From NCBI RefSeq assembly GCF_005239135.1, contig NZ_QKNX01000003.1, positions 186,001 to 250,000 of the forward strand: a stretch of DNA of 64,000 nucleotides, in the 5' to 3' direction. Positions 1 through 64,000 of this stretch are shown here, one piece after another. The notes beneath the pieces are model-generated. The model was not told the DNA's origin and searched no databases. It saw only the letters and a list, made by a program, of their open reading frames with translations. The stretch's first letter is position 1. Every line of letters begins with the position of its first letter. This DNA comes from Natronomonas salsuginis (GTDB taxonomy: Archaea; Halobacteriota; Halobacteria; Halobacteriales; Haloarculaceae). A program made the position numbers and the translations under genes.

Positions 1-101
1 ATTGCTCATATCGACCGATCGAGGGGACGGTAGTTATACCATTCGAGGGAAGCGAGGATCGCGAAAGGGGTATGAGAATGAACGGACCGAGTGCGAGGTC
101 G

Positions 102-533
102 CTACTCGGGCGGTTCGGCGTCCGGCGAGACCCAGATCACGAACCCCTCGCCCTCGCCGCGATCGATGACTCCCTCGATCCCGGTCTGCCCGTCGATCGG
201 CGACGACTCGATCTCGTCGGGGGCGACGTCGACGACGCGGTGGACCATGTCGATCTGCCAGCCCATCGCGGAGCCTTCGCCCAGTTGGTCCGAATCGAAG
301 ACGACGATGTGATCCTCGTCTCCGGTCGCCTCGATGTCGAACAGCACCTTTGGGTCGACGATCGTCGTCGTCTCGCCGCGGAGGTCGGTCACCCCCTCGA
401 CGTGGGTCGGCGCGTTCGGGAGCGGGGTGATGTGCTGTCGGTCGACGATCTGGCTGACGAATTCGATATCGATGCAGTACCGTTCGGTACCGAGATCGAA
501 CTCGAGGACCTGAGTGTTCGAAGCGGCGGCCAT
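102..533 (-). CDS. cheW: Chemotaxis adaptor protein CheW
   Basis: A 143-residue single-domain CheW protein, the cytoplasmic adaptor that couples chemoreceptors to the CheA kinase. The sequence begins with the typical first strand (QVLEFDLGTERYCIDI), continues with ITPLPNAPTHVEGVTDLRG, which is the conserved CheW core (P-x-x-I-x-G-V-x-x-L-R-G), and ends with a beta-rich tail. The ATG at 533 lies one base after the TAG stop of the upstream transducer gene, so the two are co-transcribed and probably translationally coupled. A GTG at 563 would overlap the transducer and is less likely. The pairing suggests this CheW serves the neighbouring soluble transducer. Confidence 0.9.
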   Translation of the reverse strand: MAAASNTQVLEFDLGTERYCIDIEFVSQIVDRQHITPLPNAPTHVEGVTDLRGETTTIVDPKVLFDIEATGDEDHIVVFDSDQLGEGSAMGWQIDMVHRVVDVAPDEIESSPIDGQTGIEGVIDRGEGEGFVIWVSPDAEPPE

Positions 534-534
534 G

Positions 535-1470
535 CTATCGGTCCCGCTCAAATTCGCCGACACCGCCGAGGTGCGTCGAGAGTTCCTCTAGTTTCGCCGT
601 CTGTTCTTCGTTCGCCGCGGCGACGTTCTCGACTTCGAGGGCGACGTCCTCGGCCTGTTGGGCGGCGTCGTCGACGAAGCTTGCGACCTCCTCGGTGCTC
701 GCGGCCTGGTCGTCGGTCGCCTCGGCGACCTCAGAGATCCCGTCGGCGGACTCCTCGACCGCGTTGGAGATCTCCTCGAAGCTTTCCAGCGCCGTCGTGA
801 CCTCGTCGATACTCGTGTCGACTTCCTCGTTGGCCATCGTGACGCTTTCGGCCGTCTGGTTCGTGGTCGATTTGATCTCGGCGACCATCTGCTCGATCTC
901 CGAGGACTTCTTTTGGGATTCCTCGGCGAGCGATTTGACCTCGTCGGCGACGACGCCGAACCCGTCACCCGCCTCGCCCGCTCGGGCGGCCTCGATCGAG
1001 GCGTTCAGCGCCAGCAGGTTCGTCTGGTCGGCGATGTCGTTAATGACCGAGACGATCTCGTCGATCGCCTCGACCTTCTCGAACAGTTCCTCCATGTTGG
1101 TGTCGACCTGATCGGTCGCCTCGTTGACGTTCTCGAGCGCGTCCATCGCGTCATCGGAGGATCGCTTGCCGTCCTCGGCGAGCCGATTGGCGTTCTCGCT
1201 GGTCGATTTGACTTCCTCGGCGCCGGAGGCGATCTCCTCGACAGTCGCGCTGAGGCTCGACACCTCCTGTGAAACCTCCTGAAGGTTTTTCGCCTGCTCG
1301 GTGGCCATCTGATTGATCTCCTCGCTGCTCTCGGCGACCTCCGTCGACGCCTCGAGCAGTTCCTCCATCGAGGAGGTCAGGTCGGTCCCCCGTTCGGTTC
1401 GCTCCGCCGAATCGGCCCCGTCGCCCTCGTGAGTGCGTGTGTCGTCCCCGCTACCGGATATGGATGACAT
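535..1470 (-). CDS. Soluble methyl-accepting chemotaxis transducer (Htr-like)
   Basis: A 311-residue transducer that is nearly all coiled coil. The highly conserved hairpin tip, which binds CheA and CheW, is at about residues 145-190 (DQTNLLALNASIEAARAGE, then GFGVVADEVKSLAEES). Glu/Gln-rich heptads on both sides could hold methylation sites. There is no membrane segment and no recognisable sensory domain; the first 30 residues are acidic and likely disordered. It therefore looks like a cytoplasmic transducer reduced to its signalling module. The cheW gene follows with one base between stop and start. The ligand cannot be read from the sequence. Confidence 0.88.
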   Translation of the reverse strand: MSSISGSGDDTRTHEGDGADSAERTERGTDLTSSMEELLEASTEVAESSEEINQMATEQAKNLQEVSQEVSSLSATVEEIASGAEEVKSTSENANRLAEDGKRSSDDAMDALENVNEATDQVDTNMEELFEKVEAIDEIVSVINDIADQTNLLALNASIEAARAGEAGDGFGVVADEVKSLAEESQKKSSEIEQMVAEIKSTTNQTAESVTMANEEVDTSIDEVTTALESFEEISNAVEESADGISEVAEATDDQAASTEEVASFVDDAAQQAEDVALEVENVAAANEEQTAKLEELSTHLGGVGEFERDR

Positions 1471-1606
1471 TCGTGCGTTTTTCTCACGAACGGACGATAT
1501 GAAGTGGTGGTGTCTCAGCGGCCGGATCGGCGAGGCACACGGTCACAGCGTATATATACGCGAACGCGCAGCAACGGCGCAACGAGGGCGGACTGACGTT
1601 CCGCGC

Positions 1607-1726
1607 TCACTCCGTCGCAGCGGGCTCGATCCGGCTGTCGTCGCCCCGCATCAGTTCGGCGACGAGCTTCGATTCGACCGCCGTGAGCCGCTGGGAGACG
1701 GCCGAGCGCGAGACGCTGAGTTGTCC
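1607..1726 (-). pseudogene. C-terminal fragment of a helix-turn-helix regulator
   Basis: Reading the minus strand to the TGA at 1607 gives a peptide containing LSVSRSAVSQRLTAVESKL, which has the form of a recognition helix followed by the amphipathic helix typical of haloarchaeal Bat-type or similar HTH C-termini. Upstream the frame runs antisense-like through the ZIP transporter gene with no regulator-like sequence, and no start codon or N-terminal domain is present. It is best read as a decayed 3' end. The exact family and the 5' limit are uncertain. The rest of the gap 1471-1776 shows nothing else. Confidence 0.4.
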
Positions 1727-1776
1727 GCTCGACCCCCGCCTGTTCGGGAAGGCAAGGGCATGCGCTCGTATCTCTA

Positions 1777-2646
1777 TCAGATGAATAACAGCGGAAGCAT
1801 CACCGCGACGCCCGCAGCGACCCCCGCGACGAGTTCGAGGCGACCGCCACGTGGCAACTCCGCGCCGGTTTCGAGCGCCTCCGGGATGAACTCCGTCACG
1901 ACCAGATACACCATCGCGCCCGCGGCGAACCCGAAGCCGAACGGCAGGAACGCCTGAGCCCACGTGACGAACGCGAACGCGATGACCGCGCCGATCGGCT
2001 GTGGGAGACTCGAGAAGACGGCCGCGCCGACCATTCGCCAGTTCGACAGCCCCATCGCGCGCATCGGGATGGCGATGGCGGTCCCCTCGGGGACGTTGTG
2101 GATCGAGATCGCGACCGTCATGAACACCGCGAGCAGCGGCACGGAGAATCCGAGTATCCGGAGACCGCCGTCCAGACCGAGTTCCGCGAAGGAGACGCCG
2201 ACTGCGACGCCCTCGGGGAAGCTGTGGACCGTCAGGATGCCGAGGATGAGGACGAGCTTCTTCAGGTCGCCCTCGGCGAACGCCCGAGCGCCGAGGACGC
2301 GCTCGCTGTTCCCGCCCTCTTGGCCGAGGCGAACGTCGCCATCGTCGTCCGCGACGCCGAACTCGGCACCGTCTAGGAGGCGATCGGACGCTTCGACCAA
2401 CACGATGCCCGCGATCACGCCGCCGATCAGCAGGGTCGGGAGTTCGTCCGCGGCGTACGCCAGCCCCTCGTCGACGAGCCCGAACAGCGACGCCGAGACC
2501 ATGATTCCCGATGCGACTCCCCACAGCGCCACGTTCCACCGGTCACTGAAGTCGTCGACGAAGAAAAACGGGAGCGCGCCGAGGCCGGTCGCCAAGGCGG
2601 TAACGAGTCCGGCGACGAACACGAAGACGAAGTTCTCCACGGACAC
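1777..2646 (-). CDS. ZIP family metal transporter
   Basis: A polytopic membrane protein of about 289 residues with roughly eight hydrophobic segments. The two metal-binding helices of the ZIP family are clear: HSFPEGVAVG and HNVPEGTAIA, with the later conserved EFIPEA. An aspartate- and glutamate-rich loop lies between segments 3 and 4, where ZIPs often have a metal-sensing loop. The frame is open up to a TTG at 2679, but a TATA-like element at 2663-2670 lies 20-25 bases before GTG codons at 2646 and 2640, so a leaderless start at one of these is preferred. A candidate metal-responsive operator is just upstream. Substrate is likely Zn, Mn or Fe; the sequence does not decide. Confidence 0.9.
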   Translation of the reverse strand: MSVENFVFVFVAGLVTALATGLGALPFFFVDDFSDRWNVALWGVASGIMVSASLFGLVDEGLAYAADELPTLLIGGVIAGIVLVEASDRLLDGAEFGVADDDGDVRLGQEGGNSERVLGARAFAEGDLKKLVLILGILTVHSFPEGVAVGVSFAELGLDGGLRILGFSVPLLAVFMTVAISIHNVPEGTAIAIPMRAMGLSNWRMVGAAVFSSLPQPIGAVIAFAFVTWAQAFLPFGFGFAAGAMVYLVVTEFIPEALETGAELPRGGRLELVAGVAAGVAVMLPLLFI

Positions 2647-2691
2647 GTGTTGATCGGGGAGCGTATAAAAACTTTTCAATTCAATAATATA

Positions 2692-2708
2692 TTTTGGTCA
2701 TCCTAAAA
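2692..2708 (-). promoter_or_regulatory. Candidate DtxR/SirR-type operator of the ZIP gene
   Basis: On the minus strand the site reads TTTTAGGATGACCAAAA, an imperfect palindrome (TTTTAGG / CCAAAA) of the form bound by DtxR-family metal repressors. It lies immediately upstream of the AT-rich promoter of the ZIP transporter gene, about 25 bases before the TATA-like element. A role in metal-dependent control of uptake is inferred from motif and position only. Confidence 0.4.
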
Positions 2709-2802
2709 CAAAAATTCGGCATCGGGGGCGACGAGATCGGTTGGTCCATCACCCGGCCGTACGAGATCGTCTCGTCGGTCCGAGCGAAGCGTGATTCCCG
2801 CG

Positions 2803-3555
2803 TTATCCGGTGAGGTTGAGTTCGATGACGTTGCCCGCCTGTTCGAGCACCGTCCGGATCGACTGCTCGGCTTCGCCGGTCGTCACCCTGCTGACGGGGC
2901 CGGTGATGCTGATCGCGGCCGGGCGGTCCCCGGGCGTCGAGAGCGAGCGGGCGATACACGCCATCCCGTCGACGCACTCCTCGCGGTCGTAGGCGAACCC
3001 GGTCGCACGGATCTCCGCGAGCTCGTCGAACAGCGTCGCCGGCTCCGTGATCGTGTGCTCAGTCACGGCGGGGAGACCAACGGACTCGACGATCTCCTCG
3101 ACGCGTTCGTCGTCGAAGCTCGCGAGGATCGCCTTGCCGAGCCCCGTCGAGTGGAGATACGCGCGCCGGCCGGTCTGTGTGTCGATCTCGACGGCGTCCT
3201 CGCCGCGCGAGGTGTGGATGTAGACGCCCCAGCCGTTCTCCTCGAACATGAGGTTCGCGAGCTCGCCGGTCTCGTCGGCCATCGCTCGCATCTGCGGACG
3301 GGCGGTGTCGTAGACGCCGTCGTAACGCTGTGCGTAGCCGCCGAACTCGAGGGTTCGAAGCCCGATTCGGAACCGATCGTCGTGCTTGACGACGACGCCG
3401 TTGGATTCGAGCGTACTGAGGTGTTTATAAACGGTGCTCTTGGCGACCGATAGATGCGTCGCGAGTTCCGTGATCCCCGCCTCGCCGCCGAGGTCGATGA
3501 TTCCCTCGAGCATCCGGATCGAGGTCTCGGTCGCGCGGACGCGGTCGTCCTCCAT
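2803..3555 (-). CDS. IclR family transcriptional regulator
   Basis: A 250-residue regulator with an N-terminal winged helix (residues about 5-65; ATETSIRMLEGIIDLGG..TELATHLSVAKSTVYKHLSTLE) and a C-terminal GAF-like effector domain (about 80-245). The ATG at 3555 is chosen because the family starts just before the helix ETSIRMLEGI; the open frame up to 3630 adds a basic, unrelated-looking extension. It is divergent from the short-chain dehydrogenase at 3692 with a shared 136-base promoter region, so that gene is the likely target. The effector is unknown. Confidence 0.9.
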   Translation of the reverse strand: MEDDRVRATETSIRMLEGIIDLGGEAGITELATHLSVAKSTVYKHLSTLESNGVVVKHDDRFRIGLRTLEFGGYAQRYDGVYDTARPQMRAMADETGELANLMFEENGWGVYIHTSRGEDAVEIDTQTGRRAYLHSTGLGKAILASFDDERVEEIVESVGLPAVTEHTITEPATLFDELAEIRATGFAYDREECVDGMACIARSLSTPGDRPAAISITGPVSRVTTGEAEQSIRTVLEQAGNVIELNLTG

Positions 3556-3691
3556 GCGCGGCCCTTCGATACCTCCGCTGATAAGCGTTGTTCGATGCCG
3601 GGAGACGGCCCGGTCGGCGCGGATAGTCACCGACGCGACCCGCGATCGCGGTCCACTCGGGATTTATGTCGCGCGGATCGCTTCTAGCGGT

Positions 3692-4453
3692 ATGCGATTC
3701 GAAGATCGGACGGTGTTCATCACCGGTGCTGGATCGGGAATCGGCCGGGCAACGGCGCTTCGCGTCGCCGAGGACGGCGGGTTCGTCGTCGCGACCGACG
3801 TGGACGAAACGGGCGGTACCGAGACCGTCGAGGCGGTCGAAGCGATCGGCGGCGAAGCGGTCTTTCACGAGCTCGACGTGACCGACGCCGAGGCCTTCGA
3901 CGCCGTCGTGGAGACGGCGATCGGGGAGCACGGTCTCGACGCCATCGTCAACAACGCCGGGATCGGCCACTCCCCGGCCGATACGGAGGACGTGACCGAG
4001 GAGACCTTCGAGCGCGTCGTCGACGTGAACGTCCGCGGCGTCTGGAACGGCTGTCGAGCCGCCCTCCCGCATTTCAGAGCGCGCGGCGACGGCGCGATCG
4101 TCAACGTCGGCTCGCTTGCCTCGTTTCTGGGCTTGCCGAAACAGTCGGTCTACTCGCTGACGAAGGGGGCTGTGATGAACTTCACGCGCGCCATCGCCGC
4201 GGAGGCGGGACGCGACGGGGTTCGCGCCAACGCCGTCTGTCCGGGGTTCGTGGAGACCTCGCTCGGCAACATGCACTTCGAGTCGATGTCGAACCCGGAG
4301 AAAGCCAAAGCGCAGGCGGAAAAACAGTATCCGCTCGGTCGCTTCGCTGAACCCGAGGAGATCGCCGACGCGATCGCGTTTCTGCTCTCCGAGGAAGCCT
4401 CGTTCATCACGGGCCACGGGCTCGTGGTCGATGGCGGCTACTCGGTGAGTTGA
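3692..4453 (+). CDS. SDR family NAD(P)-dependent oxidoreductase
   Basis: A 253-residue classical short-chain dehydrogenase/reductase. It has the dinucleotide-binding TGAGSGIG at residues 10-17, the NNAG motif near residue 87, and the catalytic Ser and YSLTK (Tyr-x-x-x-Lys) near residues 138-157. The start at 3692 is supported by a TATA-like ATTTATGT at 3662-3669, which gives a leaderless transcript. Acidic residues after the second strand (TDVDE) favour NAD over NADP. It resembles 3-oxoacyl-ACP reductase or sugar/alcohol dehydrogenases; the substrate cannot be told. It is divergent from the IclR regulator. Confidence 0.9.
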   Translation: MRFEDRTVFITGAGSGIGRATALRVAEDGGFVVATDVDETGGTETVEAVEAIGGEAVFHELDVTDAEAFDAVVETAIGEHGLDAIVNNAGIGHSPADTEDVTEETFERVVDVNVRGVWNGCRAALPHFRARGDGAIVNVGSLASFLGLPKQSVYSLTKGAVMNFTRAIAAEAGRDGVRANAVCPGFVETSLGNMHFESMSNPEKAKAQAEKQYPLGRFAEPEEIADAIAFLLSEEASFITGHGLVVDGGYSVS

Positions 4454-4484
4454 TCGGATAGAGGCCGTCCCGAGAACAGTACCG

Positions 4485-4655
4485 TCACTCGCGCATTCGC
4501 TTGAACTGGTCGATGAGTGCTTCGGCCGAATCGCCGGAGTCGTACTCGATGGTCCCCTCGTAGCTCGTTCGCTCGTCGTCGAAGGCGGCGTCGACCGTGG
4601 CGGTTTTCTTTTCGCGGCGCTCGTGTTCGTCCTCGTCATAGGCACCCATTGACAT
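4485..4655 (-). CDS. Small acidic haloarchaeal protein (DUF5786-like)
   Basis: A 56-residue acidic protein starting MSMGAYDEDEHERRE and ending in a short helix (SAEALIDQFKRM). The N-terminus and the EYDSGDSAEALIDQF end match my memory of the haloarchaeal DUF5786 family, which is short and of unknown function. A second ATG two codons in is also possible. It is convergent with the SDR gene and divergent from the DUF5784-like gene. No catalytic motif is visible. Confidence 0.75.
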   Translation of the reverse strand: MSMGAYDEDEHERREKKTATVDAAFDDERTSYEGTIEYDSGDSAEALIDQFKRMRE

Positions 4656-4766
4656 GGTATACGTCTCCTTGGCGATTGTTCACTATGAATGTATCGGGAC
4701 CCGTGACAGTGAGCGCGGACGAAAAAAAGCGGAACCGGTAAACGCGACGATATCTTATAAACGGGC

Positions 4767-5762
4767 GTGGCAGGCCCGCTTCGATTCCGCCGCTCCGAGG
4801 GGACGTGGACACGCGATCGCATCCGGACACAACTTCTCGCGCCGCTCGACGAGCGGTTCGGCGCCCGGCTCGACGGCACGTGGTTTTCGGTCGGCGACAG
4901 CCGATACGACGCCGTCCGGCTCGACATGGAGAACGGCGACTTCGCCCTCGTCGCGTTCAGCCCCGAGCGGGCGTACTGGCTCGGCAACACCGAGACGCCC
5001 GAGGCGCTGTGGCGGACGGACAAGGAGACGTTCGCCGAGGCACCCTACGCAGTCTCGCGGTGGGCCGAGCGCGAGCTCACCGCCAGACTCGAGGTGACGG
5101 ACCCGTGGCTCGCCGACTACGAGTACCTCACGTGGTTTTTCCTCCCCGTCTTCTTCTCGAAGGACGGCCGGGACACGACCCGGCGCTTTTTCAACGAGGA
5201 CGCGGCGGGCTTTCCCGACGCGAGCCGCGAGGCCGGCCTCGAGTTCTACGAGTCGCTGTTCTCGACCGGCACGCTCGACGAGTACCGCTACACGATGGCC
5301 TCGAAGCTCGGCACCTCCCCGGGGTTCGACCTCACCCGGATGCGCGCGACGATGGGCGAGTTTACGGTCGCGAAGATCCTCGCCGACGCCGGACTCGAGT
5401 TCGTCCCGGAGGTCGAACAGGACAGCGGCCACGCACTCGATTTCGCCGTCGGCTCGCGGCTCGTCGAGGTGACCAGACCCGAACCGCCGGCGCGCCGTTC
5501 GCACGCCGATCACCCGGTCGCGGCCGTCAAGGAGACCGGCGGCGCGAAACGCGGCGACCAGCTCGCGAAACACCCCGACGCGACCCTGTTCGTCGACTGC
5601 ACCTCGTTTACCGATGCGGAGTGGGCGGCCGTGACGGGCGAGCGCCCGGGCGTCGGCCACGAGCCGACCGTGGTGTTCCGAGCGCGACCCGAGGGGTGGA
5701 TCGAGGGGTACAGATACGGACCGCTCCCGTTCGACCTCGACGGCGGGATCGAACTCCTGTAG
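4767..5762 (+). CDS. Haloarchaeal DUF5784-like protein with a possible nuclease-like core
   Basis: A 331-residue soluble protein that I recognise as the haloarchaeal DUF5784 family, of unknown function. Conserved-looking blocks are LDMENGDFALVAF, YWLGNTETPEALWRT, LTWFFLPVF and the C-terminal GYRYGPLPFDL. Residues about 215-245 read as alternating strands with HALDF, then LVEVTRP, then a helix with Lys and Gln; this arrangement recalls the PD-(D/E)XK fold but with Thr-Arg in place of the usual Lys. The start is a GTG at 4767. It precedes pheST on the same strand; co-transcription is possible. Function unknown. Confidence 0.75.
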   Translation: MAGPLRFRRSEGTWTRDRIRTQLLAPLDERFGARLDGTWFSVGDSRYDAVRLDMENGDFALVAFSPERAYWLGNTETPEALWRTDKETFAEAPYAVSRWAERELTARLEVTDPWLADYEYLTWFFLPVFFSKDGRDTTRRFFNEDAAGFPDASREAGLEFYESLFSTGTLDEYRYTMASKLGTSPGFDLTRMRATMGEFTVAKILADAGLEFVPEVEQDSGHALDFAVGSRLVEVTRPEPPARRSHADHPVAAVKETGGAKRGDQLAKHPDATLFVDCTSFTDAEWAAVTGERPGVGHEPTVVFRARPEGWIEGYRYGPLPFDLDGGIELL

Positions 5763-5855
5763 CCGAAGGGTTTTTATACAATAGCGTCGCCAGCGGCCCA
5801 CGGAGCCGTCGCCGAGTCGGAACCGCTAACAGCCAGCCTCGCACAACTCGACACA

Positions 5856-7370
5856 ATGAAACTGCCCGAAACGCAACTCGCGCTGCTGGAGGCCGCCAGC
5901 GCGACGGAACAGCGGACAGTTGCACAGTTCGCCGGCGAGCTCGGCGAAGACACGGCCGCGGTCACGCGAGCCGCCTTCGAACTCGAGGAGGCGGGGCTGC
6001 TCGCGGTCGACGAACACGTCGCCGAGGACGTGGCGCTCACCGAGGAGGGCGAGCGCTACCGCGAGGCCGGGCTTCCCGAACTCCGCCTCCGAGCCGCCGC
6101 CGTCGAGGCGGGTGCCGACGCGGAACCGGCCGAGATGGGGCGACTGATCGGCGCGTCCGGCCTCGAGGGACCGGAGGTCGACATCGCGCTGTCGAATCTC
6201 GCCCGGAAGGGGTACGGCTCGATCGAGGGCGGGGCGGTTCAGCTGGGCGCGGATCCCAAATACGACCCCGACGAGGACCCCGAAGCGGAGGCGCTCGACG
6301 ACATCGCCGACGGGAACGCGGGCTATCTCGATTCCGGGATCCTCGACCGGCTCGAATCCCGCGGGCTGATCGAGCGGACCGAGACGACGGTCCGAAGCGT
6401 CACGCTGACAGACGACGGCGTGACGGCGCTCATGGAGGGCGTCGAGGCGACCGAGACCGTCAGCGCCGTCACCCCCGAGCTGTTGACCTCCGGGGAGTGG
6501 CGCGAGGTCGAGTTCACCGAGTACAACGTCGAGGCGGACGCCGAAACTGTCCACAGCGGCAAGGAGCACATCCTCCGACAGACCGCCAACCGCGTCAAGA
6601 ACGTCCTCGTCGGCATGGGCTTTCAGGAGATGGAGGGTCCCCACGCCGACGCCGACTTCTGGATCAACGACTGCCTGTTCATGCCGCAGGACCACCCGGC
6701 GCGGACCCACTGGGACCGGTTTGCCCTCGACGTGCCGCTGATGGACGACCTCCCCGAGGACCTCATGGAGCGCGTCGAGGACGCCCACCGGAACGGCGTC
6801 GGCACCGAGGGCGACGGCTACCACTCCCCGTGGTCCGAGGACTTCGCCCGCGCGGTTGCCCTGCGCGGACACACCACCTCGCTGTCGATGCGATACCTCT
6901 CGGGGCACGCCGTGGGCGAGCTCGAACCGCCTCAGCGGTACTTCAGCGTCGAGAAGGTCTACCGCAACGACACGCTCGATCCGACCCACCTGCTCGAGTT
7001 CTTCCAGATCGAGGGATGGGTGATGGCCGAGGAACTCTCCGTGCGCGATCTGATGGGCACCTTCACGGAGTTCTACGAGCAGTTCGGGATCACCGACCTG
7101 GAGTTCAAACCGCACTACAACCCCTACACGGAGCCGAGCTTCGAGCTGTTCGGCAAACACCCCGAGACGGGCGAGCTGATCGAAATCGGCAACTCAGGTA
7201 TCTTCCGCGAGGAGGTGCTCAGCCCGCTCGGCGTCGACTGTGACGTGATGGCGTGGGGGCTCGCGTTAGAGCGGCTGCTCATGCTCATGTACGGCTTCGA
7301 GGATATCCGCGACGTGCACGGGACGCTGTGTGATCTCGACCTGCTTCGGAACGTGGAGGTGGTGTACTGA
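5856..7370 (+). CDS. pheS: Phenylalanyl-tRNA synthetase alpha subunit
   Basis: A 504-residue archaeal/eukaryotic-type PheRS alpha chain, which with the beta chain charges tRNA-Phe in the cytoplasm. The N-terminal 200 residues hold winged-helix modules for tRNA contact (TLTDDGVTALMEG and similar). The class II catalytic core follows: motif 1 around FQEMEGPHAD, motif 2 around RYFSVEKVYRND, and motif 3 with GLALERLLMLMYGFEDIRD. The TGA stop overlaps the ATG of pheT by one base (TGATG), so the two are translationally coupled. Confidence 0.97.
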   Translation: MKLPETQLALLEAASATEQRTVAQFAGELGEDTAAVTRAAFELEEAGLLAVDEHVAEDVALTEEGERYREAGLPELRLRAAAVEAGADAEPAEMGRLIGASGLEGPEVDIALSNLARKGYGSIEGGAVQLGADPKYDPDEDPEAEALDDIADGNAGYLDSGILDRLESRGLIERTETTVRSVTLTDDGVTALMEGVEATETVSAVTPELLTSGEWREVEFTEYNVEADAETVHSGKEHILRQTANRVKNVLVGMGFQEMEGPHADADFWINDCLFMPQDHPARTHWDRFALDVPLMDDLPEDLMERVEDAHRNGVGTEGDGYHSPWSEDFARAVALRGHTTSLSMRYLSGHAVGELEPPQRYFSVEKVYRNDTLDPTHLLEFFQIEGWVMAEELSVRDLMGTFTEFYEQFGITDLEFKPHYNPYTEPSFELFGKHPETGELIEIGNSGIFREEVLSPLGVDCDVMAWGLALERLLMLMYGFEDIRDVHGTLCDLDLLRNVEVVY

Positions 7371-9193
7371 TGCCTGTCGTCGACGTCGATCCCGACGAGC
7401 TTCGGACGCTGGCGAGCGTTCAGGACAAATCCGACGCGGAGCTCAAAGACGATCTCTTCGCGCTCGGCCTCGAATTCGAAGGCGAGACCGACGATGGCGA
7501 GTTCGAACTGGAGTTCGCTCCCGACCGGCTCGATCGACTCTCCGTCGAGGGGATCGCCCGATCGCTCCGCTACCAGTACGGCCACGACCGCGGCGTCTAC
7601 GTCCCGACGACGAACGACGCCGAGTGGATCATCGAGGTCGACGAATCGGTTCCCGAGGAGCGCCCCTATGTGACGGGAGCGATCGTCCGCGGGCTGGACC
7701 TCGACGAGAGCCGCCTCGAATCGCTCATCCAACTGCAGGAGAAACTCCACGCGACGATGGGGCGCGGCCGCGCCAAGGGCGCGATCGGCGTCCACGACCT
7801 CGCGATGATCAAGGGCCGGGCGGCCAGCGGTGACGGCGACGCGCCCAAGACGATCACCTACCGAGGCGTCGAACCCGACGGCGATCGGTTCGTTCCGCTC
7901 GACGACGACGACGAGCGGACCCCCGCCGAGGTGCTGGAGACGCACCCGACGGGTGACACCTACCGCGATCTCGTCGAGGGGCTGGATCGCTACCCCGCGA
8001 TCTACGACGACATCGGCCTGTTCTCGTTCCCACCGGTGATCAACGGCAAGCGGACCGAGGTCGACGAGGACTCCCGGGATCTGCTCATCGAGATGACCGG
8101 CACCGACCAGTGGACGATCGATCGGATGCTCACCATCGTCTGCTACGCCCTCGACGCCCGCGGCGGGCGAATCGAGGAGGTCGACGTGCGGTACGACGAC
8201 CGCGAGTTGGTCCGCCCGGACCTCTCGACGGAGACGAAGCGCGTCGCCCACGACCGCATCGAGCGGACGCTCGGCATCGACATTCCCGGAAAAGAGGTCG
8301 TCGACCTACTCGAACGGGCGGGCCTCAGCGCCGAGACGACGAGCGACGCGGGCGGAGACGAACCGGAGATCCCCGCAGACGACGTCGAGCTCGAAACGGT
8401 GCCGAGGCGAACGCAAGAGCCCGACACCGCCGCCCGATCGACGGCGACGGCGGACGACGGGTTGATCTACGAGGTCGAAATCCCGCCCTACCGGGTCGAC
8501 GTGCTGCACCCGATGGACATCGTCGACGACGTCGGCCGCGCCTACGGGTTCAACGACCTCGAACCGACGTACCCCGACGTCTCGACCGTGGGCGGCCGCC
8601 ACGAGCGATCGCGGCTCGAGGACGCCGCCCGCGACGCCCTCGTCGGCCTCGGCTTCGAGGACCTGCTGAACTTCTACATGACGAACGAGGCCGCCCTGTT
8701 CGACCGGATGGCTCTCTCGCCAGACGACAACGCGCTCGGGGCGCGCGATCCGCCGGCCATCACCGGCCCCTACAGCGAGGAGTACACCGTCGTGCGGACG
8801 TGGGCGCTCCCCTCGCTCATGATGGTCCTAGAGAACAACACCCACCGGGCGTACCCGCAGGACCTCGCCGAGATCGGTCTCGTCTCGGCGGTCGATCCCG
8901 ACGAGGCGACGGGCGTCGCCGAACACCGATCCGTCGCCGGGGCGCTCGCCCGAACCGACGCCTCCTACGAGGACGCGAAGGCCCGCCTGCAGGCGCTCGC
9001 CCGGGCGTTCGGCAAGACGCTCGAAACGCCGCCAGCCGAGCACCCCTCGTTTATATCCGGCCGGACCGCTGAGATCGTCCTCGACGGCGAGTCGGTGGGC
9101 GTCCTCGGCGAGGTTCACCCGAAGGTGTTGGTCGAACACGATCTGGAACTGCCGGTCGCGGCGTTCGAGTTCCGACTCGACGGACTGCGGTAG
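7370..9193 (+). CDS. pheT: Phenylalanyl-tRNA synthetase beta subunit
   Basis: The 607-residue beta chain of archaeal-type PheRS. It carries the B1 and B3/B4 editing region (GRGRAKGAIGVHDLAMIKG, then FPPVINGKRTEV) and a catalytic-like class II domain (DLLNFYMTNEA, GEVHPKVLVEHDLELPVAAFEF). At about residues 322-362 there is an acidic, proline- and threonine-rich insertion (SDAGGDEPEIPADDVELE) that interrupts the B5 domain; such loops are common in halophiles. Start overlaps the pheS stop. The chain appears complete. Confidence 0.97.
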   Translation: MPVVDVDPDELRTLASVQDKSDAELKDDLFALGLEFEGETDDGEFELEFAPDRLDRLSVEGIARSLRYQYGHDRGVYVPTTNDAEWIIEVDESVPEERPYVTGAIVRGLDLDESRLESLIQLQEKLHATMGRGRAKGAIGVHDLAMIKGRAASGDGDAPKTITYRGVEPDGDRFVPLDDDDERTPAEVLETHPTGDTYRDLVEGLDRYPAIYDDIGLFSFPPVINGKRTEVDEDSRDLLIEMTGTDQWTIDRMLTIVCYALDARGGRIEEVDVRYDDRELVRPDLSTETKRVAHDRIERTLGIDIPGKEVVDLLERAGLSAETTSDAGGDEPEIPADDVELETVPRRTQEPDTAARSTATADDGLIYEVEIPPYRVDVLHPMDIVDDVGRAYGFNDLEPTYPDVSTVGGRHERSRLEDAARDALVGLGFEDLLNFYMTNEAALFDRMALSPDDNALGARDPPAITGPYSEEYTVVRTWALPSLMMVLENNTHRAYPQDLAEIGLVSAVDPDEATGVAEHRSVAGALARTDASYEDAKARLQALARAFGKTLETPPAEHPSFISGRTAEIVLDGESVGVLGEVHPKVLVEHDLELPVAAFEFRLDGLR

Positions 9194-9334
9194 GGGTTTA
9201 TAAGTAGACTGGGCGGTCCGGTTTCGTGTTTATAAGCAATCGGACAGAGCTATTCCGAGATTTACCTGCTAATTCGAGGGATCATCTCGCTCTCATACCA
9301 CCTTTTAAAAGGGTTCGTTACGGACACCCCGACG

Positions 9335-10450
9335 ATGGACAGGGCAGCGATCGACGAGTACATCCAGCGGAGTCAGCAACTCATCGAGGCGTCACCGCAG
9401 ATGGACGAGGAGAACACGAAGGTCAAACTCGTACAGCCGTTTCTCGAACTGCTCGGCTGGGACCTCTACTCGACCGAAGTTGCGCTGGAGTACACGATTC
9501 CGATGGCGTCGGGGAGTACACACGTCGATTACGCCCTGTTGGTCGGCGACTCTCCCGTCGTGTTCGTCGAGGCGAAACCAGTCAGGTCGACGCTCAGCGA
9601 GGGAGAGATCCGTCAGTTGCGGAGCTACATGCGCCAAGAGCTGGACGTGGACTGGGGGATTTTGACCAACGGAAAGTCATTCGAAGTGCTGACGAAGAAC
9701 CGTCAGCAGAACGGCGGCGAGGAGGTGTCGGTCGTGCAGTTCGACCTCGACGACCTCGCCGGAAACCCGAACGTCCTCGAACTGCTGACGAAGGAGTCGA
9801 TACGCTCCGGGAAATCCGACGAGGTGGCCGAACAGGTCGCACAGACGAACCGCGCGATTCGAGATCTCCGGGGGAACGAGGACAGCGTCACGGCGGCGGT
9901 GACCGAAGCGGTCGAAAACGAGGTCGGCGAACTCACGATCGATCTCGAAGAACAGTCGCGCGAATTCACACAGAACCTCGTCGACGTTCTCCGCGAACAA
10001 CGGCAGTTCGTGAGCGAGGAACCGGGAACGGACGATACAAGCCGATCAGAGAGTCAAACAGGAACAACAATAGAGACACCACCGCCAGATACTGAAAAAT
10101 CCACAGGTGGATACATTATACGTTTTTCAGATGGTAAACGGATTCCAGAGAATAGCGATCGGGGACATACGAAACAAAAACGAAACATGGGGCGAGCTGT
10201 TGATTATTTAATAGAGGAACACGGATTGATCGAGCAGATAGAGATACCACATTTTCCTCCGCAGGCTCGAAAGAATTGCTCGATCAACACCGATCCAGTG
10301 CACCCAAACGGGGAAGAAATGAGGATACCGTACGAATTGGTAAATGGATACTACCTCCACACATCACTCAATGTCAGAGGAAAGAAAACTCGTATTCGTG
10401 ATCTCGCGGAGCACGTGGGGCTTTCCGTCGAATTTCTTGGCGAGTGGTAG
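9335..10450 (+). CDS. Orphan HsdR-N-like restriction endonuclease protein
   Basis: A 371-residue protein. Residues about 1-170 resemble the N-terminal nuclease domain of type I restriction HsdR subunits (PD-(D/E)XK fold): NTKVKLVQPFLELLGWD, HVDYALLVGD with the active-site Asp, and VVFVEAKPV with Glu-x-Lys, followed by RQLRSYMRQ and WGILTNGKSFEVL. Residues 170-230 are a coiled coil, then a linker, then a roughly 110-residue C-terminal domain (GGYIIRFSDGK...YELVNGYYLHTSLN...FLGEW) I cannot name. DNA coding for the last third is much richer in A and T than the first part. No helicase, methylase or specificity gene is adjacent. A TATA-like TTTTAAAA at 9303-9310 supports a leaderless start. Confidence 0.75.
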   Translation: MDRAAIDEYIQRSQQLIEASPQMDEENTKVKLVQPFLELLGWDLYSTEVALEYTIPMASGSTHVDYALLVGDSPVVFVEAKPVRSTLSEGEIRQLRSYMRQELDVDWGILTNGKSFEVLTKNRQQNGGEEVSVVQFDLDDLAGNPNVLELLTKESIRSGKSDEVAEQVAQTNRAIRDLRGNEDSVTAAVTEAVENEVGELTIDLEEQSREFTQNLVDVLREQRQFVSEEPGTDDTSRSESQTGTTIETPPPDTEKSTGGYIIRFSDGKRIPENSDRGHTKQKRNMGRAVDYLIEEHGLIEQIEIPHFPPQARKNCSINTDPVHPNGEEMRIPYELVNGYYLHTSLNVRGKKTRIRDLAEHVGLSVEFLGEW

Positions 10451-10503
10451 GAAGTGTTGCTATTTAAAAAGACTTTTACCACATATAAACAATATTGGCC
10501 GGG

Positions 10504-12579
10504 CTACCGCCGCCGCCCGCCGTGGCCCGGATAGTCGCGCTCGAACCGGGTCTCGATCTCCTCGGTCGAGAACTCCAGAATCGTCGGCCGGCCGTGCGGG
10601 CAGGCGTAGGGGTTCTCACAATCGTCAAGTGCGTCGAGTAGCCCCGCGATCGTCCCCTCCCGCAGCGAGCGGTTGCCCTTGATCGAGGGATGACACGCCA
10701 AATCGCCCAACACGTCGTCGACGACCGCTTCGACGGTGCCATCGGGGTCGCCGCCGAGGAACTCCCCGAGCAAATCGCGGGCGATCTCGGGGGCGGTCTC
10801 CCCGACGTGGTCGGCGAGGAACGCGGGGACGGTCGTCACCGCGAGCGTCCGGTCGTCGTCGAGGTGCGTTCTGAATCCGAGCTTCGCGAGCGCTTCCCCA
10901 TACTCCTCGGCGATGGCCGCCTCGCGGGCGGTGACGCCGACGGTCACCGGTTCCGCGAGCGTCTGGGTGGTCACGTCGCCGTCGAACGCCGCCCGCAATC
11001 GCTCGTAGTTCACCCGTTCGTCGGCGGCGTGCTGGTCGATCACGAGGAGGCCGTCGTCGGACTCGGCGACCAGATACGTGTCGTCGAACTGCCCGAGGAC
11101 GTGCAGGGCTGGAAGGCGGTCGAAGCCCGACGGCGTGCCGGTCGTCGACGCGCCGTCGAGGGTTCGCTGCGTGGTCCGAGATGCGTTTCGGGCGGGCGAG
11201 GACCCCGGCTCGTCGCGTCGTGTCCCCGACTGGTCGGGCGCTCGGGGGTCGTCCGATTTCGGGGAGGATTCGACCGCGTCGACAGTGTCGGGCGTCGCGG
11301 CCGCGTCCGTCGTGTCGGGGTCGGACCGGGAGGACAGCGTCGAGGCGGCATCGCCGTCGGCAGTTCGATCGTCCGCATCGATCCGCGTCGAACGGTCGTC
11401 AATCTTCGATTCAGGTGCTGAGTCGACGGGCGACGGGCGATCCGGCTGGGAGGAACGGTCCGGTTTCGTCTCGTCCACCCGGGCTTCATCGGACGAGCGC
11501 GAACCCGCGTCGGGGTTCGAGGGCGACACCTCGGTCTGCTCGGGGGCAGAGCGCCCGCGCGGCGCGCGCGAACGGAGCAATCCGGCTTCCGAGAGCGCCG
11601 ACTCGACCGCGTCGGTGACACCGGCTTTGATCTCGGCTTCCTCGGCGAACAGCACCTCCAGTTTTCGCGGGTGGACGTTCACGTCGACCCCGCCCGGCGG
11701 CAACCGCAAGTCGACGACGGCGAAGGGGTAGCGGTCGGGTGCGAGCTGGCTCCCGTAGGCGTCGACGATCGCCTCGCGGACGGCACCCGCGGTCACGTAC
11801 CGGCCGTCGACGAGCGTCGTCACGTACTCGCGGCCCGCGCGGTTCGTCTCCGGGTGGCTGACGAGCCCCTCGACGCCGGACAGCGGAGCGTCGCCGCCAC
11901 TGGATTCGACGGGGAGCATCGACGAGGCGACTTCGCGGCCGTAGACCGCCATGACGGCGCTTTTCCGGTCGCCGTCGCCCGTCGTCGCGAACGTCTCGCG
12001 ACCGTCGCGGTGCAGCGAGATCGCGACGTCGGGGCGCGCGAGGGCGTAGCCGGTGACGATCCGAGCGACGTGGTCGAACTCCGTTGCCTCGGTCTTGAGA
12101 TACTTCCGCCGCGCCGGAACGGAGCCGAAGAGGTCCGTCACCTCGACGGTCGTCCCCTCGGGACAGCCGGTCGGGCCACACGAGAGGAGGTCGCCGTGCT
12201 CGACGACGAGTTCCGTCCCGCGCGAGCCGCCGCGCGGTTTCGTCTCGATGCGAAGCCGGGCGACCGAACCGATCGCGTGGAGCGCCTCGCCCCGAAAGCC
12301 GAGCGTGCCGATCGAATCGAGGTCGTCGACCGACTGGAGCTTGCTCGTGGTGTGTTCGTCGATCGCGAGTCGGGCGTCGGATTCGGACATGCCGAGGCCG
12401 TTGTCGCTGACGGCGATGCGGTCGGTGCCGCCCGACTCGACCCGTGCGTCGATCCGGGTCGCGTCCGCGTCGAGGGCGTTCTCGACGAGTTCTTTGACCA
12501 CGGAGGCGGGGCGCTCGACGACCTCCCCGGCGGCGATCCGATCGCGCGTCTTCGCGTCGAGTTCCCTGATCTCCGGCAT
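10504..12579 (-). CDS. mutL: DNA mismatch repair protein MutL
   Basis: A 691-residue MutL. The GHKL ATPase is at residues 1-330 (VKELVENALDADAT, DNGLGM, TLGFRGEALHAIGSVA). Residues about 335-475 are a low-complexity acidic linker rich in Ser, Asp and Pro. The C-terminal dimerisation domain has DQHAADERVNYE, matching the endonuclease motif DQHA-x2-E-x4-E, and CPHGRP near the end, so this MutL should nick DNA as in organisms lacking MutH. It follows mutS on the same strand with 63 bases between, forming a mutS-mutL operon. Confidence 0.97.
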   Translation of the reverse strand: MPEIRELDAKTRDRIAAGEVVERPASVVKELVENALDADATRIDARVESGGTDRIAVSDNGLGMSESDARLAIDEHTTSKLQSVDDLDSIGTLGFRGEALHAIGSVARLRIETKPRGGSRGTELVVEHGDLLSCGPTGCPEGTTVEVTDLFGSVPARRKYLKTEATEFDHVARIVTGYALARPDVAISLHRDGRETFATTGDGDRKSAVMAVYGREVASSMLPVESSGGDAPLSGVEGLVSHPETNRAGREYVTTLVDGRYVTAGAVREAIVDAYGSQLAPDRYPFAVVDLRLPPGGVDVNVHPRKLEVLFAEEAEIKAGVTDAVESALSEAGLLRSRAPRGRSAPEQTEVSPSNPDAGSRSSDEARVDETKPDRSSQPDRPSPVDSAPESKIDDRSTRIDADDRTADGDAASTLSSRSDPDTTDAAATPDTVDAVESSPKSDDPRAPDQSGTRRDEPGSSPARNASRTTQRTLDGASTTGTPSGFDRLPALHVLGQFDDTYLVAESDDGLLVIDQHAADERVNYERLRAAFDGDVTTQTLAEPVTVGVTAREAAIAEEYGEALAKLGFRTHLDDDRTLAVTTVPAFLADHVGETAPEIARDLLGEFLGGDPDGTVEAVVDDVLGDLACHPSIKGNRSLREGTIAGLLDALDDCENPYACPHGRPTILEFSTEEIETRFERDYPGHGGRRR

Positions 12580-12642
12580 GTGGATCTATCGGAGGGTGTG
12601 TCGGATCGGGCGTAATCGTTTCGCTCGGCCGATCCGATCGCG

Positions 12643-15309
12643 TCACTCCTCCTCGAGCCGTCGCTGCCACTCTCGAACGCGGGTCATGAGCTCGACCGGC
12701 GAGGTTTCGGCGAGCGACGTGTTCAGGAGCTCGTCGAGGACGGCCTCGGTGTCGGGATCGACCGACGGGTCCGCGTCGTCGCGTCCGTCGGCTTCGGCGG
12801 GCTCGTCGGCCTGGAACTCGCCATCCGCGAGGTCGAAGACCGCCTGAACCGGCTCACCGGAGTCGCCGCCTTTCGCCTCGATCGCGCGCTCCTCGCGGAG
12901 CCGCGAGAGAACGTCGCCGGCGCGATCGACGACGGGGGCCGGAACGCTAGCCAGGTCGGCGACGTGTACGCCGTAGGATCGATCGGTCGGCCCCGGTTCG
13001 ATCGTTCGAAGGAAAGTGACGCCTTCGCTGGATCCGTCCACGGCGGCGCCGGTCCGCGTCTCGGCGTCCGGTTCGCCGGCGACCGCGACGTGGACGTTCT
13101 CGACGCGAGGCAGTTCGTCGGCGAGCGCGGTCAGTTCGTGGTAGTGCGTCGCGAACAGCGTGAACGCGCCGATCTCGTTGTGGAGGTACTCCGTCGCCGC
13201 CCACGCGATCGAGATGCCGTCGTAGGTCGCCGTCCCCCGGCCGACCTCGTCGAGGATGACGAGCGAGTCCTCGGTGGCCGAGTGCAGGATGTTCGACAGC
13301 TCCTCCATCTCGACCATGAACGTCGATCGCCCGCCGGCGAGCTCGTCGAGCGCGCCGACGCGCGTGTAGATCCCGTCGACGAGGCCGACGCGGGCCGCCG
13401 TTGCGGGGACGAACGAGCCGACCTGCGCGAGCAGCGTGACGAGCGCCGCCTGCCGCATGTAGGTCGACTTCCCGGACATGTTGGGGCCGGTGACGAGCAG
13501 GAAGCGTCGGTCGCGGTCGAGATACAGATCGTTCGGGACGAACTGGGTGTCGGTCTCGACGACGGGGTGGCGGCCCGCTTCGACATCGAGGACGGGCTCG
13601 TCGACCAGTTCCGGGCGCGACCACCCCTGTCTCGCAGCGTGGGTCGCGAGCGAACAGTAGACGTCGAGTTCGGCGAGCGCCTCGCCGACCGCGCGGAGCA
13701 GTTCGGCCCGCTCGGCAACCGCGTCGCGGAGCCGACAGAACGCCTCGTACTCGCGCTCGGCGCGCTTGTCCTCCAGGTGGAGGACCTGTCGCTCCTTCTC
13801 GCGCAGCTCGTCGAAGACGTACCGTTCGGCGTTCTTCAGCGTCTTGATCCCCTCGTAGGAGTCGGGGACGGCGTCGGACTCGGACTTGCCGACCTGCACG
13901 TAGTAACCGTCGGTCTTGTTCCGGCCGACGGTCAGCCGAGAGAGACCGTGCCGTTTCGATTCGCGCTCCTCGAGCGTCTCGAACCACTCCAGGGCGGACT
14001 CGTGGCGTTCGATGAGTTCGTCGAGATCGTCGTCGTGGCCGCGCTCGATCAGCCCGCCCTCACGGAGCGTTTTCGGCGGGTCGTCCGCGAGGGCGTCGAG
14101 GTCCGTTCGGAGATCGGCGATCGCGGTCCGGTCGAGGTCCGAAAACAGCGCCGCGACGGGCGAGGCGGCGAGTTCCGGCGAGCCGTCGATGCGCTCCGAG
14201 AGATCGGGCACCAATGCGAGCGTCTCGCGGACGCGGAGCAGGGCGTCGGCGTCGGCGCTTCCGGAGACCGCCCGGGAGGCGGCCCGCTCGACATCGTAAG
14301 CGCTCGAAAGCGTCTCGGCGATCCCCTCGCGAACCAGCGCGTCGCCGAGCAGCGCGTCGACAGCGGCCTGTCGGGATTCGAGGAGGGCCCGCCGACGCAG
14401 GGGTCGCGTGAGCCACTCCCCGAGGAGCCGCCCGCCGGCGCTCGTCTCGGTGTTATCGATCGTCTCGAAGAGGGTCTTTCCACCCGCGGTCATCGGATCA
14501 GTCAGTTCGAGGTTGCGCTGGGTCGTCGCGTCGACCGCGACGTGGTCGTCGGATTCGTACGCGCCGAGTCTGGTCACGGCGGCGAGCGAGCCGACGCCGG
14601 TCTCGTCGATGTAGTCGATCGCCGCCCCCGCGGCCGCCGTCGCCGCCTCGGAGAGACCGACCGTCTCGACGGCGTCGCCGAACTGTTGAGCGAGTCGATG
14701 GCGCGCCCTTCCCGGCGCGAACGTCTCCGTCTCGTGGAGCGTCAATCGAGCGTCGAGGTCCGACCGGATCCCCGCGAGGAAGTCGTCGTCGCCGCGGACG
14801 GTCGGGCCGGGGAGCACTTCGACCGGATCGAACCGGTACAGCTCCGTCATTGTCCGATCGATCGCGCGGTCGCCCGACAGCGTCGTCGCCCGAAACCGGC
14901 CGGTCGTCACGTCGCAGAGCGCGAGGCCGTACTCGTCGCCCGAGCGCGCGACGCTGGCGAGGTACTGTGCGGTCTCGTCGTCGGTTTCGAGGAGCGTCCC
15001 GGGGGTGACGATACGGACGATCTCGCGGACGATCTCGCCGTCGACCTCGCGCTGATCGGCGACAGCGACCCGGTGGCCGCGCTCGACGAGCGCCTTCAGA
15101 TACGGCGTGAGGTCGTCGACCGGGACGCCTGCCATCGCGTACGGTTCGCCACCCGAAGATCGCTCCGAGACCTTCAGATCGAGCTCCTCACCGGCCAGCT
15201 CGGCGTCCTCGCCGAAGAACTCGTAGAAATCACCCATCTGCATCGCCAACAGATCGGCCCCGCTGTCGGCCTTCAGTTCGAAAAAATCCCCGACGATACC
15301 CGAAGCCAT
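12643..15309 (-). CDS. mutS: DNA mismatch repair protein MutS
   Basis: An 888-residue MutS1-type protein. The mismatch-recognition motif is GDFYEFF near residue 28. Connector, core and clamp domains follow, and the ABC-type ATPase has Walker A GPNMSGKSTY near residue 600, Walker B LVILDEVGRGT, and an HTH-containing C-terminus. An acidic stretch (PAEADGRDDADPSVDPDTE) near residue 845 precedes the C-terminal helix. It lies upstream of mutL. Bacterial-type MutS/MutL pairs are standard in haloarchaea though rare in other archaea. Confidence 0.97.
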   Translation of the reverse strand: MASGIVGDFFELKADSGADLLAMQMGDFYEFFGEDAELAGEELDLKVSERSSGGEPYAMAGVPVDDLTPYLKALVERGHRVAVADQREVDGEIVREIVRIVTPGTLLETDDETAQYLASVARSGDEYGLALCDVTTGRFRATTLSGDRAIDRTMTELYRFDPVEVLPGPTVRGDDDFLAGIRSDLDARLTLHETETFAPGRARHRLAQQFGDAVETVGLSEAATAAAGAAIDYIDETGVGSLAAVTRLGAYESDDHVAVDATTQRNLELTDPMTAGGKTLFETIDNTETSAGGRLLGEWLTRPLRRRALLESRQAAVDALLGDALVREGIAETLSSAYDVERAASRAVSGSADADALLRVRETLALVPDLSERIDGSPELAASPVAALFSDLDRTAIADLRTDLDALADDPPKTLREGGLIERGHDDDLDELIERHESALEWFETLEERESKRHGLSRLTVGRNKTDGYYVQVGKSESDAVPDSYEGIKTLKNAERYVFDELREKERQVLHLEDKRAEREYEAFCRLRDAVAERAELLRAVGEALAELDVYCSLATHAARQGWSRPELVDEPVLDVEAGRHPVVETDTQFVPNDLYLDRDRRFLLVTGPNMSGKSTYMRQAALVTLLAQVGSFVPATAARVGLVDGIYTRVGALDELAGGRSTFMVEMEELSNILHSATEDSLVILDEVGRGTATYDGISIAWAATEYLHNEIGAFTLFATHYHELTALADELPRVENVHVAVAGEPDAETRTGAAVDGSSEGVTFLRTIEPGPTDRSYGVHVADLASVPAPVVDRAGDVLSRLREERAIEAKGGDSGEPVQAVFDLADGEFQADEPAEADGRDDADPSVDPDTEAVLDELLNTSLAETSPVELMTRVREWQRRLEEE

Positions 15310-15413
15310 GTTCGCACCGGCGGGTGCGGAGCGCTAAAACGTGACGGGTGCGACGCGGCGACGGCGGTCGAAGCTGCCGCTCCGGTGTCGTTGAACGCAG
15401 AACGCAGCGATCG

Positions 15414-15704
15414 TCACTCGTCAGCCGTCGGCACCGGACCGACCCCGACGACGTCCTGGACGGCCGCTTCGAAGGCCCGTCTGGTGTCGAAATACACCTC
15501 GTCAGTCTCCTCGAGCACCGACGCCAGTTCACGAGGGCCGTCTGGCGTCCGGATGACCGTGTCGCCTTCGCGGCGAACGATCTCGCGTTTGCCGATGGCG
15601 TAGTGGAGCCGCGAGGACACCCGCGCGAGCGGCGCGCCCTCGACGGACTCGCCCGCCCCGAGCGGAACCGCAGGCCCTTCTGCTTCGTCGTCGGAATCGC
15701 TCAT
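15414..15704 (-). CDS. Small haloarchaeal protein (DUF5789-like)
   Basis: A 96-residue acidic protein. The middle, YAIGKREIVRREGDTVIRTP followed by DGPRELASVLEETDEVYF, matches the pattern I associate with DUF5789: a domain that ends with a predicted DNA or ligand-facing hairpin and a YFDTR turn. No catalytic residues are evident. It lies between mutS (104 bases away, same strand) and the TFB gene (43 bases, same strand). Function unknown. Confidence 0.7.
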   Translation of the reverse strand: MSDSDDEAEGPAVPLGAGESVEGAPLARVSSRLHYAIGKREIVRREGDTVIRTPDGPRELASVLEETDEVYFDTRRAFEAAVQDVVGVGPVPTADE

Positions 15705-15747
15705 GGCCGTGCTTCGGCACGTCCCATCCTAATCCTTACGAACCACC

Positions 15748-16611
15748 TCACGAGCGCAGATCCTGGAAGGTGTTCCGAATCGTCACCGCCGAAACGCCCG
15801 CGACGTCAGCGGCGGCCGCCTGTGTGAGATCGTAGCTCGCCTCGCGCGCGGCGGTGTACAGGCAGGCGGCGGCCACGCCGCTCGGATTCCGTCCCGTCGC
15901 GAGACCGGACTCGTGCGCGTCGGTCGCCAGCTGTCGCGCGGCCCGTTCGACGTCGATCGGCACGTCGAGCTTCGAGGCGAACCGCGCGAGGTATTCGGTG
16001 GGATCGATCGGCCCGGTCGGAAGTTCGAGTTCGCGGTTCAACGCGCCGTAGGCGACCTTGAGTTCCGCATCGTCGGCGCTCGCGACGGCGACGATCTCGT
16101 CGAGCGTCCGCGACACCGAGGCGGTTCGGCAGACGGCGTACACCGCCGCGGCCGCGAACCCCTCGATACAGCGGCCCTGAAGCAGGTCGGCCTCCTGTGC
16201 GGACTCAAAGAGCACGCACGCGCGATCGCGAACCGTTTCAGGAAGTTCCAGTTGACCCGTGAGCCGTCGTATCTCGGTGAAGCCGTACACCTGATTGCGC
16301 TCACGCTTCGAGGAGATCCGCGCCCGATTGTGCTGTTTTCGCATCCGGGCGACCTGACGACGCTTCCGACCCTTGAGGCGTGTCGATCGACCGATCTCCG
16401 TCGAGAGCCCCCGGTCGTGCCGCGAGCGCGTCAACGGAGCGCCGCACCGCTCGGGATTCGTCTCGTCGTTCGCGAACGAACGCCACTCGGGACCGCGGTC
16501 CAGTTCGCCCTCGGAGACGACGAGACCACACTCGCTGCAAACGGTTTCCGCACGCGCGTTTCGAAGTCGGCCATCACATTCGGGGCAGTGTTGTCGTGTC
16601 GTCGTGCTCAT
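15748..16611 (-). CDS. tfb: Transcription initiation factor IIB (TFB)
   Basis: A 287-residue TFB, the factor that bridges TBP-bound TATA DNA and RNA polymerase. It has an N-terminal zinc ribbon (CPECDGRLRNARAETVCSECG, residues 8-28), the B-reader region with GPEWRSF, and two cyclin-like repeats, the second ending with the HTH that reads the BRE (AADVAGVSAVTIRNTFQDL). The ATG at 16611 is chosen over the longer frame because it starts just before the zinc ribbon and a TATA-like ACTTTAAAAAC lies at 16638-16648. At 287 residues it is somewhat shorter than many TFBs. Haloarchaea encode several TFBs; which one this is cannot be told. Confidence 0.93.
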   Translation of the reverse strand: MSTTTRQHCPECDGRLRNARAETVCSECGLVVSEGELDRGPEWRSFANDETNPERCGAPLTRSRHDRGLSTEIGRSTRLKGRKRRQVARMRKQHNRARISSKRERNQVYGFTEIRRLTGQLELPETVRDRACVLFESAQEADLLQGRCIEGFAAAAVYAVCRTASVSRTLDEIVAVASADDAELKVAYGALNRELELPTGPIDPTEYLARFASKLDVPIDVERAARQLATDAHESGLATGRNPSGVAAACLYTAAREASYDLTQAAAADVAGVSAVTIRNTFQDLRS

Positions 16612-16783
16612 CACATGTGAGACTTCGGCGCAACGGTACTTTAAAAACGGAGCGTAGGTGCCGAAATAAGCGGGGAAACGTCCCGAGAAGGGTATCGGTA
16701 ACTGGTACGCTCTATCCGATGGCTCGTCGAGGGGGTCTCGAATCACCCCGAGATTTATTACGTAGTACATACCATTAGTATCC

Positions 16784-17278
16784 ATGACGCTCTCGGAGAT
16801 CGCCGCCGGACTCGAAGTCACGACCCGCCAGCGCGACCGCGGCGTGGCGACGGCGGACGGAACCAACGCGTCGCTTCGAGAGCGACTCACCGCGTTCGAG
16901 GATCAGCTCCCCTGTTCGGCCGAACGCGCGGCCGCAGTCGTCGAAACCTACACCGAGGGGGCGAGCGTCGGCCGCGCGGCCGCCGTGGCGACCGTGCCGA
17001 AGACGACCGCGGCCAAAACGCTGTACCTCCTCGGGGAGCCGATCGATCCGCTGACGCCGACGGCGAAACGGGTCGTCGACGACTGGCTGACCGGCGACCT
17101 GTCGCGGACGGACGCGCGCACGCTCGCTGGCGTCGGCGACAACGAGTTCGCGCTCGGCGCGTACGTCGCGACCCACGATCCGATCGAGGGAGCCGACGCC
17201 GCGATCGCCGACGCGTGTTCGCTCGACGACGAGGACCCGCTCTCGGACGCCAGAAGCGGTCTCAGCGACCTCATTTGA
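16784..17278 (+). CDS. Conserved haloarchaeal protein of unknown function
   Basis: A 164-residue soluble, largely helical protein. It begins MTLSEIAAGLEVTTRQRDRG, and contains repeated helix-turn-like stretches (ASVGRAAAVATVPKTTAAKTLYLLG and RTDARTLAGVGDNEFALGAYV), which suggests a DNA-binding or regulatory fold but is not proof. I recall similar proteins across haloarchaea but no assigned role. It is divergent from the TFB gene and its stop overlaps the convergent MinD-like gene by eight bases. Confidence 0.7.
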   Translation: MTLSEIAAGLEVTTRQRDRGVATADGTNASLRERLTAFEDQLPCSAERAAAVVETYTEGASVGRAAAVATVPKTTAAKTLYLLGEPIDPLTPTAKRVVDDWLTGDLSRTDARTLAGVGDNEFALGAYVATHDPIEGADAAIADACSLDDEDPLSDARSGLSDLI

Positions 17279-17975
17279 ACCGGAGTTGGTCGAGAACTCC
17301 TTCGGACTCGGGGCGTTCGATCGACACATCGGTGACCGTCTCAACCACGTCACAGAGCGCGTCGTAGATGGCCGTCTCGCGAGCAGTCGCCGGCGACCTC
17401 TCGAACGTCGGGATCGCCACGTCCGCGTCTGGATGCTCTGAGGTCCGGGTGACGAACGTCGCCGACGAGTCCGTTCCGACGTCCGCCAACCGATCCTCGG
17501 TACGGGGCAGCGCCGACTGCGCACGATCGTCGTCACAGATCATCGCGACCGTCTCGACCGCGGTGACGGCCGCGACGGCCGGATTCGTCGCCACCGGTGG
17601 CGTATCGACGAGGACGCACTCGAAGTGGCGGGCCGCCTCGTCGATCAGTTCGCCGAACCGCTCGGCGGCGTCGGGGGCCTTCGCGCGAGCGAGTCGCTCG
17701 AACGGCGCGTGGGCGGGACAAGCGGCCAGCCGGCCGGCCCCCTCCATCGGCAGGTCGACCAAGCCCTCCTCCAGGGGCGTCTCCCGGAGACAGAGCGCGG
17801 TCACGTCCGGATCGAGCCGTCCGGAGACACGGTCGGAGAGTCCCTGCGTCCCGTAGGACGCGTCGAGGATTGCCGTGTCGATCCCGTTACCCGCCAGCAA
17901 TCGACCGGATTCGAGGGTCAATCTCGTGGTTCCAACTCCGCCAGCGGCACCGACGAACGCGACCGTCGTGGACAT
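17271..17975 (-). CDS. MinD/ParA-like protein with degenerate P-loop
   Basis: A 234-residue protein with the overall layout of the MinD/ParA (SIMIBI) family: N-terminal strand and loop FVGAAGGVGTT, a switch-like DTPP near residue 125 (CVLVDTPPVATNPAVAAV), and the final nucleotide-contact region. In active family members the loop is KGGxGKT; here both lysines are absent (AGGVGTT), so ATP hydrolysis is doubtful. The ATG at 17975 is preferred because it precedes the first strand directly. Haloarchaea carry such degenerate homologues; the role is unknown. Confidence 0.75.
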   Translation of the reverse strand: MSTTVAFVGAAGGVGTTRLTLESGRLLAGNGIDTAILDASYGTQGLSDRVSGRLDPDVTALCLRETPLEEGLVDLPMEGAGRLAACPAHAPFERLARAKAPDAAERFGELIDEAARHFECVLVDTPPVATNPAVAAVTAVETVAMICDDDRAQSALPRTEDRLADVGTDSSATFVTRTSEHPDADVAIPTFERSPATARETAIYDALCDVVETVTDVSIERPESEGVLDQLRFK

Positions 17976-18038
17976 ACGTACGGACGGGTCGGTTCGGAAC
18001 AAAAGCGTACTGTTCTCCAAGTGGACGTTCGTCCGCTG

Positions 18039-18467
18039 TCACTCGATGTGAGCGGCGATCCGCTCACCGATCTCGGCCTGCTCTTGATTGGAGAGGTCCG
18101 CGAGTGAGCCCATCACGGTGTGGATCGAACCGCCCCCGTCGCCCTCGAAGCGAGGGACGACGTGGACGTGGAGGTGCGGAACCTCCTGACCGGCCGCGGT
18201 GCCGTCGTTGATGCCGACCGTGGTCGCGTCGGCGTCGACGGCTTCCTCGACGGCGGGCGCGATCGTTCGGACCACCTCGAAGACGCTCTCCGAGACCTCG
18301 GGCGGGGCGTCTCGAAGCCGGGTGTGCGGTTCCCGTGGGACCACGAGCGTGTGGCCGGGGGCGAGCGGGTTCGCGTCGAGGAAGGCCACCGCGCGCTCGG
18401 TTTCGTGGACAATGTTCGCGGGGATATCACCGTCGATGATCCGTTCGAAGATCGTTCTGTCGGACAT
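18039..18467 (-). CDS. HIT family nucleotide-binding hydrolase
   Basis: A 142-residue histidine-triad protein. The triad motif HLHVHVVP is at residues 98-105, with the N-terminal FERIIDGDIPANIVHE and the ATTVGINDGTAAGQEV strand characteristic of the HINT/FHIT-like group. These enzymes cleave nucleoside phosphoramidates or dinucleoside polyphosphates; the natural substrate cannot be read here. It is a monocistronic-looking gene 63 bases from the MinD-like gene on the same strand. Confidence 0.93.
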   Translation of the reverse strand: MSDRTIFERIIDGDIPANIVHETERAVAFLDANPLAPGHTLVVPREPHTRLRDAPPEVSESVFEVVRTIAPAVEEAVDADATTVGINDGTAAGQEVPHLHVHVVPRFEGDGGGSIHTVMGSLADLSNQEQAEIGERIAAHIE

Positions 18468-18621
18468 GAATGAGATTCGGACGTCGAACCCTATGAACGT
18501 TGGTCTCGGCCCGATCCGACACCGAGCGAGTGTGTACCGTCCGCGTCATATTCATCATATAACATGTACGATCCAGCCACCGGCGACCGAACCCTTATAG
18601 CGATCCACCGCCACGGTATAT

Positions 18622-18810
18622 ATGCTAATGAGTAACGCACCCTCCGATACGGACGAATCGCCCGGATCATCGACCGAACCGCCGGAAACGCCGCTGGACT
18701 CCCAACAGTATGGACATCTTTCGCTCGACAACGGGGAGGTCGTCATCTACGACCGGAACGATCCGGAGATGTGGGTCCAATCTGACTTCGTCGTCGAAGT
18801 CGGCGCGTAG
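18622..18810 (+). CDS. Small haloarchaeal protein (DUF7331-like)
   Basis: A 62-residue acidic protein with a disordered Ser/Pro/Thr-rich first half and a conserved-looking second half (YGHLSLDNGEVVIYDRNDPE followed by MWVQSD). It matches my memory of DUF7331. A TATA-like TTATAG at 18595-18600, 22-27 bases ahead, supports the start at 18622 or the ATG at 18628. Function unknown. Confidence 0.7.
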   Translation: MLMSNAPSDTDESPGSSTEPPETPLDSQQYGHLSLDNGEVVIYDRNDPEMWVQSDFVVEVGA

Positions 18811-18853
18811 CACTGCGGCAGTTTTTTATACGACACTCGGCCTACCGACCGGT

Positions 18854-19090
18854 ATGAAAGAGCTCCTCGCTCCGATCGTTGAACTGCTGGTCTACGCGGT
18901 CATCGCGGCCGGGTTCACCGTCGCCGGCGTCCTCGCCGAACTGACGAGCGCCGAGTACCTCGCCGCCGGGAACCTGCACTTCGCGGTCTGGCTGTCCGTC
19001 ATGGGAGCGGTCGCTCTGTACGCGGGTATCGTTGCACTGGGACTCGACGAAGTCCTTCCGCGGCTCCGAGACACCGTCGACGAGTCGTAG
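18854..19090 (+). CDS. Small two-helix membrane protein
   Basis: A 78-residue protein with two hydrophobic helices (residues about 7-30, LLVYAVIAAGFTVAGVLAEL, and 40-63, LHFAVWLSVMGAVALYAGIV) and a short charged C-terminus. The open frame extends upstream, but the ATG at 18854 lies 24 bases after a TATA-like TTTTTATA (18823-18830), as expected for a leaderless gene. Similar short membrane proteins are common in haloarchaea. No function can be given. Confidence 0.75.
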   Translation: MKELLAPIVELLVYAVIAAGFTVAGVLAELTSAEYLAAGNLHFAVWLSVMGAVALYAGIVALGLDEVLPRLRDTVDES

Positions 19091-19188
19091 TGCGCAGCGA
19101 CTGAGCGTTCAAGAAAGCCGTATCCGGCGTTCACTTCGGGTCGCGTGACAGAGCGAAATCGACTACAAAAAGCGCACTGTGGGACGGG

Positions 19189-20187
19189 TCAGGGTCGAAT
19201 GATCAGTTTCCCGAAGAAGCTGTCCGCCATCACGTCGTGGTGGGCCTGACCGGCCTCTTCGAGGGTGTACTCGCGAGCGACGTCGATGACCAACTCGTCG
19301 CGCTCGATCATCCCGGCGATTCCTTCGAGCGGGGGTTTCAGGTCGGGCGTGTTGAACATCTTCATGAACTTCACGGTAAGGTTCTTCAGTCGCGGGGCGG
19401 AGGAGGCTGCAACGCCGACGGACGGGTCCATCTCCGCCTCGCCGATACCCATCACGCGAGCCTCCATGTTGGCGACCTCGGCGTCGAGATCGAGGTACTC
19501 GTCGAGGCGGTGGTCGAGGATGACGTCGACGCCGCCGCCGGACGCCTCGATGATCGCCTCGGCGAGGTCGTCGCGCGCGTAATCGAGGACGATATCCGCG
19601 CCCAGCTCGCGCACGCGATCGTGGTTTTCCGGTGACGCCGTGGCGATGACGTGCGCACCCGCGGCGTCGGCGATCTGCACCGCGGTGTGACCGACGCCGC
19701 CGCTGCCGCCGTGGATGAGACACTGATCGGAGACCTGCAGGTCCGCGAAGTCGACGAGACACAGCCACGCCGTCACGGCCGCACAGCCGACGCCGCCGGC
19801 CGTTATCAGATCCATGTTGTCCGGGAGGTGAACGACCCGTGACGTCGGGATCGCCGCGTACTCCTGGTAGCCGCCGTGAACGTGCTTTCCGGTACCCGTC
19901 CCGAAGACGCGGTCTCCGACCTCGAAGTGGGCCGCTTGGCCCGCTGCGTCGGGGTCGCCGACCCGATCGCCAACCTCGACGACCGTCCCCGCGAAGTCAA
20001 TTCCGGGGACCCACGGGAGTTCCGGCGGCGCGTACATCCCTTCGGTCATGTACGTGTCCGCGGGGTTCACGCTCGACGCGCTTATGTCGACCAGCACCTC
20101 GTCGTCGCGGGGGTCCGGGCGATCGATCTCGTCGACCTGATACATATCGATGGACTTGCCGAACTCGTGAAAGCGTACTGCGCGCAT
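19189..20187 (-). CDS. NADPH:quinone oxidoreductase family protein (MDR superfamily)
   Basis: A 332-residue medium-chain dehydrogenase/reductase. The GroES-like catalytic fold (residues 1-125) has ISASSVNPADTY and PWVPGIDFAGTVVEVG; the Rossmann fold carries HGGSGGVGHTAVQIA near residue 155. The zinc-ligand cysteines of alcohol dehydrogenases are absent, so it belongs to the zinc-free quinone oxidoreductase/zeta-crystallin group. The ATG at 20187 fits the family start (MRAVRFHEFG). It is divergent from the deacetylase-like gene. Substrate unknown. Confidence 0.9.
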   Translation of the reverse strand: MRAVRFHEFGKSIDMYQVDEIDRPDPRDDEVLVDISASSVNPADTYMTEGMYAPPELPWVPGIDFAGTVVEVGDRVGDPDAAGQAAHFEVGDRVFGTGTGKHVHGGYQEYAAIPTSRVVHLPDNMDLITAGGVGCAAVTAWLCLVDFADLQVSDQCLIHGGSGGVGHTAVQIADAAGAHVIATASPENHDRVRELGADIVLDYARDDLAEAIIEASGGGVDVILDHRLDEYLDLDAEVANMEARVMGIGEAEMDPSVGVAASSAPRLKNLTVKFMKMFNTPDLKPPLEGIAGMIERDELVIDVAREYTLEEAGQAHHDVMADSFFGKLIIRP

Positions 20188-20319
20188 GCCCACGGGTACC
20201 TTCCACGAGATAATATACCTACCCACACGTTCCCAAATCACCGCGAGCCTCCACCAGTTATTATAAAAGCCGCCTTTTACGAAAGCGTTAATCCCGTCTC
20301 CGCGAAATTGAGCAGCGAC

Positions 20320-21051
20320 ATGCGCGACGCCGAGGCACCCACACTACGCGAGTTCGAGACATGGTTGAGCCTCTTTACCGACGGTGAACTGCCCGAAAAG
20401 GACCGATGGAAAGCGTGGTTTTGCGTCGCCGAGTACGAGCTCGACGACTTCGAGGCGCAGTCGGCGATGCTGACGGATAACGACGCGTCGGGGAGTTTCG
20501 CATTTTTGGGGCGCGATGCGGACGAGCAGGCGGCGATCATCGAAACACTGGACGCTGGCGGCCACGAGATCGCGTTTCACTCCCACCGCCACCACACCTA
20601 CGCCAACCTCTCCTACGACGACGCCCACGACGCGATCACCACTGGCATGGCCGCTATCGAGGACGCCACCGGCGTCACCCCAGACGGCTTCTTCGTTCCC
20701 TTCCTCGATCTCAGCGATGGATCGGTCCGGGCGATCGAAGACGTCGGATTCGAATGGGTGCTCGGCTCCGCGGAGCGTGACTCCCACGTCGATATTCGCT
20801 CACCCGTGACGCCGTTCGACATCGCGCTGTTGCCCGACCACCCGCCGAGTGAGGTGATGGCCCAACTCCGCGAGGACGCCGGCGGAGATCGGCCGTTCCT
20901 GTTTCACCCGCCAGTCGTCGAGTACCACGATGGGCTCAACGCGTTTGAACAGTGGATCGCCGACGTCGACCCCGTCTCCGTCGCCGAACAGTTCGAGAAC
21001 GGCGGGAGCGGCGTTGTCCTCGACTGCATCCGTCCCGTTCGGATCGAGTGA
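20320..21051 (+). CDS. Polysaccharide deacetylase-like (NodB-fold) protein
   Basis: A 243-residue protein with the NodB-type layout: GGHEIAFHSHRHHTYANLSYD contains the metal-ligand H-S-H-R-H motif, followed by a helix with periodic Asp/Glu and the substrate-groove strand GFFVPF. The canonical N-terminal TFDDG motif, which supplies the catalytic base, is not recognisable; the equivalent strand reads WFCVAEYEL. It may be a divergent or inactive deacetylase. The ATG at 20320 lies about 30 bases after an AT-rich GTTAAT element. Convergent with tRNA-Cys. Confidence 0.72.
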   Translation: MRDAEAPTLREFETWLSLFTDGELPEKDRWKAWFCVAEYELDDFEAQSAMLTDNDASGSFAFLGRDADEQAAIIETLDAGGHEIAFHSHRHHTYANLSYDDAHDAITTGMAAIEDATGVTPDGFFVPFLDLSDGSVRAIEDVGFEWVLGSAERDSHVDIRSPVTPFDIALLPDHPPSEVMAQLREDAGGDRPFLFHPPVVEYHDGLNAFEQWIADVDPVSVAEQFENGGSGVVLDCIRPVRIE

Positions 21052-21138
21052 GGCAGTTTGGGGATCCAACCCTATTTATTCGCAGCTGATGCGTACGACA
21101 GATCGCGTCGCTAGCGGCGCGTTTCGCCCGATGTAAAA

Positions 21139-21214
21139 AGCCAAGGGCCGGATTTGAACCGGCGTGTAGCTGCTCTGCAGGCAACCGCGTAAGGCCAGAC
21201 TCTGCCACCTTGGC
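21139..21214 (-). tRNA. tRNA-Cys (GCA)
   Basis: A 76-base tRNA reading on the minus strand. Acceptor stem GCCAAGG pairs with CCTTGGC, the anticodon loop is CTGCAGA (anticodon GCA), and the T arm is CCGGTTCAAATCCGG. CCA is not encoded. It lies 134 bases after the 5S gene, beyond a strong terminator and behind its own TATA-like element. A T-run follows at 21134-21138. Confidence 0.95.
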
Positions 21215-21239
21215 GCGTCTAGGAGTTACGGAGACGCCG

Positions 21240-21246
21240 ATTTAAG
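21240..21246 (-). promoter_or_regulatory. TATA-like element of tRNA-Cys
   Basis: The minus strand reads CTTAAAT about 25-32 bases before the tRNA-Cys 5' end, the spacing expected for initiation a few bases upstream of the mature tRNA. Together with the terminator after 5S it implies the tRNA is transcribed separately from the rRNA operon. Confidence 0.55.
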
Positions 21247-21294
21247 CGTAGCGGTGCAAAGCGACCGCTACGTCGGCGACGACGTCACTCGCCG

Positions 21295-21337
21295 TATAAA
21301 AATACAAAACCCCCACACAGCGGATGCTGTGCAGGGG
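21295..21337 (-). terminator. rRNA operon terminator (hairpin plus T-tract)
   Basis: Just past the 5S gene the minus strand forms a GC-rich hairpin, CCCCTGCACAGC pairing with GCTGTGTGGGG (21310-21337), followed at once by TTTTGTATTTTTATA. This is an intrinsic-type terminator; T-rich tracts are the known archaeal termination signal and the stem is unusually strong. Confidence 0.75.
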
Positions 21338-21348
21338 TTGAATGAGTG

Positions 21349-21470
21349 GCAGGCGGCGAACCAGATTTCCCAGAAGCTCGCGCACTCCAGTACTCGCTGG
21401 GACGCTGGCGGGCTTATCTTCCGTGTTCGGGATGGGTACGGGAGTGGCCCCGCCGCTTTGGCCGCCTTAA
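21349..21470 (-). rRNA. rrf: 5S ribosomal RNA
   Basis: About 122 bases starting TTAAGGCGGCCAAAGCGG and containing CCCGTACCCATCCCGAACAC, the universally conserved loop. The terminal helix is closed by GGCGGC/GCCGCC. The 3' end is placed by length; it could vary by two or three bases. It follows 23S by about 112 bases. Confidence 0.95.
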
Positions 21471-21529
21471 CGCCGGTTCGTGGAGTCGAACCACGATGGT
21501 ATACCGATACCGGTGGTGCTACCGTGCTG

Positions 21530-21579
21530 TACATGCGATCCAGTTTACGCCCGGACCCGCTTCATCGGGCGGAGCAATC
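21530..21579 (-). repeat. 23S processing stem, 3' arm
   Basis: This segment is complementary over about 50 bases, with internal loops, to 24510-24563 on the other side of the 23S gene. Matching blocks include TACATGCGATCCAG and GGACCCGCTTCATCGGG. In haloarchaea such stems hold the bulge-helix-bulge cut by the tRNA splicing endonuclease to release pre-23S. Confidence 0.8.
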
Positions 21580-21582
21580 AAG

Positions 21583-24498
<2,916 letters not shown>

Positions 24499-24509
24499 TA
24501 ATGATTATA

Positions 24510-24563
24510 GATCGCTCATAAACCCGATGAAACGGGTCCAGTGAGCGTCTGGATCGCATGTAC
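24510..24563 (-). repeat. 23S processing stem, 5' arm
   Basis: Partner of 21530-21579: the two arms bring both ends of the 23S gene together. The strongest helices are the outer 14-bp block ending TACATGCGATCCAG and the inner GACCCG/CGGGT region, separated by an unpaired loop that could form the bulge-helix-bulge cleavage site. Confidence 0.8.
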
Positions 24564-24639
24564 ACACGGTTTCATGCACACATCCGTTGACTGCGGACAT
24601 GTGTCGACCCTTCCCACTCGCGCTTGCACGGAGTGGTGC

Positions 24640-24690
24640 ATCGGTTCTGCGTACCCGAATCGTGCCGCGTTCCCCACTTAAGGGACACGG
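24640..24690 (-). promoter_or_regulatory. Internal promoter in the 16S-23S spacer
   Basis: On the minus strand the spacer between tRNA-Ala and 23S contains GTCCCTTAAGTGGGG (CTTAAG box at 24677-24682), which closely resembles the CCCTTAAGT core of the four promoters upstream of 16S. An internal spacer promoter has been described in Halobacterium rRNA operons. Activity here is inferred from the motif. Confidence 0.45.
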
Positions 24691-24710
24691 TTCGACTCGG
24701 GCACGTGAGA

Positions 24711-24782
24711 TGGACCCACTGGGATTCGAACCCAGGGCATCCTCCTTGCAAAGGAGGCACTCTACCACTGAGCTATGGGCCC
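24711..24782 (-). tRNA. tRNA-Ala (TGC)
   Basis: A 72-base tRNA in the 16S-23S spacer. Acceptor stem GGGCCCA/TGGGTCC, D arm AGCTCAGTGGTAGAGT, anticodon TGC in loop TTTGCAA, and T arm CTGGGTTCGAATCCCAG. Its position in the spacer is typical for haloarchaeal and other euryarchaeal rRNA operons, where it is excised during pre-rRNA processing. Confidence 0.97.
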
Positions 24783-24787
24783 TACCA

Positions 24788-24820
24788 TTAGCCTTGACAG
24801 TTCAAAGGTGCTCGGTCGGT
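24788..24820 (-). repeat. 16S processing stem, 3' arm
   Basis: Complementary to 26450-26482 upstream of 16S: blocks TTAGCCTTG, CAGTTC and CTCGGTCGGT pair across the gene with small internal loops. This is the expected pre-16S processing stem carrying a bulge-helix-bulge motif. Confidence 0.8.
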
Positions 24821-24880
24821 CACGCATCGAGGCCGATAGCGCCAAAGGTGGGCTGAGGCGGATGCCTCAGTCCCGATCGT

Positions 24881-26348
<1,468 letters not shown>

Positions 26349-26392
26349 GTGTTCCCCGAACTTGTTACCCAGCTCGGGGAGGGTTTGGCGGG

Positions 26393-26414
26393 AACACACC
26401 CGCGTGGGTGTGTT
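26393..26414 (-). other. rRNA leader hairpin
   Basis: A perfect 9-bp stem (AACACACCC / GGGTGTGTT) with a four-base loop lies about 45 bases before the 16S 5' end. It sits inside the processing stem region and could be a leader structure or protein site. Role unknown. Confidence 0.4.
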
Positions 26415-26449
26415 ACCATCAATGTCTATCGGCGTTCGATGACAATCGG

Positions 26450-26482
26450 ACCGACCGAGTGTCACCGAACTGCCAAGGCTAA
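26450..26482 (-). repeat. 16S processing stem, 5' arm
   Basis: Partner of 24788-24820. The arm reads ACCGACCGAG...GAACTG...CAAGGCTAA on the plus strand and closes the pre-16S stem about 100 bases before the mature 5' end. Confidence 0.8.
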
Positions 26483-26596
26483 CATCAGATCCCATCTATA
26501 CGGCGGACCGCAGGGGTGGAATCCTCATTTCCTTCGGACCTGATTGTACCCCGCGACGGGTCATAAACCCATCGGAGTTCATCCGGTCCGCGAGCG

Positions 26597-26621
26597 AAGA
26601 TGGGTTCGAACCATCTTCGAC
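26597..26621 (-). other. Hairpin with T-loop-like apex in rRNA leader
   Basis: An uninterrupted inverted repeat (CGAAGATGG / CCATCTTCG) closes a seven-base loop that contains TTCGAAC, the same sequence as a tRNA T loop. It is at the predicted start site of the promoter nearest to 16S. No complete tRNA can be folded here. Confidence 0.4.
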
Positions 26622-26667
26622 CACGTTGTATCTTTTCCGAGCACCCTTGTATGTATAAGGGCGTCGA
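26621..26667 (-). promoter_or_regulatory. rRNA promoter P4 (closest to 16S)
   Basis: On the minus strand CGACGCCCTTATACATACAAGGG is followed by GCTCGGAAAAGATACAACG. It is a variant of the haloarchaeal rRNA core promoter: the box is CTTATA instead of CTTAAG and the start-site motif is less conserved than in the copies upstream. Confidence 0.65.
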
Positions 26668-26698
26668 ATCGGAAGCGAGCCGAACGGAGTCCGGTTCG

Positions 26699-26746
26699 CC
26701 TTTCGCATTTCAATCCGAGTGCCCTGTTACACTTAAGGGCATCGGA
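26699..26746 (-). promoter_or_regulatory. rRNA promoter P3
   Basis: Minus strand TCCGATGCCCTTAAGTGTAA, then CAGGGCACTCGG and GAAATGCGAAAGG. This fits the haloarchaeal rRNA consensus (TCCGATGCCCTTAAGT ... TGCGAACG) almost perfectly. It is 79-81 bases downstream of the P2 copy. Confidence 0.85.
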
Positions 26747-26780
26747 GTCAGGTCGACGCCGGAATGCGATTCCGGACCGG

Positions 26781-26827
26781 CCTTCGTATTTCAGTCCGAG
26801 TGCCCTGTTACACTTAAGGGCATCGGA
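26781..26827 (-). promoter_or_regulatory. rRNA promoter P2
   Basis: Minus strand TCCGATGCCCTTAAGTGTAA, CAGGGCACTCGG and GAAATACGAAGG. It is nearly identical to P3 over 45 bases, so the two are recent duplicates or kept alike by selection. Confidence 0.85.
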
Positions 26828-26942
26828 TCGATGCTCCGAGCGATCGGAACATCGGGCCGTCGTCGCACGCTGCTCCGAGGCCGAGTGGGCATCGGAAACG
26901 AGACGACCCGGAGGGCCATCCCGTCGGGGCACCGCGCCCCGT

Positions 26943-26992
26943 GCCGTTCGCATTCGATGCGATGGGAGTCGGCATATTAAGCCCGTCGAAGT
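26943..26992 (-). promoter_or_regulatory. rRNA promoter P1 (most distal)
   Basis: Minus strand CGACGGGCTTAATATGCC, then CGAATGCGAACGGC. The start-site motif TGCGAACG matches the consensus exactly, while the box is CTTAATA. It sits about 160 bases upstream of P2, wider than the 80-base spacing of the others. Confidence 0.65.
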
Positions 26993-26999
26993 ATGCCGG

Positions 27000-27393
27000 C
27001 TTCGTCACTCGATTTCATGCCGCTCGGGGCGTGTGAGTGGTGCACGCACTGGTTGACGCAGTTCACACATGGCGGAGTCGTTGGCGAACCGTAGCGGACC
27101 CACCCGGCTCGCGCGCGTATCTCGAAAGAGAACATCAATCATATTAAATATAAATGACACTATCGCGTATCGGACGATACAGCGTCGTGGCCACAGGCAC
27201 GACTGTTGCGCGGCTGGAAGGCGACCCCGTCATCCCACGCGCGTGCGTACGCAGAGTCGGGGCGAGTGAGTTACCGCGCGTCGAGGGGTTTCCCCGCGCG
27301 AGCCATAGCCATTGCGGTGTCCACGGAGAGCAGTCGCTCGGGGGGCGGTCGGTCGGGTAGAAATGGAGACACCCACCGCAACGTTACACCGCG
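27000..27393. other. Intergenic region upstream of the rRNA promoters
   Basis: No gene can be supported here. An AT-rich patch (CATATTAAATATAAAT, 27142-27157) precedes a 68-codon plus-strand frame at 27154 whose product is Arg/Gly/Ser-rich, not acidic, and unlike any family I know; it is probably chance or a decayed gene. The rest shows no repeat or RNA structure that I could recognise. Confidence 0.4.
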
Positions 27394-27705
27394 TTAGAGT
27401 TCTTCGAGGTGTTCGATCCCCTGTTTCGAGACGTTCGCCTCGGTGATCTCCTCGGGCATCCAGTCGGGACTGTCGTCTGGAGCCGTCTCCTCCCACGCCC
27501 AGCCCTCGTAGATGTGGACCTTCTTCGTCCCCTTCTCGCGAAGTCGAAGCTCCGTCGTCTCGGCGTCAGCCTCGCTTGCTGCCGGATCGAGTCGGCGAGC
27601 GGCCTTCAGTGCCGCCTGCCTCGGTGTTCGTCCGGAGAAAACGCTCGATTCGTCGCCGCTGTTCTCCCGAAGCGCGAAGTTTCGGGTATCGTCGTCACGT
27701 GCCAT
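27394..27705 (-). CDS. Non-histone chromosomal protein MC1
   Basis: A 103-residue MC1-family protein, which binds and sharply bends DNA in methanogens and haloarchaea. Family features are RNFALRENSGDESSVFSGRTPRQAALKAARR near the N-terminus and KKVHIYEGWAWEE in the DNA-binding face. It keeps the conserved Trp and Arg residues but is more acidic overall than methanogen MC1. A GGAGG at 27714-27718 lies upstream of the ATG, and the promoter has an AT-rich ATATATTTATATT at 27743-27755. Confidence 0.95.
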   Translation of the reverse strand: MARDDDTRNFALRENSGDESSVFSGRTPRQAALKAARRLDPAASEADAETTELRLREKGTKKVHIYEGWAWEETAPDDSPDWMPEEITEANVSKQGIEHLEEL

Positions 27706-27946
27706 GGTTTCGAACCTCCGTGTGATTTCTGAACATACGTCAATATAAATATATCCCCGGAGTCGCCCCCTTGGTACGGTTTTTTTATAAACATCTCAGC
27801 GAGAGTGACGGAACTGGCGATGAGTTGGGGGCTCGAAGCCGCTCAAATCCCCGAAACGGCGCTCGTTTCCACTCGTGCGCGCCCGATTTCGGTCCTCGCA
27901 CGGTACACTTATGTATCTCGTGTGGTGAACGACCCAACATAACGCG

Positions 27947-28144
27947 ATGGTGCGAAAGAAGAAGCTCAGCCCCAGTGGCGCCAAAGACGAGGACGGCAAA
28001 TACCACAACGTCCACGTGAACCTCCACGAGGACGAACTCGCCGTTGCCGGCATGGAGATCGGAGACGAGGTGTTCGTCCGGGTCCGTGACGGAAAGATCA
28101 TCATTCAAAGAGCCGACGCGGACGACGTCGAACACGAGTTCTAG
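27947..28144 (+). CDS. Small conserved haloarchaeal protein with AbrB-like features
   Basis: A 65-residue protein. After a basic start (MVRKKKLSPSGAKDEDG) come two strands and a turn, NVHVNLHEDELAVAGMEIGDEVFVRV, then DGKIIIQRAD. The pattern of a hydrophobic strand, G-x-x-x-GDEV and a final strand recalls the SpoVT/AbrB DNA-binding fold used in transcription factors and antitoxins. There is no partner toxin nearby. Function unknown. Confidence 0.75.
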   Translation: MVRKKKLSPSGAKDEDGKYHNVHVNLHEDELAVAGMEIGDEVFVRVRDGKIIIQRADADDVEHEF

Positions 28145-28256
28145 AGAAGGTAATTCGAACGGACCAACCGGACGATGGACGCCACCGAGGGAGCATCGCG
28201 TGACCCGAACGCCGGGAATCGCGGGGCTTAAGCGAATCCGCCGGCCCCATAGAACA

Positions 28257-29306
28257 ATGACGCCTTACGACCTCGCGAAGCCGCTTTTTTTTCGACTCGA
28301 TGCCGAAACGGCCCACGGCCTCGGCGGCCGAGCGCTCGAAGCGATCCAGCACACGCCGATCGAGCGGGTGATTGCCGATCGCTACACGGTCGTCGACTCG
28401 CGGCTGCGCGTCGAGACGCTGGGCCGGACGTTTCCAAATCCGATCGGCGTCGCGGCGGGGTTCGACAAGAACGCGAAGATTCCGAACGCGCTCGCGGCGT
28501 TGGGCTTCGGACACGTCGAGGTCGGCGGCGTGACGGCGGAACCGCAGGCCGGAAACCCCCGTCCTCGGCTGTTCCGACTGATCGAGGACGGCGCGTTAAT
28601 AAACCGAATGGGCTTCAACAACGACGGAGCGGACGTCATCGGCGAACGGCTCGATGGGACCGATTGCCCGGTCCCGGTCGGGGTCAACATCGGCAAGTCG
28701 AAGTCAACGCCCAATGACGACGCGGAGGACGATTACCGCTACACCTTCGAACGCGTCGGTTCGGGCGACTACTTCGTCGTCAACGTCTCGTCGCCGAACA
28801 CGCCCGGTCTCAGAGAGCTCCAACAGCGGGACCGGCTGGCATCCATCCTCGGGAGCCTCAAGGACGACGGTGCCGATCCGCTCCTGGTGAAGCTTTCGCC
28901 GGACCTCACCGACGCCGCGATCGAGGACGCCCTCGCGGTCGTCGAGGAACTCGATCTCGACGGCATCATCGCGACGAACACGACGACGAGCCGACCCGCG
29001 TCGCTCCGCGGACGGCACGCGAGCGAGGAGGGCGGCCTCTCCGGGAAGCCGATCGAGTCCGAGTCCACGGCGATGGTTCGGTTCATCGCCGAGCGGACCG
29101 ACAAGCCGGTCATCGGCGTCGGCGGCGTCACGGACGCCGCGGGCGCGTACGCGAAGATCAGATCTGGAGCTCACCTCGTGCAGTTGTACACCGGGCTGAT
29201 CTACGAGGGCCCCTCGATCGCGAGAGAGATCAACCGCGGGCTGCTCGAGCGGCTGGAACGCGACGGGTTCGACTCGGTCGAGGATGCCGTCGGCGCCGAC
29301 CTCTGA
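28257..29306 (+). CDS. pyrD: Dihydroorotate dehydrogenase (quinone), class 2
   Basis: A 349-residue enzyme that oxidises dihydroorotate to orotate in pyrimidine synthesis. The N-terminal extension typical of the membrane-associated quinone-linked class is present (MTPYDLAKPLFFRLDAETAHG). FMN and substrate motifs are NPIGVAAGFDKNA, NRMGFNNDG, NVSSPNTPGLRELQ with the catalytic Ser, and the C-terminal GVGGV and QLYTGLIYEGP. A TATA-like CTTAAGCG at 28227-28234 supports the start at 28257. Confidence 0.96.
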   Translation: MTPYDLAKPLFFRLDAETAHGLGGRALEAIQHTPIERVIADRYTVVDSRLRVETLGRTFPNPIGVAAGFDKNAKIPNALAALGFGHVEVGGVTAEPQAGNPRPRLFRLIEDGALINRMGFNNDGADVIGERLDGTDCPVPVGVNIGKSKSTPNDDAEDDYRYTFERVGSGDYFVVNVSSPNTPGLRELQQRDRLASILGSLKDDGADPLLVKLSPDLTDAAIEDALAVVEELDLDGIIATNTTTSRPASLRGRHASEEGGLSGKPIESESTAMVRFIAERTDKPVIGVGGVTDAAGAYAKIRSGAHLVQLYTGLIYEGPSIAREINRGLLERLERDGFDSVEDAVGADL

Positions 29307-29351
29307 AGCCGCGAGACCGACGTTTATCACGGCGGCGATCGGACGTCGAGT

Positions 29352-30713
29352 ATGGACGCCCCTGCCGGTGATAATGGGGGGATCACGACCACGTTCCGGC
29401 GGGTTTTCGCCCTCGAGCGCGACGTGCTCGTCCTCTCGGTCGCGATGTTCGCCTTCAGCCTCGGCTTTCAGATGACGAGCCGGTACGTCCCGCGATACAT
29501 GTCGGTGCTTGGATCGGGTGCCGTGGCCATCGGCCTGTTCGGCACGTTCGGCAACCTCATCGGCGCAGTCTATCCGTACCCCGGTGGCGCCGTCTCGGAC
29601 CGGATCGGCTCGCGGGTCGCGCTGACGCTGTTCGGATTGGCTTCCACGGCGGGGTTCGTCATCTGGCTGTTCGCGGACGCCTTTGGCACCGTCGTCGTGC
29701 CGCCGATCGGAACGACGGTCGATCTCCTCGGCCGCGAACTCGTCCTCGGGTGGCTCGAACCCGCGTCGATCCCTGTCGCGATCTTCCTCGGGTTGCTCTT
29801 CGCGCAGGCGTGGAAGTCGTTCGGGCTCGGTGCGACGTTCGCCATCGTCAAGCAAGCCGTCGAACCCGATCGGCTGGCGACCGGCTTCGCGAGCACCGAG
29901 ACGTTCCGCCGGACGGCGTTCCTCTTGGGCCCGCTCCTCGCCGCAGCGATACTGACGCTGTTCGCCTTCGAGACGGGCTTTCGGATCGTACTCGCGGTCG
30001 CGGCGGCGTTCGGGCTCGGCGCGACGCTCGCCCAGCACGTCCTCTACGACGCGAGCGAGGATCGCCTTGGCAAATCGTTCGAGGGCGTCTCGACGGTGCT
30101 CGGTGACCTTCGCGCGATGCCCGCGGAGTTGCGCCCGCTACTCGCGGCCGACACGCTCATCCGCTTTTCGAACGGCATGGTCTACGTCTTCTTCGTCATC
30201 GTCGTCACGGAGTTCCTCGCGGTCGGGGCGCGGGTCCCGGTCGTCGGGGCGCTCTCGCCGGACGCGTACTTCGGCGTGTTGCTCGCGATCGAGATGTTCG
30301 TCGCGCTCGCGATCATGGTTCCGGTGTCGCGGCTGTCGCGCCGAATCGGCCTAAAACCCGTCGTCGCGCTCGGCTTTGCGGTGTACGCCGTGTTCCCGGT
30401 TGCGCTGATCTACGCCCCGCCGAACGCCGCCGCGTTGGCGCTGTTGTTCGCCTTCTCGGGGGTCCGGTTCGCGGGGCTACCGGCGCACAAAGCGCTCATC
30501 GTCGGCCCGGCGAAAGCGGGGGCCAGCGGTCGCGTGACCGGCTCGTACTACCTCGTCAGAAACGTCGTCGTCATCCCGTCGGCGGCCATCGGCGGCGCGA
30601 TCTACGCCGCCTCGCCGAAGACGGCCTTCGTCGGCGCGAGCGCGATTGGCATCGTCGGCGTCGCGCTGTTCCTCGTCGCCGGACGGGAGTTCGACGCGGC
30701 GATCGCCCGTTGA
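29352..30713 (+). CDS. MFS transporter
   Basis: A 453-residue major facilitator with about twelve hydrophobic segments. The loop 2-3 signature is seen as PGGAVSDRIGSRVAL near residues 78-92, and a related one between helices 8 and 9 (SRLSRRIGLKPVVALG). An amphipathic insert at residues 120-135 is unusual but modest. It is 45 bases after pyrD on the same strand with its own TTTATCA box at 29323-29329, so it may be separately expressed. Substrate unknown. Confidence 0.9.
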   Translation: MDAPAGDNGGITTTFRRVFALERDVLVLSVAMFAFSLGFQMTSRYVPRYMSVLGSGAVAIGLFGTFGNLIGAVYPYPGGAVSDRIGSRVALTLFGLASTAGFVIWLFADAFGTVVVPPIGTTVDLLGRELVLGWLEPASIPVAIFLGLLFAQAWKSFGLGATFAIVKQAVEPDRLATGFASTETFRRTAFLLGPLLAAAILTLFAFETGFRIVLAVAAAFGLGATLAQHVLYDASEDRLGKSFEGVSTVLGDLRAMPAELRPLLAADTLIRFSNGMVYVFFVIVVTEFLAVGARVPVVGALSPDAYFGVLLAIEMFVALAIMVPVSRLSRRIGLKPVVALGFAVYAVFPVALIYAPPNAAALALLFAFSGVRFAGLPAHKALIVGPAKAGASGRVTGSYYLVRNVVVIPSAAIGGAIYAASPKTAFVGASAIGIVGVALFLVAGREFDAAIAR

Positions 30714-30735
30714 CGGTTCCGGCTGATGGACCGGA

Positions 30736-30933
30736 TTACCGCACCGAGCCGGCGCGGAACTCGCCGTGTTTCATCCCGAGCGCGAACGCGATAAACCCGA
30801 AGGCGAGCATCGAGGGGGCCACCATCATGAGCGTCGTTTCGAGTGGCATTACTCCGCTTCCGGCGAGGCCGGCGACACCGATGACGACGATTACGAGTAG
30901 TGCACCGAGCGAGACTGGAAGGCTGAATTCCAT
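30736..30933 (-). CDS. Small membrane protein (DUF7333-like)
   Basis: A 65-residue protein with two hydrophobic helices (residues 5-28 and 33-53) and a short basic tail after GMKHGEF. It resembles what I recall as DUF7333. The frame is open far upstream, but the ATG at 30933 directly precedes the first helix. It is convergent with the MFS gene and divergent from the SPFH gene. Function unknown. Confidence 0.72.
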   Translation of the reverse strand: MEFSLPVSLGALLVIVVIGVAGLAGSGVMPLETTLMMVAPSMLAFGFIAFALGMKHGEFRAGSVR

Positions 30934-31044
30934 ATGAGGTCTCGTTGGAGTTCCGGCGTCATAGTTCATGCTGTCGAGGAACCCCAGCGTACGACGGTGA
31001 CGGCCCCGGTACAGGTTCAAGTGTCGTCGGCCCCAAGGGAAACC

Positions 31045-32184
31045 ATGTCTGACAGCGTCGCCCGCGAACTCGGTCGCAAGACTGCGGGGCTCTCCACGCG
31101 CGCGTCGGTCGTCCTGTTCGCCCTCCTCGCCGTCGGTGCGGCCGTCGCGTTGGGCGTGGTCGAGTTCGATCCCCTCCTGGTCGCGGGGGTGGCGCTGTTG
31201 CTCGTTGCCGTCGCCGCAGTGTCGAGCGCCGTCGAGATCGTCGAGGCCTACGAGAAGGAGGCGCTGACGGTGTTCGGCGAGTTCCGGACGCTCCTCGAAC
31301 CGGGGATTCACTTCGTCCCCCCGTTCGTCTCCCGCACGTATCCGTTCGATATGCGGACGCAGATGCTCGACGTGCCCCGTCAGGAGGCGATCACGGAGGA
31401 CAACTCGCCGGTGACCGCCGACGCCGTCGTCTACATCAAGGTGATGAATGCGAAGCGCGCGTTCCTCCAAGTTGACGACTACAAGCGGGCGACCCTGTAT
31501 CTCGCCCAAACGACGCTCCGAGCCGTCCTGGGCGACATGGAACTCGACGAAACGCTCTCGAAGCGCGAGAAGATCAACCGCCGCATCCAACAGGAGCTAG
31601 AGGGGCCGACCGACGAGTGGGGCGTCCGCGTCGAGGCCGTCGAGGTCCGAGAGGTCAACCCGAGCCCCGACGTCCAGCGGGCGATGGAACAGCAGACCTC
31701 CGCCGAACGGAGGCGACGGGCCATGATCCTCGAAGCGCAGGGTGAACGCCGCTCCGTCGTCGAGCGAGCCGAGGGTGACAAACAGGCGAACATCCTCGAG
31801 GCGCAGGGCGAAAAGCAGAGCCAGATCCTCGAGGCGCAGGGGGAAGCGATCTCGACGGTCCTCCGGGCGAAATCCGCCGAGTCGATGGGCGAGCGCGCCG
31901 TCATCGAACGCGGCATGGAAACGCTCGAAACCATCGGCCAGGGCGAGTCGACCACGTTCGTCCTCCCCCAGGAACTCACCTCCCTCGTCGGCCGCTACGG
32001 CAAACACCTCACCGGCAGCGAGGTCGACGACGAGGGAGGTCCAGAGCTCGAATCGAGGGCCTTCGACGAGGAGACCCGCGAACTGCTCGGGATCGACAGC
32101 ATCGAGGCGCTCGCGGCGGGCGACGGAGACGTCGATATCGAGGTCGAAAGCGCCGATATCGAACTCGAGGACGACATCGCGTAG
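31045..32184 (+). CDS. SPFH/stomatin-prohibitin family membrane protein
   Basis: A 379-residue protein with two N-terminal hydrophobic helices (residues about 20-62), a SPFH domain at about 65-230 (LEPGIHFVPPFV, EDNSPVTADAVVYIKV, KINRRIQQELEG), then a glutamine/glutamate-rich coiled coil with imperfect EAQGE repeats at about residues 230-275, and an acidic tail. Such proteins form large membrane-bound oligomers and act as scaffolds or protease regulators. The usual NfeD partner is not adjacent. Confidence 0.9.
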   Translation: MSDSVARELGRKTAGLSTRASVVLFALLAVGAAVALGVVEFDPLLVAGVALLLVAVAAVSSAVEIVEAYEKEALTVFGEFRTLLEPGIHFVPPFVSRTYPFDMRTQMLDVPRQEAITEDNSPVTADAVVYIKVMNAKRAFLQVDDYKRATLYLAQTTLRAVLGDMELDETLSKREKINRRIQQELEGPTDEWGVRVEAVEVREVNPSPDVQRAMEQQTSAERRRRAMILEAQGERRSVVERAEGDKQANILEAQGEKQSQILEAQGEAISTVLRAKSAESMGERAVIERGMETLETIGQGESTTFVLPQELTSLVGRYGKHLTGSEVDDEGGPELESRAFDEETRELLGIDSIEALAAGDGDVDIEVESADIELEDDIA

Positions 32185-32248
32185 GGCGAGAGACGATCCG
32201 GCCCAACACCGGCGACAGATTCAGGCCGAAACAGCCCCAATCACACGC

Positions 32249-33337
32249 ATGTCGAGCGTCGCGGACCGGCTGGTTCGATACGCCCCGCCGCCGAGGGCCG
32301 TCGATTGGTCGATCCTCGTCGTCGTGCTGTTTTCGGCCGGCACGGGGCTGTACTCCTTTACCGTCGGCGTCCCCGACGGCTTCGGGTGGCTGTGGGTCTG
32401 GAGCCACCGCGTCGTCGGCGTGGTCCTCGTCCCGCTGCTCGCGTTCAAGATCGCCCGAGTTCGACAGCGGTTAACCGATCCGGGTCGGTGGCAGCGGTCG
32501 ACCGCGCTCTCGGTCGCGACGCTTATCGTCGCCTCGGCGACGCTGGCGACCGGCGTCGCGTGGGGCGTCGTCGGACTCGTCTGGATCGCCGTCTGGCCGC
32601 TGCTCGCGGTCCACGTCGGCCTCGGCCTGCTGTTGGTCCCGCTCATCCTCGCCCACATGCGCACTCGGTTTCGACTGCCGAGGCGGCGCGACGTCGCCGA
32701 GCGCAGGGTCGCGCTCAAGTACTTCGGGCTGCTCGCGGCGGGAGCGCTCGCCGTCCGGTTGGGCGACGCGGCGACCCGCATCGCCGGCGCGCCAGGCGCG
32801 GATCGGCGGTTCACCGGCTCGAAGCCGACCGAGGGGGAGGGGAACGGCTCGTTCCCCGTGACGATGTGGGTCGCCGACGATCCGGATCCGATCGACGTGT
32901 CGAGCTACGAGCTCCGGGTTCGCGGCCTCGTCGAGACGCCGCTGCGTCTCGACTACGCCGACCTCGTGGACGGGCCGACAGCGACCGAGGAGGCGCTGTT
33001 GGACTGCACCAGCGGCTGGTACACCGTCCAGTCGTGGGGCGGAATCCGCGTCGGGGACCTCCTCGATTCGGTCGCGGTGGACGAGTCGGCCGCCTACGTC
33101 CGGTTCGTGTCGGTGACCGGCTACCGGTGGTCGCTCCCGATCGAGGAGGCACGGGACGCGCTGCTCGCGACACACGTCGGCGGCGAGCGTCTCACCCACG
33201 GTCACGGGGCACCCGTCAGACTCGTCGCTCCCGGCCGCCGCGGCTTCCAGTGGGTCAAGTGGGTCACGCGGATCGACGTGCGCGAAGGGAGCGATCCAGC
33301 GCAGTGGATCGTCACGCTCGTGAGCGGCTTCGACTAG
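32249..33337 (+). CDS. Membrane-anchored molybdopterin-dependent oxidoreductase
   Basis: A 362-residue protein. Residues about 15-150 hold four or so hydrophobic helices with spaced histidines (WSHRVVGVVLVP, VHVGLGLLLVPLILAHM), like a cytochrome b561-type anchor. The C-terminal half (from about 195) is a sulfite-oxidase-family molybdopterin domain with the metal-ligand cysteine in LLDCTSGWYTVQ and GHGAPVRLVAPGRRGFQWVKW. It is therefore a one-chain fusion of a heme-type anchor with a molybdoenzyme, like MsrP plus MsrQ. Its stop overlaps the convergent gene's stop. Confidence 0.88.
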   Translation: MSSVADRLVRYAPPPRAVDWSILVVVLFSAGTGLYSFTVGVPDGFGWLWVWSHRVVGVVLVPLLAFKIARVRQRLTDPGRWQRSTALSVATLIVASATLATGVAWGVVGLVWIAVWPLLAVHVGLGLLLVPLILAHMRTRFRLPRRRDVAERRVALKYFGLLAAGALAVRLGDAATRIAGAPGADRRFTGSKPTEGEGNGSFPVTMWVADDPDPIDVSSYELRVRGLVETPLRLDYADLVDGPTATEEALLDCTSGWYTVQSWGGIRVGDLLDSVAVDESAAYVRFVSVTGYRWSLPIEEARDALLATHVGGERLTHGHGAPVRLVAPGRRGFQWVKWVTRIDVREGSDPAQWIVTLVSGFD

Positions 33338-34740
33338 CCCAGTGCGTTCTCGATGGAGCTTGCCACTTTTCGCGCGCGCTCGGCCAGCGGTTGGGAGACT
33401 AGCCCCGCGTCGACGGCGTCGTCGAGTTCGTCGTCGTCCACGCGACGGACCTCGCCGCCGGGGCCCTTGACCACGTCGACGTGGAGGTCGACGTACCGAA
33501 CCGCGCGGGGGAAGATCTCGACCGGCGTGCAGACGTTGACGTACGTGCCGCGGCGTTCGCCGGCGGCGCTCCGATAGACGGTCGCGTACCACCACCGCCC
33601 CTCGACGAACGTCGTCGTCGCGACGTCGCCGGTCCTCCGATCGACGCCGAGGGCATCGTAGGTGCCGCCGCCGGTCATCTCGCGTTCGACGGTGATCGAT
33701 CCCGTCGGGTCGCGTTCGGTGACCTCGCCGCGGCCGAGAGTGATGGTTCGGCCGGCGGGTTTCCCGTGTCGGATGGCGACCGAGTCGCCCGCCGTCGGCC
33801 CGAACTGTCGAGTGACGACGTCGAAGGGGAAATCGACGTCGGCGGCCGCGGTGTCGGATGGCGACGAACAGATCGATTCGACGAAATCGACGGCCGCGCT
33901 CGCGGCGTTGGTCGCGGCCTTCGTCCGGTGGTGGCCGGGCATCGTCGTCTCGACTCGGCGACGACGGTCGTCGAGGGCGAATCGACCCTCGCGGCCGAAC
34001 CACACCCACGCGCCCGCGACGGGAGCGGCGAGTCGGGCCGGCGCGTCGTCGTCGCGGGACGCGATCGCGTTTTCGATCTCCTCGGCGCGCGCGTTCGCAC
34101 GTTCGAGCGCCGCGGCCATCGCGTCGAGGGAGGCATCGTCGGCGGCGGGCGACCACCGCGGCGTCCACCCGTCGATCGGATCGACCGGGAGGAGGTCCGC
34201 CAGTCTGGCGGTCTCGCTCGTCGATCGGCCGTCGCCGCGGCGGAGTTCGACGAGCCCCCCCGGCACGCGAAGGGCCGTTGCGAGCGTCGGCCGGTCGTCG
34301 CTCCAGGGCGGTTCCGACGAGGCGACCTGAAGGCGATAGCGGTCGCCCTCGTCGACGTAGCCGTCGACGCGGTCGTAGGGGAGAAAGCCCGAGACCGGCC
34401 GTCCGTCGACCGAACCAAGATCGACGACCGCCCCGGAGCCGAGCGTCTCGCGAACCTCGCCGTCGAACACCGCGCCCTCGGGGGTATGGTCGGGCCACGA
34501 GAGCGTATCCCGAGAGATATCGGCCAGTCGGTCGACGAGTTCGGGAACGGCGTCGGGCGCGCCGGCGACGCCAGTTCCCTCGCGGTCGTCGGTCGTCCGG
34601 AGCGTCGCATCAGCGACATCGACCTCGAAGAGCTCCTCGAAACGATCGCGGATCGGCGGCGACGCGTCGACGATGTCGTGGTCGTCTCGGAGCAGTTCGG
34701 TGAGCGCCGTGGTGTAGATCCCGCGGATCCGGACGTTCAT
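33334..34740 (-). CDS. FAU-1-like RNA-binding protein with S1-like and DUF402 domains
   Basis: A 468-residue protein of the archaeal AU-1 family, related to the N-terminal half of RNase E/G. It has an S1-like stretch at residues about 75-140 (VFDGEVRETLGSGAVVDLG, then GFLPYDRVDGYVDEGDRYRLQV) and a C-terminal DUF402 domain (WWYATVYRS...TYVNVCTPVEIFPRAVRYVDLHVDVV). DUF402/FAU-1 proteins bind AU-rich RNA and process 5S rRNA in Pyrococcus. The ATG overlaps the stop of the upstream DUF7532-like gene (ATGA). Confidence 0.85.
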   Translation of the reverse strand: MNVRIRGIYTTALTELLRDDHDIVDASPPIRDRFEELFEVDVADATLRTTDDREGTGVAGAPDAVPELVDRLADISRDTLSWPDHTPEGAVFDGEVRETLGSGAVVDLGSVDGRPVSGFLPYDRVDGYVDEGDRYRLQVASSEPPWSDDRPTLATALRVPGGLVELRRGDGRSTSETARLADLLPVDPIDGWTPRWSPAADDASLDAMAAALERANARAEEIENAIASRDDDAPARLAAPVAGAWVWFGREGRFALDDRRRRVETTMPGHHRTKAATNAASAAVDFVESICSSPSDTAAADVDFPFDVVTRQFGPTAGDSVAIRHGKPAGRTITLGRGEVTERDPTGSITVEREMTGGGTYDALGVDRRTGDVATTTFVEGRWWYATVYRSAAGERRGTYVNVCTPVEIFPRAVRYVDLHVDVVKGPGGEVRRVDDDELDDAVDAGLVSQPLAERARKVASSIENALG

Positions 34741-35111
34741 AGCTCGTCGCGGTCGGCGGCGAACCGAACCCGGTCGTGAACCGTCGGCCCGAGCGTCAGT
34801 TCGACGATCGAATCCGAGAGGAGCCGTCCGCCCTCGACGGGGACGCCCCAGCCGTCGAAGGCGACGTACCCCCGAAGATCCGCGCCGTGGGTGTACAGAT
34901 CGACGTACTCGAGGCGGTGTTCCGGGAACTCGGCGCTCGAATGTGCGAGGGTCATATCCGAATGGACCACGTCGAGCCCCGAAAAGAAGCGCTCGATGTC
35001 GCGAGCGTCCGCGGCGGCCGCGTCGGCGACCGACCGGGAGAGCTCCGCGATCTCCTCGGTGTCGAGGCCGAACTCGCGGAGAGCCGTCTGCGTTCGTTGG
35101 TCGAAGTGCAT
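34737..35111 (-). CDS. Conserved haloarchaeal protein (DUF7532-like)
   Basis: A 124-residue acidic soluble protein. Distinct blocks are MHFDQRTQTALREFGLDTEE, MTLAHSSAEFPEHRLEYVDLYTHG and DSIVELTLGPTVHDRVRFA, which I associate with DUF7532. It overlaps the FAU-1-like gene by four bases (ATGA), so the two are translationally coupled, suggesting a shared role in RNA metabolism. That link is inferred. Confidence 0.72.
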   Translation of the reverse strand: MHFDQRTQTALREFGLDTEEIAELSRSVADAAAADARDIERFFSGLDVVHSDMTLAHSSAEFPEHRLEYVDLYTHGADLRGYVAFDGWGVPVEGGRLLSDSIVELTLGPTVHDRVRFAADRDEL

Positions 35112-35216
35112 GGGCGTCGTTGGGGGTCGAGGACCGAAAGCGTCCCGGCTTCGGGGCGGAGCGCACGGTCGAAACCATGCCAAACAGTTAGGGTCGCGGC
35201 GCGAGAGTACACGTGC

Positions 35217-36266
35217 ATGAAGGATCCGGTCGCGAAACGCTCGGGCGACGAGGATCTCTACGACATCGCGTCGTGGGAGCCCCGAACGGCGCTCGATCGG
35301 CTGGCGGTCCGAACGTATCGCGGCGTCGTCAGGGCCGGCCGACGGTTCGTCGTCGGGCTCGGGGTGTTGATACTGCTCGTCATCCTAGGGGCCAGCGGGG
35401 CGGGCGGACTCATCATTCGGGACCCGTTCATCCTCGGGTTGGCGCTCCTGTCGATCATTCCGGCGGCCGGCCTCGCGCTGTACATCTACCGAGCCGACAT
35501 CACGACGAAGGAACCACCGTCGCTTCTGGTCGCTACGTTCGTGCTGTCGATCCTCTTTGCGGGCTTCGCCGCGGTGATCAACTCCATGTTCGGCTTTCTG
35601 CAGTTGTTGCCGCTCGTCGGGTTCATCCTGTTTTACTACCTCGTCGTCGGACCGGTCGAGGAGTCGGTGAAACTGCTCGCAGTCTGGCTGTATCCGTATC
35701 GCGACTCGCGGTTCGACTCCGTCGTCGACGGCGCGGTCTACGGGGCCATCGCGGGACTGGGCTTCGCCGCGATCGAGAACGTCCTGTACATCACACAGAA
35801 CCTCCAGACGCCCGGAGCGATGCTCATCCAGACCGGCATCGGGGTCGTCGACGGGTTCGCCGACACCCTCGAGGCCGGCGGTCAGATCACCGCCGTACGG
35901 GGGCTCGCGGGACCGGGGCACGTCGTGTACTCGGCGTTCGCCGGATACTATCTCGGATTGTCGAAGTTCAACCGCGAGAACGCCGGACCGATCGTCGTGA
36001 AGGGGCTCCTCATCGCGGCGTTCATCCACGCGACGTACAACACGCTCGTCGGAATCGTCCCAGGGATCGTCAGCCTGATCGTTCCCGGCGTCCCGGTTCT
36101 CGTGTTATTCTTCGGGTTCGTCGTCGTGTTTCAGGGCGTGTTTTTCTACATCCTCTATCGGAAACTCAAGCGGTACGAGGCGGCGTGCAAGCGGAGCCAC
36201 GACGACGTCGACACGGCTGCGGATTTCGGCTCGGAGTTGACGGAGTTCGACCCCGAGATGCGGTAA
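35217..36266 (+). CDS. PrsW family intramembrane metalloprotease
   Basis: A 349-residue integral membrane protein with eight or so hydrophobic segments. PrsW motifs are visible: GPVEESVKLLAVWL with paired glutamates, AIENVLY, GPGHVVYSAFAGYYLG and FIHATYN, supplying the Glu and His residues that bind zinc in this CAAX-protease-related fold. In Bacillus PrsW cleaves the anti-sigma factor RsiW; haloarchaea lack sigma factors, so the substrate must differ. The gene has its own promoter region, divergent from the DUF7532-like gene. Confidence 0.9.
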   Translation: MKDPVAKRSGDEDLYDIASWEPRTALDRLAVRTYRGVVRAGRRFVVGLGVLILLVILGASGAGGLIIRDPFILGLALLSIIPAAGLALYIYRADITTKEPPSLLVATFVLSILFAGFAAVINSMFGFLQLLPLVGFILFYYLVVGPVEESVKLLAVWLYPYRDSRFDSVVDGAVYGAIAGLGFAAIENVLYITQNLQTPGAMLIQTGIGVVDGFADTLEAGGQITAVRGLAGPGHVVYSAFAGYYLGLSKFNRENAGPIVVKGLLIAAFIHATYNTLVGIVPGIVSLIVPGVPVLVLFFGFVVVFQGVFFYILYRKLKRYEAACKRSHDDVDTAADFGSELTEFDPEMR

Positions 36267-36308
36267 GATGACCACGCACGAGGCCTCGACGAACACGGAA
36301 CAAAGCAC

Positions 36309-36578
36309 ATGACCGAATCCACATCCGACACCGAGGCCCAGCTCAGAGAGCAGTTCCTCGCGGCCGTCGAGGACGCCGACTACCCGATCGAGAATGAGAT
36401 CGGGGTCGTCTCGGCGCTGCCCGATGGCATGGCGACCCGCTTCGAGGCGGGCGAGTTCTCCATGTCTGCCGCGTCGATTGCCGCCCACCTCTACACGTAC
36501 CAGGAGTTCCCCTACGGGACGCCGGAGGCGCTGGTGGACGATCTGATCGATGGGCTGCGAGCCGAGGGACTCATCTAG
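36309..36578 (+). CDS. MTH865 family protein
   Basis: An 89-residue helical protein with EAQLREQFLAAVEDADYPIE near the start and FPYGTPEALVDDLIDGLRAEG at the end, the pattern of the small archaeal MTH865-like family of EF-hand-like fold and unknown role. It lies 42 bases after the PrsW gene on the same strand and is convergent with the F420 reductase. Confidence 0.8.
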   Translation: MTESTSDTEAQLREQFLAAVEDADYPIENEIGVVSALPDGMATRFEAGEFSMSAASIAAHLYTYQEFPYGTPEALVDDLIDGLRAEGLI

Positions 36579-36611
36579 AGAGTACGAAGAGCGGAGCCGA
36601 ACGCGACGGGG

Positions 36612-37280
36612 CTACTGGAATTTCACGCCGAGGTCGTGCAGCCCTTTGTTTTGCATCGCGACGTTGATCAAAAGCGGCGTGACCGCCTCGACCTCGGGCG
36701 CGTTGGCGAGCCCGCCGACGTCGAGCGGGCGGATCCCCTCGATCCCGGCGGTGAGGTCGACGACGATTGACTTGGCGTCTTCATCGTCGCCGAAGACGAG
36801 CGTATCCCACTCGAGTTCCTCGTCGAGGTCCGCGAGTCCGCCCGCCGGGAGGTTGTGGAACGCGCCGACGAGCGGTACGTCGTCTGGTTTCGCCTCGTCG
36901 GCGAGCGCGGCGACGCTACCCGCTCCGGGGCGGTTGTAGTGGAACCCGTCCTCGTCGCGTTTCATCCCGACTGCGGGCGTGACGAGGATCGTCTCCGAAT
37001 CGAGTCGATCCTCGATGGCCTCGATGGTGCCGACGACGTGGTACGCCGGGACCGCGAGGACGACGACGTCGGCGCGGTCGGCCGCCATGGCGTTCTCGAA
37101 CCCCTTGATCGAGGTCTCGACGCCGCGGCTGTCGAGTTCGGTCTCGTACTCCTCGGCCTTCGTGCGCGCCTTTTCGGGGTCGCGCGAGCCGACGAGGAGC
37201 TCGTGGGACGTGTCGAATCCCCATCGAAGCACGAGACCCTGTCCGATATCTCCGGTGCCGCCGAGAATCGCGATTCTCAT
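36612..37280 (-). CDS. npdG: F420H2:NADP oxidoreductase
   Basis: A 222-residue enzyme that moves hydride between coenzyme F420 and NADP. The N-terminal Rossmann loop is GGTGDIGQGL, followed by SRDPEKAR, where Ser-Arg contacts the NADP phosphate. Further family blocks are VVLAVPAYHVVGTIEAI and NLPAGGLADLDEE. Length is typical. Haloarchaea use F420, so this fits the host. Confidence 0.92.
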   Translation of the reverse strand: MRIAILGGTGDIGQGLVLRWGFDTSHELLVGSRDPEKARTKAEEYETELDSRGVETSIKGFENAMAADRADVVVLAVPAYHVVGTIEAIEDRLDSETILVTPAVGMKRDEDGFHYNRPGAGSVAALADEAKPDDVPLVGAFHNLPAGGLADLDEELEWDTLVFGDDEDAKSIVVDLTAGIEGIRPLDVGGLANAPEVEAVTPLLINVAMQNKGLHDLGVKFQ

Positions 37281-37376
37281 GCGGGTATGTCGAACGACTC
37301 GGAGTTAACCGTTGCGTGATCGGAGAGAGTTGCCTGGAATGGGTGAAGACGAACGAAATCGAGGGGCGAGCGAAAA

Positions 37377-38246
37377 TCACTCCAGCAGGTCCGGAAGGTC
37401 GTTGATCGAGTCGACGATCACGTCCGCGCCGGTGCTCCGGTACTTTCGACGGCCCTCGTCGCCCGTGAGACCGCCGGTGAGGACGCCGACGCTGCGGTAC
37501 GTCCGCGTCGGGTCGGCTTCGGCGGCGTTCTTGACGGTTCGAACGTCGTCGAGCGTGTCGCCGACGAAGACCGACCGATCCGCGTCGAGCCGTTCGATGA
37601 GCGTACACAGGGCGTGTGGATCCGGTTTCCCCGCCTCCCAGTCGTCCATCGTAAAGCGATACTCGTCGGGGATGTCGAGGCCGACCCGGTCGAGGGCGAT
37701 ATCGGCCTCGGCGGCCGGGCGGCCGGTCACGACCCCGAGCGGCCACGCGCGGAGCTTTTCGCGCGTTTCCGGGGCGAGCAACACCGGCTCGTCGTGGATG
37801 AACCCCTCGCGGTCGAGGTCGGAATCGGGCTCGTCGCCCTCCAGTCGGCGGTAGAGGTCACCGCCGAGGTACAGCTGTTGGAACACCTCGCGGAGGCGCG
37901 GCCGATCCCACTCGGAGAGGATCTGTTCTCTGTCCGCCGGATCGAGTTCGTCGGCGATCGCGGTCTCGGCCGCGGTCGGTCCGCCGCCCGAGGCGGCGAT
38001 CAGGCCGGTGTACGTCTCGATGCTCAACTGCGGTTTCTCGCGGCGTGCGAGGACGTACAGCGCGGCGGCGTAGGTGAGCTCCCAGTCGTTGTTGAACCCG
38101 CCCGCGTTCTTGAACAGCTGGATGTGATCGCGCTCGATCGTGTCGCCGTAGACGTGCCGGACCGATTCGACGATCGCCCGCCGATAGGAGTCGGCCACGT
38201 CGACGAGCACGCCGTCGATGTCGAGAATCACTGCGTCGACGTTCAT
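37377..38246 (-). CDS. HAD superfamily hydrolase (TIGR01548-like)
   Basis: A 289-residue phosphatase-like protein. The HAD nucleophile motif DIDGVLVD is at residues 8-15, a helical cap with [12 protein letters not shown] follows, motif II is in VVTGRP, and motif IV is [23 protein letters not shown] is characteristic of a family found next to histidine biosynthesis genes in some organisms; here the neighbours are a UPF0146 gene and archaemetzincin. Substrate unknown. Its ATG lies 22 bases after the UPF0146 stop, in the same operon. Confidence 0.88.
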
Positions 38247-38268
38247 GGTTTGAGTCGCGAGAGTGTGG

Positions 38269-38658
38269 TCATGTGTTGAGTCGAAAGAGCGTGTCCCCCG
38301 AAAGCGTTTCCGGAGTCGCGTCGACGACTGCCGGGTCGCCGCCGAGGGTGGTGAACAGGCAGTCGGCACCGGCGGTCCCGGCGGCCTCGGCGAGGGGACG
38401 TTGAAGTTCGGGCGGGCAGTTCAGCGCGTACACCGCGTCCGCGTCCCGATAGAGACTCGAGTCCGGGTCGGTCACGTCGTCGCGGACGAACCGAACGGTG
38501 TCGGGGACGGATCGATTGTACACGTCGGTCGCCGTGACGCGGCAGCCGCGGTCGGCCAGTCCGGCCGCGACGTCGGGGCGGTTGCCGATGCCGACTTCCA
38601 CGAGCGTCTCGTACCGGGACAGCTGGTCGACGAGCGTCGACTCCGGATCGCTGTGCAC
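38269..38658 (-). CDS. UPF0146 family protein
   Basis: About 129 residues with a Rossmann-like start, [20 protein letters not shown] then VTATDVY, as in the archaeal UPF0146 family, which looks like a reduced methyltransferase fold. I prefer the GTG at 38658 because a longer frame to the GTG at 38703 would overlap the divergent archaemetzincin start. With 38658 a TATA-like TTAGATA lies at the right distance in the 39-base divergent promoter. Function unknown. Confidence 0.78.
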
Positions 38659-38697
38659 GTCGGGATGTTTATCAGCAACGGTATCTAACGCTTTCCC

Positions 38698-39219
38698 ATG
38701 CACGTCGATATCGTGCCGGTCGGCGACCTTCCCGCGGTAGTAAAGCGGGAAGCATCCAGCGGGCTGCGCTCAGTCTACGACTGCGAGGTGACGATCCACG
38801 AGAGCCAGCCCGTCCCCGACGGCGCGTACGACGCCGGGCGCGAGCAGTACCGCGCCGAGGAGTTCATCGAACTCGCCGGGCGGGTCGGCACGGGTGAGAA
38901 GAACATCGCGATCACGGCCCACGACCTCTACTACCGCCGCCGAAACTACGTCTTCGGCCTCGCGTACCTCTCCGGCAACGGCTCGGTCATCTCCACGTAC
39001 CGCCTGCAGACGTCCTCCGACGGCGGGTTCTCCGAGCGATCCGCCAGCGACATCTTCGCCGACCGGGTCCGCAAGGAGGTCGTCCACGAGATCGGCCACA
39101 CACTCGGGCTCGAACACTGCGACAACTCCCGCTGTGTGATGAACTTCTCGCCGACGGTCCGGGAGGTCGACGTCAAAGAGGAGAACCTCTGTGGCAGCTG
39201 TCAGCGGCTCGTTTTATGA
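38698..39219 (+). CDS. amzA: Archaemetzincin family zinc metalloprotease
   Basis: A 173-residue protein with the archaemetzincin signature HEIGHTLGLEH, followed by CDNSRCVM and, about 16 residues on, CGSC. This gives one catalytic zinc site (three His) plus a second four-cysteine zinc site. No signal peptide is present, so it acts in the cytoplasm. A TTTATC box at 38668-38673 is 25 bases before the ATG, giving a leaderless transcript. Confidence 0.93.
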   Translation: MHVDIVPVGDLPAVVKREASSGLRSVYDCEVTIHESQPVPDGAYDAGREQYRAEEFIELAGRVGTGEKNIAITAHDLYYRRRNYVFGLAYLSGNGSVISTYRLQTSSDGGFSERSASDIFADRVRKEVVHEIGHTLGLEHCDNSRCVMNFSPTVREVDVKEENLCGSCQRLVL

Positions 39220-39284
39220 CGAATTCGGGGCCACAGGGTGGATATATCCACTACGCCAGCCACGGTAGTGTGAGGACACACTAT

Positions 39285-39647
39285 ATAAAGATTAGGTGAG
39301 AGGACCCACGAGTTCAGTCGTGGGATGAATCGCCGAACGGTTCTCAAACACCGCAATCAACAGATTTGAGTGCCCACACGTCGTATTTATGTTTTGTCGT
39401 TGCGATGGTTCCCCCATCGTGGACGATTGTCCGAAAACTGGCAGTTGACTTGGTGTTTGCCTCAGCAAAACGTAAGCCTTCGGACAACCAAACCGACATA
39501 AAACAATCAGGTACCTCCGAATCTGTTACAGGATAGGAGTAACGGGGGCGTGGCACTCCCATCGGCGTGTCGGGTCGCAAACGGAAGTTCCCAAACCAGC
39601 CCAACGGGCGTGGGAAGCCCACGACTTCAGTCGTCGGAGGATGTCAC
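39285..39647. mobile_element. IS200/IS605-type remnant (PATE/MITE-like) with hairpin ends
   Basis: This gene-free stretch is bounded by two similar palindromes, CCCACGAGTTCAGTCGTGGG (39305-39324) and CCCACGACTTCAGTCGTCGG (39618-39637). The right one is followed by AGGATGTCAC and preceded by a second hairpin CGTGGGAAGCCCACG (39609-39623). Such ends are typical of the right end of haloarchaeal tnpB-carrying IS elements and their non-autonomous derivatives. No transposase is intact: a minus-strand frame at 39344-39499 (51 codons) has no recognisable domain. Base composition is lower in GC than the flanks. Confidence 0.6.
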
Positions 39648-39672
39648 CAATCGTCATCCACTACCATCATCA

Positions 39673-39924
39673 ATGAGTGGTGAGGGCGTCGACTCCGAGA
39701 GCAAGGTATCGGGGAATCAGGCGAACATCCCCGCCCATATCCGCCGGGAACTCGATATCGACGACGGCGACAAACTCCGGTGGCACATCGAAGGCGGTGG
39801 GACGCTCCGCGTACAGGTCGTCCAGCAGCGTAGCGGTACGTTCAGCGACTTCGATGGCTACGACGGCGACCGGACGACGGCTGTCGAGAGCGATCACGAC
39901 ACGTGGGGCGTCGAGCTCGAATAG
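39673..39924 (+). CDS. AbrB/VapB-like antitoxin
   Basis: An 83-residue protein with a swapped-hairpin DNA-binding domain in residues 8-50 (ESKVSGNQANIPAHIRREL, then DDGDKLRWHIEGG and a last strand) and an acidic tail expected to wrap the toxin. Its TAG stop directly abuts the ATG of the PIN-domain gene. It begins 26 bases after the mobile-element remnant, which has replaced or truncated its upstream region. Confidence 0.85.
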   Translation: MSGEGVDSESKVSGNQANIPAHIRRELDIDDGDKLRWHIEGGGTLRVQVVQQRSGTFSDFDGYDGDRTTAVESDHDTWGVELE

Positions 39925-40391
39925 ATGCCGCGCGCACTCGTCGATACGACAGTGCTTTTCCGCGCGCACTCGTCGATACGACAGTGCTTTTCGCGGCGGC
40001 GTACCGCCGCGACAGCGTGCACGATGACGCCCTTCCCATCGTTCGGGGAATCGACACGGCTTCGCTTCCAGAGGCGGTGATCGTCGATTACGTGCTCGCA
40101 GAGACGCTAAACGGGCTGACGGCGCACGCTGGTCACGACGCCGCGACGGACTTTCTCGATCGAATCGAAGAAAACACCCGGTTCCACATCGACTCCCTGA
40201 CAGCGGACGGGTTCGCGACGGCGAAAGCGCTCTTTCGACGGTACGAGCGGTTCTCGTTCGTCGACGCGTGTATCGTGGCGTACATGCAAGTAGAGAGGCT
40301 CGGGTATCTATACGCGTTCGACGACGACTTCGACGCCGCCGCCGACGTCTACCGCCTCGACACCGCGACCAATCCCTATCAACCGGACTGA
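39925..40391 (+). pseudogene. PIN-domain toxin (VapC-like), frame broken by a 32-bp duplication
   Basis: The PIN domain is complete from residue 2 onward: LVDTTVLF, VLAETLNGL, FVDACIVAY and AFDDDFD supply the four acidic residues of the RNase site. However, the ATG at 39925 reads only the first copy of a 32-bp tandem repeat (39928-39959, 39960-39991); because 32 is not a multiple of three, the second copy and the rest of the domain are in another frame. That frame is open from a GTG at 39903 inside the antitoxin gene, so expression from there is possible. It may be silenced, or reversible by loss of one copy. Confidence 0.75.
39928..39991 (+). repeat. Tandem 32-bp duplication at the toxin 5' end
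   Basis: Two perfect adjacent copies, each starting CCGCGCGCACTCGTCGATAC and ending CAGTGCTTTT. The first follows directly after the toxin ATG. Confidence 0.95.
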
Positions 40392-40483
40392 CCGAGATGC
40401 ACCGTACGGCTGATGCGACGGTTAGATTCCCTCGTGTCGTTTGTTCGTTGATTCCGGGGGAGTAACCGCCCCCCTCCGGTTGG

Positions 40484-40557
40484 AATTTATATACCGATCG
40501 CGAGGGGCGGCTGTAGGATTTATAAGCCGTCTCATCGCGGCAGCGAGCATTTATATA
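40484..40557. promoter_or_regulatory. Array of three TATA-like boxes without a gene
   Basis: ATTTATATA (40484-40492), ATTTATAAG (40518-40526) and ATTTATATA (40549-40557) are spaced 31-34 bases apart in GC-rich DNA between two converging genes. They look like promoters but no coding start follows. They could drive a small RNA or mark termination regions. Confidence 0.35.
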
Positions 40558-40572
40558 CCCCTCAGAGCGACA

Positions 40573-40842
40573 TCACTCGCTCACGTCCGACGCCCGAACC
40601 AGTTCGTCCTTCCGAGCGCGGGAGAACGTCTTGATCTCGTGTTCGCGGCCCATTGCGGCCGAGCGACCCGCGAACGACTCTTTATAAACGAGTTCGACAG
40701 GCGTCCGCCCGCGCGTGTACTTCGCCCCGGTGCCCGCGTTGTGCTCGGCGACCCGTCGCTCCACGTCCGTCGTGTACCCGGTATATAAAGAACCGTCGGC
40801 GCACTCGACGATGTAGACGTGGTGGGCGTCCTCTGAGGCCAT
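40573..40842 (-). CDS. GIY-YIG nuclease superfamily protein (UPF0213/YhbQ-like)
   Basis: An 89-residue single-domain protein: [20 protein letters not shown] supplies the V-Y-I and Y-T-G pair of the GIY-YIG motif, followed by Arg in [10 protein letters not shown], and a glutamate in [15 protein letters not shown]. The start at 40842 precedes the first strand directly. The family is widespread, stand-alone and of poorly known role in DNA repair or structure-specific cleavage. Confidence 0.9.
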
Positions 40843-41003
40843 CGCTATCGGTTCGCAGCGGGCGTACAAAATAGCGATGGATAGGGGCTAGGCGGCCGGC
40901 CGGCCGCTGTTCGTCCGCTCGAATTCGCGTTCGTTCGTCGTACCTGGCCTCCGTGGACGGCGGGGGCCGTCCGGGGCGATCTCAGGGCGTACGACGGTCG
41001 GGG

Positions 41004-41150
41004 TCAGTCGTGTGCGCGGTCTCTCGATACCTCGGCGATGCCGGCGTTCGCGGAGCAGTTCGGACACGCTCGGATGTGTCCGCGCTCGTCGGCGAACACG
41101 CGGGCGAACTGGCACGAGACGTGCGCATCACAGTGATCACACTTGGGCAT
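41004..41150 (-). CDS. Small zinc-finger protein (DUF7563-like), copy 1
   Basis: A 48-residue protein with two Cys pairs (MPKCDHCDAHVSCQFARVF and ACPNCSANAG), predicted to bind one zinc. It begins MPKCDHC and has the FARVFADE turn seen in the copy at 44688. I recall it as the haloarchaeal DUF7563 family. It may bind nucleic acid or protein; function unknown. Confidence 0.75.
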   Translation of the reverse strand: MPKCDHCDAHVSCQFARVFADERGHIRACPNCSANAGIAEVSRDRAHD

Positions 41151-41271
41151 TCTGTTGTCGGCGAGGGGTCACCTCGTCCGTACGTGTCAACAGGGCTTCG
41201 AGGCATTAATAGCCTCGGCAGACAGTACCAAACGGCCGGATTCGAGGGAGTTAAATCGTTTGACCGATGGG

Positions 41272-42039
41272 TCACTCGGCTCGGGCCGCCGAGATCGAGC
41301 GGGCGATCAGGCCGGCCTGCGCGCCCGCGGTGAATCCGGCGTCGATGTTGACGACCATGAGCGGCGCGCAGGACTGCAACATCCCGGCGAGGGCGGCCTC
41401 GCCCGACCCGCCGTGGCCGTAGCCCGTCGAGACCGGCACCGCGATCAGGGGGACGTCGACGAGCCCGGCGAGCACGGTCGGGAGCGCGCCCTCGCGGCCG
41501 GCGGCGACGACGAGCACGTCGGCCTCGCGGATCGCGTCCAGTCGGTCGAACAGCCGGGCGATCCCGGCCACACCAACGTCGTCGATCCGCTCGACGCGCG
41601 CGCCAATCTCCTCGAGGACGACCGCGGCCTCGCCGGCTGGGAACGCGTCGGACGTGCCCGCGGTGACGACAGCGGCGGTGGCGGACAAAGACGGTGGCTC
41701 GTACTCGGGGGCGTGGACGACGAGGGTCCGAGCCCGGTCGTCGTACGCGACGTCGGCGTCGGGAAATCGCTCGTCGAGACGGGTCCGACACGCCTCGACG
41801 GTCGTCGCGTCGACGCGCGTCACGAGCGCGCACTCGGTCGTTTCGACCGCGGCGACGGCCATCGACGCGGTCTCTTCTGGCGTCTTTCCGGCGGCGATGA
41901 TCCCCTCGGGGATCCCGGTCCGGGCCGCTCGGGCGGCGTCGAATCGCCCGGCGTCCGTCCGGGCGTACCCGCGGAGTTCGGCTTCGGCGGCGGTGGGTGA
42001 GAGCTCGCCGTCGGCGACGGCGTCGAGTATGTCGCGCAT
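41272..42039 (-). CDS. larB: Nickel pincer cofactor biosynthesis protein LarB
   Basis: A 255-residue LarB, which carboxylates and hydrolyses nicotinic acid adenine dinucleotide at the first step of nickel-pincer nucleotide synthesis. The C-terminal PurE-like domain is clear: VVTAGTSDAFPAGEAAVVLEE, VLVVAAGREGALPTVLAGL and PVSTGYGHGGSGEAALAGML. The start at 42039 is chosen to fit the N-terminal helix (MRDILDAVADGELSP). No larC or larE is adjacent. An alternative is a PurE-related carboxylase of other function. Confidence 0.88.
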   Translation of the reverse strand: MRDILDAVADGELSPTAAEAELRGYARTDAGRFDAARAARTGIPEGIIAAGKTPEETASMAVAAVETTECALVTRVDATTVEACRTRLDERFPDADVAYDDRARTLVVHAPEYEPPSLSATAAVVTAGTSDAFPAGEAAVVLEEIGARVERIDDVGVAGIARLFDRLDAIREADVLVVAAGREGALPTVLAGLVDVPLIAVPVSTGYGHGGSGEAALAGMLQSCAPLMVVNIDAGFTAGAQAGLIARSISAARAE

Positions 42040-42292
42040 GAACGGCAGTTCTGCGCCGGCGGCAACGAACCTGTCGCCTCGAAACGGGCGACGGGAGCGC
42101 GCGTCGCCGTCGGAGACCGCTCGCAACCGCCGCGGGACGGGTGCGAGCGTCGGAACGGGGGAAATAGTTAAATGCCTCCACGAACCAACCCCGAGTTTGG
42201 GATCGGCCAAACCCGCTAAACCGGCGATAGAAGCGGCCACAACGCCCCATTTTGGGAAAGTATATAAGGGGGCCGGCAAAACCGCTGATTGT

Positions 42293-42460
42293 ATGGCAGA
42301 CCTGATCGTCAAAGCCGCCGTTAAGGAAGCGCTCGATGACATGAACGTTGCTTCGGACTTCTACGACGCACTCGACGCGGAAGTCGAGGAGCTGCTCGAG
42401 GACGCCGCACGCCGCGCCGAGGAGAACGACCGCAAGACGGTCCAGCCGCGCGACCTGTAA
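42293..42460 (+). CDS. Histone-fold protein (DUF1931-like)
   Basis: A 55-residue protein (MADLIVKAAVKEALDD...VASDFYDALDAEVEELL...RAEENDRKTVQPRDL). The helix-strand-helix pattern and the end KTVQPRDL match the second half of a histone fold, as in the archaeal DUF1931 family. Residues after Asn/Asp-Arg-Lys-Thr-Val would contact DNA or a partner. A strong TATATAA box at 42261-42267 lies 26-32 bases before the ATG. It may pair with itself or another histone-like protein. Confidence 0.88.
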   Translation: MADLIVKAAVKEALDDMNVASDFYDALDAEVEELLEDAARRAEENDRKTVQPRDL

Positions 42461-42526
42461 GGTCGACACCGTTCACATTTTTTCGGACGCAACGCCGAAC
42501 AGCCGCGGCCGGCGGCGAGAAATCGG

Positions 42527-43234
42527 TCAAGACTCCCGAGGATACACGTCGACGCCGTCAGCAACACCGACGTGAACCTCGTCGGCCAACCCGACGAACA
42601 GCCCGTGCTCGACGACGCCCGGGAGCGTGCCGACGTCCGCTGAGAGCGCGGCCGGATCGTCGATCGCGCCGAACGCGCAGTCGACGACGAGGTTGCCGTT
42701 GTCGGTGACGACGGGACCGTCCTTGCGCTCGGCGGCCCGGAGCGTCGGCTCCCCGCCGAGGGCCGACAGCGCCGCCTCGACGGCCGGGACGGCGTCCGAA
42801 AGCACCTCGATCGGCACCGGGGCGTCGAGCGCGTCGGCGAGTTTCGTCGGGTCGGCGACGACGACGAACCGATCGGCGGCGGCGGCAACGAGTTTCTCGC
42901 GAGCGTGAGCCGCCCCACCGCCCTTTATCAGATCCGCGGAGTCGTCGCGGCCGAGGCCGGCGACCTGGTCGGCACCGTCGATGGCGATGTCGGGGAGCGC
43001 GTCGTCGAGGGTCGTCAGCGGGATTCCGACCTCGCGAGCGAGCGAGCGCGACTGGTACGACGTGGGGATCCCACGAACGTCGAGGCCGGCGTCGACCCGG
43101 CGGCCGAGCGCCCGGATGGCGGCGGCAGCCGTCGAGCCGGTTCCGAGGCCGGCGACGTCACCGTCGGAGACCACTCTGGCGGCGCTCTCGCCGGCGCGGC
43201 GTTTCTGCTCGTCGGTCCCGCCCGGCCGTTTCAT
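42527..43234 (-). CDS. rpiA: Ribose-5-phosphate isomerase A
   Basis: A 235-residue enzyme converting ribose 5-phosphate and ribulose 5-phosphate. Motifs are GLGTGSTAAAAI (phosphate loop), DGADQV with the catalytic Asp pair, KGGGAAHAREKLVAAAA with the active Lys and Glu, and TDNGNLVVDC. The ATG at 43234 (MKRPGG) matches the family; an in-frame ATG two codons earlier is equally open. It supplies ribose for nucleotides in haloarchaea. Confidence 0.95.
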   Translation of the reverse strand: MKRPGGTDEQKRRAGESAARVVSDGDVAGLGTGSTAAAAIRALGRRVDAGLDVRGIPTSYQSRSLAREVGIPLTTLDDALPDIAIDGADQVAGLGRDDSADLIKGGGAAHAREKLVAAAADRFVVVADPTKLADALDAPVPIEVLSDAVPAVEAALSALGGEPTLRAAERKDGPVVTDNGNLVVDCAFGAIDDPAALSADVGTLPGVVEHGLFVGLADEVHVGVADGVDVYPRES

Positions 43235-43327
43235 GTGCATGCCTCGCACCGAAGCCGAAAAAGCACTTGTGGTGTCTCGCGGTGATTCGACGGGTAGAAC
43301 TTTCATCGTGCCGCTGGAGGACCCGAT

Positions 43328-44647
43328 ATGTTCGGAACCAGCGGGATCAGGGGTCCGGTCGGCGAGGAGGTAACCGCGCAGACGGCGCTGGACGTGGGGC
43401 GAGCGCTCGGCGCCGAGACGGACCGCGTCGTGATCGGGCGGGACCCGCGAGTGAGCGGCGAGTTGCTCGTCGACGCGCTGGCGGCCGGCCTCCGGGAACT
43501 CGGGACGGACGTCGTCGATATCGGCGTGGCAGCGACGCCGACGATCGCCCGGAACGTCGGCTGGCTGGACGCCGACGCGGGCGTCTCCGTGACCGCAAGT
43601 CACAATCCGCCGGAGGACAACGGCCTGAAGCTGTGGCAGCCGTCGGGGCAGGCCTACGACGCCGCCGGCCAGGATCGGATCGCAGGGCGAGTCGAGGCGG
43701 GCCAGTACGAACTCCGAGCGTGGGACGGCCTGGGTGATCGAACGGCGGCAGGCGGGCGCGAGCGCCACGTCGAGGCGCTCGTGGAGGCGGCCGGCGGCGA
43801 GGGGGCGCTCGACCTCGATATCGCCGTTGACCTCGGGAACGGGGCGGGCGGGGTGAGCGTCGAGGCGCTGATCGAGGCCGGCAGCCGGGTCGAGACGCTC
43901 AACGCCCAGTCCGACGGCCGGTTTCCGGGCCGCCCCTCCGAGCCGACCGCTGAGAACTGCGCCGCGCTCTCGACGCTCGTCGCCGGGGGCGAGTACGACC
44001 TCGGGATCGCCCACGACGGCGACGCGGATCGGATGCGTGCCGTCGCCGGTGACGGCACGTTCCTCTCGGGCGACGCGCTGTTGGCGCTGTTCGCGGCCGA
44101 CGCGGCGGAGGCGGGCGATCGGGTCGCGGTGCCGGTCGACACCAGCCTCGCCGTCGAGGACTTCCTCGCCGAACGAGACGTTGGCGTGACTCGAACTTCG
44201 GTCGGGGACGTCCACGTCGCCGAAGCCGCGACGGCCCCTGACGTCGCCTTCGGCGGGGAACCCTCCGGCGCGTGGATCTGGCCCGACGAGACGCTGTGTC
44301 CGGACGGTCCGCTGGCCGCGATCCGAATCGCGACGATGGTCGCGGCGGAACCGCTCGAGGATCGACTGTCGGCGATCCCCTCGCACCCAATCTGCCGGGC
44401 AAGCATCGAGGTAGATCGGAAATCGGAGATCATGACCGGCGTCGAATCGAGCGTGCTCGACGCCTACGAGTCGGTCGAGACGCTCGACGGCGTTCGAGTC
44501 GACGCCGGGGAGGGGTGGTTTCTGATCCGCGCGAGCGGTACCCAGCCGCTCGTCCGGCTGACGGCCGAGGCGCGCGGGGAATCGAGAGCGGAGGAGCTGT
44601 TGGCCGAGGCGAAAGGGCTGGTCGAAGAAGCGATCGTTGGGGAGTGA
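43328..44647 (+). CDS. Phosphohexomutase (phosphoglucosamine mutase/phosphomannomutase family)
   Basis: A 439-residue alpha-D-phosphohexomutase. Motifs in order: TSGIRG at residue 4, the phosphoserine loop TASHNPPEDNG near 90, the metal loop DGDADR near 235, the sugar loop GEPSG near 310, and the phosphate-binding RASGTQPLVR near 400. Haloarchaea encode several paralogues and the sugar specificity (GlcN, Glc or Man) cannot be decided from these motifs. A GGAGG at 43316-43320 lies before the ATG. Confidence 0.92.
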   Translation: MFGTSGIRGPVGEEVTAQTALDVGRALGAETDRVVIGRDPRVSGELLVDALAAGLRELGTDVVDIGVAATPTIARNVGWLDADAGVSVTASHNPPEDNGLKLWQPSGQAYDAAGQDRIAGRVEAGQYELRAWDGLGDRTAAGGRERHVEALVEAAGGEGALDLDIAVDLGNGAGGVSVEALIEAGSRVETLNAQSDGRFPGRPSEPTAENCAALSTLVAGGEYDLGIAHDGDADRMRAVAGDGTFLSGDALLALFAADAAEAGDRVAVPVDTSLAVEDFLAERDVGVTRTSVGDVHVAEAATAPDVAFGGEPSGAWIWPDETLCPDGPLAAIRIATMVAAEPLEDRLSAIPSHPICRASIEVDRKSEIMTGVESSVLDAYESVETLDGVRVDAGEGWFLIRASGTQPLVRLTAEARGESRAEELLAEAKGLVEEAIVGE

Positions 44648-44687
44648 AACGGGGAGAACGAGTCGTCGGTCGCGGGGCGAATCCGGA

Positions 44688-44846
44688 TTACGTGCGACGG
44701 GTCGAACGGGCCTCGCGGACGTCGGACCCGTCGCGGATCTTGTCTTCACACTGTGGGCAAACGCGCGGATTCTCGACGCCGTTCGGCGTGAAGACCCGGG
44801 CGTACGCTGCCGTCACGAACGCGCCGCAGTTTTGACATTCCGGCAT
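44688..44846 (-). CDS. Small zinc-finger protein (DUF7563-like), copy 2
   Basis: A 52-residue protein with MPECQNCGAFVTAAYARVF and RVCPQCEDKI, the same CxxC-x(n)-CxxC plan and AYARVF turn as the copy at 41004-41150. The tail is longer and basic (REARSTRRT). It is convergent with the phosphohexomutase gene. Function unknown. Confidence 0.78.
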   Translation of the reverse strand: MPECQNCGAFVTAAYARVFTPNGVENPRVCPQCEDKIRDGSDVREARSTRRT

Positions 44847-44945
44847 ACAAACACGCTGGGGCGCGACATACATAATAATAGTGTGGTACGCGGTAGCGAG
44901 CGCGTCGGCGGCGGGAGAGGACCCCCTACAGGGCCGACGATCGCC

Positions 44946-46040
44946 TCACAACAGGTCGGCAAGCGCGTCGATCTCTTCGGCCGTGTTGAACGCGTGGACC
45001 GAGGCCCGGACCGCACCCGTGGGGAGGTCGCGAACGACGACGCCGGCGTCGTCCGCGCGCGAGACGAATCCGGTTGCATCGTCGACCTCGAAGACGACGA
45101 GGCCGGATTCGTGGTCGTCGGGCGAGACGAGCCGGTCACCGAGGCTCGATTTGAGTCGATCCGTGAGCCGCTCGATGCGGGATTCGATCGTCCCAAGCCC
45201 GACCGACTCGATCGTCTCGATCGCCTCGACCAGGCCGGCGTACGGCGCGACCGCGTCCGTCGAGACCTCGAAGCGTCTCGCGTCGGGGTGGTACTCGAGG
45301 CGGTCGCCGGTCGGGTCGACCGCGCTCCGGTAGCCGATGTGGCGGGGGCGAAACGCGTCGAGTGAATCGGGGTCGACGTACAGGAACCCCGCACCCCACG
45401 GGCCGAGCAGCCACTTGTGCCCGGACGCACAGACGGCGTCCGCCCCCCACTCGGCGACGTCGATCGGGTGTTGGCCGACGGTCTGAACCGCGTCGACGAC
45501 AACCAGGGCACCGGCGTCGTGAGCTATCTCGACCGCTTCGGCGACCGATAGCCGAGTGCCGTGCACCCAGCTCTCGGAGCTCAGACAGACGAGTCGGGCG
45601 TCCTCGACGGCGTCACGATAGACGTCCATCGGCAGCCGACCGTCCGGACACGCCAGTTCGGTCACCTCGACGCCCGTCTCCGCCAGGCGTCGCCACGGCA
45701 GTACGCCCGAGGGGTGTTCGAGGTCCGTGCGGACGACCCGATCGCCGGGCTCCCAGTCGACGGCGTTCGCCAGTCGACTGATCCCGTCGCCCGTCGAGGC
45801 GACGAGGGCAACGTCTTCGGGATCCGCGCCGATGTGCCCGGCGACGACCTCGCGGGCGTCGTCGCGGATCCCGGCGGCGGCGGTGTAGTGATCCGTCTCG
45901 CAGGCGTCGAACTCGTGGCGGCGCTGGGCCTCGACGACGGCCTCGACGACGGGACGAGGGCCCGGCCCACTGGCACCGGTGTTTAGGTACATGCAGGACT
46001 CGCAGACTGGGATCGACGCGCGAAGCTCGGCTGGGTTCAT
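44946..46040 (-). CDS. Class V aminotransferase / cysteine desulfurase-like protein
   Basis: A 364-residue PLP enzyme. The cofactor lysine is in CASGHKWLLGPWGAGFLYV, preceded by the Asp-x-x-Gln pair VVDAVQTVGQ. It begins at MNPAELRASIPVCESCMYLNTGASG, typical of the NifS/Csd-like group. The mobile loop with the catalytic Cys used by true IscS is not evident near the C-terminus, so it may act as a selenocysteine lyase-type, kynureninase-like or isopenicillin-epimerase-like enzyme. Divergent from the alpha/beta hydrolase. Confidence 0.88.
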   Translation of the reverse strand: MNPAELRASIPVCESCMYLNTGASGPGPRPVVEAVVEAQRRHEFDACETDHYTAAAGIRDDAREVVAGHIGADPEDVALVASTGDGISRLANAVDWEPGDRVVRTDLEHPSGVLPWRRLAETGVEVTELACPDGRLPMDVYRDAVEDARLVCLSSESWVHGTRLSVAEAVEIAHDAGALVVVDAVQTVGQHPIDVAEWGADAVCASGHKWLLGPWGAGFLYVDPDSLDAFRPRHIGYRSAVDPTGDRLEYHPDARRFEVSTDAVAPYAGLVEAIETIESVGLGTIESRIERLTDRLKSSLGDRLVSPDDHESGLVVFEVDDATGFVSRADDAGVVVRDLPTGAVRASVHAFNTAEEIDALADLL

Positions 46041-46098
46041 ACGCGCGGTTCGATCGTCGACGGGAAAATGCTATGTGTCTCGGATGGTGTGGGACGGT

Positions 46099-46905
46099 AT
46101 GACGACGGGTTCAGCCGACGAGAGCGCGGAGGCGGTCGCGACCGACGGGGCGACGCTCCGATATGCCGTGTCGGGCGAGGAGAACCGACCCGCGATCGCC
46201 TTCGTCCCGGACGCGGGGTTCGGCCCGTGGGTGTGGGGCTGGCAGGCCCCCGCGCTCGCCGGGCGGTATCGAACCGTCGTGTGCGCGACCCGGGGGACCG
46301 ACGACTCCACTCGGACGGGCCCGTACACCGTCGACCGGTTCGCAGCCGATCTCGAAGCCGTCCTCGCCGACGCGGGGATCCGCCGCGTACACGTCGTCGG
46401 GGCGGGGCTGGGCGGGATGGTCGCGCTCCGATACGCCCGCGAGTACGGCCGCGCAAGATCACTGTCACTGCTCGGCGTGACGGCCTCGGGGGACCGGATC
46501 GACGACGACGCGCTGGCGGCGCTGCACCCCGGCGATCCGGTCGGATTCGAGGCGTCGCTCTCTGCGGCGTTCACCGAGCGATTTCTGGCCGAATCCGGAC
46601 TCGCAGCGCAGATCGCGACGTGGCGGCGAGCCGAGGACGCGACCGGGGAGGCGGCGGCGGGCCACCGGGCGGCTGCCCTCGAGTTCGAAGCCGGAGCGCT
46701 CTACGAACTCACCGTCTCGGCGCTCGTCTGTCACGGCGTCGATGATCCGGTTGTGCCGATAGCCGCAGGCGAGGAGGTGGCCGAAAAGCTGCCACGGGGG
46801 CGGTTCGAGGCCGTCGAGGGGAAACGGTGCTGTTACGTCGAACACGCGTCGGCAGTGACGGACGCGATAGACGGCTTCGTCGATCGAATCGAATCCGGTG
46901 TGTGA
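46099..46905 (+). CDS. Alpha/beta hydrolase fold protein lacking the usual nucleophile
   Basis: A 268-residue alpha/beta hydrolase-like protein: GFGPWVWGWQAPALAGRYR, the elbow VVGAGLGGMVALRYA and late LVCHGVDDPVVP with the usual acid Asp, then a His in EHASAVTDAIDGF. The nucleophile position of G-x-S-x-G is glycine here (GAGLG), so the enzyme may be inactive or use another mechanism. An ATG at 46084 would add five residues. Possible role as ligand-binding protein is inference. Confidence 0.82.
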   Translation: MTTGSADESAEAVATDGATLRYAVSGEENRPAIAFVPDAGFGPWVWGWQAPALAGRYRTVVCATRGTDDSTRTGPYTVDRFAADLEAVLADAGIRRVHVVGAGLGGMVALRYAREYGRARSLSLLGVTASGDRIDDDALAALHPGDPVGFEASLSAAFTERFLAESGLAAQIATWRRAEDATGEAAAGHRAAALEFEAGALYELTVSALVCHGVDDPVVPIAAGEEVAEKLPRGRFEAVEGKRCCYVEHASAVTDAIDGFVDRIESGV

Positions 46906-46997
46906 TTCGCACAGCGAAAGCTCGCGAGCGGAAGCGAACCCGCGTCCGAAAACTTACACCACGTCGGGCACAAGCTAGCGGACAAACAAGACCGATT

Positions 46998-47611
46998 ATG
47001 GGACAGAATCTGCGAGGCGTGGTCGTGTACGGAAGTTTGCTCGTGCCTCTCGAACTCCGCGAGTGGTTAGACGGTGTCGAAAATCGGGCAAGCCGGGTCA
47101 AAGTGTCCGGATTCGAGCGGGTTTTTGATGCGGAAGCCGAGCAACGGGAGACAAGCGGTACGCGGCGTGCGGTACTCAACCTGCACGAACGCGAGGAGAG
47201 CTGGTTCAACGGGCTGTTGATCCCGAGGCTTGATCCGAAGGAGTACGAGGCGTACGTGACCCGCGAGACGGGCTACGAGTTCGGCGAGGTCGACGCCGAT
47301 CGTATCACCCCGTATGTCGACGAAGCAGCCACCGTCGATGTGGATTCGGATCCCATCGTCGCAGTGAACGCGCCTGCGAGCAACGGGATCCGTCCGGTTC
47401 CCTCGTACCTGAAGAACTGTTTAAAAGGGGCGAGCTACTGGGGATCGAATTTTTACGACGATTTTCTCGACTCGACGAGGCTCACGTCGGGCCGATCGCT
47501 GAGATCGTACGTCGAATCGACCCGAAAGGGGCGCTCACGACCCGGGTCGAAGACGAAGCGGCCGTCGTGACGCTCGATACGCCCGATGTCGCCGCGACTA
47601 TCACCGCGTGA
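46998..47611 (+). pseudogene. Gamma-glutamylcyclotransferase-like protein with a 3' frameshift
   Basis: The first 155 codons resemble an AIG2/gamma-glutamylcyclotransferase-like fold (VVVYGSLLVP at the start; YLKNCLKGASYWGSNFYDDF late). After codon 157 the frame continues as a basic tail to a TGA at 47568. The -1 frame from 47474 is instead acidic and protein-like (DEAHVGPIAEIVRR, then LDTPDVAATITA) and runs to 47609. A 5-bp repeat CTCGA CTCGA at 47466-47475 sits exactly at the break; removing one copy joins the two frames as DFLDEAHVG. The intact protein would be about 202 residues. Confidence 0.7.
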
Positions 47612-47639
47612 CTTTCTGTCGTTCCGGCCATAATAAAAG

Positions 47640-48968
47640 CTATATAATAAACACGGACATGGCGAGCACGGTCAACGCGAGACCGCCATCCTGTAATACC
47701 CCCCCTGGGACGGGCGTCTCGAGCGTTCCGAGCCAGGCGTACAGACGGGTGAAAAGTGGTTCCCCGCCAACGAGGACGCCGATGATACCGAAGACGGAAA
47801 GCGTGATCCGATTGATCGCGGTGTAGCTCATATCCCGTCGGATATCGACGACATCGTTTATGCAGGCGTACGTTTTCCGCCGCTCGGTCGTCGGAAGGTA
47901 GATCTCGTTCGTGGTGTTCACCCGGGTATCGGTATCCGTCCGATCCGAAAGGGAGCCGTTATTATCTGGAATCGAGTCGGCGTCGGAGTTGGAGTTCGAG
48001 TCGGCGTTAGCGACGATTTCGGGCGACTCAGCGGGCGGTGTCAGGCACCGCAAAGGATGCTTTAGCCCGTTCCACTCGACGACGAGTCGGTCGCCCTCGG
48101 AGATGCCGAGGAGCTGTTGGGTCTCTTCGTCGACTCTCGCGATCCCGCGCTCCTCATCTCGGTCGTATCCGGGACGCACCTCCGCGTTGATCCGCTTGAA
48201 ACCGACAAATTTCGAGAGGATCTTCGTCCACGCGGAGCGGGCGATTCCCCGAGTTGCGGGCGCTGGAAGGATAGCTTGAACCGGAGTTCGAACGCCAACT
48301 CGGGCCGTATCGATCGTCTCGTGGTTTACCTGATCGACGGATTTCCGATCGAGCATCTGCCGAACAACGTTACTTATCGCGATGTGATTTCGATCGATCC
48401 GATCCAACGTCTTCACAATGAGTCTGATTCGTGCGCCGTTCTGCAGGTTGTACACCTCGATTGGTTGGTCTTCGCTCCAGGGGCTTTCGCCGAGGTCGGT
48501 CGGGTTCATGTAGCAGGTCGACAGATCCGTTTCGACGAACGCGGGTAGCCGGAGGGCGATGTACTCGCGTGATCGCGTCGCTTCCCGCGCCGTTTCGTGT
48601 GGAGCGACCTCGATATCCGCGTGTCCGCTATCCGTCTCCTCGAGAACGTCTTTTTGAAGGCTCGATTTCAACAGCGCCGTCGGTCCGTCAGAGTCGGGTG
48701 AAAACCCGTCCGCGAACGGGAGCGCGTACACCGGCGGAGGCTCTTCGTCACGATGTCCCCCCGACCGTTGGTCGCCGACTGCCGGACGAATGTAGACGTA
48801 ATTGTATGGTTCGATCCCGAGGCTATCGAACGTCTCCTGCGCGAGCAAGAGTACGTGTTGAAACTTATCAACGTCGCGGCAGTATATGTTCGAGCCGAAA
48901 TCTTCGATCTCGCCGATCGTGACCGTTGCCGTCCGAGTTTCGTCGGCTGATTCGGTCGCTTCGTTCAT
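47640..48968 (-). CDS. Membrane-anchored protein of unknown function with beta-barrel-like region
   Basis: A 442-residue protein I do not recognise. The start at 48968 (MNEATESADETRTATV) fits an acidic N-terminus. Residues 20-250 are mixed alpha/beta. Residues about 285-335 (RPGYDRDEERGIARVDEE, LGISEGDRLVVEWNG) look like the N-terminal double-psi barrel region of CDC48-type proteins. A low-complexity linker (SNSNSDADSIPDNNG) follows, then two C-terminal hydrophobic helices (about 400-418 and 425-442) after a conserved-looking DVVDIRRDMSYTAINRI. The gene ends with the second helix, so the tail is in the membrane. Confidence 0.72.
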   Translation of the reverse strand: MNEATESADETRTATVTIGEIEDFGSNIYCRDVDKFQHVLLLAQETFDSLGIEPYNYVYIRPAVGDQRSGGHRDEEPPPVYALPFADGFSPDSDGPTALLKSSLQKDVLEETDSGHADIEVAPHETAREATRSREYIALRLPAFVETDLSTCYMNPTDLGESPWSEDQPIEVYNLQNGARIRLIVKTLDRIDRNHIAISNVVRQMLDRKSVDQVNHETIDTARVGVRTPVQAILPAPATRGIARSAWTKILSKFVGFKRINAEVRPGYDRDEERGIARVDEETQQLLGISEGDRLVVEWNGLKHPLRCLTPPAESPEIVANADSNSNSDADSIPDNNGSLSDRTDTDTRVNTTNEIYLPTTERRKTYACINDVVDIRRDMSYTAINRITLSVFGIIGVLVGGEPLFTRLYAWLGTLETPVPGGVLQDGGLALTVLAMSVFII

Positions 48969-49132
48969 CGAGGAATGACAGTCCGTTGAAGCCGTTTGAG
49001 TCCCCCAGTAATCAATATTTTCAGGGCGACGTTGAACTGAAAGTACATCGAACCCGACAGTTTCTTCGTGCGAGATCCGGGGCACGAATCGCCGTTCAGA
49101 GTGTTTTTGTCGCTTCGAACCAATGAGCGTGT

Positions 49133-50293
49133 ATGTTGGATTACTTCGATCTCGGGTCGGATCTGACGGAAGAAGAACGCATGGTCCGCGATACCGCCCG
49201 GCAGTTCGTCGACGAGAAGGTCAAACCAGACGTCGGTGAGCACTGGATCGAGGGCACCTTCCCGAAAGAGCTCATCACCGAGATGGGCGGATTGGGCTTT
49301 TACGCGCCGAACCTCGACGGCTACGGCCTGCCGGATCTCTCCCAGCGGGCGTACGGTATCCTGATGCAGGAGTTGGAGGCCGGCGATTCGGGGCTCCGGT
49401 CGATGGCCTCCGTGCAGGGCGCGCTCGTCATGTACCCGATCCACGCCTTCGGGTCCGACGAACAAAAGGAGGAGTACCTCTGGGACCTCGGCACCGGTGA
49501 GAAGGTCGGGTGTTTCGGCCTGACCGAACCCGAACACGGCTCGAACCCCTCCGGAATGGAGACCCACGCCGAGAAGGACGGCGACGAGTACGTTCTCAAT
49601 GGCGCGAAGACGTGGATCACCAACTCCCCGATCGCCGACGTGGCGATCGTCTGGGCGAAGGACCGCTCCGACGACGACACCGTCCGCGGCTTCCTCGTCG
49701 ACACGGACGTAGACGGCGTGAGCACGAACAAGATCGACGAGAAGCTCTCGCTTCGGGCGTCGATCACCGGCGAGATCGGGCTCAACGACGTCCGCGTGAA
49801 CGAGTCTGACGTACTCCCCGAGGTGGCGGGGATGAAAGGTCCCCTGTCGTGTCTCACGCAGGCGCGCTACGGCATCGCTTGGGGCGCGATCGGCGCGGCG
49901 CGCGACTGCTTCGAGACCGCCCGCCAGTACGCCATCGATCGCGAGCAGTTCGGCGGTCCGATCGGACGGTTCCAGCTCCAACAGGACAAGCTTGCGGAGA
50001 TGGCCACTCAGATCACGCTGGCGCAACTGCTCGCCGACCGGCTGGCCGAACTGAAAGAGCGTGGCGAGATGCGCCCCCAGCACGTCTCGATGGCCAAGCG
50101 CAACAACGTCCGGATGGCGCGCGATCAGTCACGGATCGCCCGCGAGATGCTCGGCGGCAACGGCATCACTGCCGACTACTCGCCGATGCGACACATGGCG
50201 AACCTCGAGACCGTCTACACCTACGAGGGAACCCACGACATCCACACGCTGATTCTCGGCGAGGACCTCACCGGACTGCAGGCGTACCAGTAA
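49133..50293 (+). CDS. Acyl-CoA dehydrogenase, glutaryl-CoA dehydrogenase-like
   Basis: A 386-residue FAD enzyme. Signature blocks are CFGLTEPEHGSNPSGMET (FAD and substrate binding), TWITNSPIADVAIVWAK, ARYGIAWGAIGAARDCFE, DREQFGGPIGRFQLQQ and, at the end, YEGTHDIHTLILG with the catalytic glutamate in the position used by glutaryl-CoA dehydrogenases. An Arg at the substrate carboxylate site cannot be judged with confidence. It likely serves lysine or aromatic degradation, or a related acyl-CoA. Confidence 0.92.
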   Translation: MLDYFDLGSDLTEEERMVRDTARQFVDEKVKPDVGEHWIEGTFPKELITEMGGLGFYAPNLDGYGLPDLSQRAYGILMQELEAGDSGLRSMASVQGALVMYPIHAFGSDEQKEEYLWDLGTGEKVGCFGLTEPEHGSNPSGMETHAEKDGDEYVLNGAKTWITNSPIADVAIVWAKDRSDDDTVRGFLVDTDVDGVSTNKIDEKLSLRASITGEIGLNDVRVNESDVLPEVAGMKGPLSCLTQARYGIAWGAIGAARDCFETARQYAIDREQFGGPIGRFQLQQDKLAEMATQITLAQLLADRLAELKERGEMRPQHVSMAKRNNVRMARDQSRIAREMLGGNGITADYSPMRHMANLETVYTYEGTHDIHTLILGEDLTGLQAYQ

Positions 50294-50303
50294 CGCGGCG
50301 GAG

Positions 50304-51089
50304 CTATTCCGTTTCGAGCGCCTCGAACGTCTTTTCTGCCCACCGGACCGCAAAGGCGGCACCGTGCCGATCGTAGGCTGGACTGTCCAGCGCGACGAAC
50401 GGCGTCGGGATCTCGATATCGTGTTTGACGGCGCTACAGGCGAGTTCGGCGGCGTCGGAGAAGCTGGTTCGACCGAGCGCGACATCCCCCGAGAGCCCCG
50501 AGAGCCCGGGTTCGAGCCGTTCGCCGGCGTCGACCCACTCGGCGTGCAGCGCGGGGAGTTCGTCGGCCCAGCCGGCGAAGATCGGCCGCGTCGACCGGCC
50601 GACGGAGGCAGTGAAGAGGGCGGCCGCGAGCTGATACGTGTCGGCCGGCGAGAGCGGCACCGCCTCGGCGAGTTCGCGGTAGTCGTCCTCGAAGAAGCCA
50701 AGGAAGTGTTCCGGGCCGCCGAGGCCGATTTCGACGAGCGCTTCGGCGATCAAAAAGTCGATGAACCCCTCGGGGGATCCTTCGAGCCGCGGCTTGACGA
50801 GGACGACCGGGGGCGTCGTCTGACGGGTCCACACGACGCCGCCGTCGCCGGGCGCACCGATCGTGAACTCATTGCCAGCGATGCGATAGAGCGTCTCCGG
50901 AGCGTCTTCGGGGAGCCACGACTCGTCGTACGAGAGCGGCTCGACCCCATCCGTGACCGCGAGGAGGTTCTCCACGACCGACGGCGGTAGCGTTTCGAAG
51001 TCGCCGCGGGCATCGAACACGAGCGCCGACGGCGCGTGCGAGCGCCGCAGCTCGTCGAGTTCGCCCGAGAGCGTCCGTTCGTCGAACAT
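50304..51089 (-). CDS. Conserved haloarchaeal protein (possibly DUF7089)
   Basis: A 261-residue soluble protein. Conserved-looking stretches are APSALVFDARGDFETLPP, EFTIGAPGDGGVVWTRQTTP and VLVKPRLEGSPEGFIDFLIAEALVEIG, GPEHFLGFFEDDYREL, and AAELACSAVKHDIEIPTPF. I think it is the DUF7089 family but cannot verify this. There is no catalytic motif. It is preceded by a 29-residue membrane peptide whose stop overlaps its ATG. Confidence 0.75.
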   Translation of the reverse strand: MFDERTLSGELDELRRSHAPSALVFDARGDFETLPPSVVENLLAVTDGVEPLSYDESWLPEDAPETLYRIAGNEFTIGAPGDGGVVWTRQTTPPVVLVKPRLEGSPEGFIDFLIAEALVEIGLGGPEHFLGFFEDDYRELAEAVPLSPADTYQLAAALFTASVGRSTRPIFAGWADELPALHAEWVDAGERLEPGLSGLSGDVALGRTSFSDAAELACSAVKHDIEIPTPFVALDSPAYDRHGAAFAVRWAEKTFEALETE

Positions 51090-51178
51090 CAGACGGCGGC
51101 GATGCCGGCGAGTAGCACCAATCCGAGGACGACGGCGACGCCGATGGTTCCGAGAACGACTTTTGTGGCCTGACTCAT
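51089..51178 (-). CDS. 29-residue single-helix membrane peptide
   Basis: An ORF of 29 codons: MSQATKVVLG followed by one hydrophobic helix (IGVAVVLGLVLLAGIAAV). Its TGA shares one base with the ATG of the downstream gene (TGATG), so they are translationally coupled. Such tiny membrane proteins are found in haloarchaea but usually go unannotated. Confidence 0.6.
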   Translation of the reverse strand: MSQATKVVLGTIGVAVVLGLVLLAGIAAV

Positions 51179-51249
51179 ACCCCGGGGTTCCGCGGCGAGT
51201 GATTTAAAGACTTCAGTTCGTCGCGGTGAGAGCGTGGAGAGAGACGTAT

Positions 51250-51288
51250 TTCCACGTGAAATGGAGGGGTCACGTGAAACGAGGGAGT
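51250..51288 (+). repeat. ORB element(s) downstream of orc1 (ORB-a)
   Basis: TTTCCACGTGAAATGGAGGGGT at 51250-51271 matches the haloarchaeal origin recognition box (TTTCCA..TGAAA.GAAGGGGT) with one change. A half-copy TCACGTGAAACGAGGGA follows directly at 51271-51287. They lie between the orc1 stop and the 29-residue gene. Confidence 0.65.
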
Positions 51289-51312
51289 TCTCGAAGAATT
51301 CTCCGGCGAACT

Positions 51313-53133
51313 TCAGTTGTCGAAGCGCGCCTGCACGAACGGCTGTGCGTCCTCGACCTCTCCGACGCGCGAATCGGAGAGGAGGACGGCCTCCGTTTCG
51401 TCGAGCGGGACCGAGAGGTTGATCTCCTTCGTTCGGCCGTAGCGCCCCTTCGAGACGACGATCGCGTTGACGATGCCGAGCATGTCGAGTTCGCTTATCA
51501 GGTCGGTGACCCGGCGCTGGGTGAGTACGTCGGCTTCGATCTCCTGACAGAGCCGCTTGTAGATGTTGAACACCTCGCCCGTGTTGATGTTGTGGACGCC
51601 GTTCTTTTCGAGAAGGATCGTCGCGTAGAGGACGAGTTTCGATTGAGTCGGGAGCGTCCGGACCACCTCGACGACGCGGTCGAGTTCGATCTTCTCTTGT
51701 GCCTTCCGGACGTGGGCCTCCTCAACCGTCTCCGTCCGACCGCGTTCGGCGAGCTCGCCCGCGGTCCGCAGCAGGTCGAGCGCGCGACGGGCGTCTCCGT
51801 GTTCCTGTGCGGCAAAGGCGGCACACAGCGGGATAACGTCGTCGGAGAGGGTCGCGGATTTGAACGCGATCTCTGCGCGGTGTTGGAGGATGTCGCGGAG
51901 CTGCGTCGCGTCGTAGGGTGGAAAGACGATCTCTTCCTCGCCGAGGCTCGATTTGACGCGGGGATCGAGAAAGTCCGTGAACTTGAGATCGTTCGAGATG
52001 CCCATGATCGACACCCGAGAGTTGTCGAGTTCGGAGTTCATCCGCGAGAGGTTGTACAGCGTGTCGTCGCCCGACTTCTCGACGAGCTTGTCGATTTCGT
52101 CGAGCATGATCACGACCACGCGCTCGTGGTAGTCGACGGCGTCGAAAAAGGTCGAGTAGACCCGGTCGGTCGGCCACCCGGTCATTGGGACGGGGTCGAA
52201 TTCCTCCAGATCGGATTCGAGGCTCGTGATCTCGTTTTCGACCGCGGCGACGCTGTCGAAGTCCGTGTCGTCGAGTTCAGCCGGGTCCTCCGCAGCTCGA
52301 TCCCGGAGATCGCCGAGTTCTTCGAGACGATTCTCGATGTATCGCCCGTTCTTGTCGATGAACTTGTTCGCGAGCTGTGCGAGGACGCGATACTGCGTGT
52401 CCGTTACCTCGCAGTTTATGTACTCGACCTCACACGGAACCTCGTACTTTTGTGAGGTCGTCTCGAGCTCCTCGCTGACGAACTTCGCGCTGGCGGTCTT
52501 CCCGGTACCGGTCTTCCCGTAGATGAGGATGTTCGATGGCGTCTCCCCGCGCAAGGCAGTGACGAGGATCGTTGCCATGTTATTGATCTGCTCCTCGCGA
52601 TGCGGGAGTTTGTGCGGCGTGTACGACGGTCGGAGGACCTCCTTGTTCTCGAAGATCGGCTCACCTTCGAGAAGATCGTCGAAGAGTCCCCTCGACGCCT
52701 CGTCGGCCTCGCCGGAATCGTCGGCGTCGGAGTCGAGATCGAGATCCTCGAGGTCGACATCCCCGGAGAAGCCGTCGATCGAGCCAACTTCGCCGGAAGC
52801 GGGGGCCTCGGGACTGGGGCCGCCCCCATCTGACTCCGTTTGTGTGCCCTCGGAGACGGACGACGACGGCTCGCCAGACCCCTTCGTTTCGGGTGGAGAA
52901 CCACCCGACTGCGTGGCGGAGTCGGGACCGTCGACCGACGGATCGAGCGCGGCGGCGGTGTCAGAATCGGCTGCGTCTGCTCGTGCGTCTATATTGTTAT
53001 CGATATCCGAAGTATCGCCATCTGAAGTATCACCATCTGAAGTATCGCCATCCGAACCGCTCTCCGACGCCTCGTCCGAACTGTCCCCACGTGTGCCATC
53101 TTCCGGCGTTCGTTTGCCCATATCGTCGTCCAT
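51313..53133 (-). CDS. orc1: Orc1/Cdc6 origin-binding replication initiator (long form)
   Basis: A 606-residue initiator. The first 155 residues are a disordered acidic extension with tandem GDTSD repeats; the AAA+ domain starts near 180 with Walker A YGKTGTGKTASAKF, Walker B VIMLDEIDKLVE, sensor GISNDLKF and RRALDLLRTAGELAE, and the C-terminal winged helix ends the chain. Two long inserts (about 285-330, DLRDRAAEDPAELDD) separate Walker A from B. The ATG at 53133 is preferred over the upstream GTG because it abuts an ORB outside the gene. It is the partner of the adjacent origin. Confidence 0.95.
   Translation of the reverse strand: MDDDMGKRTPEDGTRGDSSDEASESGSDGDTSDGDTSDGDTSDIDNNIDARADAADSDTAAALDPSVDGPDSATQSGGSPPETKGSGEPSSSVSEGTQTESDGGGPSPEAPASGEVGSIDGFSGDVDLEDLDLDSDADDSGEADEASRGLFDDLLEGEPIFENKEVLRPSYTPHKLPHREEQINNMATILVTALRGETPSNILIYGKTGTGKTASAKFVSEELETTSQKYEVPCEVEYINCEVTDTQYRVLAQLANKFIDKNGRYIENRLEELGDLRDRAAEDPAELDDTDFDSVAAVENEITSLESDLEEFDPVPMTGWPTDRVYSTFFDAVDYHERVVVIMLDEIDKLVEKSGDDTLYNLSRMNSELDNSRVSIMGISNDLKFTDFLDPRVKSSLGEEEIVFPPYDATQLRDILQHRAEIAFKSATLSDDVIPLCAAFAAQEHGDARRALDLLRTAGELAERGRTETVEEAHVRKAQEKIELDRVVEVVRTLPTQSKLVLYATILLEKNGVHNINTGEVFNIYKRLCQEIEADVLTQRRVTDLISELDMLGIVNAIVVSKGRYGRTKEINLSVPLDETEAVLLSDSRVGEVEDAQPFVQARFDN
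52878..52900 (-). repeat. ORB element inside the orc1 coding region (ORB-b)
   Basis: On the minus strand CTCCACCCGAAACGAAGGGGT, a close match to the ORB core. It encodes SPPETKGS in the disordered N-terminal extension of Orc1. Confidence 0.7.
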
Positions 53134-53146
53134 TATTTGTGCGCGC

Positions 53147-53167
53147 ACCCCTTCATTTCAGGTGGAG
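53147..53167 (-). repeat. ORB element at the orc1 start (ORB-c)
   Basis: Minus strand CTCCACCTGAAATGAAGGGGT, directly upstream of the orc1 ATG. The G-run points towards the gene. It overlaps the promoter, so binding of Orc1 would also repress its own gene; that is inference. Confidence 0.75.
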
Positions 53168-53570
53168 CCGGTCCCACGCGACGTGCGAACGGATGGATTA
53201 CGGCGTCTCAGTCCCGATTAGATCGGCGTAGACGAATCCATCTAGTCCACTTGATGCAGTCGAATCGATAGTCGAACATCCAATTAAAGTTTTCCATAGT
53301 TCGGGCGGCCGTTTGCGGGTCGGGTAGTCACGGACGCGGTTCAGGGCATCGTGGATCGCTCCGTGGGAGCGCGTCGCATCCATCGGGGAAGTCTCGTTCG
53401 GGACGTCGAGTCGAAGCCGGTGTGGCATCCGAAAGCGCAGCGAGAGCTGTACCGGGATCGGCGGGAAGCGGGTGGGAAACAGGTAGGGAGTCGATAGAGA
53501 GGCGGTGGGGATAAAAAGCGGATGAAGTGGTTGTCGAGAGGAGAGAGACGGTTCAGAGACAGACGAAGGG

Positions 53571-53650
53571 CGGACGAGAGGCGGCCGAGGGATGGACAAG
53601 GGGTGGTCGAGAGGCGGCCGAGGGATAGACGAGGGGTGGTCGAGGGGTGG
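53571..53650. repeat. 33-bp GC-rich tandem repeat in the origin
   Basis: Two near-identical 33-bp units (53571-53603, 53604-53636), each with GAGAGGCGGCCGAGGGAT then GACRAGGGG, and a partial third. The minus strand frame gives a proline-rich repeat peptide, which is not evidence of a gene. Confidence 0.8.
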
Positions 53651-53709
53651 ATTGTCGATTCTACGTGGGTTCCAGGTGATGCAGGGGAAACGGGGGTGAT
53701 TACCCCCAC

Positions 53710-53731
53710 ACCCCTTTGTTTCGGGTGGAGA
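53710..53731 (-). repeat. ORB element left of the AT-rich zone (ORB-d)
   Basis: Minus strand TCTCCACCCGAAACAAAGGGGT, about 35-40 bases left of the AT-rich zone and inverted with respect to ORB-e on its right. Confidence 0.85.
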
Positions 53732-53766
53732 GGCAGAGAGATGGGGTGGGGGTTGAGTGCGTCTTA

Positions 53767-53935
53767 CGTATTTAACGAGAAACATTTATAATATATACCT
53801 TAGAATAGCATCCGTACTGGGGGAAATTAGAGCTGAGTATGTATCTAGCAACTAGTATTAAAACTAGAAGAATAACCAAAGCTAATAATTATAACTAGAA
53901 ACTATTCTACTCTAGCTTCGATTATTAATCCCGAC
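53767..53935. other. AT-rich DNA unwinding element
   Basis: About 170 bases with a clear drop in GC in a GC-rich genome, rich in TATAATATA, CTAGAAG and TAATAATTATAA tracts. It is bounded by inverted ORBs and has no open frame, so it is the likely duplex-unwinding element where Orc1-directed melting begins. Confidence 0.85.
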
Positions 53936-53979
53936 CTCCCGACTCTCGGGAGAAAACACCCGCCGTACCCCTCTTGTCC

Positions 53980-54001
53980 GTTCCACACGAAATGAAGGGG
54001 T
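53980..54001 (+). repeat. ORB element right of the AT-rich zone (ORB-e)
   Basis: GTTCCACACGAAATGAAGGGGT followed by GGGGG. Same core as ORB-d in opposite orientation. Confidence 0.85.
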
Positions 54002-54361
54002 GGGGGGCTTCCGATCGCATCTTCGGCCGTCTCGGCCGTCGGTAGGAGACTCGCGAGACTCGCTTTTCGTCCTTGTTTATTCTCACGCTCTGCTTTCCCC
54101 CGGTTATCGCCGGTTTCCGGTTACCGGGAATTTCCTGCCAGTTAACCGTGATCCGTCACGCTTGTCGCAACTATTCCACTCACTGACTCGTTTCATTATC
54201 GACCATCGGCAGCCGCTCGCGTTTCACCGCCGCTAACCGCTCGTTTGACTGCTGTGGTATCGTGCGACGCTCGTCTGACACACAGTTAAGTGAATGCGGT
54301 ATGGTACTACGTGCAGAGCGACTCCGATTTCGAGTCGAAATCGGGGCCGCGGGAGGATGAT

Positions 54362-55003
54362 ATGGGATTGTTAACAAGCCTCAAGTCGAGTATTTCCCGC
54401 GCTACGTCGAGTCTCTTTACGGGGAGTGAGCCCAAGCGCATCGGTATCTACGGGCCGCCGAACGCCGGCAAGACGACGCTAGCCAACCGTATCGCCCGCG
54501 ATTGGACCGGCGACGCCGTCGGTCCCGAGAGTCACGTTCCGCACGAAACGCGGCGGGCTCGCCGCAAGGAGAACGTGGAGATCAAGCGCAACGGCAAGTC
54601 GGTGACGATCGACGTCGTCGACACGCCCGGTGTCACGACCAAGGTCGATTACAACGAGTTTCTCGAACACGACATCGAGAAGGAGGACGCCGTCCGGAGG
54701 TCCCGCGAGGCAACCGAGGGCGTCGCCGAAGCGATGCACTGGCTGAGAGAGGACGTCGACGGCGTGATCTACGTCCTCGACTCCGCGGAGGACCCGTTCA
54801 CGCAGGTCAACACGATGCTCATCGGCATCATCGAGAGTCAGAACTTGCCGGTGCTCATCTTCGCGAACAAGATCGACCTCGATGATTCGAACGTACAGCG
54901 GATCGCGAACGCGTTCCCACAGCACGAAACCGTGCCGTTGTCCGCGCTCGAAGGCGAGAACATGGACGAAGTGTACGACAAGATCGCGGAGTACTTCGGG
55001 TGA
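54362..55003 (+). CDS. oapA: Era/Der-like GTPase, origin-associated protein OapA
   Basis: A 213-residue small GTPase: G1 GPPNAGKTTLANR near residue 30, switch DVVDTPGVTTK (G3) near 87, G4 NKIDL near 175 and a G5-like SALEG near 197. It is the first gene to the right of the origin. Haloarchaeal oapA has been named for this position; its role in replication or ribosome work is not settled. The ATG at 54362 is chosen because it fits the amphipathic start MGLLTSLKSSI. Followed by oapB with 4 bases between. Confidence 0.9.
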   Translation: MGLLTSLKSSISRATSSLFTGSEPKRIGIYGPPNAGKTTLANRIARDWTGDAVGPESHVPHETRRARRKENVEIKRNGKSVTIDVVDTPGVTTKVDYNEFLEHDIEKEDAVRRSREATEGVAEAMHWLREDVDGVIYVLDSAEDPFTQVNTMLIGIIESQNLPVLIFANKIDLDDSNVQRIANAFPQHETVPLSALEGENMDEVYDKIAEYFG

Positions 55004-55007
55004 CATC

Positions 55008-55430
55008 ATGGCAGAGATAACCACAGACGACGACTGCGGCGATCCCGAGGCCGGCGACACCGGCCACGATGACGGGATCCAGATCGACATGATAAGCGCC
55101 GAACGGATGGACGGTATGCGGACGATGGAGAAGATCCGGCTCATCCTCGATGGTGTCCACGACGGGAACATCGTCATCCTCGAACAGGGGCTGAAACCCG
55201 AAGAGGAGTCGAAACTCATCGAGGTGACGATGTCCGAAATCAACCCCGATGGGTTCACGGGTATCGAGATCGAGAGCTACCCCGGCGAAGGGAGCGGTGA
55301 AAACGGCTTCCTCGGCCGTCTCATCGGACGCGACAGCCCGAACAAACTGACGGTTATCGGCCCGGCAAACCGAATCGAGACGCTCCACAAGGACGAATCG
55401 CTCATCAGTACGCTGATAACTCGAACCTGA
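55008..55430 (+). CDS. oapB: DUF2073 protein, origin-associated protein OapB
   Basis: A 140-residue protein of the archaeal DUF2073 family: QIDMISAERMDGMRTMEKIRLILDGVHDG, ILEQGLKPEEESKLIEVTM, and GRLIGRDSPNKLTVIGPANRIETLHKDE. A recent crystal-structure study of Pyrococcus OapB found it binds an RNA (OLE-associated protein in bacteria is a different family with a shared name); I cannot confirm equivalence. Coupled to oapA. Confidence 0.85.
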   Translation: MAEITTDDDCGDPEAGDTGHDDGIQIDMISAERMDGMRTMEKIRLILDGVHDGNIVILEQGLKPEEESKLIEVTMSEINPDGFTGIEIESYPGEGSGENGFLGRLIGRDSPNKLTVIGPANRIETLHKDESLISTLITRT

Positions 55431-55453
55431 CCAGAGGCTTTCACTCCCACATC

Positions 55454-56416
55454 ATGCCACACCAGTGTACCGGCTGCGGCCACACGTTCGAAGACGGGTC
55501 GAAAGAGATGCTCTCGGGGTGTCCCGACTGTGGCGGCAACAAATTCCAGTTCCGACCCGCGGGTGAATCCTCCGAGATGTCATCGGGCGGCCAGTCGCCC
55601 AATACCTCCTCGGACGATGGACCGAAGCCGCTGAACACCGACGGTTCCTCAGTCGCCGAAACCGTCGGCCGGGCGACGACGCGCGTTCGAGATTTCGTTT
55701 CGTCCGGTCCCGAGGCCCCACCAGCAGACACATCCCAATCACCCTCAGCAGACACATCCCGATCGACGGAGCCAACCGGTTCTGCCGAACCAGACCCGAC
55801 CGCCGAATGGCCCGACGACTGGAGTAACGACCCTGAAAAAGCCCGTCGGCAGAGTTCCAGTCGTCACAGATCGAACGAATCGGATGCTGAGATCGAATCG
55901 AGTACGAGCACCGCCGGCGACACCGCGAAGCCACGCGCCAAGCGCGGCACCACCGATCCCCCTTCCGACGACGACATCATCGACGCCGACGCGAACCATT
56001 CGGCTGCCGATGCCGTCACGAGCGAAGATCTCGCCCAGGCGAACGCGCGGTCGGATATCGTCTCCCCCGAAGAACTCGACGAACGCGCCGTCGAGTCGAC
56101 TGACGATGGAACGGACTCATCCCCTCAGTCTACGGCGAACGAGGCGTCTGACTCCGCGCTCGCTGACGCGTCGACGGCTCCGTCCGAGGGAACCGTCGTC
56201 AGTGAACCAACCGGTGACCAACCGGACCTCACCGACCTTCGCGAACAGCTAAACGATCAGTTCGAATCGATCAAGATTCTCGAACCCGGCCAGTACGAAC
56301 TCAATCTCATGGAGCTGTACGACCGCGAGGAGTACATCATCGCCCTTCAGGAGAACGGTCGATACGTCATCCAAGTCCCCGAACAGTGGATCGGCGAGGA
56401 TCCGGACGATCGGTAA
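55454..56416 (+). CDS. oapC: Zinc-ribbon protein OapC
   Basis: A 320-residue protein with an N-terminal zinc ribbon (CTGCGHTFEDGSKEMLSGCPDCGGNKF, given in parts: CTGCG and CPDCG), a long disordered acidic middle (residues 45-245) rich in Ser, Asp, Thr and Pro, and a conserved C-terminal helix-strand domain (LREQLNDQFESIKILEPGQY, LMELYDREEYIIALQENGRY). It belongs to the OapC/ArvC-type zinc-ribbon family. It follows oapB by 23 bases; the three genes form one unit beside the origin. Confidence 0.85.
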   Translation: MPHQCTGCGHTFEDGSKEMLSGCPDCGGNKFQFRPAGESSEMSSGGQSPNTSSDDGPKPLNTDGSSVAETVGRATTRVRDFVSSGPEAPPADTSQSPSADTSRSTEPTGSAEPDPTAEWPDDWSNDPEKARRQSSSRHRSNESDAEIESSTSTAGDTAKPRAKRGTTDPPSDDDIIDADANHSAADAVTSEDLAQANARSDIVSPEELDERAVESTDDGTDSSPQSTANEASDSALADASTAPSEGTVVSEPTGDQPDLTDLREQLNDQFESIKILEPGQYELNLMELYDREEYIIALQENGRYVIQVPEQWIGEDPDDR

Positions 56417-56542
56417 TCACGTCCGACAACCGCATCCAACTACCCGCGCCCTGCACGAACCTTCGACTCCAACAGCAGTCCTACCGCGCCGGATCCACAG
56501 GCGGTTCAAGGCGAGTGCCTCGGGGCTTGACCCCGAGGCGGT

Positions 56543-57676
56543 TCACCCTGCCTCGCCGTCCAGACGATCCACCACGGCGTCCGCGTCGTACGACAGCGAC
56601 AACGCGCGAGATCGCCCCCGCCCGCCGACGTCCGCGTACTCCGTCTCGATGAGCCCCAACTGTTCGAGTTTGTTGACGATCTCGGAGTATCTCGTGTATC
56701 CGAGATCGGTGGCCTCGCTGAACGCTTCGTAGACGTCACCCGCCTGCTCACCGTCGTGGTCCGCGAGGACGCGAACCAACGCCGCCTCCGACTCCGACAG
56801 CCCCCGGAGATGCCTGGAGAGGTGGACGTATTTCGCCTTCTCGTAGGCCGATTCGACGTCCTCGACGGCGACGTCCGTCGAGCCGCGCATTTCGGCGCTC
56901 AACCCCGCTCGCCGGAGGAGGTCGATGCCGACGCGAAGATCACCGCCGCTGTCAGCCGTGTACGCCGCGACGCGATCGAGCACCTGCGGACTGACGACCC
57001 CGTCGCGGAACCCCCGTTCGACCCGCTCGCTGAGGATGTCGACGATTTCCCGCTCACCGTAGGCCGAGAAGTACACGTCCTCGGGGCGGAACACCGACTG
57101 CACCCGGGTGTCGAGTTCCTCGATGACGTCGAGCCCGAGGTCCGACGAGACGACGACGACACCGATCTTCGCCCCCGAATGGGCCTCGTGGGCACGCAGA
57201 AGCGAGTACAGCGTATCCGACGCCTCACCCTCGTAAAACAGGTAGTTCACGTCGTCAAGCGCGACGACCAACACCTCGTCCTCCTCGACCAATCGGTCCG
57301 TGATCTGTCCGAAGAGTTTCTTGAAGGAGATCCCAGACGCTGGTGGTTCGTACTCGAACAGCCCCTCGAATAGTCGCGAAAAAACCGCGTACCGCGTCGA
57401 GTCAACCTGGCAGTTCACCCGGACGACGTCGACGTCGCTGACGCCTCGAAGTTTGTCGAAGAGCTTCTGGACCGCCGTCGTCTTCCCCGTACCCGGTGGG
57501 CCGCGGGCCATCACGTTGAGCGGCCGTGAACCCCGAACCGCCGGTCGGAGCGCGTACTTCAGCGTCTCCATCTGGTCATCGCGGTGGAGAAAGGTGTCCG
57601 GCAGGTAATCGAGTTCGAGGACGTGCTCGTCGCGGAAGACGGATTCATCCCACGAGAGCATATCGTCGTCCGCCAT
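56543..57676 (-). CDS. Second Orc1/Cdc6-family replication initiator
   Basis: A 377-residue protein, shorter than Orc1 and without an acidic extension. Walker A is ARGPPGTGKTTAVQKL near residue 57. The Walker B strand ends LDDVNYLF, with Asp-Asp where most have Asp-Glu, so ATPase activity may be altered. Winged helix at the end (GYTRYSEIVNKLEQLGLIETE). It faces away from the origin on the far side of oapABC, preceded by 17-bp iterons at 57757-57807. Confidence 0.9.
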   Translation of the reverse strand: MADDDMLSWDESVFRDEHVLELDYLPDTFLHRDDQMETLKYALRPAVRGSRPLNVMARGPPGTGKTTAVQKLFDKLRGVSDVDVVRVNCQVDSTRYAVFSRLFEGLFEYEPPASGISFKKLFGQITDRLVEEDEVLVVALDDVNYLFYEGEASDTLYSLLRAHEAHSGAKIGVVVVSSDLGLDVIEELDTRVQSVFRPEDVYFSAYGEREIVDILSERVERGFRDGVVSPQVLDRVAAYTADSGGDLRVGIDLLRRAGLSAEMRGSTDVAVEDVESAYEKAKYVHLSRHLRGLSESEAALVRVLADHDGEQAGDVYEAFSEATDLGYTRYSEIVNKLEQLGLIETEYADVGGRGRSRALSLSYDADAVVDRLDGEAG

Positions 57677-57756
57677 TTCACTTTCACCACGCTGGCCGCC
57701 ATGTTAAGCCTTCGGGCGGGATCGACGCATTGCTGATGGCTTGAGACGACCACACC

Positions 57757-57807
57757 ACTGACACAACCTGATTACTGACACAACCTGATCACTGACACAA
57801 CCTGATC
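57757..57807. repeat. Three 17-bp iterons upstream of the second orc gene
   Basis: Perfect tandem units ACTGACACAACCTGATT, ACTGACACAACCTGATC, ACTGACACAACCTGATC (57757-57773, 57774-57790, 57791-57807), one difference in total. They lie between the orc start (57676) and the MutS-like stop (57828). They could be an operator, a second origin element or a promoter repeat. Confidence 0.85.
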
Positions 57808-57827
57808 ACTTGAGAGATCTCGTCACC

Positions 57828-59876
57828 TCAGTTCGAATCGGAATCGAACTTCTCCAAGAGATCCGCGTAGAACGCACCGCCCTCCGCTTCGGCCAACTTC
57901 TCGACGATGAGTTCCGGCGTCGATCGAGCGAGGTGATCCTTCACCGGCGATCGGTTCACCCGCAACTCTCCGTCCACCAGCCCGACCGCCTCGATTCCGT
58001 CGACGGTCACCTCGGCGTTCGTCCCGGTGGCTTCGAGGATCTCGCCGGCCAGATGGGAGACGAACACCGCCGTCGAGTCTCCCTCGGCCAGCGCTTCGAG
58101 AATCCCGGCGATGATGACGGCGCTCGCGCCGGGTTCCGTGATCGACTCCAGTTCGTCGACCAACACCAACCGCTCCCCCTGTCCGTCGACGAGATCGCCG
58201 AACTCGCGCAGCGTCGACTCGAACGCTCCCGCATCCAGCGTCCCTTGCGTCTTCGCCTGGTAGTGCAACGCTTCGAACCGTCGCAGTTGGACCGACTCGG
58301 CGGGTACTGGCAGTCCCATCTGCGCGACGATGACGACCGTGCCGAGCAGATCGAGCGTCGACGTCTTGCCGCCGCTGTTGACCCCCGACAACAGCGAGAC
58401 GCCGTCGACCGCGTAGTCGACCGGCTCGACCGCCCCGAACTCGACGTCGAGGAGGGGCGAACGCCCGCCATCGATCGCGATACCGTCGCCCTCGAACGTC
58501 GGAAACGAACAGTCGAAATCCCGCGCGAACCGCGACACTGCGAGTTCGACGTCGAGTTCCAGCGCGGCCTCGACGAGCGCCTCGGCCGGCTCGCGCAGCG
58601 TGCCCAGCACATCGGCCACCTCGCGCTTCAGCCGCGTCGCCCGCCGATCCCGGTCGGCGATCAACTCCTCGCGCAACCGGTCTATCACCCGGTCGTCGTG
58701 TTCGACCGGAAACGTCGGTTCCTCCTCGAACGCCTGTCGAGCCAGTTGCTCGTAGTCGTCGATCCCGAGTGCGTCCACGAGATGCGCGCGCGCCGCCTCG
58801 ATCGCGGCCGCGAACTCGCTTTTGAGCTCCCGTTCCAGCAACGAATCGACCCCAGCACCCCGTTCGACGAGCGACAGGAGGTCGGCCCCCTCGATCGTCA
58901 CGTCCCGCTCTTCTATCGCCGTCCGGAGCCTGTCGTTGGCGACGTTTTCGGCCATCGAGACGGTCGCGTCGATGTCGTCGATCGCCGTTTCGAGCTCGCG
59001 AAGTCGGTCGTCGTCAGCGACGTTCCCATCGTCGTCGAGCCGCGACAGCCCCGCTTCGAGCCGTTCCATCCCCTCGTCGAACCCGCCGATGTCGGCGGCC
59101 GACGGCTCGCACTCCATCCCCGCTCCGAGATCGGTTGCCGCGTCGTTGACTGCCACCGCCGCCCGAAGCCGCGCCCTGTTGTGCGCGAAAAACGCGATCG
59201 TCCGCTCGGGGACGATCGACCCCGGATCGTCCATCGCGTCCGGCCGCACTCGAACGTCGACGTCGCCGTCGAGGTCGATCCCGGCGAACGCCTCGTCCAA
59301 GACGACGACCGTGGAGTATCCCCGGGCGAGATCCGAGACGTCGCGCGCGTCCTCGATCAGCTCGACGCTCAGCTCCGGAACCGCAGACTGCGCCTCGGCG
59401 TACATCTCCGCGTCGCTCGTGGCCAGGCACCGATCCCTGACGCGCACTTCCCGCGGCGCTTCGAGCGGCTTGACGCCGGTCAACGCCTCCAAAAGCGCCG
59501 GTGTCGGTTCCCGTTCGACCGCGTCCTCCGCGAACGCTCGGACCTCGTCGATCCGTGCCTTCGAGGCGCTTGGATACAGTGTCTCCAGCCGCTTGCGGCC
59601 GTACTCGGTCACCGCCCGATCTTTGAGCAACCCGAGCACGGCTTCGTACAGCTCCTCGGCGCGATCGGTCGCGAGAAATCCATCGCTGTCCCCGTGCCGA
59701 TGCCGGATCGCCGCCCGCGCGATCCGCGCCGCCCGTCCCTCGCTGATCCCCGGTGCCCGCGCGAGTTGCGCCACGTCGCCGTCGGCCAGCGCGCCCGCCG
59801 GATCGTCGAGTTCGGCCAGCCGCTCGGCTGTCTTCGCCCCAACGCCCGGGATCGACTCCAGCTCCTCGATCTCCAT
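57828..59876 (-). CDS. MutS-related ATPase with N-terminal helix-hairpin-helix region
   Basis: A 682-residue protein. The first 60 residues hold helix-hairpin-helix motifs (ESIPGVGAKTAERLAEL, RAPGISEGRAARIARAAI). A long helical core follows and the C-terminal ATPase has Walker A SGVNSGGKTSTLDLLG near 470 and Walker B LVLVDELESITEPGA near 560, as in MutS2/MutS5-type proteins without a mismatch-recognition domain. It probably binds branched or unusual DNA. Gene lies beside polC on the same strand. Confidence 0.85.
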   Translation of the reverse strand: MEIEELESIPGVGAKTAERLAELDDPAGALADGDVAQLARAPGISEGRAARIARAAIRHRHGDSDGFLATDRAEELYEAVLGLLKDRAVTEYGRKRLETLYPSASKARIDEVRAFAEDAVEREPTPALLEALTGVKPLEAPREVRVRDRCLATSDAEMYAEAQSAVPELSVELIEDARDVSDLARGYSTVVVLDEAFAGIDLDGDVDVRVRPDAMDDPGSIVPERTIAFFAHNRARLRAAVAVNDAATDLGAGMECEPSAADIGGFDEGMERLEAGLSRLDDDGNVADDDRLRELETAIDDIDATVSMAENVANDRLRTAIEERDVTIEGADLLSLVERGAGVDSLLERELKSEFAAAIEAARAHLVDALGIDDYEQLARQAFEEEPTFPVEHDDRVIDRLREELIADRDRRATRLKREVADVLGTLREPAEALVEAALELDVELAVSRFARDFDCSFPTFEGDGIAIDGGRSPLLDVEFGAVEPVDYAVDGVSLLSGVNSGGKTSTLDLLGTVVIVAQMGLPVPAESVQLRRFEALHYQAKTQGTLDAGAFESTLREFGDLVDGQGERLVLVDELESITEPGASAVIIAGILEALAEGDSTAVFVSHLAGEILEATGTNAEVTVDGIEAVGLVDGELRVNRSPVKDHLARSTPELIVEKLAEAEGGAFYADLLEKFDSDSN

Positions 59877-59948
59877 CTATCGGTCCCTGCGTCGCCCCGC
59901 AGCAAAATCCCATCGCTCGTCGGAATCGGAGATGCCCGCCCGAAATAT

Positions 59949-60018
59949 CGCGACCGCCTACATGAGGTACGCGATCGCCACGCCACCACGCCGCGACCGC
60001 CTACATGAAGTCCGCGAT
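59949..60018 (-). repeat. 27-bp imperfect direct repeat across the polC stop codon
   Basis: CGCGACCGCCTACATGAGGT at 59949 and CGCGACCGCCTACATGAAGT at 59992, each continuing CGCGAT, so 27 bases are nearly the same 43 bases apart. The second copy contains the polC stop TAG, its final codons and some trailer. Confidence 0.85.
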
Positions 60019-63000
60019 CCCGCTCTGTTTGTTGGTGTCGTCCTCGAACACCGACTCGACGGCGCGGTCGAGGATCTGGAGCCGCTGTTTCGTGTACTCC
60101 CGACAGCCGTACTCCTCGGCGACCTGAATCGCGGTGTCGATGTACTTTTTCACCGACCCCTCGTGTACCGTGAGGTTCACCCGGCCGCCGCACTCCCGGC
60201 AGTCGCCCGTCAACGGCACTCGGCGGAACTTCTCGCCGCAGTCGAGACAGCGCGTCTCCTGGCGCGAGAAGGCCCGGAGGTTGCCGATGATGTCCGGTAG
60301 GAAGTGATACTCGATCACCCGCTCGGCCACGTCCGTCTCGTCGACGGACCGCAGCTTTCTCGACAGCTCCAGCTGGGCGTTCATCTTCTCCATCATGTCG
60401 CCCAGGGTCTTGTACGCCGACAGGTCCGGCCCCGCGGCGATGTTCGTGGTGTCGTGGGTGTGTTCGAAACCGCGGTACTGCTCGTCCGTGCCGAGTGTGT
60501 CCTCGCCGAGCTTGATCAGCTCTTCGACCTCGCCCGGGTCGGCCATCCGCCGGGTCGCCTCGTAGAATTCGCGGGGGTACTCGGAGACGATGTCCATGTT
60601 GTGCGCCTCGTCGTCGATCTCGGCCGGATCGATGCGCGAGGACATGACGAGCGGAGCGTCCATCTTCCCGCCCCGCTGGTCCGGGAGAAACGTCTTGGAA
60701 AAGTTAAGTATCCCGTCCATGAGCAGCATCACGCAATCTTCGTCTCCATCGCACTGCTTTGTCCCCACGTCATTCGCGATTAATGCGTTGGTCTCGGTGA
60801 CGGTAAGACAGTACACGGCATCTAGATCTGCCTGTTCGTACTCGACCGTATCAATGCTCTCAACGAGGACATCGTCTGAACCACCGTCGAAAACGCGTCG
60901 GCTACGAGCCGGGATGTTCTCGACTTGTGTCGATAGGGCGATCTGCTTCCGAGTAAGGTGGAATCCAACGTCGTTGTAAAATTTGACCGTATCCGCTGAA
61001 GAGATCGTCAACACGTAATGGACTGCGGATCTACTCTCGTCATCCTCGTCGTAGTACTCGGGGAAGTTGTTTTTAAGTTGGATCGGGGTTCGCGCATCGA
61101 CCCGTGCTTTAATCCCCAACCGCGTGAGCGCTCCGAGCAGGTCTTCTTTTAATTCTTGACTGACTGTCGTCGCGTTAATTACGAGTCTTCCGTCTTCAAC
61201 GCTGCCGTCCCCGCTGAAGTATCCACTGAGATACGCGCTCAGGAGATCACTATCTCCTTGAAGTATGCACTCCGGAATTCGCTTATTCGCTGCACCGGTC
61301 CCTGCGTTAAGTACATCGTCGAAGAAGGTCCGTAGCAGTCGACCGGATGCGGTAATCTTCGCGTCGTTTTCGACGTACGGTTCGACACCGAACGCCGATT
61401 CGAGCGATTCGAGATAAAACTCTCGGGCTTGCGCTTCCGTCCCGCATATCGTCGTCTGCTGAATCGTCCCTTTAGCGGTTTCTTGTTCCCGTGTAAACCC
61501 TTCGGCGGCATAGTACCCCAAGAGCGTTGCAACTCCTTCGTCTAGTTCGACGGTCCGATCGATCGAAGTTGAATCACCGCGAAGGCCGAGCGAGACAGTC
61601 TCGGGAAGCGTTCCCAGAAGATCACTCACATCATCGAAGATCTCCAGTAACAACGTGACCGGGATCCGCTCTCTGTACAGATAGTTACTGAGCGATTTTT
61701 TTGTCATTCCAAGATACTCAGCAGTGCTTTTCAACGGATAGAATCGACCATCCCAGTCGTTACTGAGCACTTCTTCGAATATATCGTAGAGCTCTGCCTT
61801 CGACATCCGTTCAATCATCAGCCGATCAGTCGGTACTGAATCGAGCTGGAGAAACTCCTCTAACAAATCGAAGGTGGCCGGTTTGGAGTCGATTACATCG
61901 AGATGTCTCGGCGTCACTAAATGATCTTCTTCGGACAACTCCGAGGCATGCTTCCCAACCACTGTTCCCGTACTGGTGTCGTAAACCTGCATCTCGTGAT
62001 CCGGCGTTATGGTTATTTCACGCCCGCTTCGCGTCTCTACTCGGACCATATGTTCCGGGGCCGCGTGTTTGGACACCGCAGCAACCGATTTTTGAACTAA
62101 CTCGCCATCTTCTGTCAGTGAGGGAACCGATACCTCGCCATCCAATTCCTGTATCAGCGTCCCGAAATCATCCGATTCGGGATCCTCGAGTCGCGATTCG
62201 ACCAGCGTCTCGATCCGCCGGTGATGCCAGCCGTCGTCGTCCTCGTACCAGAGTTTCGTCTCTGGATGGAAGCAATTCCGACGTTTCGCGGCGTGAAAGT
62301 ACGGATGAGCGTATCCGACGGCGGCCGACGTAAAACCAATCACTCTCCCGACAACTGCGGCGGAAGTGTGCGGTGCCATCCCGAAGACCAACTCGCCGAC
62401 CAGGTCGTCGCGGTCGTCGAGGTCGTAGTACCGATCGAGTCCGTAGTACTGCTCTAAGAGATCGTCGACGAAGTCCGCCGTGCGGAGCATGTGTTCGGCG
62501 GCCCCATCGGAGAGCACCACGTCCTGCACCCGCAACTCGACCAGCTGCTCCTCGTGGGTCAGCGGCTGACCGTGAATATCCGTCTCGTAGCCCAGCGACT
62601 TGAGCTGGCCGACAGACACGTCCAACTCGGCGGCCCCGACCGACGTGACCGGCAGGTCCGTCATGTCGTAGCGGACGGTGCCGTCCTTGAACGACGAGAC
62701 CCCGTTTTTCGCCCGCAGGATCCCCTTCTCGATCGGCTCGGGAACCTTGTGCTTCGAGGCGAGCCCCTGGACGCCTTTCAGCACGTCGAAGGCGTTCTCG
62801 CGCTCGCCGACACTCGCGAGCGCGGATCGGTACTCCGCGTTCACGTCGATCGTCGTCCGCTGGATGGCGTCGGCCTCGCGCTCGCAGTTCGGACAGACCG
62901 CACGTCCGGACTCGTCCGGTTCGATGTCGATGTCGCAGTTGTGACAGAGGTAGTGTGGCTCGGTGACGGCGTTGCACTCCGGACAGCGCGCGCGGAACGT

Positions 63001-64000
63001 CGAACCCGAACACTCGGGACACCGGCGGCGGCCGACCTGCGCTTCGAACTCGCCGGGGGTGTCCTGCATCGTGTCGGCGTGTTTGGCCGCGTCGGCGACG
63101 TTGCGCTGTGGGCCGCCCGTCTCGCCGATCGGAAACAGCGTGTGAACCGCCGGCGAGAGATCGCGCTTTTCGGACTTCTCGGGTCGCCCCATCCGACAGC
63201 CGATCCGGGTCGGTGCGCGTTCTCTGATCTCGAACGGGGCGACCTCGTTGACCGCCTTGATCGCGCTGTTGCCGTCGTCCCACGCCCGCGCCGCTGCCGA
63301 CAGCTCCGTCCACGCCCGTTCGAGGCCGTCCGTCAGGCCGAGCGATCTCACGAACGGGACCGCGTCGGGGATTGTCAGCGTCTCGTCGCCCTGTCGGTGT
63401 TCGACGAGGAGCACCTCCAGCGCTTCCCGAACCGGGTCGGTGTTCGGCACGACGAGCGTTCGATCGGCGTCCGATCGTGGCGCGTCCAGCGCCGACCCGT
63501 CGGCCTCGGCCCAGTTCCCGTCGCTTACGGCCACCGCGAGCGCTTCGAACCGATCGACGTCGATGTCGTGCCACAGGTAGGTGTATTCGGGGTGCAGCGG
63601 CGCGTCGAACTCCTCGGTCCACCGAAGCGCCTGCTCCGCGTCGGGGTGTTCGAGGTTCACGCGCGGGGCGTCCTCCAGCGCCTGCACGTCCGCGCCGGCG
63701 GCCTCCATGTCCCGCTTCCACCACTCCGGCGCGTACCCTGCCGGGGACAGCGGGTGGTTGTTCTCGACGAACTCGCCGAAGTTCACGAGGTACTCGCCCA
63801 GATCGAGGATCGCCTCGACGCCGTTTCTGATCTCCAGCGCCTCGGCGGGGTCGTCGATCCGGCGAACGTCGCCGTTGGCGAGCCGAACCGTCGGCCCCTC
63901 GATGGAGTCGACCGGGATGACGCCGCCCGCCTTTCCGGGGCGTTCGGTCTTGATCTGTGTGCCGGTCGCGAGAAAGTCGTCGACGAGGTGCATCGTCGCC
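60001..64000 (-). CDS. polC: DNA polymerase D large subunit (DP2), partial, intein-containing
   Basis: The C-terminal 1,332 codons in the window (the frame stays open to the right edge, so about 350 N-terminal residues lie outside). Of these, 507 are an intein. Extein features: zinc clusters CPECSGSTFRARCPEC and CHNCDIDIEPDESGRAVCPNC, the catalytic DGDED at the intein's 3' junction followed by CVMLLMDGILNFS, and the C-terminal zinc motif CLDCGEKFRR...CRECGG. PolD is the main euryarchaeal replicative polymerase. Orientation places it downstream of nothing in view. It ends next to the MutS-like gene. Confidence 0.95.
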   Translation of the reverse strand, partial: ATMHLVDDFLATGTQIKTERPGKAGGVIPVDSIEGPTVRLANGDVRRIDDPAEALEIRNGVEAILDLGEYLVNFGEFVENNHPLSPAGYAPEWWKRDMEAAGADVQALEDAPRVNLEHPDAEQALRWTEEFDAPLHPEYTYLWHDIDVDRFEALAVAVSDGNWAEADGSALDAPRSDADRTLVVPNTDPVREALEVLLVEHRQGDETLTIPDAVPFVRSLGLTDGLERAWTELSAAARAWDDGNSAIKAVNEVAPFEIRERAPTRIGCRMGRPEKSEKRDLSPAVHTLFPIGETGGPQRNVADAAKHADTMQDTPGEFEAQVGRRRCPECSGSTFRARCPECNAVTEPHYLCHNCDIDIEPDESGRAVCPNCEREADAIQRTTIDVNAEYRSALASVGERENAFDVLKGVQGLASKHKVPEPIEKGILRAKNGVSSFKDGTVRYDMTDLPVTSVGAAELDVSVGQLKSLGYETDIHGQPLTHEEQLVELRVQDVVLSDGAAEHMLRTADFVDDLLEQYYGLDRYYDLDDRDDLVGELVFGMAPHTSAAVVGRVIGFTSAAVGYAHPYFHAAKRRNCFHPETKLWYEDDDGWHHRRIETLVESRLEDPESDDFGTLIQELDGEVSVPSLTEDGELVQKSVAAVSKHAAPEHMVRVETRSGREITITPDHEMQVYDTSTGTVVGKHASELSEEDHLVTPRHLDVIDSKPATFDLLEEFLQLDSVPTDRLMIERMSKAELYDIFEEVLSNDWDGRFYPLKSTAEYLGMTKKSLSNYLYRERIPVTLLLEIFDDVSDLLGTLPETVSLGLRGDSTSIDRTVELDEGVATLLGYYAAEGFTREQETAKGTIQQTTICGTEAQAREFYLESLESAFGVEPYVENDAKITASGRLLRTFFDDVLNAGTGAANKRIPECILQGDSDLLSAYLSGYFSGDGSVEDGRLVINATTVSQELKEDLLGALTRLGIKARVDARTPIQLKNNFPEYYDEDDESRSAVHYVLTISSADTVKFYNDVGFHLTRKQIALSTQVENIPARSRRVFDGGSDDVLVESIDTVEYEQADLDAVYCLTVTETNALIANDVGTKQCDGDEDCVMLLMDGILNFSKTFLPDQRGGKMDAPLVMSSRIDPAEIDDEAHNMDIVSEYPREFYEATRRMADPGEVEELIKLGEDTLGTDEQYRGFEHTHDTTNIAAGPDLSAYKTLGDMMEKMNAQLELSRKLRSVDETDVAERVIEYHFLPDIIGNLRAFSRQETRCLDCGEKFRRVPLTGDCRECGGRVNLTVHEGSVKKYIDTAIQVAEEYGCREYTKQRLQILDRAVESVFEDDTNKQSGIADFM
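60754..62274 (-). other. PolC intein with LAGLIDADG homing endonuclease
   Basis: A 507-residue intein between extein residues KRRN and CDGDED. It starts with Cys (CFHPETKLWYED), has the block B motif VRVETRSGREITITPDHE, two LAGLIDADG-type motifs (LLGYYAAEGF and LSAYLSGYFSGDGSV), a helix-turn-helix-like insert, and ends NALIANDVGTKQ before the +1 Cys. The C-terminal residue is Gln, not Asn, as known for the Pyrococcus abyssi Pol II intein. The coding DNA is more AT-rich than the exteins, a sign of horizontal transfer. Confidence 0.93.

Follow-up and report, generated by a model that had tools for sequence, protein, structure and literature searches.

An exchangeable C-terminal domain with a predicted SeqA-like fold on a probably mobile haloarchaeal HSDR_N nuclease

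The gene between pheT and mutL of Natronomonas salsuginis belongs to a modular nuclease family that is widespread in haloarchaea and is no lone oddity. In this study, we show that it is an insertion at this locus and that the C-terminal tails of its family have repeatedly been exchanged at a hinge while the nuclease was kept. Modelling indicates that the unannotated tail carried by this gene, here termed CTD-A, is probably a reader with the fold of SeqA. On balance we favour the view that this single gene encodes a mobile defence nuclease in which an exchangeable reader selects the DNA to be cut. The window, i.e. the whole stretch of DNA analysed, comprises 64,000 nucleotides (contig NZ_QKNX01000003.1, positions 186,001 to 250,000), and all coordinates refer to it unless a relative is named. 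The features are as follows.

7370..9193, + strand: pheT, left border of the insert
9297..9334, + strand: travelling promoter, with TATA-like TTTTAAAA at 9303-9310, 25 nt before the ATG
9335..10450, + strand: whole gene, an ORF of 371 aa (nuclease, helical stalk, hinge and CTD-A)
9425..9727, + strand: HSDR_N PD-(D/E)XK nuclease domain (residues 31-131; Pfam)
9527-9529, 9569-9571, 9575-9577 and 9614-9616, + strand: active-site codons of D65, E79, K81 and Q94, respectively
9752..10009, + strand: predicted helical stalk (residues 140-225; from the model, with a stalk match in a TIR + CTD-A protein)
10010..10108, + strand: predicted disordered hinge and module junction (residues 226-258; pLDDT under 50)
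10109..10447, + strand: CTD-A (residues 259-371), predicted SeqA-like fold, low GC
10361..10384, + strand: putative recognition loop T343-K350 (TSLNVRGK), placed on SeqA T149-K156 (TNTNTGRK)
10504..12579, - strand: mutL, right border of the insert

The nuclease gene and its insertion between pheT and mutL

Residues 31-131 match HSDR_N_2 (PF13588; E 1.4e-9, 38.5 bits against a cut-off of 25), and HSDR_N (PF04313) is matched with E 6.9e-8 (33 bits, cut-off 25.1). D65, E79, K81 and Q94, the residues of the D...ExK + Q motif, are invariant in 11 diverse relatives; judging by this active-site motif, the nuclease domain is intact. The full-length model (pLDDT 81) consists of the nuclease, the stalk, a disordered hinge (about residues 225-258) and a compact tail. 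Its nuclease fold is closest to the DrdV-DNA complex (E 3.5e-5), with a weaker match to HsdR of EcoR124I. An earlier note on this DNA had called the first two thirds of the protein HsdR-N-like. This holds for the first third, which carries HSDR_N, whereas the middle third is predicted to be a helical stalk. The HSDR_N/PD-(D/E)XK domain and its D..ExK + Q motif are common to type I R-M HsdR, DrdV and other type IIG/L enzymes; in contrast to all of these, the window protein has no helicase, methylase or specificity part. A type I system comprises an HsdR with helicase motor, HsdM and HsdS, whereas the present protein ends after CTD-A. With PADLOC, the whole protein gave only weak partial matches to mads_2 and to parts of type IIG nucleases.

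The gene is flanked by DUF5784, pheS and pheT on one side and by mutL, mutS and DUF5789 on the other, i.e. it lies between pheST and mutL as first described. Neither a methylase, a helicase nor a specificity gene is found among the neighbours, in agreement with the earlier note, nor does a defence gene stand beside it. The genome itself revealed no D12/Dam-type methylase at E<=1e-10.

Only two congeners, G132 and G121, have pheT and mutL side by side. In both, a MATE transporter gene of host composition fills the gap. The window DNA can be aligned with theirs until pheT ends, and alignment resumes where mutL ends; the 1.3 kb between are unrelated. The location of the nuclease between pheT and mutL is restricted to this genome. 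The gene is an insertion, and no part of the 1.3-kb insert is native to the pheT-mutL locus. No convincing flanking repeats or target-site duplications were found around the insert. A MATE gene of 64% identity is present on another contig of the same genome, so that replacement, relocation and loss at this site are indistinguishable.

DNA homology to relatives which have different tails and lie at different sites starts at ~9297, ~38 nt before the ATG, and includes the TTTTAAAA box, 25 nt upstream of that codon. The motif ACCA..TTWAAA 5' of the ATG is conserved in most near relatives. From the spacing between promoter and ATG, the transcript is probably leaderless. Because the insert is foreign and the gene's own promoter travels with it, the nuclease is not resident, contrary to what had been proposed; both syntenic congeners carry the MATE gene at this place. 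The description as a stand-alone gene fits well, since the TATA-like promoter travels with the gene and no gene recurs beside its unlinked copies. Horizontal mobility of the gene is the best reading.

Exchange of tails on a conserved nuclease module

Other genomes of the same family contain nuclease modules of 70-90% identity. Tail A (CTD-A) is common to the window gene, L031, L032 and L038. Most near copies carry tail B (CTD-B, 136 aa; L033, L034, L036, L037, L040, L041), and one near copy, L035, carries tail C. The nearest nuclease module of all, that of L004 with 90% identity, bears tail B, and the pairing of the nuclease with CTD-A is found in other genera as well (L031, L032, L042 and more). 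Identity to relatives is high until residue ~220 and at background level after ~240. At the DNA level, homology to the tail-B and tail-C copies ends at 10020-10024, a few bases from a break in base composition at 10018. Tail type changes 16-17 times on the nuclease-module tree, and well-supported branches force 6-7 changes; the exact count is soft, as the tree of 80 rows was made by a quick method and has long branches. The AU test rejects a single tail-A clade among the near relatives (p 0.0017, or 0.0002 when the long row L132 is left out). The earlier suggestion that the last third is a separate recognition-type domain, joined at the composition break, is well matched by these data; the domain is exchangeable, and recognition is its likely job.

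The break was located mechanically as the best GC3 split, at codon 228 (ending at nt 10018). GC3 is 80% in codons 1-228 and 41% in codons 229-371 (z = 7.7). With ~390 kb of the same contig as composition null, this step ranks sixth among 198 gene-sized ORFs; at least one of the higher-ranked steps is an intein and several resemble start-site artefacts. GC content is 68% in the 5-kb flanks, 60% in the nuclease part and 46% in the tail. Median GC3 of host genes is 85%, to which the nuclease part is near but slightly lower. The first part was thus rightly said to match the genome, if a little below it, and the last third to be AT-rich, the break lying ~30 nt upstream of the position 10050 that had been given.

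The window gene shares the GC3 step with L031, L034 and L035, and the step is missing from L032, L036, L045 and L048. It is a trace of exchange and not a fixed property; conservation of both protein and step throughout haloarchaea, which the earlier note had named as the mark of a native gene, was not what we found. It is hardly credible that the gene is native and inherited vertically and that its step is due to chance or to biased amino-acid usage. Comparable GC3 steps do occur in a few ORFs of the contig, and L034 and L035 have steps too, but the step and the end of homology are only a few bases apart, the step varies between members (L032, L045 and L048 being without it), the gene is absent from both syntenic congeners, and the DNA comparison at pheT-mutL already contradicts such a history. 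In the same window, a 1330-aa fragment of the DNA polymerase II large subunit DP2 (60004-63993, - strand) contains an intervening intein (Intein_splicing E 7.5e-15, LAGLIDADG_3 E 3.4e-13), where GC3 drops from 88 to 68%.

Relatives of the nuclease are scattered and patchy (41/146 family genomes), and often broken, by frameshift, stop or IS605-type insertion. One such relative (L039 5752-6471 and 10863-10994, in G044) is disrupted by a stop codon as well as a frameshift; its promoter and initial 44 codons occur once more 4.5 kb off, as a local duplication. In another (L043 5087-7310, in G068), an insertion of ~1.5 kb, which carries an IS605-type OrfB/TnpB gene, splits the nuclease domain. Pfam holds no family for CTD-B or tail C. 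CTD-B has a distant haloarchaeal relative of ~150 aa, a family without Pfam entry (L238-L243, MDLDRFAxDxPxDDAPxDARVCVVATRPDTF...). Eight CTD-B matches, many truncated or with stops, lie on three contigs (C12, C15 and C17) of G319, possibly the remnants of many tails in one genome.

CTD-A as a reusable module and its likeness to SeqA

No family in Pfam or NCBIfam matches the last 136 residues, and the C-terminal domain is as unfamiliar as had been stated. A CTD-A profile recognised 158/391 sampled haloarchaeal genomes at E<=1e-5 (40%, remote forms included), and strong matches are found in 66/391 (about 17%). Most strong matches sit after HSDR_N. The search proposed in the earlier note, for the tail with other N-terminal domains, succeeded. 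CTD-A follows TIR_2 in L075 (E 3e-23), where a match to the N-module profile indicates that the helical stalk is also kept, a full GmrSD in L122 (GmrSD_N 1.5e-36, GmrSD_C 7.7e-28) and a NucS-like domain in L123 (NucS_C 4e-5, just short of the Pfam cut-off). Moreover, it is fused to a ~90-residue domain without Pfam match in L119, L120 and L124 (TYALVIxxxGQxLyxfexpxPWexxEW) and stands alone, with ~121 aa, in L116-L118. Tail C likewise occurs in another context, after a PLD/NgoFVII-like domain. A search of viral contigs with the N module, CTD-A and CTD-B revealed no virus-borne copy.

A second, weaker group of CTD-A matches (E ~1e-10 to 1e-20; mostly family f3) comprises proteins of 400-450 aa, mostly one per genome, with a remote degenerate nuclease-like N part (L111-L115 and about 80 more genomes). 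Its ExK motif is apparently lost in some members, e.g. L112. Judging from these sequences, the group may be a conserved resident paralogue and, because the motif looks lost in some, possibly a resident DNA-binding protein.

SeqA is a reader of hemimethylated GATC. Modelled alone, CTD-A reached a pLDDT of 91 and a pTM of 0.86. Foldseek placed SeqA at ranks 1-4 and 8 (best E 0.1, TM ~0.55). VIA-align superimposed SeqA with Z 8.2-8.7 and rmsd 2.9-3.1 over 97-104 of 115 residues, and among 300 aligned chains only SeqA chains had Z>=2; by the tool's own note, a Z near 8 may reflect a common arrangement, barely above unrelated folds. Profile-profile alignment with six SeqA proteins by hhalign, which uses no structure, put GYYLHTSLNVRGKK on PYWVITNTNTGRKC (within GYYLHTSLNVRGKKTRIRDLAEHVGL against PYWVITNTNTGRKCSMIEHIMQSMQF) at the SeqA recognition loop, with a score of 23.2-23.8. 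Control maxima were 18.7 (60 column shuffles) and 20.6 (150 column shuffles), the reversed profile scored 11.7 and CTD-B against the SeqA profile 11.4. On the whole, kinship with SeqA is weakly backed by sequence: the global CTD-A/SeqA profile alignment ranked only third against 150 shuffles. PF03925 yielded no match to CTD-A in 12 carrier genomes at E<=10, and the E. coli control was found. SeqA was not listed in a profile search of the PDB with CTD-A, and a sequence search of the PDB gave insignificant matches only (viral fusion glycoproteins; a Rhs-family protein, E 0.045). A fold search of BFVD with CTD-A gave nothing significant. An identity of CTD-A with EVE/YTH or RAMA domains was supported by no search.

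N150 and N152, which lie in this SeqA recognition loop, together with R116-R118 contact GATC (PMC6225831). Among 59 CTD-A sequences, the place of N152 is taken by N in 31 and by S in 18 (N or S in 49), that of N150 by S, H or N (N in 9) and that of K156 by K in 53; the place of R118 mostly holds N, K or R. Since the N150 and N152 places are altered, GATC specificity is not predicted for CTD-A. Taken on its model, CTD-A probably has the SeqA fold, and the two domains are probably distant kin with altered contacts. The predicted fold is alike over ~100 residues, and the loop register keeps the equivalents of N152 and K156. In contrast to SeqA (PF03925), CTD-A is archaeal, has no Pfam match, lacks the SeqA-N oligomerisation domain and is fused to nucleases and TIR.

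Possible function and rival readings

In a mobile defence nuclease of this kind, the N-terminal HSDR_N domain would cut DNA. The helical stalk, perhaps dimerising, and the flexible hinge would bear the C-terminal reader, which would choose the DNA to be attacked. According to the model, a SeqA-fold reader would most likely bind the major groove, and its target might be m6A-marked or otherwise distinctive sites, with the invader cut and the host spared. Readers would swap by recombination at the hinge, leaving the cutter in place, and the same reader would join other effectors elsewhere. We infer DNA binding by CTD-A, dependence on m6A or another modification, and an antiviral role; reading of m6A is plausible.

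A type IIG R-M gene lies in 5/20 neighbourhoods of relatives, in three cases within ~20 bp, and there is no conserved partner gene beside the relatives except for shared synteny within one genus. Independent shuffling of effectors and tails, taken together with such neighbours, is typical of defence genes and suggests a defence function. Where a nuclease comes without a methylase, the mark that it reads should be absent from its host. The shortage of Dam-like methylases predicted for CTD-A carriers was not seen; with no correction for kinship, D12 (Dam-like) methylases are commoner in them (37/66) than in other genomes (109/325). Much of this excess is supplied by genus g26, where 18/18 carriers have a D12 gene. 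Outside g26, a strong D12 gene is found in 10/48 carriers, as compared to 49 of at most 345 genomes. A strong D12 methylase is present in G010, a near relative. D12 enzymes need not all methylate GATC. Since D12 genes are not depleted in carriers, strict cutting of G6mATC is one option among several. Mrr and Dam do not anticorrelate in Halobacteria either (PMC6471742).

The haloviral enzyme HHPV4I cuts G6mATC (PMC10101028), and fusions of the winged-helix m6A reader with PD-(D/E)XK, HNH, GIY-YIG and PLD nucleases are known, many of them haloarchaeal (PMC11037411; PMC10101028). Such fusions (DpnI, HHPV4I/HhiV4I, PD-(D/E)XK-wH, PLD-wH) resemble the window protein in that a single chain carries a DNA-mark reader, which recurs across nuclease folds and is common in haloarchaea (PMC11037411, PMC10101028). 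They differ from it in that the reader here is predicted to be SeqA-like, the cutter is HSDR_N and TIR also serves as effector; in the VIA-align match list, only SeqA and no winged helix was found for CTD-A. Mrr of Haloferax volcanii (type IV), also a haloarchaeal nuclease and thought to cut G6mATC DNA (PMC6471742), is set apart by name and literature. EVE/PUA-nuclease fusions are likewise modular readers on many effectors (PMC7641849), but CTD-A had no EVE/PUA match in any search run.

There is a lesser, yet appreciable, likelihood that CTD-A is a SeqA-fold DNA binder for plain sequence or for a mark other than m6A, and the protein not m6A-dependent. Both the partial retention of SeqA contact residues and the frequency of Dam-like methylases in carriers agree with this. 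A methylase-less nuclease cutting short unmodified sites would, however, harm its host, as argued for the winged-helix fusions (PMC11037411), and the own genome has no D12 methylase. Slightly less likely still is that CTD-A senses an invader protein, a nucleotide signal or RNA and thereby switches on the effector joined to it; its resemblance to SeqA would then be a common arrangement of helices and strands. TIR effectors are often activated through ligand binding or by viral proteins, which makes the TIR and GmrSD partners of CTD-A suggestive, and the caveat of VIA-align that a Z of 8-9 barely exceeds unrelated folds points the same way; against it, no fold other than SeqA reached Z>=2, the match spans nearly the whole domain, and the independent profile alignment lands on the recognition loop. 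A housekeeping nuclease of repair or replication, e.g. a MutH-like strand discriminator, comes to mind because mutL and mutS adjoin the gene and because hemimethylated GATC is read by MutH as well as by SeqA. This is quite improbable, as the location at mutL is found in this genome only, the relatives are patchy, often broken and in some cases adjoin type IIG R-M genes, and a Dam-type methylase is missing from the genome.

Extending the favoured reading of a mobile defence nuclease, we tentatively suggest, with rather less confidence, that CTD-A may be the first archaeal SeqA-fold DNA-mark reader and may serve as common sensor in an immune module of haloarchaea, with independent shuffling of sensors (A, B, C) and effectors (HSDR_N, TIR, GmrSD, NucS-like, PLD), often around a constant stalk. 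If so, reading of DNA would trigger NAD-depleting TIRs as well as cutters. We found no paper naming such a domain; subscription literature lay mostly outside the search, and priority is uncertain. As CTD-A is absent from Pfam and NCBIfam and sits on at least three effector types, a function assigned to it would carry over to many unannotated genes. Reading of adenine methylation by CTD-A, if true, would explain how haloarchaea, beyond the action of Mrr, reject viral or plasmid DNA methylated by Dam, and would bring the SeqA fold into archaea and into immunity. Swapping at a defined hinge provides natural chimaeras for the study of specificity.

Elsewhere in the window, an rRNA operon lies at 21139-26348 (- strand), with SSU at 24882-26348, tRNA-Ala at 24711-24782, LSU at 21582-24501, 5S at 21348-21469 and tRNA-Cys at 21139-21214.
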